In this document: one piece after another, positions 1 to 40,170 of the stretch | Position numbering within the stretch: the stretch's first letter is position 1 | How the letters are laid out: each line of letters opens with the position of its first letter | From: Candidatus Muproteobacteria bacterium | GTDB lineage: Bacteria > Pseudomonadota > Gammaproteobacteria > Acidiferrobacterales > SPGG2 | DNA length: 40,170 nt | NCBI GenBank assembly: GCA_003251795.1 | Contig: QKEI01000119.1 | Span: forward strand, 1-40,170 | Direction: 5' to 3' | Position numbers and translations under genes: made by a program | The notes under the pieces: generated by a model | Seen by the model: the letters and a program-made list of their open reading frames with translations, nothing else | Told to the model about the DNA's origin: nothing | Databases searched by the model: none

Positions 1-16
1 AGCGGAGCCTGAGCAT

Positions 17-631
17 ATGAACCTAGACCTCACTGAACGCGACCCGGCACGAGCCTATTTCACGCTGATTCAAACTACCATTCCCCGCCCGGTTGCCTGG
101 GTTTTGTCAGAAAATACCAATGGTACGCACAATCTTGCGCCATTTTCCTACTTCAATGTCGTTTGTAGCGATCCACCTTTGATCATGATCTCCGTGGGTA
201 AGAAGCCCGACGGCACCTTCAAGGATACTCGCGTCAATATCGAGCAACGCCGGGACTTTGTTGTTCACATCGTCCATTTAGAGATGCTTGAAGCCATGAA
301 CCAGAGCTCGGCAACCTTGCCGGCCGAGTTTTCTGAAGTCGAGCAACTGGGCCTTGCGCTTGCCGAATTCCCTGGGTCGCGGTTGCCTCGTCTTGCCGAT
401 TGCCGTGTTGCCTATGATTGTGAGTGTTATCAAATTCAGAAAATCGGGCCGGCGGGTCAGGCGCTGATTCTCGGTCGTGTCAGACACGTTTACATCGACG
501 ACGCTATTTGTAGCATCGGCCCAAAGGGCCGACTCAAGGTGCACGCCGATCGTTTGAACCCGATCGGTCGGCTTGGCGGTGGCGAGTATGTCACCTTCGG
601 GGAGATTCGCGAGCTCGTGCGTCCGAAATAG
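17..631 (+). CDS. flavin reductase-like FMN-binding protein
   Basis: The 204-residue protein matches the flavin reductase-like (DIM6/NTAB split-barrel) family. These proteins bind FMN and either reduce free flavin with NAD(P)H or act as flavin-linked oxidoreductases in the cytoplasm. Visible family features are the N-terminal TTIPRPVAWV strand, the following N-LAPFSYFN segment at about residues 38-47, the PPLIMISVG strand at about 53-61, and the late RLNPIGRLGGGEYV segment. The full length is typical of the single-domain family. A GGAG sequence about 9 bases before the ATG supports the start. No partner oxygenase lies next to it, so the physiological acceptor is unknown. The family call is firm; the specific substrate is not. 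Confidence 0.85.
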   Translation: MNLDLTERDPARAYFTLIQTTIPRPVAWVLSENTNGTHNLAPFSYFNVVCSDPPLIMISVGKKPDGTFKDTRVNIEQRRDFVVHIVHLEMLEAMNQSSATLPAEFSEVEQLGLALAEFPGSRLPRLADCRVAYDCECYQIQKIGPAGQALILGRVRHVYIDDAICSIGPKGRLKVHADRLNPIGRLGGGEYVTFGEIRELVRPK

Positions 632-827
632 GCCTGCTGTTAACACGTCAACGAGCCGCTACCAGGCCGCTTCCGCGAGCGTAGTCTGATCGAGCCGGGC
701 GCGATCGTTCCCGCCGCGTGCGGCGCCGATGTCGATATCAGGGCTTGCGCGTGCGGTTCTCGCAGCGGCGCGATGAGGTGGTCTATACTTTCTAGTGTCG
801 CTTATTCCTAAGGAGTGGGGGTGAATA

Positions 828-2108
828 ATGCGAAGGATCGTCAAGGTCGGCGACCTGCGTCAAGGCATGTACGTTTGCGAGCTCGATCGCCCGTGGCGCG
901 AGACGCCGTTCTTGTTCCAGGGCTTTGAAATTACCAACCAGGGCGAGCTCGATCTGCTGAAGCAATACTGCACGCACGTCTACGTAGAATCGGATCTTTC
1001 CACCGTCGCACCGCCACCGGAGCAAGCGGCGGAACCCGCGCGTACGGTCCCCTCCATCAACAGGCGACCGCCCGCTTCAACCCCCCAACTGCGGGTACTT
1101 AAGAGTAAAGCACCAACTAGTGGTCGGCCTCGAAGCGTTCACCGGCAGACAACACTCGATGAGGAGGCGGAGATGGTGCGTGCGACTCATCAAGAGGCGA
1201 CGACACTGGTCCACTCCCTGATGGAGGACGTGCACCTGGGTAAGAGCATCAACACGGAAGGTGCAAGAAAGGTTGTGGCCGGCATGGCGGCGAGCGTGCT
1301 ACGCAATCCTGATGCGCTTGTCTGTTTTACTCACCTAAAGAAAAGGGATGACTATACGGCGCTGCATTGTTTACGAGTGTCGATACTCGCGCTCGTTTTC
1401 GGTCGCCACCTGGGCTTGAACGAGGATGAGTTAAATGTCTTGGGGATTGGCGGGTTGTTGCACGATATCGGCAAGATGCGCGTCCCAGATGGGATTCTCA
1501 ACAAGCCGGGAAAGCTGACGGAGCGCGAGTTCGAGATCATGAAAAGCCATGTTCCCCTGGGCGTCGAAATCCTGCAGCGTACGAAGAGTGTAGCTACCAA
1601 ATCCATCGAGGTTACACGGCAGCATCATGAACGTTATAGTGGCGTTGGCTACATGAGCCAATTAAAAGGCGAACAGATTTCGCAGTTCGGCATGATTGCG
1701 GCGATCGTCGACGTCTATGACGCCATAACCAGCGACCGAGTCTACCAGGAGGGAATTTCTGCGCTCGATGCTCTAAGAAAAATGTACGAGTGGCGGGGCA
1801 GGGATTTCCATCCAACGTTTGTCGAACAATTCATTCAATGCATCGGCATCTTTCCGATCGGTAGCGTCGTTGTCTTAAATACCGAAGAGATCGGTGTCGT
1901 GCGTACGTTAAATCGTGAGCAGCGCCTAAAGCCACAGGTTGTGTTGGTGCTAAAGCCCGACAAGACGCGCTACGGTGCGTTGCGTGCGGTGGATCTCGCG
2001 CGCGACACTACACCCACGGGTAAGCCCTACGAGATCGCCAAGGTCGTTGCGCCTGGGCAATACGGTATTCAACCTGTGCAGTATTTGCCCGTAGCGAAGA
2101 GGATCTGA
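828..2108 (+). CDS. DUF3391 / HD-GYP domain protein (c-di-GMP phosphodiesterase type)
   Basis: The 426-residue protein has an N-terminal DUF3391 domain (about 1-60), a Pro/Arg-rich linker (about 60-110), an HD-GYP domain (about 120-320) and a C-terminal extension. HD-GYP proteins hydrolyse cyclic di-GMP. The metal ligands are visible: H180, HD at 212-213, H241 in HVPLG, and HHE at 266-268; the downstream DVYDAITSDR helix is also present. The signature loop, usually DGxGYP, reads SGVGYM here, so both the Asp and the final Pro are changed. A stretch TAAGGAG followed by GGGGGTG precedes the ATG, and a TATACT -10-like hexamer lies at 784-789, without a clear -35. The enzyme may be active, since the metal ligands are intact, or may be a c-di-GMP sensor. 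Confidence 0.9.
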   Translation: MRRIVKVGDLRQGMYVCELDRPWRETPFLFQGFEITNQGELDLLKQYCTHVYVESDLSTVAPPPEQAAEPARTVPSINRRPPASTPQLRVLKSKAPTSGRPRSVHRQTTLDEEAEMVRATHQEATTLVHSLMEDVHLGKSINTEGARKVVAGMAASVLRNPDALVCFTHLKKRDDYTALHCLRVSILALVFGRHLGLNEDELNVLGIGGLLHDIGKMRVPDGILNKPGKLTEREFEIMKSHVPLGVEILQRTKSVATKSIEVTRQHHERYSGVGYMSQLKGEQISQFGMIAAIVDVYDAITSDRVYQEGISALDALRKMYEWRGRDFHPTFVEQFIQCIGIFPIGSVVVLNTEEIGVVRTLNREQRLKPQVVLVLKPDKTRYGALRAVDLARDTTPTGKPYEIAKVVAPGQYGIQPVQYLPVAKRI

Positions 2109-2140
2109 GCAACTACGTTACCACCCTCGCCACGTCTCCG

Positions 2141-2938
2141 TTAGGACGACAGAGGTTTACGCGCGAAGAAATTAACCCCCTGAACCTTCAAGTCTTCGGA
2201 TACCTTGTCTGCAGCAGAGGTATTGCGGAAACAATCGAAGCGTTCGACGACGGAGCCATCGCTCAGACCAGCGGCTGCGCTGAGCTCATAAAGCTCGCGC
2301 TCGGGTAGTGCACCGCCGATGCACGCAGCCCATAAGTCCGGACTGCTGCGAGCGACCAGTGTCAGCTCGCGCTGTACTACAACATCGGCTAAAAACAGGC
2401 GTCCACCTGGCCGCAACACGCGATAAATTTCTTTGAATACTTCGGTTTTATCGGGCGAAAGATTTACGACGCCGTTGGAAATGACTACGTCGATGCTTTC
2501 ATCGTCCACCGGCAGGTCCTCAAGCAGCCCTGCGCGCACCTCTACCATCTTGGCCAGGCCGGCCTTGGCAGCCGCCGCCGCCGCGCACTCGCGCATTGCT
2601 GCTGTCATGTCTACACCGATCGCGCGACCCCAGGGACCGCTACGCCGCGCTGCCAGTAGCAGGTCCATACCGGCCCCGCAGGCGTGGTCGAGCACCGTTT
2701 GCCCTGGACCAATCGCGCCGATGCGCAACGGGTTGCCGACGCCAGCAAAGCGGGCGGTGGACTCTTTGGGTAATGTCTCCAGCTCATGGCGATCGTAACC
2801 CAGATATTCGCAGGCGTAGTTGGCGCCGCGATGAAAGTGGAAGTCACCGTCGGGGTCATAGGCAACGCGTTCATAGGTTTCCCGTACTGCGGCGCGCAGT
2901 CGATCCACGTCGAATCCTGTTGGGCATGTAGCCGCCAT
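2141..2938 (-). CDS. class I SAM methyltransferase, ArsM-like but lacking a key Cys
   Basis: This 265-residue protein has the Rossmann SAM-binding motif VLDHACGAGMD at about 82-92, an acidic GVD at 108-110 for the ribose, and the LRPGG turn at about 175-179. The fold and the NLSPDK segment resemble arsenite methyltransferases (ArsM). In ArsM the segment before NLSPDK carries a catalytic Cys (NCVxNL); here it reads NGVVNL, with Gly156 in its place. A second conserved-type Cys is present at 206 (AACIGGAL). True arsenite methylation is therefore doubtful and the substrate is unknown. The start at 2938 is chosen because AAGGAG lies 5 bases upstream; a longer reading to 3013 would add 25 residues with no homology-like character. 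An (AC)n run lies just upstream of that ribosome site. Confidence 0.8.
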   Translation of the reverse strand: MAATCPTGFDVDRLRAAVRETYERVAYDPDGDFHFHRGANYACEYLGYDRHELETLPKESTARFAGVGNPLRIGAIGPGQTVLDHACGAGMDLLLAARRSGPWGRAIGVDMTAAMRECAAAAAAKAGLAKMVEVRAGLLEDLPVDDESIDVVISNGVVNLSPDKTEVFKEIYRVLRPGGRLFLADVVVQRELTLVARSSPDLWAACIGGALPERELYELSAAAGLSDGSVVERFDCFRNTSAADKVSEDLKVQGVNFFARKPLSS

Positions 2939-3205
2939 GGCTGCTCCTTGTGTGTGTGTGATTGTTTCCCTGGCCGTGGGTGCCGCGCGGTGAGACGAAG
3001 CACCGCCGGCCAAGACCTTTGGGCAATGTCGCCATGATAGGGATGGCTGTTTGCTGGATGATTTCGTGTAGACGCCCGGTTTGTTTCAATTATTTCGCTG
3101 GCGCCGGGCTGGGTGCGTGTAGGGGGTCAGTAAGCGGCTGGTTTTATTAGCATTTCCAACGCACGCCTTTGCAGCCTTGATGCCAATATCGCTAGACTTC
3201 AGCGC

Positions 3206-3862
3206 GTGCGCCGCTCTGTATCATTTCTGCCCTTTCGTTATCCGCGGTTTCCTCTGGCGCAGGTAGCCGCCGAGCTGCGTCGTACGGGCGTAAGCGTATT
3301 GCCGTTGCTTAGCGAGTGGTTCAGACAGGAACTGCTGGCGGAGACACAGTACTATCGGTTTCGGCGAGCGCGCTCCACGATCGGTGAGGGAGCAAATCGC
3401 GTAGAGCAGCGCATGGTCGTATGCACTGATTTGAGGTCGGACAGCTTGTATCCCTATCTGGGCGCGTGCTTCCAGGAACTATTTGACACGGCTGTTGAAC
3501 GGTCGCGGCGATCGCCATTTGATGGCCGGGTAATCTTCAATGATCACATGCTACAGAGATACACGGTAGGTGAGCTGGGTATCTCACCGCATCGTGATCG
3601 AACCGCCTATCGTCACCTTATTTGCCTCTTCGTAATAGCGGGCTATGGCCGCTTCTATGTTTGCGATGATCGCACGGGCGCTGGTGCGCGCGAAATAGTC
3701 AATGCGCCGGGCGACGTAATCATCATGCGTGCGCCCGGGTTCGACCGGAGCAATGAGCGACCGTTCCATTACCTCGTAGACATTCGCAGCACGCGTTACG
3801 TGTTTGGCTTGCGCCACGATCAAACCAGACTCGGTGGCAAGGCACAGCCCTTACGCGTGTAG
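3206..3862 (+). CDS. putative 2OG-Fe(II) oxygenase-like protein
   Basis: This 218-residue protein is not one I recognise by name. Its second half has the layout of a double-stranded beta-helix iron oxygenase. It shows a strand with QRYTVGE, then H129-R-D131 (HxD), then glycine-containing strands ending in APGDVIIMRAPG, then H188 in RPFHYLVDI, and basic residues R197 and R203 where a 2-oxoglutarate-binding Arg would be expected. The HxD...H...R order supports a 2OG-Fe(II) oxygenase fold, though the family assignment is inference. The start codon is GTG, with no strong ribosome site seen. It is convergent with the response regulator that ends 4 bases downstream, so it appears monocistronic. The substrate is unknown. 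Confidence 0.6.
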   Translation: MRRSVSFLPFRYPRFPLAQVAAELRRTGVSVLPLLSEWFRQELLAETQYYRFRRARSTIGEGANRVEQRMVVCTDLRSDSLYPYLGACFQELFDTAVERSRRSPFDGRVIFNDHMLQRYTVGELGISPHRDRTAYRHLICLFVIAGYGRFYVCDDRTGAGAREIVNAPGDVIIMRAPGFDRSNERPFHYLVDIRSTRYVFGLRHDQTRLGGKAQPLRV

Positions 3863-3866
3863 CTTG

Positions 3867-4592
3867 CTAGTCCGTGGGTGGTTTGAACACGTATCCTGCG
3901 CCACGCACCGTCTTGATAGCTTGCGGTTTGGCGGCGTCGTATTCGACCTTGCGTCGGATTCGATTGATACGGATATCAATGCTGCGGTCGAAGGGATCCC
4001 AATCACGGTTATGCGCCATGTTGAGTAATTGATCTCGGCTCAATACCCGATTGGGATGTGTGGCAAACGCTTTCAGCAGGTCGAACTCCATGCTTGTAAT
4101 AGGTACCTCTTTACCATCCAACGTGTGCAACGTGTGCGCCTCCAGATTAAGAACACACTTGCCGAAACGCACTGCGTTAGCCGGTTTCTCCGCTTCCAGA
4201 GCGTCCTGCTTCTTACTCTTTTGCTCCAGGCGGCGCAGCACGCTCTTGATGCGCGCCAGCAGCTCGCGCGGGTCGAACGGTTTGGCGACGTAGTCATCGG
4301 CGCCGATCTCGAGGCCGACGATCCGGTCGATCACGTCACCAGCGGCCGTCAGCATGACAATACCCGTAGCGTAGTGCTCGCGCAGGTAGCGGGCGAGCGT
4401 GAGACCGTCTTCCCCGGGCATGTTTATGTCGAGCACCACCAGGTCCGCCAGGCGCTTACTCAGAACTGCGCGCAACTCCTGACCGTTCTTTGCCAGGCTG
4501 ACATCAAAACCCTGCTCAACCAGATACTCCCCGACCATCTCTCGCAGATCAGGCTCGTCATCGACGACAATAATGTGTGTCTTCTCAGGCAT
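3867..4592 (-). CDS. OmpR-family two-component response regulator
   Basis: This DNA-binding response regulator is about 241 residues long. The receiver domain (about 1-120) shows the acidic pair in VVDDEPD (D11, D12), the phospho-acceptor D55 in VVLDINMPG, the LTAAGD switch Thr and the KPFDP lysine. A winged-helix trans_reg_C domain follows (about 145-240), with the characteristic LEAHTLH, TSMEFDLL and VRGAGYVF segments. An upstream in-frame TTG at 4616 and a GTG are possible starts, but the ATG at 4592 places the usual short N-terminus before the first strand. No clear ribosome site separates these choices. It is divergent from the hybrid histidine kinase starting at 4762. The kinase carries its own receiver, so pairing by neighbourhood is plausible but unproven. 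Confidence 0.92.
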   Translation of the reverse strand: MPEKTHIIVVDDEPDLREMVGEYLVEQGFDVSLAKNGQELRAVLSKRLADLVVLDINMPGEDGLTLARYLREHYATGIVMLTAAGDVIDRIVGLEIGADDYVAKPFDPRELLARIKSVLRRLEQKSKKQDALEAEKPANAVRFGKCVLNLEAHTLHTLDGKEVPITSMEFDLLKAFATHPNRVLSRDQLLNMAHNRDWDPFDRSIDIRINRIRRKVEYDAAKPQAIKTVRGAGYVFKPPTD

Positions 4593-4688
4593 GGTTAGTA
4601 CCGGCACATGCACCAACGGCGCGGGCGCTATCTAATCGCAAATGATACTGTCTGTCAGCCCTCTATTTGGATAACGGGTCATCTTATT

Positions 4689-4725
4689 GCGTCGCAACAA
4701 AACCCCCGTCAGGGCCCGGCGACGC
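4689..4725. repeat. 7-bp inverted repeat in divergent intergenic region
   Basis: GCGTCGC at 4689-4695 and its exact reverse complement GCGACGC at 4719-4725 flank 23 bases. They lie between the divergently transcribed response regulator and hybrid kinase. Two GGGCCC palindromes also lie nearby. This could be an operator or RNA structure; short GC-rich inverted repeats also arise by chance. Confidence 0.3.
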
Positions 4726-4746
4726 AGCTAAGCGGGCCCCGGGAGA

Positions 4747-4752
4747 TATAAT
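4747..4752 (+). promoter_or_regulatory. consensus -10 box (TATAAT) immediately before kinase start
   Basis: A perfect TATAAT ends 9 bases before the ATG at 4762. No TTGACA-like -35 is present at 16-18 bases, and there is no extended TGn. If it is used, transcription would begin within a few bases of the ATG, giving a leaderless or nearly leaderless mRNA. Consistent with this, no ribosome site is seen at normal spacing. Confidence 0.35.
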
Positions 4753-4761
4753 GCACAGCCT

Positions 4762-7700
4762 ATGAAGCAGCCTACCATGCTGGAAGGACGTCCGCAGGCG
4801 AGCGCCGAGGCACTATGGGCGGTGCTCGACGATTCACCGGTGCGTATCTCCTTTGTCGATCGCGAGCGGCGCCTACGCTATGCAAACCGCCAGTATGCCA
4901 CGTTCATCGGCCTGCCCGTGCCCGAAATCCTGGGAAAAACCGTTGCCGAGATCTATGGCGAGGAGGAAGAGGCCAAGTTGCGCCCGTTTGGCGATCGGGC
5001 GCTGCGCGGTGAAACGGTGGAATGGGAGGGATGGGTGCAATTCCCTGGCGGTGTCCAACGTTACGTGCAACGCACCTACAAGCCGCATTGGGAGGACGGC
5101 AAACGCGTCACCGGCTACTTCGTGTTGGTGAGCGATATTACGGAGCACCGGCAAGCCGAAACCGAGCAACAGCGCCTGGCGCAGCTGCTGCGTGATGCGA
5201 TCGAGAGTATTTCAAACGGCTTCGCCGTTTATGATGGCTCAGATCGTTTGGTCGCCTGCAATACGGCCTTTGCCTCACTCTTCCGTGTGGAGCCGCAGTC
5301 ACTTGTCGGGGCCTCGACCGAGGAGCTATTTAGCAGGGCGCAGCTGCGAATGCGCAGCTTTGATGGAAGGCCCGCCAGTGAAGATAGCCCATCACTGAAG
5401 CAAGCCCTGCAGCGACTGCGCGAAGCCGATCACCAGCCTGTCGACATAGAGCTGGATAACGGCCAGTGGCTGCAGATTACCAGTCACCCGACGGCCGATG
5501 GCGGGCGCGTTTACATCAGAACCGATATCACGCGATTGAAGAATACCGAAGCGTTATTGCGCGACAGCGAGCGCCGCTTCCGGGATATCGTCGAGCGCAA
5601 CCCGCTGCCGGTTTGGGTCAATGAGATTGAAAGCGGTCGCATATTGTATGAAAGCCCGGCCGCGAGCCTGCTCGTCGGGCGCAACACACGGGACGCGGAA
5701 CCAGGGCGGGCCACTGACTACTATGCTGATATCGCCGACCGCACCGCTTACTTGCACAAACTGCGCGAACACGGTGAGGTCGATGGCTACGAGCTGCGTC
5801 TCAAGAAAGTTGACGGTACCGAGTTCTGGGCGTCCATCACGGCACGTATCTTCAGGTATGAAGGTCGCGAGCTCGCCGTCGTCAGCATGGTCGACCTCAC
5901 GGAACGCAAGGCGCGGGAAGCGGAGCTGCGCCAGGCGCGGGAAACTTTGGAAGACGCCATTGAATCGCTTGCTGAAGGCTTTGCCCTGTGGGACGCCGAC
6001 CGCCGCCTGGTTATGTGCAATCAACGCTACAAGGATTTCAATTACCTGAGCGGTGACACGTTGGTGCCGGGGGTGCGCTGGGAAGATTTCATGCGCGCCG
6101 GCGCCGAACGCGGCCAATACGTGGACGCCATCGGCCGTGTCGAGGAGTATGTGCAAGAACGCAAAAAGATGCGCGCCGCTATGGTATCGCATTACGAGTT
6201 CCAACAGTCGGACGGTCGCTGGTTCACGGGATCAGTACGCAGAACCCGACAAGGCGGGCTCGTCGTTATCCGCGTGGACAGTACCGAACGCAAGCGTATG
6301 GAACAGGCATTACGCGAGAGCGAGGCGCGGTTCCGCAGCATCACCATCGCCCATCCCGTGCCGATGGCGATTTCAACCTTCACTGGCAAGATGCTGTACG
6401 TCAGCCAACCCTTTGCAGACTTGTTCGGGATGTCGGTCGAGGAGGCGCTGAAGCAACCTGCCGTGGAGTACTACAAGGGTCCGGAGGGTAGGGCCACTTT
6501 CGTAGAGGCCTTGCGCAGGACCGGCAGTGTCGATAGCTACGAGGTGGAAGCGAGAAGAAAAGATGGCTCGATATTTTGGGCCTCGCTTACCGCGCGGCGA
6601 TCCGTATTCGAGGGGCAGGACGCGATTGTTACTGGCTTTATCGATCTGACAGAGCGTCGTGCCGCCGAGCAGGAGCTTGCGCGTCAGCGCGAAGCGCTGC
6701 ATCAGAGCGAGAAGTTGAACGCATTAGGTGGCCTCCTGGCTGGGGTGGCGCACGAGCTGAATAATCCCTTGTCGGTAGTTGTCGGTCAGTCATTGCTGCT
6801 GCGAGATGCGGATACTGATGTCAAAACCCAGCGCCGCGCGGAGCGCATCGCCAATGCTGCTGATCGCTGCTCCCGTATCGTCAAGACATTTCTTGCTATG
6901 GCGCGCCAGAACACGCCCTCATACCGCGAGGCGAACCTGAATGAGATTGTCGAGTCCGCCCTCGGTATAACGGAATACGCGCTGCGCAGCGCGGATATCG
7001 AGGTCCGACGCAAGCTCGCCGAGGAGTTGCCCCCTGTTTGGGGCGACCCTGACCAGCTGACCCAGGTCGTTATGAATCTGATCATTAACGCCGAACAGGC
7101 GATGGCCGACAAGATCGGTAAGCACAGCCTGGAAATCGTCACCAGCGTTGAGGATAACGGCAATCGGGTGCAGCTTAAGTTGCGCGATAGCGGACCGGGG
7201 ATAGCGCCGGAGATACGCTCGCGCATATTCGAGCCGTTCTTCACGACCAAGGAGGTCGGTGTCGGTACTGGCGTGGGCCTGAGCGTGAGTCACGCGATTG
7301 TCGATGCCCACCAGGGTGCGATTGAGGTCGAGAGCGAGCCCGGCAAAGGAGCGACCTTTATCGTCTCACTTCCACGGGCACAACAGAGGGCCGCGGAATC
7401 TGGTGTGGCACCGGCAAAGGAGACACCATGCGTGCGGCGCAAGGTCTTAGTAGTCGATGACGAGGCGGAAGTGCGTGAGGTGTTGGGCGATATACTGTCG
7501 CTTGACGGTCACGAGATCGAGGTTGCCAACTCTGGCAATGCCGCCCTGCGTATCCTGGCGCATGAAAATTTCGATATCATCTTGAGCGATATGCGTATGC
7601 CGGACGTCGATGGTCCTGGGCTCTATATGCGTATTAAGAATGCCTATCCACACCTTATCGATAGGATCATCTTTATTACCGGCGACGCGCTCGGACCGTC

Positions 7701-7815
7701 GATCAGGGCATTCCTGGATCAAACTGGTTTACCCTGTCTCGAGAAGCCCTTCGATCCCAAAGAGGTGCGGCAGTTAGTCGGTCAGATCAGTGCGGGTGTT
7801 GACGCCGCTAAGTAG
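4762..7815 (+). CDS. multi-PAS hybrid sensor histidine kinase
   Basis: This 1017-residue protein has no membrane segment that I can see, so it is probably a cytoplasmic sensor. Five PAS domains lie at about 18-139, 139-257, 264-385, 393-514 and 515-640. The dimerisation/phosphoacceptor domain follows, with H664 in AGVAHELNNPL, then an HATPase_c domain with N772/N776 in the N box, DSGPGI and GVGTGVGLSVSH. A C-terminal receiver begins near 893, with VVDDE (D899, D900) and phospho-acceptor D943 in SDMRMPD. PAS2 and PAS4 resemble each other, as do PAS3 and PAS5, which suggests duplication of a two-PAS block. It is divergent from the OmpR-type regulator. Ligand and output pathway are unknown; a phosphorelay is expected from the hybrid layout. 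Confidence 0.95.
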   Translation: MKQPTMLEGRPQASAEALWAVLDDSPVRISFVDRERRLRYANRQYATFIGLPVPEILGKTVAEIYGEEEEAKLRPFGDRALRGETVEWEGWVQFPGGVQRYVQRTYKPHWEDGKRVTGYFVLVSDITEHRQAETEQQRLAQLLRDAIESISNGFAVYDGSDRLVACNTAFASLFRVEPQSLVGASTEELFSRAQLRMRSFDGRPASEDSPSLKQALQRLREADHQPVDIELDNGQWLQITSHPTADGGRVYIRTDITRLKNTEALLRDSERRFRDIVERNPLPVWVNEIESGRILYESPAASLLVGRNTRDAEPGRATDYYADIADRTAYLHKLREHGEVDGYELRLKKVDGTEFWASITARIFRYEGRELAVVSMVDLTERKAREAELRQARETLEDAIESLAEGFALWDADRRLVMCNQRYKDFNYLSGDTLVPGVRWEDFMRAGAERGQYVDAIGRVEEYVQERKKMRAAMVSHYEFQQSDGRWFTGSVRRTRQGGLVVIRVDSTERKRMEQALRESEARFRSITIAHPVPMAISTFTGKMLYVSQPFADLFGMSVEEALKQPAVEYYKGPEGRATFVEALRRTGSVDSYEVEARRKDGSIFWASLTARRSVFEGQDAIVTGFIDLTERRAAEQELARQREALHQSEKLNALGGLLAGVAHELNNPLSVVVGQSLLLRDADTDVKTQRRAERIANAADRCSRIVKTFLAMARQNTPSYREANLNEIVESALGITEYALRSADIEVRRKLAEELPPVWGDPDQLTQVVMNLIINAEQAMADKIGKHSLEIVTSVEDNGNRVQLKLRDSGPGIAPEIRSRIFEPFFTTKEVGVGTGVGLSVSHAIVDAHQGAIEVESEPGKGATFIVSLPRAQQRAAESGVAPAKETPCVRRKVLVVDDEAEVREVLGDILSLDGHEIEVANSGNAALRILAHENFDIILSDMRMPDVDGPGLYMRIKNAYPHLIDRIIFITGDALGPSIRAFLDQTGLPCLEKPFDPKEVRQLVGQISAGVDAAK

Positions 7816-7836
7816 CCCACGCGTCCGAGCACGTGG

Positions 7837-8112
7837 CTATGCATCACCCGTGGTCGGGTCGATCACGCCGGTAATTTGGGTGATCTTATCTGCCGGAAAG
7901 TTGCTCTTCTCTATATAACGCCGTAACGTTTCTTCATCCTCGGCCAAATACAGGCAAAAGGTCTTGTCCGCGGCGATGTAGGACTGGACCCACTGAACCT
8001 CGGGTCGCAGGTGCTGCAGTGTCGCGTTGGAGGTCCGTACGATTGCCTCCAGTTCCTTGGGTTCGGCGCTACCGATTGCCGGAATGGGTCTTTCGATCAA
8101 GAATCTTTGCAT
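7837..8112 (-). CDS. DUF4242 family protein, copy 2
   Basis: This 91-residue protein matches DUF4242, a small ferredoxin-like alpha/beta family for which a nickel-binding member is known in Streptomyces. The core is the N-terminal RFLIERPIP strand, the EVQWVQSYI strand, DKTFCLYLAEDEETLRRY and a C-terminal IDPTT. It is a clear paralogue of the protein at 8161-8433, from which it is separated by 48 bases on the same strand. The pair probably shares an mRNA. No enzymatic residues can be assigned, and the role is unknown. Confidence 0.85.
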   Translation of the reverse strand: MQRFLIERPIPAIGSAEPKELEAIVRTSNATLQHLRPEVQWVQSYIAADKTFCLYLAEDEETLRRYIEKSNFPADKITQITGVIDPTTGDA

Positions 8113-8160
8113 TGCTGTGTTGCCGCTTCGCTAGTCGCTTCGGTAACGAGGGGCTCGCCG

Positions 8161-8433
8161 TTACGCATGGGTAGTTGGGTCAATCATCGCGCGAACTTCC
8201 GTGATGCTGTCCGCCGGAAAGCCCGTGCGTAACATATAGTCGCGCAAAGTATCCTCGTCCGGGGCGTAAAATACGCAGAAGGTCTTGTCGCGAGAAACGT
8301 AAGATTGTACCCACTGGATTTCAGAGCCGAGTTTTCTAAGGGTGATATTGAAGCTGCGCGCGACCGCCTTTAGTTCCTCGCCTTCGGCGCTACCAATTTG
8401 CGGAAGTGCTCGCTCAACGATGAACTTTCGCAT
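8161..8433 (-). CDS. DUF4242 family protein, copy 1
   Basis: This 90-residue protein is the first gene of a tandem pair of DUF4242 paralogues. It shares the segments IVERALPQIGSAE, EIQWVQSYVSRDKTFC, FPADSITEV and IDPTT with its neighbour downstream. The two differ through much of the rest, so the duplication is old, or the pair may act as a heteromer. The function is unknown; the family is often found as single small cytoplasmic proteins with a possible metal-binding role. Confidence 0.85.
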   Translation of the reverse strand: MRKFIVERALPQIGSAEGEELKAVARSFNITLRKLGSEIQWVQSYVSRDKTFCVFYAPDEDTLRDYMLRTGFPADSITEVRAMIDPTTHA

Positions 8434-8480
8434 CAGTTACCTCTCATGCTCCGGAGCGACCCAGGGTCGACGTTATAGTC

Positions 8481-9062
8481 TCATTTGTCGATTCTTGTAA
8501 GGGTGGCGCCGATGCGCCGTAGCGGCTCACCGTCGTATAAGCCGACAAATTCCGATCTCAGCCCATCTGGCGTGCGAGTACGCCTGTCGATTTGAAAATC
8601 CTGACTGCCGTCGTCCAGAATGCGGATGAGGTATACGGTCATCGTGTCACCATTAATAGTTGCCCACACTAACGGTTCCCCTTTCATCAGGTCTAGCGAC
8701 ACAGGATTACCGAACATATCCCTGCGCATGGCGGAGGCGTAGGTGTGACTCTTGCTCGTGGCGACGAACACGACCGACAGCCCCTTGGACTTAGGACGGT
8801 GGCCGGGTTTCGATATTGTTGTGTTCCAACTGACCGTGAAGCCGTTATTGCTGGGTTTGATCTGTACGACCATCTGTCGTTTCGCCGACTCTCCCTCGGG
8901 CACCGTATCAGACTCTCCCCGGTAGTTGCCCAAAAAACGTTCATACGAGTTGCTTCCAGCCTGCGCGGTCGGCAACACAAACAGCAAGCCTGCAAACAGC
9001 GATAGCAACATGCAACGCCTGCGAGTGCTCTCTCGCATGTGCACCGTGTCGGTCGTGATCAT
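8481..9062 (-). CDS. secreted protein of unknown function
   Basis: This protein of about 193 residues begins with a basic n-region (RESTRRR), a hydrophobic core (MLLSLFAGLLFVLP) and an AQA-G type cleavage site, so it is predicted to be exported to the periplasm. The mature part is beta-rich, with the segments NYRGESD, VVQIKPSNNGFTVSWNT, TMTVYLIRILDDGSQDFQIDR and EFVGLYDGEPLRRIGATLTRI. I do not recognise a family. The start at 9062 has a GGGGGA stretch about 8 bases upstream; the ATG at 9038 (185 residues) would give a more standard signal peptide and is the alternative. It lies between the DUF4242 pair and aroG on the same strand. Confidence 0.6.
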   Translation of the reverse strand: MITTDTVHMRESTRRRCMLLSLFAGLLFVLPTAQAGSNSYERFLGNYRGESDTVPEGESAKRQMVVQIKPSNNGFTVSWNTTISKPGHRPKSKGLSVVFVATSKSHTYASAMRRDMFGNPVSLDLMKGEPLVWATINGDTMTVYLIRILDDGSQDFQIDRRTRTPDGLRSEFVGLYDGEPLRRIGATLTRIDK

Positions 9063-9228
9063 GCAACTAGTCCCCCGATGGCATACCGCTTTCATCATAC
9101 TTCGACGCCGAGCGCAAGTAAAAGCACTGGGAACAACTAAAGGGGCACCACGTAGCACGTGGTCGAGATCTACCGTTAACGCTAAGGCTTAACTTTCAAG
9201 GTTGGATGGGGACGCCCACCACCGCCCG

Positions 9229-10305
9229 CTAGGGAGTCGCTTGTTTTTGCAATCCAGGACGGCGGCTTTGCACGGCGGCGGCGAGTTCTCGCAGGAGCGG
9301 TTCGGTGTCTTGCCAGCCCAGGCAGGCATCCGTAATGCTTTGGCCGTAGACTAATGGGCGCCCCTCATAAATGTCTTGTCGACCTTCCCGTAAGTGACTT
9401 TCAATCATTACGCCGATAATGCGTCGGTCACCGCTCGCGACCTGTCTAGCGATCTCCTTGCCAACTTCGACCTGGAGTTCATGACGCTTGCGACTGTTCG
9501 CATGGCTGCAGTCAATCATGAGGCGCGGCGGCAGACCCGCTGCTTCCAACTGTTGGGCGGCGCGACTGACGCTGACAGCGTCGTAATTTGGTTCCTTGCC
9601 GCCGCGCAGAATGATGTGGCAATCGGCGTTGCCGGTAGTGGAAAAAATCGCTGACTGAGCAGCGTGTGTCAGAGACAGGAAATGATGCGGTTGCGCGGCT
9701 GCACGAACTGCGTCGATTGCGACTTTGAGGTTGCCGTCGGTACCATTCTTGAACCCCACGGGACAAGATAGCCCGGATGCCAGCTCCCGGTGCACCTGGC
9801 TCTCGGTCGTGCGTGCACCGATTGCGCCCCAACTAATGAGGTCCATAAGGTATTGCGGCGTAATGAGGTCGAGGTACTCGGTTCCAGCCGGCACACCCAT
9901 GTTGTTAAGGTCCAGCAGCAACTGGCGCGACAGACGCAACCCCTTGTTGATTTGAAAACTGCCGTCTAGGTCCGGGTCGTTTATCAAACCCTTCCAGCCC
10001 ACCGTCGTGCGGGGTTTTTCAAAATAGACGCGCATCACGATCAGCAAAGCATCCCCGAGCTCAGCACGCAGCGGTTTAAGTCGACCGGCGTATTCCTTCG
10101 CGGCCATTGGGTCATGAATGGAACATGGCCCGACGATGACCAGCAGTCGGTCGTTTACGCCGTGCAATACCTGCTGGATCTGCTCGCGCGTCTGGTAGGT
10201 CATTTGCGCGGCCGTTTCGCTGATCGGTAACTCAGCGTGCAACTGCGCGGGCGTGATCACGTCCGCGATTGACTTGATCCTAAGGTCTTCGGTTCGGTAC
10301 TTCAC
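9229..10305 (-). CDS. aroG: 3-deoxy-7-phosphoheptulonate synthase (DAHP synthase, class I)
   Basis: This 358-residue enzyme condenses phosphoenolpyruvate with erythrose 4-phosphate in the first step of the shikimate pathway. Family motifs are GPCSIHD, EKPRTTVGWKG, PAGTEYLDLITPQY, SWGAIGARTTESQ, GFKNGTDG, IFSTTGN and HIILRGG, followed by DCSHANS. The N-terminus (MKYRTEDLRI) aligns with E. coli AroG from its first residue, which supports the GTG start at 10305. A good AGGAG is present but only about 2 bases from that GTG, which is unusually close. The N-terminus looks more AroG/AroH-like than AroF-like, but which aromatic amino acid inhibits it cannot be read with confidence. It is transcribed away from the LOG-family gene. 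Confidence 0.93.
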   Translation of the reverse strand: MKYRTEDLRIKSIADVITPAQLHAELPISETAAQMTYQTREQIQQVLHGVNDRLLVIVGPCSIHDPMAAKEYAGRLKPLRAELGDALLIVMRVYFEKPRTTVGWKGLINDPDLDGSFQINKGLRLSRQLLLDLNNMGVPAGTEYLDLITPQYLMDLISWGAIGARTTESQVHRELASGLSCPVGFKNGTDGNLKVAIDAVRAAAQPHHFLSLTHAAQSAIFSTTGNADCHIILRGGKEPNYDAVSVSRAAQQLEAAGLPPRLMIDCSHANSRKRHELQVEVGKEIARQVASGDRRIIGVMIESHLREGRQDIYEGRPLVYGQSITDACLGWQDTEPLLRELAAAVQSRRPGLQKQATP

Positions 10306-10610
10306 GGCTCCTGTCCACCAACGCTGCCAGTTAGGTCGGCAGTGCGAAACGAAGACTTATAACATCAGCACGTTGCCGTGTCATCCCTCGCAAACAACAC
10401 GAACGGACTGCAGTATGCGTTGTGTCGCCCGGCTTTTGAGGAGTCGTCCGGATACCCTATTTACGGGTTAGTGGCAAGCATTGGTGACGTGACCGCATGT
10501 GGACAGTGGCGCGGCGGGTGATGACGTGCAGTTTTGCTATGATTCTAAAGTAGTGCGACAGGACGGGTTAGCTATGAGACGCACACGACCATTTCTCGGG
10601 ACAACTCACA
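10306..10610. other. intergenic region between divergent aroG and LOG-family gene
   Basis: No credible gene is seen in these 305 bases. They must hold the promoters of two divergent genes. A short hairpin CTGCC...GGCAG sits in the aroG leader. A TATGAT hexamer (about 10536-10541) could be the -10 for the plus-strand gene, but it has no good -35. No leader peptide rich in aromatic codons was recognised, so attenuation cannot be supported. Confidence 0.4.
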
Positions 10611-11426
10611 ATGACTCAAAGACGACATCAATCGGTTAAGGCATACTTGAATCATGATTTTCTCAAGAGCCGCGATGCTAGACCCCTGCGCGTTCTCTCG
10701 GAATATTTGGAGCCAGAAGCCCGCTTCGCCCGCTTCCGCGTGGACGACACGATCGTGTTCATGGGTTCCGCGAGGCTACTCTCGCGCGAACAGGCCGAGC
10801 GCGAGCTTGAGGAGACGGAAAGGACTAATGGCGATTTAACCCGTGCCCGCATGCAGCTGGAGATGTCGCAGTACTACGAAGCGGCGAGGGAGCTGGCGAA
10901 TCGCCTGACACAATGGTCAAAGCAACTGGCGGATGAAGAACGGCGTTTTGTAGTCTGCACCGGCGGCGGGCCTGGTATCATGGAGGCAGCCAACCGCGGT
11001 GCTTCCGAGGCCAAGGGAGTGAATGTCGGGCTTACCATTTCTATCCCGATCGAGGAGTTTGATAACCGCTACGTGACTCGGGAGTTGTCATTCCATTTCC
11101 ACTACTTCTTCATGCGTAAGTTCTGGTTCGCCTACCTCGCGAAAGCGGTCATCGTGTTTCCAGGAGGATTTGGCACTCTCGATGAGCTTTTCGAGTTGTT
11201 AACGTTGTTGCAGACTCGCAAGATACGCAAGCATTTGCCGGTCGTACTCTTTGGTAAGAAGTATTGGAAGGATGTGGTGAACTTCGACGCCCTTATCCAA
11301 TACGGTTGCATTAGCCCAGAGGATTTGCAACTGTTCTACCCGACCGACTCCATTGACGAAGCCTACGACTTTATTGTGGATCGACTTACCGAGTACTCAT
11401 TGGATGAGCGTGGAGCGATCCTGTAG
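10611..11426 (+). CDS. LOG-family protein (TIGR00730, Rossmann fold)
   Basis: This 271-residue protein carries the two LOG signatures: GGGPGIMEAANRGA at about 123-136 and PGGFGTLDE with a following TLLQT helix at about 183-200. LOG proteins are cytokinin riboside 5'-monophosphate phosphoribohydrolases in plants and some bacteria; most bacterial members are nucleotide 5'-monophosphate nucleosidases or of unknown substrate. The protein is longer than the roughly 190-residue minimal LOG, with an N-terminal extension of about 90 residues containing a helical EEQAERELEETER-like region. There is no strong ribosome site before the ATG. Function within nucleotide salvage is inferred from the family only. 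Confidence 0.85.
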   Translation: MTQRRHQSVKAYLNHDFLKSRDARPLRVLSEYLEPEARFARFRVDDTIVFMGSARLLSREQAERELEETERTNGDLTRARMQLEMSQYYEAARELANRLTQWSKQLADEERRFVVCTGGGPGIMEAANRGASEAKGVNVGLTISIPIEEFDNRYVTRELSFHFHYFFMRKFWFAYLAKAVIVFPGGFGTLDELFELLTLLQTRKIRKHLPVVLFGKKYWKDVVNFDALIQYGCISPEDLQLFYPTDSIDEAYDFIVDRLTEYSLDERGAIL

Positions 11427-11565
11427 TGCCAGCGCGCTGCCATCGCGTCGCATCGTTGTGAACTACTTCACGTTTCGCCAGTGACCAATATCACGTGCAG
11501 CAAAACGACGCATTGCTAGTATTTGTAGCGAGTTAGCGTTTCTTCAAGGGTATGCGGGGGGACTT

Positions 11566-11652
11566 ATGGCGAATCGATATGAGACCTTCATGACGGTGAC
11601 GCTGGTCATCCTTGTGCTGGCGACTGTGTTGACGCGCCAATTAGGCGCTTAG
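11566..11652 (+). CDS. 28-residue single-pass membrane peptide
   Basis: An ATG follows a strong GGGGGGA ribosome site by 5 bases and opens a 28-codon frame ending in TAG. The peptide begins MANRYETFMT, continues with an uninterrupted hydrophobic stretch (VTLVILVLATVL, residues 11-22) and ends TRQLGA. This is the layout of bacterial small membrane proteins. It lies in an otherwise empty stretch between the LOG-family gene and the 3D-domain lipoprotein. I recognise no family. Chance occurrence is possible, but the ribosome site and hydrophobic helix together argue for a real gene. Confidence 0.5.
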   Translation: MANRYETFMTVTLVILVLATVLTRQLGA

Positions 11653-11786
11653 CCAAGCGGTACCGACTAACGGATGCGATATCGTGCCGTGGCGGCTTTC
11701 TTAAGCGGTGTGCCTTGTTTAGGGTTGGCCGCCGGCTTAGCATTAGTCCGTGAGTTACGCGTCAACCGGGTACTGAAACAGGGACA

Positions 11787-12233
11787 GTGCAGGCAAGCAC
11801 AGACACGGGCTGCAACGCATGGGTAAGACTGCTAGTTGCGGTAGTCATCGTATGTTTTGTTACCGGCTGTGCGCACTACCAGCCGAAGCGGATGACCGTC
11901 ACGGCCTACTCATCGGACAAGAGCAGTACCAATTGGAAGCGCGGCAAGGTGTTGTTCTGGCGCAAGTATGTAGCTCATGGGCCGAACAAGGGCGAGCGCA
12001 AGAAGGTCGGTGTCACTTCGAATGGCAGCAAGGCGAAAAAGGGAACCATTGCGGCCGATATCCGTTACTACCCTTACGGTACAAAGATGATCGTCCCGGG
12101 TTACGGTGAGGGTGTCGTTGAGGACACGGGTTCCGCCATCAAGGGACCCAACCGCATCGATGTGTTTTTCAAATCGCGGCGGGACGCACTGCGGTGGGGA
12201 CGCCAACAATTGACGGTGCAGGTCAAGCGTTAA
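11787..12233 (+). CDS. 3D-domain lipoprotein (RlpA/MltA-type beta barrel)
   Basis: This 148-residue protein has a lipoprotein signal: a hydrophobic core (LLVAVVIVCF) ends at VTGC with Cys28 as the lipidation site. The C-terminal half (about 85-146) is a 3D domain, named for three conserved aspartates. They are visible in AADIRYYPYGTK, VEDTGSAIKGPN and RIDVFFKS. 3D domains occur in peptidoglycan-cleaving lytic transglycosylases such as MltA. Here the domain is alone behind a basic linker, so it is probably a small envelope protein acting on or binding peptidoglycan. The GTG start is the only one that includes the full signal peptide; the ribosome site is poor. Confidence 0.8.
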   Translation: MQASTDTGCNAWVRLLVAVVIVCFVTGCAHYQPKRMTVTAYSSDKSSTNWKRGKVLFWRKYVAHGPNKGERKKVGVTSNGSKAKKGTIAADIRYYPYGTKMIVPGYGEGVVEDTGSAIKGPNRIDVFFKSRRDALRWGRQQLTVQVKR

Positions 12234-12309
12234 TCCTGCGACCAGCCTCTGTGCCATTACCCCGAGCATGCTATGTAGGCGGTGTTGCTAAGCGCCGCTG
12301 CGGTACATG

Positions 12310-12318
12310 TGCTAAAAT
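12310..12318 (+). promoter_or_regulatory. possible extended -10 element (TGCTAAAAT)
   Basis: TGCTAAAAT fits an extended -10 (TGn plus TAAAAT) and lies 66 bases before the zinc-ribbon gene at 12384. No convincing -35 is present, which is tolerable for extended -10 promoters. The call rests on sequence alone. Confidence 0.35.
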
Positions 12319-12383
12319 CACCACAGTTGTTGCGGCCACCTAAGTAATTAGGGTAGTCAGGTCCGCATAGTCGAGGATAGCCT

Positions 12384-12626
12384 ATGAGTACGCCGCAAGG
12401 CGCACCTTCATACCTACGTGGAACGTTTCAGCAGACCTGCGGTTATTGTGGCAGCGTGTTCCTCGTGGCCGTGCCTGGGCAAATCGGCAGCGAAGGTCCA
12501 CAGACTTATCGCTGCCCAGAGTGCCACAAGGGCTTCCCGGTAAGAGCCTCGGGAACACCTACAATCACCTTAATATCGAAGCGCACCGATGGGCGCCGCC
12601 GACGCTACCCCGAAGGCGAGCATTAG
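12384..12626 (+). CDS. small zinc-ribbon protein
   Basis: This 80-residue protein has two knuckles, C19-GY-C22 and C44-PE-C47, 21 residues apart, which form a predicted zinc ribbon. It is followed by a basic, polar tail (SKRTDGRRRRYPEGEH). GAGGAT lies about 7 bases before the ATG. It resembles uncharacterised proteobacterial zinc-ribbon proteins; nucleic-acid or protein binding is possible, but no function can be assigned. A gap of about 210 bases without a credible gene separates it from the desaturase. Confidence 0.65.
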   Translation: MSTPQGAPSYLRGTFQQTCGYCGSVFLVAVPGQIGSEGPQTYRCPECHKGFPVRASGTPTITLISKRTDGRRRRYPEGEH

Positions 12627-12836
12627 CGGCAAATCGAGCGTTTTCTAGCGATAGACGGCACCAGGCTCGGCCAAATCCCATGGCAAGCGTGTCAGAATAG
12701 GACTATACTGCGTTGTGTCGGAGATCGTCGCCCGTTCCTTTACAGCCCCCGAGTCCCCCGTCATTTCCTTCAGTGCCTGGGCTTGTGCTTCGGAACAAGC
12801 GTTGAACTCGTAAACTTAACTACGGAGTCTGACTTG

Positions 12837-14015
12837 ATGCTGGATGGACTAGTACAAATGCCCGTTTGGGGTTATGTGGTAACAACGCTGCTGCTGACGC
12901 ACGTCACGATCGCCGCAGTCACTATTTTTCTGCACCGCCACCAAGCCCACCGGGCGTTGGATCTGCATCCGATAGTGAGTCATTTTTTTCGTCTGTGGCT
13001 GTGGCTCACTACAGGCATGCGCACCAATGAGTGGGTGGCAGTGCACCGCAAGCATCATGCACGGTGCGAAACCGACGAAGACCCGCACAGTCCGCAGATT
13101 GTCGGGATTAATATGGTCTTATGGCTGGGTGTTCTGCTCTATCGCCGAGAAGCTGCCAAAGCCGACACCCTGGAAAAGTACAGCAAGGGCACGCCGAATG
13201 ACTGGCTTGAACGCAATGTCTATAACCCCTATTGCTTCGTCGGCGTCTTTACGATGTTGGCTATTGATTTAGTGCTGTTCGGTCTTGCCGGTATTGGCAT
13301 CTGGGCCGTACAGATGTTGTGGATCCCATTCTGGGCCGCCGGTGTCATCAACGGCATCGGTCACTACTGGGGCTACCGCAACTACGAGTGCGCCGATGCT
13401 TCTACCAACATCGTTCCGTGGGGAATCGTCATCGGTGGTGAGGAAATGCACAACAATCACCACACCTACCCGAGCTCTGCCAAGTTCTCGTCGAAGTGGT
13501 GGGAGTTCGATATTGGCTGGGTGTATATACGCCTGATGAGCGCGCTGGGGTTGGCGCGGGTGAAGAAGGTGCCGCCAATGCCGCAGTTCGTGCCGATCAA
13601 GCCGATTGTGGATATGGATACCCTGCGTGCGGTATTAGTGAACCGATTCCGGGTGATGTCGCACTACTGTAAGGATGTTGTCATGCCCGTGCTCGTTGAG
13701 GAGAAGCGCAAGCGTAAGCAATCAGCGCGCCAACTGTTCAAGCATGCACGCCGTCTACTCGTGCGCCACGAGTCGCTGCTCGACCAAGAATCGCAGCACA
13801 AGCTCGAGACGCTTCTCAGCACCAGCCAGCAGTTGAGGATCGTCTACGTTTACAAGCAACGGCTTCAGGAAATCTGGAAGCGGCGCTCAGCGATAGAACA
13901 GGAAACCCTGTTGCACGCCTTGCGCGAGTGGTGCAGGCATGCAGAAAGCGCTGGCGTTGCCGCGTTGCAGGAGTTTGCTCGCGGCCTGCGCGGTTATACG
14001 CTAAACCCCGCCTAG
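12837..14015 (+). CDS. membrane fatty-acid/acyl-CoA desaturase (DesA-like)
   Basis: This protein of about 392 residues is an integral-membrane di-iron desaturase. The three histidine boxes are visible: HRHQAH near residue 36, HRKHH near 73, and the HNNHH box within EEMHNNHHTYP near 205. Hydrophobic stretches flank boxes 1 and 2 and occur at about 130-180. It probably introduces a cis double bond into membrane acyl chains. The start at 12837 is preferred over 12783 because GGAG lies 9 bases upstream. After the desaturase core (to about 260) there is a helical, charged C-terminal region of about 130 residues. It is usual in gammaproteobacterial DesA-like proteins but not part of the catalytic fold. 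Confidence 0.9.
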   Translation: MLDGLVQMPVWGYVVTTLLLTHVTIAAVTIFLHRHQAHRALDLHPIVSHFFRLWLWLTTGMRTNEWVAVHRKHHARCETDEDPHSPQIVGINMVLWLGVLLYRREAAKADTLEKYSKGTPNDWLERNVYNPYCFVGVFTMLAIDLVLFGLAGIGIWAVQMLWIPFWAAGVINGIGHYWGYRNYECADASTNIVPWGIVIGGEEMHNNHHTYPSSAKFSSKWWEFDIGWVYIRLMSALGLARVKKVPPMPQFVPIKPIVDMDTLRAVLVNRFRVMSHYCKDVVMPVLVEEKRKRKQSARQLFKHARRLLVRHESLLDQESQHKLETLLSTSQQLRIVYVYKQRLQEIWKRRSAIEQETLLHALREWCRHAESAGVAALQEFARGLRGYTLNPA

Positions 14016-14059
14016 ACTTTCACACCTCAGGCATTAAAGGCTGCGATCAGACCCAGCGG

Positions 14060-14977
14060 TCACGCCGGTGGTTTATCGACCTCGTTGCCGGTGACGTCCT
14101 GCAGTACCTTCATCGGACCCACAGCGCTGACGGCTTTCATTTGTTCCTGGTTGCGCACGAACAGTGAACCGGCGAAACCGAGCGCGTTCACTGAGATAGA
14201 GTGGAAATACTCCCTTGACCTCGGCACCAGCAGCATCCAACTGCGCGTGACCAGCAGGTTGTAGGGCGCTGATTGCCGCCACTCGCCAGCAATTCGCCGC
14301 GCGGATAACCCAACTGCATTTAGCAGGGCATGGTAGCGTTCCAGCGTCACATCGGCGGCGTCGCGCACACGCTGTACCAGGGTGGGGTCGAGCCGCGTGT
14401 AGGCATGCGCGAACGGCAGCCCGGGGATGGTGGTGATAGCCTCGCCCACGCTCGCGGCCACGAGCAGGGATTCGATGGGAAGCGCCGGACCCTCGTCGGC
14501 GAGCGGTAGCGGCACTATCTGCAAGTGTTTGTGGCGTTGACTGGCGCCCGCGATCCTGCCGCCGTTGTAGAAGCCCAATCCCTCAAACTCGGCCATGCAG
14601 CTCCACAGCGCCTGTAGGTCGGCTAACGTGAGCAACGCCTCTTGCTCCTCGAAATGGCGCGTGACAATCAACAGGTGATGTTCGATGACCTGGTATTTGT
14701 TCAGTAACGCGAGATGCGAGGGCGAAATGTCGGCAACGAACAGCTCTTTCTCGTAAGGCAGAAATGGATTGTCCGTGGCATCGAGCTCTTTTTGCCGTTT
14801 GTGGGCCTTGCGCTCCAGGCTCGAAACCTGACGCACAACGAAACGCACGCCACTGTCCTCAATAAGGACCTGTCTGGTGTGTATCGGCTGTAGCGCACCG
14901 CGGGCGATGGCTCGTCGCGTGCGGCTCACTAGCAGTGGCCACAGCGTGTCGGCCGTCAATTGCCGGCATGGTGTCAT
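14060..14977 (-). CDS. ATP adenylyltransferase / Ap4A phosphorylase
   Basis: This 305-residue protein matches the Apa1/Apa2-type ATP adenylyltransferase family of the HIT superfamily. These enzymes phosphorolyse diadenosine tetraphosphate to ADP plus ATP. The catalytic HxHxQ motif is H149-K-H151-L-Q153 in GASQRHKHLQIVPLP. Also visible are NPFLPY at about 70-75 and NKYQVIEHHLLIVTR at about 93-107. Its start overlaps the stop of the upstream methyltransferase by ATGA, so translation is probably coupled. It is convergent with the desaturase. Confidence 0.88.
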   Translation of the reverse strand: MTPCRQLTADTLWPLLVSRTRRAIARGALQPIHTRQVLIEDSGVRFVVRQVSSLERKAHKRQKELDATDNPFLPYEKELFVADISPSHLALLNKYQVIEHHLLIVTRHFEEQEALLTLADLQALWSCMAEFEGLGFYNGGRIAGASQRHKHLQIVPLPLADEGPALPIESLLVAASVGEAITTIPGLPFAHAYTRLDPTLVQRVRDAADVTLERYHALLNAVGLSARRIAGEWRQSAPYNLLVTRSWMLLVPRSREYFHSISVNALGFAGSLFVRNQEQMKAVSAVGPMKVLQDVTGNEVDKPPA

Positions 14978-15591
14978 GGGTGCGGCCGCGTCGCCCGCAC
15001 CAAGGTATCGAGGGCAATAGCCCCGGGCGACCCACCATGGCCGGGCTCATGCGCTACCGGTCGCTGCACGACCTCGGCTTTAATGATATCGAAGCCATGC
15101 AAGTCGGCGACTATTTCCGCCGGCGTGCACAACACCGAGGGATCCTGCGGGCCCCCCCACCCGTGACGGAGATTGCTGAGATCGTGACCGACGTAAAGCA
15201 AGGTGCCGCCCGGGGCCAAGGCGTCACGAGCATGCGCCAACACCACGCGACGCTCGAGCGCGGGCAGCTGCAGATAGCATATCAGTACGAGATCATAAGA
15301 CCCGGGCGTCGGTTGAAAAGCGGTCACATCCGCCAGCACCCAGTTCACCTCGACCTTGCGCACCTGTGCCAGTTCGCGAGCCTTCTCTAAGCCGGCCTCG
15401 GAAAAATCGACGGCCGTGACGTGCCAGCTCTGCTCGGCGAGCCACACAGCATTGCGCCCTTCGCCGCAACCCAGGTCTAGCGCGCGACCGGTCCGCAACC
15501 CGGCGATCTCAAGGACTACAAAGCGGTTCGGGTCAATAGACCAGACGAACTCTTTTTGCGCGTAACGCTTGTTCCACTCTTGGCGATCCAT
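14974..15591 (-). CDS. class I SAM methyltransferase, TehB-like
   Basis: This 205-residue protein has WNKRYAQKEFVWS at the N-terminus, SAM motif I ALDLGCGEGRNAVWLA at about 37-52, VDFSEAGLEKAR at about 61-72, and LAPGGTLLYVGHD near 125. This combination is typical of the TehB/thiopurine-methyltransferase-like group, which includes tellurite-resistance methyltransferases. The substrate is not determined. It is the first gene of a two-gene unit with the Ap4A phosphorylase (4-base overlap). The region upstream (15592-15824) separates it from the divergent ion channel. Confidence 0.82.
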   Translation of the reverse strand: MDRQEWNKRYAQKEFVWSIDPNRFVVLEIAGLRTGRALDLGCGEGRNAVWLAEQSWHVTAVDFSEAGLEKARELAQVRKVEVNWVLADVTAFQPTPGSYDLVLICYLQLPALERRVVLAHARDALAPGGTLLYVGHDLSNLRHGWGGPQDPSVLCTPAEIVADLHGFDIIKAEVVQRPVAHEPGHGGSPGAIALDTLVRATRPHP

Positions 15592-15824
15592 AAAGATTAG
15601 TCGTTGGATTCGTGATGTGGGTTAGCTGGGCCCCCAAGGTACTAGCGGTGTCAGTTACGGTCTGTGAGCAGCCACTGTACGGCGGCCCGCAGAGCGTTTC
15701 AATGGCGCTGGTACGCACGCTCTTGCTGGTTACAAGCGATTTGCTGGCGTCCGTTAATGTATTATTGCGACTGGTGCGGGTAGCCTCGGCACAGTACAGC
15801 CCTGGGTTTGCCACGAGACACAAT

Positions 15825-16592
15825 ATGAAAAAGATACGCGCGTTTTTTCTGGAGCTGTACCGGGGCTCGAAACGGCGGGACGTGCGAGCACGCGCGGTGC
15901 TGGTGATGTTCGACCTGACAACGATCATCTATTTCGTCGTCACGACTTTTCTCCCTCTCTATCGCTGGATCATTATCGTTGATCTCGTCATCGGCGCAGT
16001 TTTTCTCATTGATTTACTAGCACGGATGCTCATAGAACGCGACCGAGTCAATTTCCTGTTGCAACCGTGGACCATCGTAGACATTCTGGTTATCGTCTCG
16101 CTGCTGATTCCGGCGTTGACCGGAAGTTTCTTGTTCTTGCGCGTACTGCGTGCCGTTCGGTTGATACGTTCCTACTATGTGGTGAAGGAGCTGCGACGCT
16201 ATTCGCGGTTCTTTGCGCGTAATGAAGAGGTCATCTTTAGCGCACTCAATCTCGTGGTGTTCGTTTTCGTGGTGGCAGCGGCAGTTTACGTACTGCAATC
16301 GCCGGTCAATCCCTCAATAGAGAATTACGTCGATGCGCTGTACTTCACCATCACCACGCTGACCACGACCGGATTCGGCGATATCACGCTGACCGGCACC
16401 ATGGGGCGGTTACTGTCGGTGCTGATCATGATCGTCGGGGTGACACTTTTTCTGCGCTTGGTACAGACCATCGTGCGTCCCGGGAAGGTGCGCCACGAGT
16501 GCCCCGACTGCGGGCTTTCACGTCATGACCCGGATGCTGTCCACTGCAAGCATTGCGGTCATCTATTGCACATCGAAACCGAAGGCGCCTGA
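15825..16592 (+). CDS. voltage-gated-type potassium channel with C-terminal zinc ribbon
   Basis: This 255-residue protein shows a six-helix ion-channel layout. Hydrophobic segments lie at about 24-46, 48-69, 83-98 and 137-157, and the final helix at 194-215. An S4-like segment with regularly spaced arginines (RVLRAVRLIR, 106-115) precedes the pore, whose filter reads TTTGFGD at 180-186. This is a variant of TVGYGD. After the last helix, C226-PDC229 and C241-KHC244 form a zinc ribbon. An in-frame reading upstream to 15612 exists, but its 71 extra residues lack channel features, so the ATG at 15825 with GAG upstream is chosen. It probably conducts K+ across the inner membrane; gating is unknown. 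Confidence 0.85.
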   Translation: MKKIRAFFLELYRGSKRRDVRARAVLVMFDLTTIIYFVVTTFLPLYRWIIIVDLVIGAVFLIDLLARMLIERDRVNFLLQPWTIVDILVIVSLLIPALTGSFLFLRVLRAVRLIRSYYVVKELRRYSRFFARNEEVIFSALNLVVFVFVVAAAVYVLQSPVNPSIENYVDALYFTITTLTTTGFGDITLTGTMGRLLSVLIMIVGVTLFLRLVQTIVRPGKVRHECPDCGLSRHDPDAVHCKHCGHLLHIETEGA

Positions 16593-16623
16593 AGAATGCA
16601 TCGCTGTTACAAGAGGCGGTAGA

Positions 16624-17511
16624 ATGTCCGGCGTGATCGAGTTACCGCGTCTTTTTCCTGCCACCAGTCCGCCAATCCATCCGGTACCGGAATACGCGGT
16701 GACCGGCGAACGCGCTGCGCGCTACGCCGACATGAAACAGGTGCTGCAGGTGCCGTGGATGGGAGTGGTGACCATGGCTTACGCCCACTACCCGACGTTT
16801 TTTGGAGAACTTTGGCGCGGGCTCAAACCGCTTTGTGCCAGCGCTGCGTTTGTACAGGCCACGCAGACGTTGCGCGCTCTGGCGGAATCGGGTGCACCAA
16901 CACTTGCGCCTTACTCGATCGTGCCGCAGCTGAGGACCGCCGGTTATGGCGAACGCGAGATTGCGGATATCCGGGCGATGATCGAGATATTCAGCCATGG
17001 TAATCCGCTGTATCTACTCATCGCCACGGTGGTGCGATTGATACTTGAGGACGGTGAGCTGAGCGCACAGTCCGAAGCGCCACCGTTCGACGGACGTCAC
17101 GCCCCGTCTGTGCAGGTACCATTTGTGCTGATGGAAGCGCATCATGCCAATGGTCCCACACGCGCGCTCTATGAGGATGTGAAGGCGACGCTTAATTTGC
17201 CGTTCGTCAATACCGATTATCGTGCACTTGCGCGCTGGCCAAGCTACTTCGTTATGGCGTGGGCTGAGCTAAAAGAGATCGTCGGTATGCCGGTATACGA
17301 AACCCAATGTGAAGCGGTCCACACACGCGCAGTGACCATCGCTCAAGAGCTGCCAAACCCCGGTGCTCTGAGTGGCGCCACGCTAAAGGAGGCCGCCGCG
17401 ACGGATGCGCCACTCGCGGAAGTGCTCGAGGTGAGCCGGCTGTTTCAATACTTGCTTCCGGGACTAATGGTAAACGTGGCCGTGTTTCGCCAGCAATTGG
17501 CTGAGATCTGA
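16624..17511 (+). CDS. DehI-family 2-haloacid dehalogenase homologue
   Basis: This 295-residue protein matches the DehI group of haloacid dehalogenases, which attack 2-haloacids with an activated water. The internal duplication typical of DehI is visible: ARYADMKQVLQVPWMG...YPTFFGELWRGLKP and ALYEDVKATLNLPFVN...WPSYFVMAWAELKE. The catalytic Asp is expected in the NTDYRALARWP segment, D198 here. AGGCGG lies about 5 bases before the chosen ATG; an in-frame start at 16525 would overlap the channel gene and is rejected. No haloacid permease or regulator is nearby. Many chromosomal homologues have no proven dehalogenase activity, so the substrate remains open. Confidence 0.8.
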   Translation: MSGVIELPRLFPATSPPIHPVPEYAVTGERAARYADMKQVLQVPWMGVVTMAYAHYPTFFGELWRGLKPLCASAAFVQATQTLRALAESGAPTLAPYSIVPQLRTAGYGEREIADIRAMIEIFSHGNPLYLLIATVVRLILEDGELSAQSEAPPFDGRHAPSVQVPFVLMEAHHANGPTRALYEDVKATLNLPFVNTDYRALARWPSYFVMAWAELKEIVGMPVYETQCEAVHTRAVTIAQELPNPGALSGATLKEAAATDAPLAEVLEVSRLFQYLLPGLMVNVAVFRQQLAEI

Positions 17512-17700
17512 GGTAACGTCGAGGTGAAGGGTTCGCGTCGTCTCGGCGAAACACGGTGCTTCGTGGCGGGCCGCGCCATGACGGGTTATACTGCAAACTA
17601 CATCGTGCCGCGGCTGCCACCCTTCACACGGTCATTCCGGAACCCCCTTTTGACCCTGGTGAGCCAGCAGCATCTCTTCAAACCCACCTAAGGTGCACAG

Positions 17701-18189
17701 ATGCAAATCAAGAGAAACACCGTCGTTACCATCGACTACACGCTACACGACAATGATGGTTCGCTGATCGAGAGCTCCGAAGGTCGTGATCCATACAGCT
17801 ACATACACGGTATCGGCGCCACCATACCGGGACTGGAAGCGGCGCTGGAGGGCAAAGAAACAGGTGAGGAATTGACGGTTTCGCTGCCTCCGGAGCAGGC
17901 ATACGGCGAACGCGACGAAGAGCTCGTACAGATTGTCCCTCGGGAACGCTTTAAGTTCGGAGGTGAACTGGCTGCCGGTATGCAATTCCACGCTTCCACG
18001 GAAGACGGTAAGCGCGTCGTAACCGTGACAAAGATCGACGGCGAAGAAGTAACAGTGGACGCCAATCACCCGCTCGCCGGTACAACACTCACGTTCGCCG
18101 TGACGGTGCGCGAGGTGCGCGAGGCTTCGGCCGAGGAATTGGAACACGGCCACGTCCACGGACCCGGGGCGCACGGGCACGAGGAGTAA
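17701..18189 (+). CDS. slyD: FKBP-type peptidyl-prolyl isomerase SlyD
   Basis: This 162-residue protein is a SlyD-type PPIase and metallochaperone. It has an FKBP core (about 1-65 and 125-145) including IPGLEAALEG and SLPPEQAYGE, with the chaperone insert-in-flap domain between them (about 70-120, FKFGGELAAGMQF). A histidine-rich tail (HGHVHGPGAHGH, about 148-160) can bind nickel. The family assists protein folding and, in many bacteria, Ni insertion into hydrogenase. AAGGTG lies 5 bases before the ATG. It is convergent with the CoA-transferase operon, ending 16 bases from it. No hydrogenase genes are in the window. Confidence 0.95.
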   Translation: MQIKRNTVVTIDYTLHDNDGSLIESSEGRDPYSYIHGIGATIPGLEAALEGKETGEELTVSLPPEQAYGERDEELVQIVPRERFKFGGELAAGMQFHASTEDGKRVVTVTKIDGEEVTVDANHPLAGTTLTFAVTVREVREASAEELEHGHVHGPGAHGHEE

Positions 18190-18205
18190 CTACTTTTTGC
18201 TGGTG

Positions 18206-19372
18206 CTAACCTTCACCAGTCCGTGCTTTACCTTCGGCACCAGTACCAAGAATTTCCTCAGTATGCTCTCCGAGCAGCGGTGCGCGCGTATGTGACGGCT
18301 GGCAGTCACTGAGCTTGATCGGGTTACCGATAACACGGAACGTTCCGTCCGGCGTGTCGATGAGCTCGATCATGGCACGCGCTTGTGTTAAATCGCTCTC
18401 CAAAGCCCGGTCCAAGGTTTCGATTCCGGCCACTACGATCCCCAAGCGACTCAGCCGTTGTACCCAACGCACCGTCGTATCGGTTTGCAACAATGCCGCG
18501 ACCTCGGTAATCACCAGGTCACGGTTGGCGTTACGTGCTTCCATCGTGGTAAAGCGCGGATCTGACAACCAATGGGGGCGTTCCACCTCCTCGGCAAATC
18601 GTTGCCAGAAGCCGTCGTGGCTGATGAAAAGCGCAAGATGACCGTCGCGCGAGGCAAAAATCTGTGCCGGAACGAAATAAGGGTGGGCGCCGTTGCGGTA
18701 GCGCTGTGGTTGTTCGCCGGCGTTCAGGTAAGCCGCCGCCAGATAGTTGAGCTGGGACAACATGACGTCATAAAGCGATATGTCGACTTGCCCGCCTTTG
18801 CCTTCGATGATCTTTGCCAACAGGCCGACGGCACCCATGATCCCGGACGAGTTATCAACCAGCGAGTATCCCGGTTTGGTGGGTGGTGCATCCGGGTCAC
18901 CGGTCAGCGCCATGATGCCGGTCAGGGCCTGGATCACGTAGTCGTATGCTGGGCGATCGGCGTACGGTCCGGTAAGGCCGTAACCCGTGAGCGCGACGCA
19001 AACCAGGCGTTCGTTGGCCGCGCGCAACTGCTCGTAAGTGAGGCCGAGTCTTTGTATGACGGCTGGCCGCATGTTGCTGATGAGTGCGTGTGCGCCAGTG
19101 GCCAGCCGGTGTAACGCCTCTTGACCTTTCGGCGTAGCCAGATCGAGGCACACGCTGCGCTTGTTCCGGTTGAGGCTCGTGAAATAGACGTTATGCGGCC
19201 CGACGTAGTTGGGACCGACACGGCGAGCGATGTCACCCTGCGGCGGTTCGATCTTGATGACGTCAGCGCCGAGATCCGCCAGCAACATGCCGCAATACGG
19301 CCCAGCGAGCATGTGCGTAACTTCGAGCACGCGAATATTGGCGAGCGGACCGCGGCGGGCATTCTCGCTCAT
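18206..19372 (-). CDS. family III CoA-transferase (CaiB/BaiF)
   Basis: This 388-residue enzyme has the CaiB/BaiF layout: VLEVTHMLAGPYCGMLLADLGADVIKIE at the N-terminus, NRNKRSVCLDL, and the loop GYSLVDNSSG, in which D173 is the expected acyl-carrying aspartate. Family members move CoA between carboxylates (formate/oxalate, carnitine derivatives, benzylsuccinate, citramalate). The gene is last of a four-gene unit; its ATG overlaps the stop of the B12-binding mutase subunit by 4 bases. This position suggests that it activates the mutase substrate or releases the product. The exact acid cannot be read from the sequence. Confidence 0.9.
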   Translation of the reverse strand: MSENARRGPLANIRVLEVTHMLAGPYCGMLLADLGADVIKIEPPQGDIARRVGPNYVGPHNVYFTSLNRNKRSVCLDLATPKGQEALHRLATGAHALISNMRPAVIQRLGLTYEQLRAANERLVCVALTGYGLTGPYADRPAYDYVIQALTGIMALTGDPDAPPTKPGYSLVDNSSGIMGAVGLLAKIIEGKGGQVDISLYDVMLSQLNYLAAAYLNAGEQPQRYRNGAHPYFVPAQIFASRDGHLALFISHDGFWQRFAEEVERPHWLSDPRFTTMEARNANRDLVITEVAALLQTDTTVRWVQRLSRLGIVVAGIETLDRALESDLTQARAMIELIDTPDGTFRVIGNPIKLSDCQPSHTRAPLLGEHTEEILGTGAEGKARTGEG

Positions 19373-19767
19373 GAGCCCAGCTCCCGCTCAATCGTCGCGA
19401 GCACGTCTGCGACACGCATATCGGCCGTAAAGACCTGGCGCACACCCGAGCGCAGCAGGGCCTGCCGGTCCTCGTGCGGTATAGTCCCGCCCACGAACAG
19501 CGGCTTATCGTCGATACCGAGCTCGCGCAAATGTTTAATCGTCTCCTCGACCAGCGCCATGTGACTGCCAGAAAGAATGCTGAGGCCGATAGCATCCACA
19601 TCCTCTTGCATAGCCACGCGTGCGATGTAATCCGGGCTTTTGCGTAATCCTGTGTAGATCACCTCAGCGCCAGCGTCGCGCAGCGCGAGCGCCATGACCT
19701 TGGCACCGACATCGTGACCGTCCAGGCCCGGCTTGGCGATCAACAGGCGTTTTCCCCGCAGAGTCAT
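19369..19767 (-). CDS. B12-binding small subunit of acyl-CoA mutase
   Basis: This 132-residue protein is a stand-alone cobalamin-binding domain of the methylmalonyl-CoA mutase C-terminal type. The base-off/His-on motif DxHxxG is D16-G-H18-DVG, followed by SILSGSH and the GGTIPHED loop, all standard. It pairs with the large subunit encoded immediately upstream, as in isobutyryl-CoA and 2-hydroxyisobutyryl-CoA mutases. The ATG at 19767 is 7 bases after the large-subunit stop; a GTG at 19803 would overlap that gene and add a non-conserved N-terminus. No ribosome site is evident, so translation is probably coupled. Confidence 0.9.
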   Translation of the reverse strand: MTLRGKRLLIAKPGLDGHDVGAKVMALALRDAGAEVIYTGLRKSPDYIARVAMQEDVDAIGLSILSGSHMALVEETIKHLRELGIDDKPLFVGGTIPHEDRQALLRSGVRQVFTADMRVADVLATIERELGS

Positions 19768-19774
19768 GGCGGCG

Positions 19775-21415
19775 TTACAAGCGTATCGGCTCCTGAAACT
19801 CACCCCACTGGCGTTTCAGCGCTGATACCATCTCGCCTACTGTGGCGTAGGCATGACAGCAGTCGATCAGATATGGCATGAGGTTTTCATTGTCGCTAGC
19901 GGCTGCCTCCTCGAGCCGCGCGAGGGCGTGCTTGACGCCGGCGGCGTCGCGACGCGCCTTTAGCTCTTCGTACTTTTCGATGACGCGCTTAACCGATTGT
20001 GGATTGAGACGAAAAGCCTCGCCGGCCTGGTCTTGTTCGTCGATGTTGCGGAAATAATTAACACCCACCACTACTTGTTCACCCGTATCGCTAAGTTGCT
20101 TGCGGTTGCGGGCACGCTCGGCCGTGCGCATCTGCAGGTAGCCATCCTCGATGGCTTTGATGGCGCCGCCATACTCTTCGATCTGCTTGATGACAGCGAG
20201 CATTTCCTGCTCCATGCGCTCGGTCAGCCACTCGACGTAATAGCTGCCGCCGAGCGGGTCCACAGTCTTGGCGATACCGCTTTCATAAGCGATGAGTTGT
20301 TGCGTACGCAGCGCCAGCTCGGCGCTGCTTTCCGTCGGTATCTGGAACGCTTCATCATAGGCGCAGGTAAAGATCGACTGTGCGCCGCCCAGCACGGCGG
20401 CCATGGTTTCGACGCCGACGCGCACGATGTTGTTCTGTGGTTGTGCGGCGGTCAGCGAGGAACCGCCGCAGACAACCCCGAAGCGAAAACGCAACGCGCC
20501 TACGTCCTGCACACCGTAACGTTCCTTCAACAAACGCGCCCACAGTCGCCGACCCGCGCGAAACTTGCAGACTTCCTCGAAGAAATCCATATGCACGTAA
20601 AAGAAAAAGCTCAGGCGTTTGGCAAACTGGTTGATGTCACCGCCACGCTTGAGCAGTTCGTCCACATAGGCGAGCCCGTTCGCTAGCGTGTAGCCCATCT
20701 CTTCGACGGCGGTGACGCCGGCATCGCGGAAATGAGCGCCGGCGATGCTGATGGGGTTAAACCGGGGCGTTTGCTGATTGGAGAACAAGATCGTGTCGGC
20801 GATCAGGCGCATCGATGGTCGCACCGGAAAGATCCAGGTGCCGCGGGCGACGTATTCTTTCAGGATGTCATTCTGGATGGTGCCGGTGAGCTTTTCGCGG
20901 GCAACACCGTGTTTGTCCGCTACCGCCAGGTACATCGCATAGATGATGGCAGCGGTGCCGTTTATCGTGAACGAGGTAGAGATACGCTCCAGGTCAATGC
21001 CACGGAAGAGGATCTCCGCCTCCGCCAGGTTGGACAATGACACGCCGACCTTTCCCACTTCCGGACGCGCCATGGCATCGACCGGGTCGTAACCGCACTG
21101 TGTCGGCAGATCGAGCGCCACCGAGAGCCCCGTTTGTCCGCGCTCGAGCAGAAAACGATAGCGTTCATTAGTCTCTTCCGCCGAGCCGAAGCCCGAGTAT
21201 TGACGAAAGGTCCACAGACGCCGCCTATAACCATCGGCGAAGATGCCGCGGGTAAACGGATACTCGCCCGGTAATCCGGGGTCGTGGGCCCTTACCATGT
21301 CCGCGGTAACAATCGCCGGAATCTCGATTCCCGACGCTGTGCGCGGCGCCGGTATCGCGGGTATCTCGTCCTCCATGGTCGTCTTAGGTTGCTCGTTGGC
21401 TTGAGATTTGCTCAT
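19775..21415 (-). CDS. methylmalonyl-CoA mutase-family large subunit, divergent active site
   Basis: This 546-residue protein is the TIM-barrel subunit of a B12-dependent acyl-CoA mutase. Using P. shermanii mutase numbering (offset 16, then 15), retained residues include R87 (R71 here), Y89 (Y73), S114 (S98), Q197 (Q181), R207 (R191), H244 (H228) and E370 (E355). Tyr89 and Arg207 mark mutases acting on a substrate with a second carboxylate. Changed residues include the YPTM segment (FADG at 59-62), Y243 (A227), H328 (G313), Q330 (V315) and N366 (C351). The pocket should therefore be larger and different. The start overlaps the crotonase stop by ATGA and follows a GAGAGGGGG ribosome site. It is probably a mutase, but calling it methylmalonyl-CoA mutase is unsafe. 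Confidence 0.88.
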   Translation of the reverse strand: MSKSQANEQPKTTMEDEIPAIPAPRTASGIEIPAIVTADMVRAHDPGLPGEYPFTRGIFADGYRRRLWTFRQYSGFGSAEETNERYRFLLERGQTGLSVALDLPTQCGYDPVDAMARPEVGKVGVSLSNLAEAEILFRGIDLERISTSFTINGTAAIIYAMYLAVADKHGVAREKLTGTIQNDILKEYVARGTWIFPVRPSMRLIADTILFSNQQTPRFNPISIAGAHFRDAGVTAVEEMGYTLANGLAYVDELLKRGGDINQFAKRLSFFFYVHMDFFEEVCKFRAGRRLWARLLKERYGVQDVGALRFRFGVVCGGSSLTAAQPQNNIVRVGVETMAAVLGGAQSIFTCAYDEAFQIPTESSAELALRTQQLIAYESGIAKTVDPLGGSYYVEWLTERMEQEMLAVIKQIEEYGGAIKAIEDGYLQMRTAERARNRKQLSDTGEQVVVGVNYFRNIDEQDQAGEAFRLNPQSVKRVIEKYEELKARRDAAGVKHALARLEEAAASDNENLMPYLIDCCHAYATVGEMVSALKRQWGEFQEPIRL

Positions 21416-22191
21416 GACTTACCCCCTCTCGCCAATAGCTTTTCAGCGGCCATCCAGTGGTCCGGGTGGATCCAAGTATCGGAGAACAAGCGCGTCTCGA
21501 GCGCAAGCATCGCCTCGCGCGATTGGCCCTCGCGTGCGGCCAGGGCGAGGGCCTTGTAGGCCCGTGTGACCTGAGGTACTTGTTGACGCAGTGGCTCGAG
21601 GAAGCGTTGCACCGCGTCGTCCAGCGTCTCACCGCTGTGCGCGACCGTGTCGGCCAAGCCGAGCGAGAGTGCCGTCTCGGCATCAACTAGCTCGCTACGC
21701 GCGAGCAGGCGCAGCCCAAGCGCCGGTCCCAGCAGGCGCAGCAAATCGACACCGCCACCCCAGGCAGTAGCAATATTAAGGCGTCCGTGAATAAAACCGA
21801 TGGCGGCATGTATTGCCAGCACACGGAAATCACACGCAAGCGCAAGCTCGGCACCGCCACCGAGTGCATCGCCGTTGAGCGCTGCGACCACTGGCACCGG
21901 GAAACGACGCACGGCCTCGAGCGCCGCTTTACCTTCTTCGGCCATCGCGGTCGCTTCATCCGAGCGGCGCACAGCGCTGAGGTCTCTTAGGTCACCGCCG
22001 GCGGCAAAGCACCGGTCACCGGCACCTCGTAGCACCGCCACTAACACAGCAGCATCGTCCGCACGCGCTTGGAAGAGCTCGCGCAGCTCCGCCAGTACGG
22101 CACGACTCAGGGCGTTGCGTTTTTCCGCCCGGTTGATGGTAACGTGCAACACACCGGCTTCAGTTTCCACCCGCAGGTTAGTACCAACCAT
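21412..22191 (-). CDS. crotonase-family protein, probable acyl-CoA decarboxylase rather than hydratase
   Basis: This 259-residue crotonase retains both oxyanion-hole segments (CFAAGGDL near 61-68 and GDALGGGAEL near 107-116). The two glutamates of enoyl-CoA hydratase are absent: the first position is H135 in FIHGRLN, and the second aligns with R161. The following ATAWGG (W144) and the His recall ethylmalonyl/methylmalonyl-CoA decarboxylases (ECHDC1 type) as I remember that family. A decarboxylase role next to a mutase fits, but is inferred. The ATG at 22191 has AGGAAGG at 5 bases; the GTG 6 bases upstream would sit on this site. First gene of the four-gene operon. A weak promoter (TTAGCC, 17 bases, TACGAT) may precede it. 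Confidence 0.85.
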   Translation of the reverse strand: MVGTNLRVETEAGVLHVTINRAEKRNALSRAVLAELRELFQARADDAAVLVAVLRGAGDRCFAAGGDLRDLSAVRRSDEATAMAEEGKAALEAVRRFPVPVVAALNGDALGGGAELALACDFRVLAIHAAIGFIHGRLNIATAWGGGVDLLRLLGPALGLRLLARSELVDAETALSLGLADTVAHSGETLDDAVQRFLEPLRQQVPQVTRAYKALALAAREGQSREAMLALETRLFSDTWIHPDHWMAAEKLLARGGKS

Positions 22192-22294
22192 CCGCACCTT
22201 CCTGATATGGCAAAATCGTATGATGCGCCCGCTACGGGGCTAACGCTACTGCTATCGCACACGCACAATTCCCCTTGGGAACTCGGTGCCGCAC

Positions 22295-23233
22295 TCAGAG
22301 CTGTTGCATGTACTTCACCATCTGGGTGCGCTGCGTCTCATTCGGCAACCGACCGAGGCCGGCGCGCATGTTATCGAGCAGATGTTTGGGCTTCGAGGTG
22401 GCGGGTATCGCGCACGTTACAGCTGGATGCGCGAGTATATATTTCAAGAAAAACTGCGCCCAACTAGTGCATTCAAAATCCCCTGCCCATGCCGGCACTG
22501 GCTTGTCGCGTGTGTAGCTAAATAGCGTACCCTTCTCAAACGGCTCGTTGATCAGCACGGCGATGCCGCGCTCCGCCGCCAGCGGTAACAGTCGCTGTTC
22601 GGCTTGGCGGTACATGATGTTATAAGGAAACTGGATGAAATCCAGGCGCTCGCGCTGCATGATGATCTCCATCTGTTCGAAGGCGCCGTGGCTGTAGTGG
22701 GTGATTCCTATGTAACGAACCCGACCCTGTTCCTTCCATGTGCGCAAGGTTTCCAGGTGGGTGCGCCAGTCGACGAGATTATGGACCTGCATTAAATCGA
22801 TGCGTTTCGTGCGCATTCGCTGCATCGACTGCTGCATCTGTTGAATACCGTCTTCGCGACCGCTGGTCCACACCTTCGTCGCGTAAAATAGCTTATCCTG
22901 CACCCCGAGTTCAGCTGCCAGGTCGCCCACCATAGCCTCTGCTCGACCGTACATCGGTGAGGAATCGATGACGCGTCCGCCGAGGGTGACGAAGTCACGC
23001 AATACTTCCCTAATTGGCTCACGAGCACGCACACTCGTGCCGACATCGAAGGTCCGGTACGTCCCCAGACCCATCGTCGGGATCTGCTCACCGCTACTGG
23101 GGATCGGGCGCATCCGCTGTGATCTGTTCTGGGCGCGCGACACGCCGTGCGCAGTGAAACCGGCGCCCATTGCCGCTAGCAGTTTGAGCAGCGTGCGCCG
23201 GGAAAGGGATACATCCAGCAAGGAGCGAATCAT
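22295..23233 (-). CDS. Tat-exported aldo/keto reductase
   Basis: This 312-residue protein begins with a twin-arginine signal (SRRTLLKLLAAMGAGFTAHG at 10-29), so it is predicted to be exported folded to the periplasm. The aldo/keto reductase barrel follows. The catalytic tetrad appears as Asp in VIDSSPMYG, Tyr in that same motif, Lys in YATKVW and His in QVHNL. Export of an NADPH-dependent family raises a cofactor question, so a tightly bound cofactor or another role should be considered. It lies 103 bases upstream of the mutase operon on the same strand and might be co-transcribed. The substrate is unknown. Confidence 0.87.
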   Translation of the reverse strand: MIRSLLDVSLSRRTLLKLLAAMGAGFTAHGVSRAQNRSQRMRPIPSSGEQIPTMGLGTYRTFDVGTSVRAREPIREVLRDFVTLGGRVIDSSPMYGRAEAMVGDLAAELGVQDKLFYATKVWTSGREDGIQQMQQSMQRMRTKRIDLMQVHNLVDWRTHLETLRTWKEQGRVRYIGITHYSHGAFEQMEIIMQRERLDFIQFPYNIMYRQAEQRLLPLAAERGIAVLINEPFEKGTLFSYTRDKPVPAWAGDFECTSWAQFFLKYILAHPAVTCAIPATSKPKHLLDNMRAGLGRLPNETQRTQMVKYMQQL

Positions 23234-23630
23234 GGGTCATCCTTTTCAAGAACCGAATACACACGACAGCGATTCTCTGGCAGAAACGCACCCATGTAAA
23301 ATGCGTACTTCCCAGACTCGTGAACATTGCATGGGCCGGCAACCCGTCCGCGGCCAAGCTCAGATTGCCCCTACGAGCAAAGGCGGAAGATACCGAAGAA
23401 CGAACGAAAACGGGTGTGTCCGTGCCGCGGCCGGAACAATGCCTAGAGGTGGCGCTCGCCGGCGAGGGCAATCACGGTAGCCGCAGAGGTTCTTGGCCCC
23501 ATGGCTATGTCGGCACCTGTTCGGCCTGCGCGCCTGATAACCCGCAAATCTCACGCCTTTGCAAAACTTCACTTGGCCTGGTCCTTGCATAGCTTCCGTA
23601 CATAGATCACCGCGAGGGTGCACGGACGTC
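23234..23630. other. intergenic region without a supported gene
   Basis: Open frames cross these 397 bases on both strands, but none has protein-like composition, recognisable motifs or a good ribosome site. The region separates divergent genes (AKR and the basic membrane protein), so it should hold promoters. I could not identify convincing -35/-10 pairs, tRNA or riboswitch structure. Confidence 0.4.
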
Positions 23631-23882
23631 ATGATCGAACAAACCACATTCCTCATCGCAGCCGCTGTCGCGCTGCTGTTTCTGGCTGTAGTGCGAAAGC
23701 AGCTCGCGGGCAAGCGTTCGGGTGAGGATGACAAGCGCGCAACCAAGCGCCGGGAACGGCGCCTGCGTAAACGACGTACCTTACGGGATCGCCGCGCCAG
23801 CATCCGCAATGCTGAGGTTCGGCGCACGAATAGCGCGGGACGTCGTCCTGAAGACCAGTGGGAAAGCAGAATCAAGTTTTAG
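23631..23882 (+). CDS. small basic membrane-anchored protein
   Basis: This 83-residue protein has an N-terminal transmembrane helix (FLIAAAVALLFLAVV, about 7-21) followed by an extremely basic, Arg/Lys-rich tail (repeated RR and KR pairs, about 29-70). The basic tail would be cytoplasmic, where it could contact nucleic acid, ribosomes or lipid head groups. I recognise no family. The ATG follows a GGACG stretch; the ribosome site is weak, and an in-frame start at 23559 is also possible. It may be a real gene or a fortuitous frame; the clear helix favours the former. Confidence 0.5.
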   Translation: MIEQTTFLIAAAVALLFLAVVRKQLAGKRSGEDDKRATKRRERRLRKRRTLRDRRASIRNAEVRRTNSAGRRPEDQWESRIKF

Positions 23883-24122
23883 GTTCCTAACGAATAGCCT
23901 GCACGCGCATCCGCGCTTCGCGTTTGAGCCGTCCGCCAGGCAAGACGCGGCGAGCTAAGCCTGACGAAACCACGATCACGCAGCGGCCGTGCCCTTACGG
24001 GCCATGTGGCGCAATGCTTATCAGGAATCCCTGCGCGTTGACCCATCCCACCATCTTGTATCGCACCGCGGGCTTTACTTAGCGGCTGTATTGGTGTGTG
24101 ATTTGCCGCGAGGAAACATGAC

Positions 24123-25049
24123 GTGCACGATGTAATCTTGCACCATTACCCGCAATCCCCTGTGTCCGAGAAGGTGCGGGTGGTATTGGGTATCAAACGA
24201 TTGGCATGGCGTTCGGTGCAAATTCCACGCTTGCCCCCCAAACCCGATCTAATGCCATTGACGGGTGGCTATCGCCGAACACCCGTGATGCAGATCGGTG
24301 CGGACGTTTACTGTGATAGCCAATGCATCATACGTGAGCTCGAGCGCCGCTTTCCGACGCCGACGCTGTATCCGGGTAATGGCGCCGGCATGCCTTGGGG
24401 CCTTAGTCGCTGGACCGATGGTCCGTTGTTCACGTTGGCGCTGTCGCTGGTGCTCGGTGCACAGGCAGATGAGTTGCCCAAGGAGTTTGCCGAGGATCGC
24501 GGAAGGTTGTACTTCGGCCCCGATTACGACTTGCAGGCATTGAAACGCGATTTGCCCCACATCTTGGCACAGTTGCGCGCGCAGCTTGGCTGGTTGCAGC
24601 AGCGCCTTGGGAGCGGACGTGCGTTTATACTTGGTGCTGAGCCCGGTCTGCCGGACGCGCTTTGTTACTACCTCGTATGGTTTATCCGTGGACGCTACGC
24701 TGGGGGAGCGGCCTTGATCGCGCAGTTCCCCGATTTGTTAGCCTGGGAAAAGCGCGTGCACGCCATTGGTCACGGTCAACCAAGCGAGATGGACTCGGCC
24801 ACTGCGTTGGAGATCGCCCGCGCGTCCAGTCCGCAAACGCAGACGTGCGCCGACGCCGATGACCCACAGGGTCTTGTCCCCGGCATGCGGGTCGGGATAA
24901 CGCCGGATGACATCGGTGGTGATCCTACCGTTGTCGGCAATATCGTCAGCGTTAGCGCCGAGGAGATCGCAATTCAGCGACAGGACGCACGGGTGGGTGA
25001 GGTCGTGGTGCACTTTCCGCGGGTAGGCTATCGTGTAACGCGCGCATAA
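24123..25049 (+). CDS. glutathione S-transferase family protein
   Basis: This 308-residue protein has an N-terminal thioredoxin-like GST domain: LHHYPQSPVSEKVRVVLGIK, TPVMQIGADVYCDSQCIIRELERRFP with the cis-Pro/Ser glutathione-binding segment, and an all-helical C-terminal domain (about 90-225). Serine in the SPVSEK segment is a likely catalytic position. Beyond the usual GST length there is an added beta-rich domain (about 245-305, from LVPGMRVGI to HFPRVGYRV). The start is a GTG with GAGGAAA 8 bases upstream. Conjugation or peroxidase substrates are unknown. No neighbouring catabolic gene indicates a pathway. Confidence 0.85.
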   Translation: MHDVILHHYPQSPVSEKVRVVLGIKRLAWRSVQIPRLPPKPDLMPLTGGYRRTPVMQIGADVYCDSQCIIRELERRFPTPTLYPGNGAGMPWGLSRWTDGPLFTLALSLVLGAQADELPKEFAEDRGRLYFGPDYDLQALKRDLPHILAQLRAQLGWLQQRLGSGRAFILGAEPGLPDALCYYLVWFIRGRYAGGAALIAQFPDLLAWEKRVHAIGHGQPSEMDSATALEIARASSPQTQTCADADDPQGLVPGMRVGITPDDIGGDPTVVGNIVSVSAEEIAIQRQDARVGEVVVHFPRVGYRVTRA

Positions 25050-25067
25050 GGGCGCAGACACGCGGTC

Positions 25068-25553
25068 TCAGCGCCAGTTTGTGTGCCAGCGCAGCTCGAT
25101 CAGATTTATCCCGTCGTTGGGTTTGTCATCCTCGATGCCAAAATCGGAACCGTGGGAGCGGTGACGCCACTGTAGATCGAGATGCTTGGTGATCCTTCCG
25201 CCGATAGTAAGGCTGAAGTTCAACTTGGTCCCCGCTTTGTCGCATAACTCTTCGTTGGATAGCGCCAAGCCGCCGGAGAAATACATCCTGTGTAGTCGCC
25301 AGAGCGCTTCTCCAGCCACAGTCCAAAGGGTGTTGTCGCACGACGGATTAGCATACTCCAAATACGCCTGATAACCGAATTTCTTATTCTCAGGCCAGCT
25401 TCCGGTTTCCAGGGACACAACCGGCATGGGATCATAATGGACGTAGTCAGCGCCCACAGCCACGCCCCACCAGCGCTCGCTGGCGAGCGTAGGTAGCGAG
25501 ACGAACGCCAACATGACATTCAGAGTCAGCGCTAGAAAGTGACGTATACGCAT
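25068..25553 (-). CDS. PagL-like lipid A deacylase (acyloxyacyl hydrolase family)
   Basis: This 161-residue protein has a signal peptide (cleavage near TLA-SE) and alternating beta strands typical of a small outer-membrane barrel. Near the C-terminus, WRHRSHGSDFGIEDDKPNDG carries overlapping HxS motifs (H131/S133 and H134/S136), and it ends with NLIELRWHTNW. PagL enzymes remove the 3-O acyl chain of lipid A using a His-Ser pair and a nearby Glu (E153 is a candidate). The family assignment is good. Which HxS is catalytic cannot be settled by eye. It is convergent with the GST gene. Confidence 0.75.
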   Translation of the reverse strand: MRIRHFLALTLNVMLAFVSLPTLASERWWGVAVGADYVHYDPMPVVSLETGSWPENKKFGYQAYLEYANPSCDNTLWTVAGEALWRLHRMYFSGGLALSNEELCDKAGTKLNFSLTIGGRITKHLDLQWRHRSHGSDFGIEDDKPNDGINLIELRWHTNWR

Positions 25554-25860
25554 CTTCGGTTATCTTCTTGCATCGCCATTTCGCATCGTACCTCAGTGAC
25601 AAAACGACACCCGTCTGGCGACAGCAGCCAGATGAATCGCTGAGACTCTCTGAGCGCAAGAACGCAAAGGCTGGTTTATTCTGAGATAGTCCACGCTTGA
25701 GCAAATATCAAGCCGTGCCTACGCGGCAGTGAAGATTCTAAGCGGGAGGATCGGCGAATGCCGGCCAGCCGTGCTCGTGCTGTTGTTCGCGGGGAAATTC
25801 GTGTTTTTGTGAAGTTGCTGACGTCGGCGCGTTAGGCTGACAGCAAACGCCGAGCCGGCG
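25554..25860. other. intergenic region without a supported gene
   Basis: These 307 bases lie between two minus-strand genes. One small hairpin (CTTGA...TCAAG) and a possible weak terminator at the right edge are visible. Frames present (for example 25447-25704 minus) show no motifs or ribosome site. The promoter of the PagL-like gene is expected here but was not identified. Confidence 0.4.
25848..25860 (-). terminator. possible short terminator hairpin after DUF1178 gene
   Basis: On the minus strand CGCCG-GCT-CGGCG directly follows the stop codon and is followed by TTT. The 5-bp GC stem is strong, but the T-run is short, so this is a weak candidate. Confidence 0.3.
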
Positions 25861-26304
25861 CTAGTTCAATTTTTCTTTTTCGATCAGCGCTACCGGGAGG
25901 CGGTGAACTTCAACGCCTTCTTCGCGCAGGCCATGGTATTCTTCGTCGCTGGCGGTGCCACGTATATTGCGTGCCTCGGCTTCTCCATAATGGATCTTGC
26001 GCGCCTCTTCTGGGAATGCAGTACCCACATCGGTGAAGTTCTCGGTCAAATAACGTTGCAGTTTCTCGCGCAACCTTAGCTGGCCGAGGCGTTGTTCCAC
26101 AGCCTCTGCAGGCGGGTTGGCAGACGGTGACGCCGATAGCTGGGTCTTGATATGGCTTGCCGTGGGCAGCTTTCGTACATCCGAGGAGTTGCACACGGGA
26201 CAACTAAGCATGCCTTCTGCCTGCTGCTCGGCGTAGTCTTCGGCACCGCTGAACCAGCCCTCGAATTCGTGCCCGGCATCGCAATGTAAGTCGTAAACGA
26301 TCAT
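25861..26304 (-). CDS. DUF1178 family protein
   Basis: This 147-residue protein has the DUF1178 N-terminus MIVYDLHCDAGHEFEGWF with a first Cys/His set and a second CPVCNSSDV knuckle at about 35-43, forming a predicted zinc ribbon. A variable linker (about 55-75) and a conserved C-terminal part follow (REKLQRYLTENFTDVGTAFPEEARKIHYGE and NIRGTAS). The function of the family is unknown. The ATG is the natural start because the family begins exactly here. Confidence 0.88.
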   Translation of the reverse strand: MIVYDLHCDAGHEFEGWFSGAEDYAEQQAEGMLSCPVCNSSDVRKLPTASHIKTQLSASPSANPPAEAVEQRLGQLRLREKLQRYLTENFTDVGTAFPEEARKIHYGEAEARNIRGTASDEEYHGLREEGVEVHRLPVALIEKEKLN

Positions 26305-26478
26305 AGAATAAGTATCTACGTAACTCCTAGGAAACGCAACGTCAACTAATTAGTTTAGTAATGGCGTCCGCCGGCGGAAACTTCAAGTTGACCCTGCGCA
26401 AACTGTTGCTGGCAAGGCGGCCCCTGCTTGGAAATTAAGCCGGCAGGCGCAACACGTGTGCGCCGTGCGGGTACGGTA

Positions 26479-26976
26479 TTACTCGACTGGCGCCAGCTGG
26501 TGAAACAGGTCAGACACCCGTTTATAGAAGCCTTCTGTGTGAAGCGAATCGGCCAGGCCCAGCAACTCGTAGTCCAGATGGTGGCACAACTCATGCAACA
26601 GCGTACGAACGAAGGTCTTAAAAGCGACGATACGCTTGTGGTGCGCGGTACGCATCCACAATTGGATGAGCGCACGTTGGCGTCCGTACGTCGTTGTGTA
26701 CAACCCGTGTAGCTCACCCCAGTCGTCGGCAGGCCGGACCGCGAGCAGCTCAATTCTTACCCGGGATACGTGCAACCCGGAGGTAATGCCGTCCGCTAGT
26801 TGCTGGCAGATGCGTTCAACGAGTTGCCTATTCTCCGCTCGTAGCGCCTGTGGCAGGGCCGCTACCAATGGCCGCAACTCGGTGACCTGCGGTAACGCAA
26901 CGGTGCCGATCTCATCGCTTTGTCGATACACGCGTTTCTGCGCGGCCGAGAGGCGATGGTAATAGGCAAATACCAC
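26479..26976 (-). CDS. predicted zincin-type metalloprotein (HExxH)
   Basis: This 165-residue protein carries H128-E129-LC-H132 in TLLHELCHHLD, the zinc-binding helix of metallopeptidases, with a possible third ligand E148 in HTEGFYKRVSDLF. This arrangement resembles SprT/WLM-like minimal zincins. The N-terminal half (about 30-80) is helical and not recognised. The start is GTG. No signal peptide is seen, so it is cytoplasmic. Peptidase activity is inferred from the motif only. Confidence 0.65.
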   Translation of the reverse strand: MVFAYYHRLSAAQKRVYRQSDEIGTVALPQVTELRPLVAALPQALRAENRQLVERICQQLADGITSGLHVSRVRIELLAVRPADDWGELHGLYTTTYGRQRALIQLWMRTAHHKRIVAFKTFVRTLLHELCHHLDYELLGLADSLHTEGFYKRVSDLFHQLAPVE

Positions 26977-27079
26977 GTTCTGAATATAAGATTGCTACGC
27001 CGCGATCCGTGATATGCCATTATAGTGCGATAAGGTACAAACCGGCGCATGTTCAATCACGGGCGCATACGCAAAGCCA

Positions 27080-27838
27080 ATGCACCAGCAACAGCAGAAA
27101 GTTATGAAGACGGTGGCGTATCTCAGCTTAGCTCTGGCTACACTGTGTGTGCTCGCTGCCGGATTAGCAGGGTCCGGGCACAAGTGGGGCTGGTGGCATT
27201 TTCGTGTAGGCTTTTCCATCTTGCGTTACGCTGCCTATGGTGGGTTGGCTGCCGCCGGCCTGGGCGCCATAAGTGCGTTGTTTGCCTGGTGGCGTGAATC
27301 AGTGATCGCCGTTGTCGTTGCGACGCTCGCGGTGATAGTGGGGGTTATCACCGTTGCGGTTCCCTGGAGTTACTTACAGCTCGCGCGTGCCGTGCCGCCA
27401 ATCCATGATATTACGACCGATACGGTCGAGCCTCCCGAGTTTGTAGCAATTCTGCCGCTGCGCGCCGAGGCGCCCAACTCGAGCATTTACGGGGGCGCAG
27501 AAATTGCCAAGCAGCAACACCAAGCCTATCCGGACCTTAGGTCGTCCAGGTTCAAACTGTCACCAGCGGAGCTGCTGAAGCAGGCCACTGAAGTCGCGCA
27601 GTCCATGGGTTGGCAAATCATTGTTGCCGCACCTTTGGAGGGTAGACTCGAGGCTACCGACACGACCTTTTGGTTTGGATTCAAGGACGATATCGTTGTG
27701 CGCATCACGCCTAGCGAGGGTGGCAGTCGTGTGGATGTGCGCTCGGTCTCACGCGTGGGTCGCAGCGATGTCGGTGCCAATGCCAGGCGGATAAGAGCGT
27801 TCTTGGAAAAACTAAGGGCACGCGTGGATAGCGGATAG
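27080..27838 (+). CDS. DUF1499 family membrane protein
   Basis: This protein of up to 252 residues has three hydrophobic helices in its first 115 residues (about 12-30, 45-68 and 73-97) followed by a soluble DUF1499 domain. Recognisable pieces are PPIHDITTDTVEPPEF, QAYPDLRS, EATDTTFWFGFKDDIVVRI and RVDVRSVSRVGRSDVGANARRI. DUF1499 occurs in many proteobacteria and plant chloroplast proteins without a known function. The first ATG (27080) and the one at 27104 are both possible; neither has a convincing ribosome site, and the second starts closer to the first helix. Confidence 0.82.
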   Translation: MHQQQQKVMKTVAYLSLALATLCVLAAGLAGSGHKWGWWHFRVGFSILRYAAYGGLAAAGLGAISALFAWWRESVIAVVVATLAVIVGVITVAVPWSYLQLARAVPPIHDITTDTVEPPEFVAILPLRAEAPNSSIYGGAEIAKQQHQAYPDLRSSRFKLSPAELLKQATEVAQSMGWQIIVAAPLEGRLEATDTTFWFGFKDDIVVRITPSEGGSRVDVRSVSRVGRSDVGANARRIRAFLEKLRARVDSG

Positions 27839-27892
27839 GCTCAGCCTGGGACACACGAGTAGTGTGCTTACTACCCTGAGAGGAAACAGACA

Positions 27893-28642
27893 ATGCTGCT
27901 ACAGTTGAGCACCTGGCGAGAGGTCGAAGATTACCTGCGACGGTCTACCGGCGTCCTTGTCCCCATCGGTTCCACGGAACAGCATGGTCCGACTGGTCTG
28001 ATCGGTACGGATGCGATTTGCCCGGAAACGATCGCCCGCGGGGCTGCTGAAGAGCTCGATGTGCTGGTGGCGCCAACGCTCAGCGTCGGCATGGCACAAC
28101 ACCATCTGGGTTTTCCCGGTTCAATCACGCTTCGTCCGAGCACGTTGCTGGCGGTGATCCGTGATGTGGTTAATTCGTTTGCGCGACACGGTTTTGATCA
28201 TTTGTATTTTCTCAACGGCCATGGCGGCAACATCGCAACCGTTACCGCCGCGTTTTCCGAGATCTATGCCGAAAGCAGTCTTGGCATTGCCGCCCGCGAT
28301 AGACCGAGATTACGCTGCAAGCTTGTCAACTGGTGGGTGGGGCCGCGTGTGAAAGCGCTTTCGCAGGAGTTATTCGGCGAAGCCGAAGGCAGTCACGCGA
28401 CGCCCGCCGAAGTCTCGTTAAGCTACTTTGCTTACCCGGATGCAGTAAAGAAGGCCGAGATGAATCCGAAGATCGCACCCAAGGGCGAGATCCTGGACGC
28501 GTCGGACTACCGACGGCGCTTTCCCGACGGCCGCATCGGCTCCGACCCTTCGCTCGCCACCGTCGAAGCCGGCGCCAAGCTCTACAAGGCATCGGTCGCC
28601 GACGTAGTGGAGGATTATCGGCGCTTCCTAGAAGCGAGCTAG
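27893..28642 (+). CDS. creatininase-family amidohydrolase
   Basis: This 249-residue protein has the creatininase-fold metal-binding pattern: E29-QHGP with H31, D40 in GTDAIC, the FLNGHGGN motif, and a late E in EGSHATPAEVS. The family includes creatinine amidohydrolase, riboflavin-pathway ArfB and the MftE peptidase, so the exact reaction is open. GAGAGGAAA sits about 8 bases before the ATG, a strong site. It lies between a DUF1499 protein and a glutaredoxin-like gene on the same strand, 39 bases from the latter, so the two may be co-transcribed. Confidence 0.85.
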   Translation: MLLQLSTWREVEDYLRRSTGVLVPIGSTEQHGPTGLIGTDAICPETIARGAAEELDVLVAPTLSVGMAQHHLGFPGSITLRPSTLLAVIRDVVNSFARHGFDHLYFLNGHGGNIATVTAAFSEIYAESSLGIAARDRPRLRCKLVNWWVGPRVKALSQELFGEAEGSHATPAEVSLSYFAYPDAVKKAEMNPKIAPKGEILDASDYRRRFPDGRIGSDPSLATVEAGAKLYKASVADVVEDYRRFLEAS

Positions 28643-28681
28643 TTTTCTGTTGAGATTGCTAAAGTCTTTTCGTTTAGGCAA

Positions 28682-28924
28682 ATGGCTGAGGTCTTGACGT
28701 TGTACATCTGCGGAGACTGTCATCTGTGCGACGAAATGCACGACGCCTTGCGGCCGTGGCAGGCGAAACTCGGCTTTGCCCTGCAGTCGATAGACATCGC
28801 GGATGATCCAGGGCTAATCGCGCGATTCGGCGACAAAGTGCCCGTGCTCATGTACCGAGAACGGGAAATATGCCACTACCGGCTCGACGAGGCGGCACTG
28901 GTGGCTTGTTTCGATTTGCGCTAA
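28682..28924 (+). CDS. glutaredoxin-like (DUF836) thiol protein
   Basis: This 80-residue protein has a compact thioredoxin-fold with redox motif C13-HL-C16 in ICGDCHLCDEM, the cis-proline segment KVPVLM at about 52-57 and a C-terminal helix. These are features of the DUF836 glutaredoxin-like family. A third Cys at 10 precedes the pair. It is probably a cytoplasmic thiol-disulfide protein. It follows the creatininase-family gene closely and is convergent with the M16 protease, ending 9 bases from it. Confidence 0.8.
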   Translation: MAEVLTLYICGDCHLCDEMHDALRPWQAKLGFALQSIDIADDPGLIARFGDKVPVLMYREREICHYRLDEAALVACFDLR

Positions 28925-28933
28925 CGGGTTTTG

Positions 28934-31813
28934 CTATCGCGGGAAGGAGCTATACTGCTGTTTGAACGTCGTTATGTCTCGTATGTGTACGACACCGGCC
29001 GTGTCGGCGCTCGCGGCCAGGTTGCCCTCGTGATTGGTTCCAGAGCTCAATACCACTAATCGGCGGCGCTGTTTGCCCAATAACAGTTCATTGTAGTAAC
29101 GATGTAGTGCTTTCTTGTCTATGTCGCGCACGGCATTGGCCAAACGCTCGCGCCCGTCGAACTTGTACTGTTTTTCGTCGATATCATTCCAATAACGGTT
29201 AGAGCGGGCCTGCAAATTGCGGTCCTTCTCCAATATTCGTGAAAGCAAACCCTGTTTGTGTTTTATTAGATCTTGCTCACTCATGTCTTTGATGGCATCG
29301 ACAAAAGTCGCAATGAACCGATCTATCTTCTCTTCCAGTGCCAGCGGCGGGGTGTTCGGTGATTGCACAACGAATGCTATCCCGGGAACCCGCAGGATCG
29401 GCATGGAGGTAGCGTAAACGATATAACCGAGCTGCTTTTCGGTGCGCAGGTCGTTGTAAAAGGGTGAAGACATGATTTGCGTCAACAGCCCCGTTTTTGC
29501 TCGTGTGCTGTAGCGCTTGTTGGGACCCTGCGTGTATATCGTGATGGCTGAGTCAGGGTGATCGATCCTCAACTCGCGTACGAACTCTTCGCCCTTGGGC
29601 AGCTTGATGACCTCGCCCTGGGCAACATCGGCGGTTGCAGCATGGTCGAGCAGACGCTGTTGCAGTACATCGGCAAAGGCCAGGGCGTCGCTACGATAGA
29701 GATTGCCATGTGCCAGGGCGACCACATAGATGTGTCCCAGTAACTGAGGCACGAATCTCGACAAATCATCCGCCGTCAGTCGTGCCAATGCCGCAAGTCG
29801 TTGCTCTTCGGTCCAATAGGGTCGCAACAACAACTCGCCAACCTCAGAAGTCGTCTGGCGCGAGGGCGTATCGCGTTTGGAGTTTTTCAAATCGCGCGTG
29901 AGCTCATCTTTGGCGATCGCGAAACGCTCCGGGTCGATCGTCGGTTTTGCCAGCGCAGCGACCACCCGTGACAGCAGCAGTGCCTGTTTGTCGTTATATC
30001 CCGATATGCGCACGGTGAAACCACGCAGGTGTTTATAAAGCTCGTAGTTCAGTCCCGCTAGGTAGGCAGGATAGGCAAACTCGTTGAGTTGATCATTGAC
30101 GAGCTTTACGTAGAGCTCGGTGAGCACGCTATGTGTGGCGTCATCATTAGCCAGACGGCTTCGTACGCTAAAGTAGAAGTCTGCACGCGGCACGTTAAAC
30201 GTGGTGTCTTGTTTGAACCACAACTGCAGGCCGTGCGTGCGGCGTAGCCGTACAGGTTTGGCGGTTGCCTCACGCGGCGCTTTTACCGCCAGGTCATCCG
30301 GCAAGAATGGATTGGGGGCGGGGATGGTAAGCTGCGCGACGGCGGGTGGGTGACGCCACTCATCGATCAGGTTCGAGCTTATCCGGTTGATCTCGTACGG
30401 CGCACCAAACCAACGCTCCCGGGTGTTCGTCGTCAGGCCTTGCGCGTTCACCGTTAGCAGCATGTTGTCGGGTCTGAGGCGCTCGAGAAAACGCTGGATC
30501 AATGCCGGGTCGTACTGATCCATCTCGTAGGGCCCGCGCAGTACCAACTCGGGGGGATAGATTTGCAGGTTACTAGCGAGCGCGCTCACGTAGCGGATCG
30601 CCGATGTTTTTTCTTGAAAGCGAAAACTCATTTTCGCCATTCTCTGCTGTTCATCGAAGATCCACCTGGCGATACCCTGTTGCCGGATCAGCTCGATATA
30701 GCGAAAGACGTAAGGGGGGATGTCGTCGACGTGCTGTAGCCCCTCTTGGGTAAGCTCCATCGACAGGCTGAGCGCCGCGTTGCTGAGAGTGTCGACGCCG
30801 AGACCTGCGCTCAGTGTCTCTACCCAACCCTTGTTCTTTAGTAGCGAAAGTAGACTTCCTTTGCCCTCGTACCCCAAGAGGTTTGCGATATAGTGCGTTG
30901 GTTTACTGCGGTAGTAATCGACCACCGGCGGTATCGGGAAAGTCATTACCAGCACGCGCTTGTCTTTAAGCGGTGTGACGTTCAGTCTCGCGGGAAGCGT
31001 ATGTGGTGAGAATAGCGGCTCGTCAGTACGAAGCCGGCTGGCATCGACGTTACGCACGGTGGAGAACTTGTCTACGACCCATTGTTTAAGAATCGGGATC
31101 GGTTCTTTGCCGAGCACGACGAGAGTCATGATATTGGCAGAGTAATGGCGTTGATAAAAGTCGACAAGCGCCTCACGCAACTTGCGGTCTTTATGGTCTA
31201 CGAGGGTAGTCAGGTTTCCGATATCGAATTGTGACAGCGGATTCTTCGGGTTGGCTACCTGTTTCCAGACGAAAAACAGTCGTGTGCCATCACTCTTTCT
31301 ACGCGTCTGGTACTCCGAGTCCACAGAGTTCTTTTCCCGGTCTACGTACTGCGGCGTGAACAACGGAGCGACGAAGAACTGGGCAAAGCGGTCCAGCGCC
31401 GGCTCCAGGTAGTCTTTGTCAATGTCAAAAAAGAAGTTCGTGTTTTCGTCGCCGGTGTAGGCGTTGTGCCGGCCACCGTGCTTGGAAATGAAATCCTGAT
31501 ATTCGCCCGCTTGTGAATACTTCTTGGTGCCTAGGAAAAGCATGTGCTCGAGAAAATGCGCCAATCCGGGCCAGCGCTGCGGATCACTGTTACTACCGAC
31601 AAACACATCAAGAGCGGCTGCCGCCTTGTCGGTGCTGGGGTCGGAAACTAGCAGCACCTTTAGCTGGTTGGCGAGAACGAAAGTTTCGTACTGGCGCTGG
31701 TCGTTGGGACTCTTGACGACCGGTTCTGCGGCGGCAGCGGAAATGTACAGCACCAGCAATGCGCCGGCAGTCAGTGCCGCCAGCAATGTGCGCCGGATGT
31801 TGGCTGTGGCCAT
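28934..31813 (-). CDS. ptrA: M16 zinc protease, pitrilysin/insulinase family
   Basis: This 959-residue protein has a signal peptide (LLAALTAGALLVLYISAAAA) and is predicted to be periplasmic. The inverted zinc motif HxxEH is H86-FLE89-H90 in LAHFLEHMLF, followed by ENTNFFFD and the downstream Glu ligand region EKNSVDSE. Length and motif order match E. coli protease III (about 960 residues), an M16A enzyme that degrades peptides and insulin-like substrates. The ATG at 31813 has GGAG 7 bases upstream; a TTG 3 bases earlier is less likely. No recC/recB genes accompany it, unlike in E. coli, so the symbol reflects family identity only. Confidence 0.9.
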   Translation of the reverse strand: MATANIRRTLLAALTAGALLVLYISAAAAEPVVKSPNDQRQYETFVLANQLKVLLVSDPSTDKAAAALDVFVGSNSDPQRWPGLAHFLEHMLFLGTKKYSQAGEYQDFISKHGGRHNAYTGDENTNFFFDIDKDYLEPALDRFAQFFVAPLFTPQYVDREKNSVDSEYQTRRKSDGTRLFFVWKQVANPKNPLSQFDIGNLTTLVDHKDRKLREALVDFYQRHYSANIMTLVVLGKEPIPILKQWVVDKFSTVRNVDASRLRTDEPLFSPHTLPARLNVTPLKDKRVLVMTFPIPPVVDYYRSKPTHYIANLLGYEGKGSLLSLLKNKGWVETLSAGLGVDTLSNAALSLSMELTQEGLQHVDDIPPYVFRYIELIRQQGIARWIFDEQQRMAKMSFRFQEKTSAIRYVSALASNLQIYPPELVLRGPYEMDQYDPALIQRFLERLRPDNMLLTVNAQGLTTNTRERWFGAPYEINRISSNLIDEWRHPPAVAQLTIPAPNPFLPDDLAVKAPREATAKPVRLRRTHGLQLWFKQDTTFNVPRADFYFSVRSRLANDDATHSVLTELYVKLVNDQLNEFAYPAYLAGLNYELYKHLRGFTVRISGYNDKQALLLSRVVAALAKPTIDPERFAIAKDELTRDLKNSKRDTPSRQTTSEVGELLLRPYWTEEQRLAALARLTADDLSRFVPQLLGHIYVVALAHGNLYRSDALAFADVLQQRLLDHAATADVAQGEVIKLPKGEEFVRELRIDHPDSAITIYTQGPNKRYSTRAKTGLLTQIMSSPFYNDLRTEKQLGYIVYATSMPILRVPGIAFVVQSPNTPPLALEEKIDRFIATFVDAIKDMSEQDLIKHKQGLLSRILEKDRNLQARSNRYWNDIDEKQYKFDGRERLANAVRDIDKKALHRYYNELLLGKQRRRLVVLSSGTNHEGNLAASADTAGVVHIRDITTFKQQYSSFPR

Positions 31814-32017
31814 CAAGACTCTCCGTTGGGCGTTATTAGCCTAGGATACAACGACCCTGAACGTATGTTGCCGAAACCTAGGACAGCCCGTAAAGCGCTT
31901 ATATCCAGGGGGACGAACGGGCCCGGTAGCGGGTGTAAGTTATCCGTAAGTGGTTTTTTGACCCACCGATGATTATGCTGTACTGAGTACCGATAGTCTG
32001 CAAAACCGGCCAACGTT

Positions 32018-32668
32018 ATGCGCATTGCACACTGGTTGTTTCTGAGTCTGTTTGTTTCCACGCTCGCGGGCGTATCCGCCCCCGCTCTGGCATTGGAGTC
32101 GCGTTCCCCCCCCACTGGTGCCGGTAGCCAGGCTGGCAGCGATGCGGGCGAGAAGCAAAGCGAGGACGCCGGGCCCAAGAATCACGGCTTCTACGTTGGT
32201 TTCAGTTTCGGCTACTCTGATGACAAGGGCCTCGACGATAACGACGATACCTTCAAGATATTTGGCGGTTACCGCTTCAATAAGTTCATCGCCCTGGAGG
32301 GTGCGCTCGTGGGCCTCGGGACCGACCTTGGGTCCAACAGAGACCTTAGCAAAGACGGTCTGTCGGTGCAGGCGGTGGGGATATGGCCGGTCGCGAAGCG
32401 GGTGGAGCTGCTAGGCAAGGCCGGATTCTTCACTTGGGAGGAGTGGCAAGTAAACGAAACTCAGTTCGACTGTTCTGATTTCGGTACGGGATTCATATGT
32501 ACCGAGGACCAGGACAAGATCGACGATGGCACCAGCGGGACCTTCGGCCTCGGACTTAACTACCATATCAGCAAACGTTGGAGTCTGCGTGCCGAATGGG
32601 AGCGCTTCCTCGACGTCGGCGAGGGTGACGTCGACATGATTTCTCTAGGCTCCTTTTACCGGTTTTGA
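32018..32668 (+). CDS. outer-membrane beta-barrel protein (OmpA-like/porin family)
   Basis: This 216-residue protein has a signal peptide ending APALA-LE, a Ser/Gly/Asp-rich linker (about 30-55) and then alternating amphipathic strands from GFYVGFSFGYSDD to the C-terminal GSFYRF. The terminal Phe is the classic outer-membrane insertion signal. An acidic, Cys-containing loop lies at about 150-170 (FDCSDFGTGFICTEDQD). It resembles the small OmpA-like beta-barrel family. The role may be structural or adhesive; it cannot be specified. It is divergent from the M16 protease, and the 31814-32017 region carries both promoters. Confidence 0.8.
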   Translation: MRIAHWLFLSLFVSTLAGVSAPALALESRSPPTGAGSQAGSDAGEKQSEDAGPKNHGFYVGFSFGYSDDKGLDDNDDTFKIFGGYRFNKFIALEGALVGLGTDLGSNRDLSKDGLSVQAVGIWPVAKRVELLGKAGFFTWEEWQVNETQFDCSDFGTGFICTEDQDKIDDGTSGTFGLGLNYHISKRWSLRAEWERFLDVGEGDVDMISLGSFYRF

Positions 32669-32697
32669 TAGCGCGCCCCTGCGGATGCCACAGCCGA

Positions 32698-33126
32698 TCA
32701 GCGAGGGCCGTATTCTATTTGGCGGGTGATGACTTGGCTGACGACGGTTTTTGTCGATTTGTCGACAAGGCTGATGTCACAATGGCGTTTGTCGACTTTG
32801 TCGATCCGCGCCTGATAAACGCGATCCGCTTGTGCCGTAAACTTGAGCACCTGACGCCCGAAGTATGCGCGCGTGCCGAACGCACCCGTGTACTGACAGG
32901 ATAATATTAACTCGTGTTCACCGGGTGTGACGTCGAACTTCTTGGCGATCGTTGGTGTGTAAACATCGTCGATCTTGTGTATGTGCAGGTTGGGAAAGCC
33001 GCCCTTATACCATGGCAGATCCACCGTGGCCTTGGCGCCGTTGACCGGCGGGGTTTCGAGGTAGGGCGGCGTGCTACAGCCGAGCAGCAGCAACACGAAA
33101 GCGATGTTATATATTGACCTGTACAT
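32698..33126 (-). CDS. small lipoprotein of unknown function
   Basis: This 142-residue protein has a lipoprotein signal ending LLLGC (Cys17 lipidated). The mature part includes a segment PGEHELILSCQYTG, reminiscent of carboxypeptidase-regulatory or PEGA-type beta strands, and two further cysteines. It is convergent with the beta-barrel gene upstream on the plus strand. No family name is offered with confidence. Confidence 0.65.
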   Translation of the reverse strand: MYRSIYNIAFVLLLLGCSTPPYLETPPVNGAKATVDLPWYKGGFPNLHIHKIDDVYTPTIAKKFDVTPGEHELILSCQYTGAFGTRAYFGRQVLKFTAQADRVYQARIDKVDKRHCDISLVDKSTKTVVSQVITRQIEYGPR

Positions 33127-33252
33127 CGTTTTCTAGACGCGACGTAGAATCCACTTCTTGATCAAGCCCGGGCAACACTTTACGGCACAATGCGCTTCGC
33201 TTCCAGCCATGCCGACGGCTGCACCCCAGAAAAATTGCTATTAAGATTGTAC

Positions 33253-34167
33253 ATGAGCAAGCGCGTGCACGTGTCGGTTCTGTTACTGTTAATGTTAATG
33301 TTGCTCCCGTTGGGACCGGTTGCTGAAGGGATCGCGCAGGAACGAGTTCACTTCGACAGTACCGACGGCGAGGGGCGAGGGACTGTTACCCCTTTGAGCG
33401 GTTTTCTCTATAGGCCCCAGGGTAAGGGCCCGTTTCCTGCGGTGGTGCTGATGCACGGTTGCGGCGGTCTCTACAGCCGCAGCACCGGTCAGATCAGTTC
33501 GAAAATGCGCTTTTGGGCGGAGTTTCTGCGTGAGCGCGGTTATGTGGCGTTGTTGGTCGATAGTTTCCGTCCGCGAAACCTTGAAGAGATCTGCACCCAG
33601 TACAAAAGGCTTAACTCGGCAAAGACCCGTTCGTATGATGCGTATGGGGGTTTGATCTACCTGCAACGCATGGCAATCGTTGAGCCAAGGCACGTGGCGC
33701 TAATGGGATGGTCGAATGGCTCACGTGCTGCGCTAAGCGCGATGGCGCGGGACGGGAAATACCGCCCGGTACCGTTGCCGGAAAGGGGTTTTCGTGCGGC
33801 GATCGCGTTTTACCCTCAATGCCGCGTCAAGTACACCGACATGAGCGTTTACCAGCCCTACGCACCGCTGCTGATCCTGACCGGTGAACTTGACGACTGG
33901 ACACCCGCGCAGCACTGTGTGGCGTTGACGCAGGCGGCTCAAGCGGCCGGCGCCGACATGCACATCATCGTCTACCCTGATGCGCACCATTCGTTCGATT
34001 CACCGAACTCGCGCGTGCGCTATCGTCCCGAGGTCAGGAACCGTAACAAGGCCGGTGGCTGCTGTGGCGCGACAATCGGTACGAACCCCGAGGCGCGCGA
34101 TGACGCACGTCGACAGGTCGCGCGCTTTCTCGCGCGACACCTCAAGGGCGGCGCGTCTTCGCGCTAG
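33253..34167 (+). CDS. exported dienelactone hydrolase-family alpha/beta hydrolase
   Basis: This protein of about 304 residues has a very Leu-rich signal peptide (residues 8-20) with a cleavage site near IAQ. The alpha/beta hydrolase triad is visible as S154 in GWSNGS, D214 or D215 in TGELDDW and H245 or H246 in DAHHSFD. An oxyanion-type HGCGG lies at 68-72. Dienelactone hydrolases use Cys at the nucleophile position; this one uses Ser. An upstream start at 33190 would add 21 residues before the signal peptide and is not favoured. It is periplasmic; the substrate is unknown. Confidence 0.82.
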   Translation: MSKRVHVSVLLLLMLMLLPLGPVAEGIAQERVHFDSTDGEGRGTVTPLSGFLYRPQGKGPFPAVVLMHGCGGLYSRSTGQISSKMRFWAEFLRERGYVALLVDSFRPRNLEEICTQYKRLNSAKTRSYDAYGGLIYLQRMAIVEPRHVALMGWSNGSRAALSAMARDGKYRPVPLPERGFRAAIAFYPQCRVKYTDMSVYQPYAPLLILTGELDDWTPAQHCVALTQAAQAAGADMHIIVYPDAHHSFDSPNSRVRYRPEVRNRNKAGGCCGATIGTNPEARDDARRQVARFLARHLKGGASSR

Positions 34168-34229
34168 CCAAGTTTGCTAGTGCGCTACTGTCACTTGTGG
34201 CGTTCGCGCCATAGAATAGCGAAAGAAGC

Positions 34230-34556
34230 ATGGGCAATCCCATTATTACCTTTGCAGCGCAGCTTGGCGTGCTTCGGGTCGCGCTGGCATGCGTTGCCCT
34301 GGTAGCCGTGGCACTGGCGACGCCGCCCGGAACCGAAGCCGTGTACAGCGGCTGGGATTTCGTACCGACGGTGCTGATGCCGGTATTCGCGCCGTTGATA
34401 CTGATGGGGTTGTTGCTCGACACTATGATGAGCGCGATCTTCATGATCGAGAAGGAGGTTGATGAGCGTCGCCGTTACCGCAAGATCATGATCACCAATC
34501 TGTCGCTCGTCGTCCTACTGCTCGTTCGTTGGTTGCCTTTCTTCATGGCGCTTTAG
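34230..34556 (+). CDS. small three-helix membrane protein
   Basis: This 108-residue protein has hydrophobic helices at about 12-31, 44-68 and 88-106, with a charged loop EKEVDERRRYRK between helices 2 and 3. GAAAGAAG precedes the ATG. I recognise no family. The next gene begins about 12 bases after its stop (or overlaps it), which suggests co-transcription with the alpha/beta hydrolase. Confidence 0.65.
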   Translation: MGNPIITFAAQLGVLRVALACVALVAVALATPPGTEAVYSGWDFVPTVLMPVFAPLILMGLLLDTMMSAIFMIEKEVDERRRYRKIMITNLSLVVLLLVRWLPFFMAL

Positions 34557-34567
34557 GTGTCGCCGGC

Positions 34568-35257
34568 GTGGAGCTGTTAAGGCGCCGCATTCAAGTTACA
34601 AAGGAGATCGTTGTTTCCTCCGTTTGGGCGGTCCCTGCGGCTGATCAGCGACCGGCCGATGTAGCACTGGTGTTGGGACACGGTGCTGGTAATGACATGA
34701 ACAATCCCTTGCTGAGCTTTGTGCATGAGGCGCTGGCCAGACTCGGCGTGATGACGGTCAAGTTCAACTTTCCCTACAAAGAGCGCGGCGGCAAAGCCCC
34801 AGACCGTACACCGCTGCTGGAAGCGACTTGGCGGGCTGTCATCGGAGCGGTGCGGGCGGACGAGCAACTTGCACCCGCCAGGCTCTTCTGTGGTGGCAAG
34901 AGCATGGGCGGGCGTATCGCTTCGCAGTTGGTGGCGGATGGCGAGGCGTGTGCCGGTTTGGTGTTTCTCGGCTATCCGCTGCATCCGCCTAAGCGGCCGG
35001 AAAAGTTGCGTGCCGAGCACTTGCCACGGATTGGATGCCCCATGTTGTTCATTCAGGGGACGCGTGATGCGCTGTGCGATCTCGCGCTGCTCAGGGAGGT
35101 ATTGAAGCGCGTTCACTCGCCAGTGGTACTCCACGTGATCGAAGGCGGCGACCATTCGTTCAACGTACCGAAGCACATGGGCCATACCGTAGTGCAGATA
35201 CAGCAGCAGATTGTCGACGCCATTGTGCTTTTTCTGCGCCGTTACGGTGAGCACTGA
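34568..35257 (+). CDS. KANL3/Tex30-type alpha/beta hydrolase
   Basis: This protein of about 229 residues has the HGAGND oxyanion segment, nucleophile S112 in GGKSMGGR, Asp in GTRDALCD and His in GGDHSFNVP. This combination is typical of the small Tex30/KANL3-like cytoplasmic alpha/beta hydrolases. An in-frame TTG at 34529 would overlap the preceding gene; the GTG at 34568 gives the better N-terminus, with AGG about 10 bases upstream. The substrate is unknown. Confidence 0.78.
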   Translation: MELLRRRIQVTKEIVVSSVWAVPAADQRPADVALVLGHGAGNDMNNPLLSFVHEALARLGVMTVKFNFPYKERGGKAPDRTPLLEATWRAVIGAVRADEQLAPARLFCGGKSMGGRIASQLVADGEACAGLVFLGYPLHPPKRPEKLRAEHLPRIGCPMLFIQGTRDALCDLALLREVLKRVHSPVVLHVIEGGDHSFNVPKHMGHTVVQIQQQIVDAIVLFLRRYGEH

Positions 35258-35315
35258 ATTTGGCAGGTTGATAAAAAACGGCTATCGTTAGCGTCCGGTT
35301 GAATGAAAAGGAGTC

Positions 35316-35723
35316 ATGGGATCGATGTACATACGGGCGCAGACACTTGACGCTGGTTTGATGCCGCACGCGCGCGGCTATTGGCCTGTAGTGTTGGCGT
35401 TGCTGTTCTGCTTCATTTCACAATCGGCCTTGGCAGGAGCGCGGCTGGGTATTGCGGTGGACAAGGTACCTGACGTCACGGCGGGAGCGCACAACTTGCC
35501 GCCTAATACCGGAGCGCACATAGCCAGTGTCACGGCGGGCGGCCCGGCGGATCGGGCCGGCCTGCGTCAGGGCGACATTATCTTGCGCATAAACGAGCGG
35601 CCAATTCATGGGCCGGAGGACGTAGCTGCGATAGCGGAGACGCTGACACCCGGGAAAGAGGTGCCTGTCGACATCCTGCGGTTTGGCGACGAAATGCAGT
35701 TATACATCTTGCCGTCACTGTGA
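35316..35723 (+). CDS. periplasmic single-PDZ protein
   Basis: This 135-residue protein has an N-terminal signal peptide (VVLALLFCFISQSALA) and one PDZ domain (about 42-133). The domain shows RLGIAVD, VTAGGPADRAGLRQGD, IILRINERPI and PVDILRFGDE, as in the PDZ domains of HtrA/DegP proteases. No protease domain is attached. AAGGAG precedes the ATG at proper spacing. It could act as an adaptor for a periplasmic protease. It is 33 bases upstream of the enolase-family gene on the same strand. Confidence 0.78.
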   Translation: MGSMYIRAQTLDAGLMPHARGYWPVVLALLFCFISQSALAGARLGIAVDKVPDVTAGAHNLPPNTGAHIASVTAGGPADRAGLRQGDIILRINERPIHGPEDVAAIAETLTPGKEVPVDILRFGDEMQLYILPSL

Positions 35724-35756
35724 GCCTGGAATCAACCTTAAACCGACGAAGGTGAT

Positions 35757-36860
35757 ATGCGAATCGCTGAGGTGCAGACTGAGTTGCTTCGACTACCGCT
35801 GCCGCGCCCGATGATGTCGGGTTCATCGAGCGGCGCCAAGGGCGGACCGGTAACACACATCAACATGCCGGTCATTTTTATCACCACCGAGGATGGCGTC
35901 CGTGGTCTGGGTTATGCGTGGAGCCTGCTTGGGGGAGCCAATGCGACACGCTCCGTATTGCGGGAAGATTTCGCACCACTACTGATCGGTGAGGACGCCC
36001 TCGATCACGAGCGTTTGTGGCAGCGGCTTTACCGACGCTTGCAGTCCGTTGGCCGCCATGGCCTGGTGATGCAAGCGCAAGCGGCAGTCGATCTCGCTCT
36101 CTGGGACATCAAAGGTAAGATTGCAAACTTACCGGTCTATAAGCTGCTTGGTGGCGCACGCGAACGCGCGCCGGTTTACGGCTCCGACGGCGGCTGGCTT
36201 TACATGAGCGTGCCGCAGATGCTGACCGAGTTTGAAGCCTATCTCGAACAGGGAATGGCGGGCGTAAAGATGAAGATCGGTCATGATGACCCGGCGGTCG
36301 ATGTGGCACGCGTGCGCGAAGTGCGCAAGGGACTCGGTGACAACGTGTGGATCGCAGTCGACGCCAACCAAAAATGGGATTATCCCACCGCACTGCGAGT
36401 GGGGCGTGAGCTAGAGCAACTCAATGTCGCCTGGTTCGAGGAACCACTCTTGTGCGAAGACATCGCCGGTCACGCACGACTGGCCTCCGACCTCGACATC
36501 CCGATTGCGCTCGGCGAGACGCTCGGTTCGCGCTTCGAGTTTGATGCCTATCTGCGCGCCGATGCCGTTGACATCGTGCAACCCGACATCATCCGCGCGG
36601 GGGGCATAACCGAAACCGTGAAGATCGCTACGTTGGCCGACGCGGCGCAGCGACCCGTGGAGTTGCATCACATGATGGAGGTGTCGATTCAGGTCGCCTG
36701 CGGCGTGCTCCAGTCGGGCAAGATCGAGTTTATGCCCTGGATCACCGCTGCTTTCGCCGAGCCGGCTATCATCGAGGACGGTTACATGCGACCCCCGCCG
36801 AAAGCCGGGCTCGGGTTGGACATCGCTGATGACATATTGGCCCGTTATAGGGTCGAATGA
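35757..36860 (+). CDS. enolase-superfamily (mandelate racemase/muconate lactonizing) enzyme
   Basis: This 367-residue protein has the MR-subgroup layout. The base lysines are K171 and K173 (VKMKIG), metal ligands are D202 (VDANQ), E228 (WFEEP) and E254 (LGET), and the opposite His-Asp dyad is likely H304/H305 with D277. These enzymes abstract the proton alpha to a carboxylate, mostly dehydrating sugar acids or racemising 2-hydroxy acids. GAAGGTG lies near the ATG. No transporter or sugar gene is adjacent, so the substrate stays open. Confidence 0.87.
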   Translation: MRIAEVQTELLRLPLPRPMMSGSSSGAKGGPVTHINMPVIFITTEDGVRGLGYAWSLLGGANATRSVLREDFAPLLIGEDALDHERLWQRLYRRLQSVGRHGLVMQAQAAVDLALWDIKGKIANLPVYKLLGGARERAPVYGSDGGWLYMSVPQMLTEFEAYLEQGMAGVKMKIGHDDPAVDVARVREVRKGLGDNVWIAVDANQKWDYPTALRVGRELEQLNVAWFEEPLLCEDIAGHARLASDLDIPIALGETLGSRFEFDAYLRADAVDIVQPDIIRAGGITETVKIATLADAAQRPVELHHMMEVSIQVACGVLQSGKIEFMPWITAAFAEPAIIEDGYMRPPPKAGLGLDIADDILARYRVE

Positions 36861-36894
36861 TCAGCGCAGGGGCGATAGAAATCCCTGAAAAGCC

Positions 36895-37848
36895 TCAGCG
36901 GACGCGGTAGCCGCCGCCGATGCTAATAGATGAGCCGGCGTTGATACCGCCGCCGGAGAAAACGGCGCCCCGAAAGCCCGGTCGCATACGCACGACACGG
37001 TATTGCGAAACAGCGCCGCGCTGAACGATGCCCGCGCGGGTAATCGTCGCTGCGTCCGCTGGGGGAGGGTTGATAGCGGGCATTGGTTGACCTTGGGGTG
37101 CGCGAATACGATGCACTGTTCTGGGTTGCGTCGGTGCCTGCGGTCTGCCAGGTCTGGCGTGCGGCCTAACCACCACTTTGTCCACATTCACCACTCGTTG
37201 GTTGATGACGATGCCAGGGACCGCGTCGGTGAAGAAGGGATCGCCGCCGCCTACGTAGATCACGCGATCGTAGACGACGGGTGCTACGGGTGTGACGTAC
37301 ACCGGCTGCGGTGCGGGCTCCGCAACGACGGGTTCTGGCGCCGTTGTCTGCGGTGCGGCGGCGCCACGGATCTTGACGCCTACGAGGGCCACTGTGCTGT
37401 CAAAGGCGATCACGGCCTGCTCCGGGTCGAGAGCGATCCTGCCCGCGACGGCGGCACCGGCAGTAAGGATACGCAGGCGTTCCGTGAGTGACGTGGTCAT
37501 AGGCTCGTCCAAATGCCAGCGACCCAGCCCCGGAGCGATGCCGACCTTCGCCAGCGTTGCTGCGGCCCGTTCCGCCGTCAGATCGTCGCCCAGACCCAGC
37601 TCGACAGCCAAACGTTGCGCAAAGGCGCGTTGCATGATTGGCGTCGCAAACCCATCACCCGATGCAGCCGACGTAATGTAGGAACGTACTTCAACGGCGG
37701 CACCCTTCGGCGCAAGCGTCGGGTTATCGCTAAAGGTCATCGTGCCGTTCTTGTCTCTCCATGAATAAACCGACGAATCGGCGAACGCGGACGGTAGCAC
37801 GGAAGCGAAGCAAATAAGTGTGGCGGCGAGAAACAAAGGGTGGCGCAT
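36895..37848 (-). CDS. exported DUF4124 protein
   Basis: This 317-residue protein has a signal peptide (ATLICFASVLPSAFA) followed by a DUF4124 domain (SSVYSWRDKNGTMTFSDNP, about 25-43). The middle part (about 60-175) is helical, then Pro/Val-rich and Arg-rich, and it ends with a Gly/Ser-rich tail (FSGGGINAGSSISIGGGYRVR). The ATG at 37848 places the signal peptide at the N-terminus; an upstream start at 37926 does not. DUF4124 proteins are envelope-associated and of unknown function. Confidence 0.78.
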   Translation of the reverse strand: MRHPLFLAATLICFASVLPSAFADSSVYSWRDKNGTMTFSDNPTLAPKGAAVEVRSYITSAASGDGFATPIMQRAFAQRLAVELGLGDDLTAERAAATLAKVGIAPGLGRWHLDEPMTTSLTERLRILTAGAAVAGRIALDPEQAVIAFDSTVALVGVKIRGAAAPQTTAPEPVVAEPAPQPVYVTPVAPVVYDRVIYVGGGDPFFTDAVPGIVINQRVVNVDKVVVRPHARPGRPQAPTQPRTVHRIRAPQGQPMPAINPPPADAATITRAGIVQRGAVSQYRVVRMRPGFRGAVFSGGGINAGSSISIGGGYRVR

Positions 37849-38034
37849 GACTCGTACCGGACTGCTGACTAGAGAACTACGCGCGAGCATCACTCGTACC
37901 TCAATCGTGGCATCGGTGTCAAGCACTTTGCGAGGAGCCGCGCTCGAGTCTAACGCTGTTGCAAAGCCCTACCGCTTCAGTGGCCATTGTCACCCATGCC
38001 CACAGTTTTGGCATCGCGAGCGCCACCCTTGCAT

Positions 38035-38063
38035 TTGCCTGATGTGGATCAAGGACGTATGAT
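38035..38063 (+). promoter_or_regulatory. sigma70-type promoter for universal stress protein
   Basis: TTGCCT (38035-38040) and TATGAT (38058-38063) are separated by exactly 17 bases. Each matches consensus at four and five positions respectively. The expected transcription start is near 38070, giving a leader of about 58 bases to the ATG at 38128. Confidence 0.55.
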
Positions 38064-38127
38064 TTCGTAACAAATCACTTTGCCGGCAGCACCCTACCTG
38101 CCGCCTTGCTTGTAGAACAAGGCCCTG

Positions 38128-38640
38128 ATGATGCGAACTATCCTTGCTGCCACAGACGGTTCAGCGGCCGCGCAGAAAGCGATCGAGCTTGCCAGCGATT
38201 TGGCTGCGAAATATCAGGCGCGACTCGTGTTGGTCCACGTTTTGCACCACAGAGGGTTGCCTGAGCTTAAGGTGGAGCAACTCGCCACGGTACCGGAAGC
38301 CTACCGCCCCGCGGTCGCCGACGTCGCGGCAATGCTGGCGGGTACCGTCGATCGGAGTAGCGAGACGGGGGCGGCGCTGCGACGCGCGCTCGATCTCAGC
38401 GGCCAGCAGATTCTCGACGAGGCAGCCGAGACGGCGCGTGAGCGCGGGGCCAAGGATGTGACTGTCTCGCTGCAGGAGGGTGATCCAGTACGACGCATCC
38501 TCGAATGCGCGGAACGCGAAAAGGCCGATTTAATCGTTGTCGGCAGTCGCGGGCTTGGCGATCTGAAGGGGCTTTTTCTTGGCAGCGTATCGCACAAGGT
38601 GAGCCAGCTGGCCACTTGCAGCTGCATCACTGTGAAATAG
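38128..38640 (+). CDS. universal stress protein (UspA family)
   Basis: This 170-residue protein has the UspA alpha/beta fold: RTILAATDGSAAAQKAIELA at the N-terminus, RLVLVHVL, and the ATP-binding signature VGSRGLGDLKGLFLGSVSHKV near the C-terminus, in the G-x2-G-x9-G-S pattern. It is therefore a likely ATP-binding member. A stretch of about 60 residues between (THRG... to QILDEAAET) is longer than in minimal UspA. The start could be the ATG at 38128 or the next one at 38131. A good promoter precedes it. Confidence 0.87.
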   Translation: MMRTILAATDGSAAAQKAIELASDLAAKYQARLVLVHVLHHRGLPELKVEQLATVPEAYRPAVADVAAMLAGTVDRSSETGAALRRALDLSGQQILDEAAETARERGAKDVTVSLQEGDPVRRILECAEREKADLIVVGSRGLGDLKGLFLGSVSHKVSQLATCSCITVK

Positions 38641-38809
38641 CCAATCGACGCGAGCTCCAAGCCCTTTCACCCTCTTCTTTAAGTTCCCCGTTACTAGAAG
38701 CCACGCGTGACGCCCTCTGCATTTGTTACCGCATGTCAGGCGAATGTGCCTGGCACCCGCATTGCTTTCGCGTATGCTTAATTAAAGATTGCGGCCTTGC
38801 TCAGGCTTC

Positions 38810-38825
38810 ATTAGTAATCACTAAT
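38810..38825. promoter_or_regulatory. 16-bp palindrome ATTAGT-N4-ACTAAT
   Basis: A perfect 6+6 inverted repeat with a 4-base centre lies about 95 bases upstream of the GGDEF-like gene. It has the size and AT content of a helix-turn-helix dimer operator. A 6-base inverted repeat occurs by chance several times in 40 kb, so support is weak. Confidence 0.25.
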
Positions 38826-38920
38826 GTTCGGCCATTTCGCCACCGCAACCATTAGCACGCTCTGTTCGCCAGACGAAAATGGGGAGCAATGACGACATGA
38901 CAGGTTAAGGACAACCGCCG

Positions 38921-40170
38921 GTGGAAACGACCCCAACGTTTTCGCTTGCTAAGGCAGGCGGACTGAATCTTACAATCCATGTGTTAGCGCTGCTCGCCAT
39001 CGTGGCGGTGGTGCTAGGGGGCGCGGAATATTTGTTGTCGCGGCAAGAGGCAAAGACCGTAGCCTTGCAAGCGGAAAACGGCTCTGCCCTGATTTCACAG
39101 CAATTGTCCACCTATGCCAGTCCCGTGGTTCGGCTAGCGACTCGCGCCGACACCGAGCACGTGTTGCGAGCCGCGGACGAAAGAGCGTTGCGCGAATTCA
39201 CAGCGCAACAGCAACACCTGCTGCCTCGCAGCGCCGAGCTCATACTTACCCCGATCGCTGCTAGTAGGGGGTCAACGAGCGCCTGTCCCGCGCATGGCAA
39301 AGCGGGCGTCAGTTGGTTTAGCACTGGCGCAGGTCATGTAATCGTCGCTGTCCCGATCCTGAGCAAACTCGATAAACACCCCGTCGGCACGGCCTGCGCA
39401 AGCTTCAACGTAGACGTGTTGTACACAATTCTGGCGGCGGCCATTAAACCTGGGCAAGATGCCGTGCTGTACGACGCCTCGGGCCGGGTGCTGGCCCAGG
39501 TTGGAGAGGCGTCAAGAGCCGCTCGGTTGCTGACCGCGGCAACTCCAGTGGCCGACAGCCCGTGGCGGCTAGAACTGAAGAAGGTGCCAGCGGATCATGT
39601 TTCGGATTATTTGGCGATAGCTCTCTTGGTGTCCGTTATCGGACTGATGCCTGTGGCGTTCGCAGTGCTGAACGTGCGCATGCTGCGCAACACGGCGGCT
39701 GAGCTCGGTGACATCGGTGAGTTCTTGCGGCTGGCACGCCACCAAGACTTCTTGCCGGATGCACCGTCGTGCAAGATCAAGGAGACAGCTGCATTGTTGC
39801 CGATCGTGCAGCGCATCTTCGGAGACCTTAACAGGAACCGAGAAGCGATTACCGAGCTCAGTTTCAGCGATAACCTGACGAAGCTACCCAACCGAGAATA
39901 CTTCATGAAGGCGCTGAGTCATGCGTTCGAGCTGGCCAAGCGCGGGACCGACATCTGTCTGCTGTCGCTTGAGGTAAGTGATTTTCAGGAGGCCAACGAT
40001 ATGCTCGGCAATGAGGCAGCGAATGAGATCCTGAAGATGGTTGCCGAGACTCTGAAGCAGCAGACGCGCAAGAGCGACATTGCCGGCCGTCTAGGTGTTT
40101 TCAATTTTGCAGCGATCTTCTATAACACTAAGGGCCATCTTATGCGTAACCGGCTGGCACAGTTGCAGCA
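38921..40170 (+). CDS. membrane-anchored degenerate GGDEF protein, 3' end outside window
   Basis: The frame opens with GTG at 38921 (in-frame stop 15 bases upstream; AAGG about 10 bases before it) and runs off the window, giving at least 416 residues. It has an N-terminal transmembrane helix (VLALLAIVAVVLGGA, about 21-35), a periplasmic sensor region of about 190 residues, a second helix near 228-246 (YLAIALLVSVIGLMPVAFAVL), and then a cytoplasmic segment leading to SDNLTKLPNREYF, the standard GGDEF-domain entry. The catalytic motif itself reads RLG-VFNF instead of RLGGDEF, so diguanylate cyclase activity should be lost. An EAL domain may follow beyond the window; that cannot be seen. It is a probable c-di-GMP-linked receptor or regulator. 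Confidence 0.82.
   Translation, partial: METTPTFSLAKAGGLNLTIHVLALLAIVAVVLGGAEYLLSRQEAKTVALQAENGSALISQQLSTYASPVVRLATRADTEHVLRAADERALREFTAQQQHLLPRSAELILTPIAASRGSTSACPAHGKAGVSWFSTGAGHVIVAVPILSKLDKHPVGTACASFNVDVLYTILAAAIKPGQDAVLYDASGRVLAQVGEASRAARLLTAATPVADSPWRLELKKVPADHVSDYLAIALLVSVIGLMPVAFAVLNVRMLRNTAAELGDIGEFLRLARHQDFLPDAPSCKIKETAALLPIVQRIFGDLNRNREAITELSFSDNLTKLPNREYFMKALSHAFELAKRGTDICLLSLEVSDFQEANDMLGNEAANEILKMVAETLKQQTRKSDIAGRLGVFNFAAIFYNTKGHLMRNRLAQLQ

What the first reader, a model, noticed from the sequence alone, without database searches (positions are those of the whole stretch)
18206..22191. Four-gene operon: decarboxylase-like crotonase, split B12 mutase and family III CoA-transferase
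The genes overlap or nearly touch (ATGA at 21412-21415, 7-base gap at 19768-19774, ATGA at 19369-19372). They combine carbon-skeleton mutase, probable decarboxylase and CoA-transferase. The E. coli Sbm (scp) operon combines the same three activities to turn succinate into propionate, but there the transferase is of a different family. Here no MeaB-type chaperone, epimerase or propionyl-CoA carboxylase is visible. The set could form a catalytic cycle that decarboxylates a substituted dicarboxylic acid with CoA recycling. This is inference from gene content.
Basis: partly seen in the sequence, partly recalled or inferred. Interest (0 to 1): 0.75.

Follow-up and report, generated by a model that had tools for sequence, protein, structure and literature searches.

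The report
B12-dependent dicarboxylic acid decarboxylation operon
Four adjacent genes, kept together in the same order in many proteobacteria, encode a B12-dependent mutase, a decarboxylase-like enzyme and a CoA-transferase that are predicted to break down a branched dicarboxylic acid by rearranging its carbon skeleton and then likely removing CO2.

Summary
In detail: an operon of a crotonase, a B12 mutase large subunit, a separate B12-binding subunit and a family III CoA-transferase. In the 80 closest genome loci the crotonase stands beside the mutase in 75, the B12 subunit in 79, the transferase in 59, and a MeaB-type GTPase, missing here, in 60; an IclR regulator and carboxylate transporters are frequent. 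The crotonase is unlikely to be a hydratase: the second catalytic Glu is Q or H in 80 of 80 rows, and it groups with animal ethylmalonyl-CoA decarboxylase ECHDC1 (100/99), not with E. coli YgfG. The mutase is a clade of its own: it keeps the Tyr/Arg pair expected for a carboxylated substrate but has an invariant, differently built pocket, unlike methylmalonyl-, 2-hydroxyisobutyryl- or isobutyryl-CoA mutase. Best reading: CoA activation, radical rearrangement and decarboxylation of a substituted succinate to acyl-CoA + CO2; it works like the E. coli Sbm pathway but is assembled from other families. The reactions are inferred and the substrate is unknown; methylsuccinate or a larger 2-substituted succinate is the leading guess. 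Ten searches of an open library listed no description of it.

The parts
21412..22191 (-). Crotonase-fold protein of the ECHDC1 (ethylmalonyl-CoA decarboxylase) clade; predicted alkylmalonyl-CoA decarboxylase. E117 kept, H137 in place of the hydratase Glu, W146, W242, H247 (numbered from the GTG at 22197)
   Evidence: ECH_1 8.7e-38; tree 100/100 and 100/99 with ECHDC1; residues
19775..21415 (-). Large subunit of a coenzyme B12-dependent acyl-CoA mutase, own clade; Y73, Q181, R191, H228 kept, A227/G313/V315/S319/F349/C351 altered
   Evidence: MM_CoA_mutase 2.8e-194; 87 family rows; tree 100/100
19369..19767 (-). Small B12-binding subunit of the mutase, GLDGHDVG motif
   Evidence: B12-binding 4.7e-20; nearest solved chains are B12-dependent mutase chains; motif in 84 of 84
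18206..19372 (-). Family III CoA-transferase, catalytic Asp at D173; predicted to put CoA on the dicarboxylic acid
   Evidence: CoA_transf_3 5.9e-114; D173 aligns with E. coli Frc D169, Asp in 64 of 64
22197..22202 (-). Ribosome-binding-like GGAAGG upstream of the crotonase ATG
   Evidence: read; its role is inference

Best explanation
The operon encodes a family III CoA-transferase, a two-subunit coenzyme B12-dependent acyl-CoA mutase of a clade of its own and a crotonase-fold protein of the ECHDC1 clade, which together likely convert a substituted succinate into an acyl-CoA plus CO2. Predicted course: the transferase would put CoA on the dicarboxylic acid (donor probably succinyl-CoA, or the product acyl-CoA); the mutase would shift the thioester group to the neighbouring carbon by a radical mechanism, turning an alkylsuccinyl-CoA into an alkylmalonyl-CoA; the ECHDC1-like enzyme would then decarboxylate it, making the sequence irreversible; the acyl-CoA would enter beta-oxidation. 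In most of the relatives fetched a MeaB-type GTPase (predicted B12 loader) follows, and an IclR regulator, a carboxylate transporter or a B12 adenosyltransferase often stands near, so it is read as an inducible uptake-and-breakdown cassette. Shown: genes, order, conservation, clades, residues. Inferred: every reaction and the substrate. Methylsuccinate (to ethylmalonyl-CoA, then butyryl-CoA) is the simplest guess; larger 2-substituted succinates fit the altered pocket as well.
For: Conserved operon: of the 80 genome loci fetched (best 80 of 436), crotonase 75, B12 subunit 79, transferase 59, GTPase 60; in the 62 with at least 900 bases upstream and 2800 downstream: 60, 62, 46, 51. Divergence of the partners tracks that of the mutase (r 0.64-0.85; 0 of 500 permutations reach it in each of four tests; shared species history also contributes). 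The one GTPase scanned passes the MeaB cut-off TIGR00750; P-loop in 63 of 63. Four named plasmid copies read crotonase - mutase - B12 subunit - transferase - GTPase, with an IclR-type regulator upstream in three, a TRAP, TTT or TAXI transporter next in three and an adenosyltransferase next in one. Crotonase: E117 in 80 of 80, second hydratase Glu replaced by Q in 71 and H in 9 of 80; 12 of 12 chosen ECHDC1-clade rows also have H (9) or Q (3) there and share both Trp; one side of a branch with ECHDC1, 100/99, also after adding the two nearest solved hydratases (14 family rows, 12 ECHDC1-clade rows, 12 others); 91 of 91 family ORFs score higher with an ECHDC1 profile (12 rows) than with a profile of four other crotonases, against 1 of 18 other crotonase ORFs, itself a fragment of a family gene. 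Mutase: Y73 and R191 (MCM Y89, R207) in 87 of 87 rows, a pair that 2-hydroxyisobutyryl-CoA mutase lacks; A227, G313, V315, F349 in 87 of 87, all different from MCM and HCM.
Against: No biochemistry. Overall similarity does not decide for ECHDC1: the family profile gives at best 159.5 bits to the listed ECHDC1-type proteins and 163.7 to a solved hydratase; only tree and residues decide. Of the 12 ECHDC1-clade rows 4 bear the name ethylmalonyl-CoA decarboxylase, 7 none, and 1 (P0234) is named enoyl-CoA hydratase by its source. The crotonase C-terminus has WxHxDHW where ECHDC1 has WGGPA, so the substrate need not be the same. The transferase was not seen in 21 of 80 loci, and neither transferase nor downstream GTPase in 8 (two of these, L040 and L080, end within 1.3 kb of the mutase), so activation by this transferase is not essential everywhere. 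Roles of MCM residues are partly recalled. Fe(II) oxygenases, SDR and aldehyde dehydrogenases near some copies are unexplained.
Confidence: 0.55

Rival explanations
1. A Sbm pathway from other parts: the mutase acts on succinyl-CoA/methylmalonyl-CoA, the crotonase decarboxylates methylmalonyl-CoA, and the transferase moves CoA from propionyl-CoA to succinate.
For: Tyr/Arg pair of MCM kept in 87 of 87; ECHDC1 also decarboxylates methylmalonyl-CoA (abstract opening of PMC8473548); same three activities as E. coli scpA, scpB, scpC.
Against: The mutase is outside the MCM clade and differs at eight or more compared positions from the MCM rows; dedicated transporters and an IclR regulator would be odd for succinate, which cells already burn (inference).
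Confidence: 0.2
2. Metabolite repair: the mutase and decarboxylase clear wrongly made alkylmalonyl- or alkylsuccinyl-CoA esters, as ECHDC1 does in animals.
For: ECHDC1 clade; 7 of 80 loci show crotonase, mutase and B12 subunit without transferase or downstream GTPase, in MAGs titled Alphaproteobacteria, Rhodospirillaceae or Proteobacteria; in several of the five listed the neighbours look like housekeeping genes (unscanned).
Against: Regulator (44 of 80) and transporters (27 of 80) nearby point to an inducible catabolic use; the family is patchy: 3 of 369 genomes sampled in the class, this one included, score over 1000 bits.
Confidence: 0.1
3. Breakdown of an aromatic- or ring-substituted succinate, as in the iaa (indoleacetate) pathway, with decarboxylation in place of oxidative decarboxylation.
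For: The iaa pathway uses a CoA-transferase and a mutase, IaaGH, on phenylsuccinyl-CoA (PMC8360864, passages); the IaaG-like mutases L099/L124 also carry Cys at the N366 position and altered H328/Q330/H364; here A227 differs in addition.
Against: The IaaG-like rows fall in another clade. I saw no hydantoinase among the recurrent neighbour clusters printed, but did not search for one.
Confidence: 0.1

Closest known systems
E. coli Sbm/Scp operon (scpA-argK-scpB-scpC)
   Same: B12 mutase, MeaB-type GTPase (in 60 of 80 relatives), crotonase-fold decarboxylase and CoA-transferase in one operon
   Different: Mutase of another clade and in two subunits; crotonase 23% identical to YgfG over the aligned 182 positions and in another clade; transferase of family III, not the ScpC family
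ECHDC1, animal ethylmalonyl-CoA decarboxylase
   Same: Same crotonase clade, same Glu, H/Q and two Trp
   Different: C-terminal WxHxDHW in place of WGGPA; in an operon with a mutase rather than a lone repair enzyme
iaa pathway (IaaL, IaaGH, IaaF) of Aromatoleum
   Same: CoA-transferase plus mutase acting on a substituted succinyl-CoA, then a malonyl-CoA intermediate that loses CO2 (passages)
   Different: IaaF is an acyl-CoA dehydrogenase; here a crotonase; IaaG-like mutases in a different clade
2-hydroxyisobutyryl-CoA mutase HcmAB (4r3u)
   Same: Nearest solved structure by sequence for the large subunit (482.8 bits); same split architecture
   Different: Ile/Asp/Gln specificity residues (recalled as such) are Tyr/Ala/Arg here
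Itaconate/methylsuccinate cluster (ict, ich, ccl, mcd, msi)
   Same: CoA-transferase-initiated breakdown of a C5 branched dicarboxylic acid with succinyl-CoA as donor (PMC12290011, passages)
   Different: Goes by dehydrogenation, hydration and a lyase; the word mutase does not occur in its main text

Membership tests
Sbm/Scp propionate operon | Mutase of the methylmalonyl-CoA mutase clade | tested here: not met
   Own clade 100/100, apart from ScpA and human MCM (12 family rows)
Sbm/Scp propionate operon | YgfG-type methylmalonyl-CoA decarboxylase | tested here: not met
   Groups with ECHDC1, not YgfG
Sbm/Scp propionate operon | ScpC-type CoA-transferase | tested here: not met
   CoA_transf_3
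Sbm/Scp propionate operon | MeaB/ArgK GTPase in the operon | tested here: not met
   Absent in the window, present in 60 of 80 relatives
ECHDC1 clade | One clade with named ECHDC1 against hydratases and YgfG | tested here: met
   100/99, 26 against 12 rows
ECHDC1 clade | GGGAE Glu, H/Q in place of the second hydratase Glu, WGG Trp, C-terminal Trp | tested here: met
ECHDC1 clade | C-terminal WGGPA | tested here: not met
   WxHxDHW instead
ECHDC1 clade | Ethylmalonyl-CoA decarboxylase activity | not testable with these tools
   needs purified protein
Methylmalonyl-CoA mutase | Y89, R207, H244 (P. shermanii numbering) | tested here: met
   87 of 87; R207's role recalled, Y89 and H244 named as active-site residues in a passage of PMC3205055
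Methylmalonyl-CoA mutase | Y243, H328, Q330, H364, N366 | tested here: not met
   A, G, V, F, C/A in the family
2-hydroxyisobutyryl-CoA mutase | I90, D117, Q208 | tested here: not met
   Y, A, R
IaaGH phenylsuccinyl-CoA mutase | Same clade as IaaG | tested here: not met
   IaaG-like L099/L124 elsewhere in the tree; their naming rests on the gene set of L151, not on the Aromatoleum sequence, which I did not have
Family III CoA-transferase | PF02515 and catalytic Asp | tested here: met
   5.9e-114; D173, 64 of 64
AdoCbl mutase small subunit | DxHxxG cobalt-ligand motif | tested here: met
   GLDGHDVG in the window; GLDGHxxG in 84 of 84

The most novel reading that the evidence does not exclude
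An undescribed B12-dependent catabolic pathway of proteobacteria: a new clade of acyl-CoA mutase turns a substituted succinyl-CoA into an alkylmalonyl-CoA, and a bacterial relative of the animal proofreading enzyme ECHDC1 drives it forward by decarboxylation, with its own regulator, importer, CoA-transferase and B12 loader.
Probability: 0.5. Interest if true: 0.75.

Novelty: new variant of a known kind. Interest (0 to 1): 0.62.

Why it matters
It would add a reaction class to the small list of known B12 acyl-CoA mutase pathways and show a bacterial catabolic use of the ECHDC1 decarboxylase fold, which is known from animals as a repair enzyme. It would also correct annotations: the annotated copies are labelled methylmalonyl-CoA mutase family and enoyl-CoA hydratase/isomerase family, so metabolic models may give their hosts steps they do not have. 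The invariant pocket signature makes the substrate question directly testable. A mutase that accepts larger dicarboxyl-CoA esters could also be useful for making alkylmalonyl-CoA building blocks.

Tried and rejected
Tried without result: ten literature searches (some aimed at the cassette, some at ECHDC1, mutase classes or MCM residues); none of the listed titles and abstract openings describes it. Passages of PMC11599936 and PMC6759758 were looked at and not used; two papers on the HCM mutase are not held. The AlphaFold model of the mutase from a 14-row alignment has mean pLDDT 58.3 and was not used. Overall bit scores as a test of decarboxylase against hydratase were set aside as undecided. 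Rejected: enoyl-CoA hydratase (second Glu in 0 of 80 rows); 2-hydroxyisobutyryl- or isobutyryl-CoA mutase (Gln at the Arg position); a split housekeeping MCM (other clade, pocket). L104 was taken as ethylmalonyl-CoA mutase by recalled sequence features only. Some copies have Fe(II)/2-oxoglutarate-type oxygenase, LLM monooxygenase, aldehyde dehydrogenase or SDR neighbours; no substrate could be read from them.

Counts: the 80 loci are the best 80 of 436 found. L006 and L159 repeat L012 and are not in the 80. Genes were counted by similarity (at least 40 bits) and position, from ORF lists, so strongly diverged ones may be missed. The 87 mutase rows are non-identical rows over 800 bits and include a few from genomes fetched twice. 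One search used the window and 79 crotonase rows of at least 200 bits; weaker ones were dropped. The 91 ORFs include repeats of the same gene in overlapping loci; the 18 others also include repeats, and one of them was in the four-row profile. Trees used 12 mutase and 14 crotonase rows of the family.
Full report
1. The observation. The window holds four minus-strand genes in the order crotonase (21412-22191), mutase large subunit (19775-21415), B12-binding subunit (19369-19767) and CoA-transferase (18206-19372). Pfam assigns ECH_1, MM_CoA_mutase, B12-binding and CoA_transf_3 with E-values from 4.7e-20 to 2.8e-194. Upstream stands an aldo/keto reductase, downstream a convergent FKBP-type isomerase; I did not test whether these recur with the operon.

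2. Do the genes travel together? A scan of GTDB representative genomes with a 14-row alignment of the mutase gave 436 relatives, of which the best 80 were fetched: Halomonas and Billgrantia, Bradyrhizobium, Achromobacter, Roseovarius, Cycloclasticus, Pararhizobium and many MAGs. Of the 80, crotonase, B12 subunit, transferase and a MeaB-type GTPase are all present in 46; all but the transferase in 11; all but the GTPase in 10; only crotonase and B12 subunit in 7; other sets in 6, of which four (L071, L073, L079, L080) are cut near a contig end. Hence crotonase 75, B12 subunit 79, transferase 59, GTPase 60 of 80. Among 62 loci with room on both sides the numbers are 60, 62, 46 and 51. An IclR regulator lies nearby in 44 of 80, and a transporter like one of the few queried ones in 27 of 80. 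Four annotated plasmid copies (Marinobacter, Diaphorobacter, Sulfitobacter, Paraburkholderia) show the same order, with a TTT, TAXI or TRAP transporter gene after the GTPase in three and an adenosyltransferase in Marinobacter. The one GTPase scanned, L072, passes TIGR00750 (245.5 against 240.75 bits); the P-loop is in 63 of 63. Sequence distances of each partner follow those of the mutase (r 0.71 crotonase, 0.64 B12 subunit, 0.70 transferase, 0.85 GTPase; 0 of 500 permutations each), as expected for joint inheritance, though shared species history adds to this. In a sample of the class, 3 of 369 genomes, this one included, carry a member over 1000 bits; the next score is 606, so the close family is patchy.

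3. This genome. MeaB is present elsewhere, beside an HCM-type mutase on contig C4, and inside an IcmF on C61. No canonical MCM was found among the mutase matches, and no epimerase reaches its cut-off; the assembly is 94.6% complete, so absences are not certain. The GTPase that is missing in the window, and in the relative L012, may be supplied from elsewhere in the genome (inference).

4. The crotonase. Against E. coli YgfG it has 23% identity over 182 positions. In 80 rows the first catalytic Glu (E117) is invariant, while the position of the second hydratase Glu is Q in 71 and H in 9, never E. A recalled piece of ECHDC1 found 133 proteins (120 listed), the best named ethylmalonyl-CoA decarboxylase. 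Twelve of these were used as the ECHDC1 clade: 4 named so, 7 unnamed, 1 named enoyl-CoA hydratase by its source. In a tree with PaaF, PaaG, CaiD, MenB, YgfG and five further crotonases, the family and these rows are one side of a branch (100/100), and again after adding the two nearest solved hydratases (100/99). They share Glu, H/Q and two Trp; a conserved Glu in the motif GGGAEFTT of ECHDC1 is also mentioned in PMC8473548 (passage). Family ORFs score higher with an ECHDC1 profile than with a profile of four other crotonases in 91 of 91 cases, other crotonases in 1 of 18, which is a fragment of a family gene. Against this, whole-profile scores do not separate ECHDC1 (159.5 bits at best) from hydratases (163.7), and the C-terminal motif is WxHxDHW instead of WGGPA. 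I read it as an alkylmalonyl-CoA decarboxylase with its own specificity.

5. The mutase. Twelve family rows form a clade with 100/100 support and a long stem, apart from MCM, HCM, the IaaG-like pair and others (several long branches, so deeper joins are unsure). All 87 non-identical family rows keep Y73, Q181, R191 and H228, equivalents of MCM Y89, Q197, R207 and H244. R207 is recalled as the anchor of the substrate carboxylate; HCM has Gln there. All 87 differ from human MCM and from HCM at A225, A227, H275, G313, V315, G317 and F349, and residue 351 is Cys (73) or Ala (14) where they have Asn. That these line the pocket rests on recalled MCM structures. IaaG-like mutases, whose Aromatoleum relative acts on a phenylsuccinyl-CoA ester (PMC8360864, passages), also lost the His, Gln, His and Asn of this region. 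This speaks for a substituted dicarboxyl-CoA ester rather than methylmalonyl-CoA itself.

6. The transferase. The best NCBIfam models are succinate-glutarate and succinyl-CoA:mesaconate CoA-transferase, both far below cut-off (261.9 of 750, 252.2 of 700), and the nearest solved chains are a formyl-CoA transferase and YfdE. D173 aligns with E. coli Frc D169 and is Asp in 64 of 64. A dicarboxylic acid as acceptor fits.

7. Mechanism. Most likely: import, CoA transfer, B12 radical rearrangement of alkylsuccinyl-CoA to alkylmalonyl-CoA, decarboxylation to acyl-CoA. The reactions are inferred. Rivals are Sbm-like use of succinate, metabolite repair, and aryl-succinate breakdown. Where the transferase is missing, other possible activating genes stand near: in L058 (Hyphomicrobiales) an acetyl-CoA hydrolase/transferase family protein, an aldehyde dehydrogenase and an SDR, and in Bradyrhizobium L035 a like-looking set with a branched-chain-type ABC permease; in L022 an alkyl sulfatase and an AMP-ligase-like gene (unscanned). 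This suggests that the core is crotonase plus mutase and that the way of activation varies.

8. Novelty. Ten searches of the open library listed no description. Methylsuccinate breakdown is known by another route without a mutase (PMC12290011, passages). The cassette works like Sbm but fails its membership tests; it is a new variant of a known kind.

Noticed in passing
L150 (G313:C78), L122, L123: Another uncharacterised cluster: two mutase large subunits, three crotonases, a family III-like CoA-transferase, a B12 subunit and a MeaB-like GTPase by similarity; at least one of its mutases also has Ala at the MCM Y243 position.
   Followed up: partly
G000:C196:7039-8535 (L002, L157); L010, L011, L102, L108: A further mutase class with Leu at the Y89 and Asn at the R207 position and HTD in place of HTN; in the window's own genome it lies beside what look like AMP-ligase, acyl-CoA dehydrogenase and TetR genes (unscanned). 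Substrate unknown.
   Followed up: no
L151 (G061:C7:22000-36000): An iaa-like cluster in a genome of the same class: family III CoA-transferase, mutase, B12 subunit, acyl-CoA dehydrogenase, hydantoinases A and B.
   Followed up: partly
L012 / G002:C220; L029, L050, L073: A contig titled Nitrospira sp. carries this operon at 80% identity; a contig of the same length and gene matches lies in a genome of the window's own family (G002), so the title is probably wrong. Three MAG contigs titled Klebsiella pneumoniae (L029, L050, L073) are probably mistitled too (not tested).
   Followed up: partly
window 16525-17511 (+): Protein with a partial match to DehI (PF10778), 5.7e-13 over residues 77-171.
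   Followed up: no
window 12783-14015 (+): DesA-family fatty acid desaturase whose C-terminal tail matches ISL3-type transposases (NCBIfam NF049918, NF049919).
   Followed up: no
L015, L023, L027, L028, L033, L039, L042, L043, L048, L051, L065, L083, L088, L090, L091: A recurrent neighbour in 15 of 82 loci, DIOX_N/2OG-FeII oxygenase in the two members scanned; upstream of the operon in the alphaproteobacterial loci listed and downstream in Achromobacter L088 and L090.
   Followed up: partly
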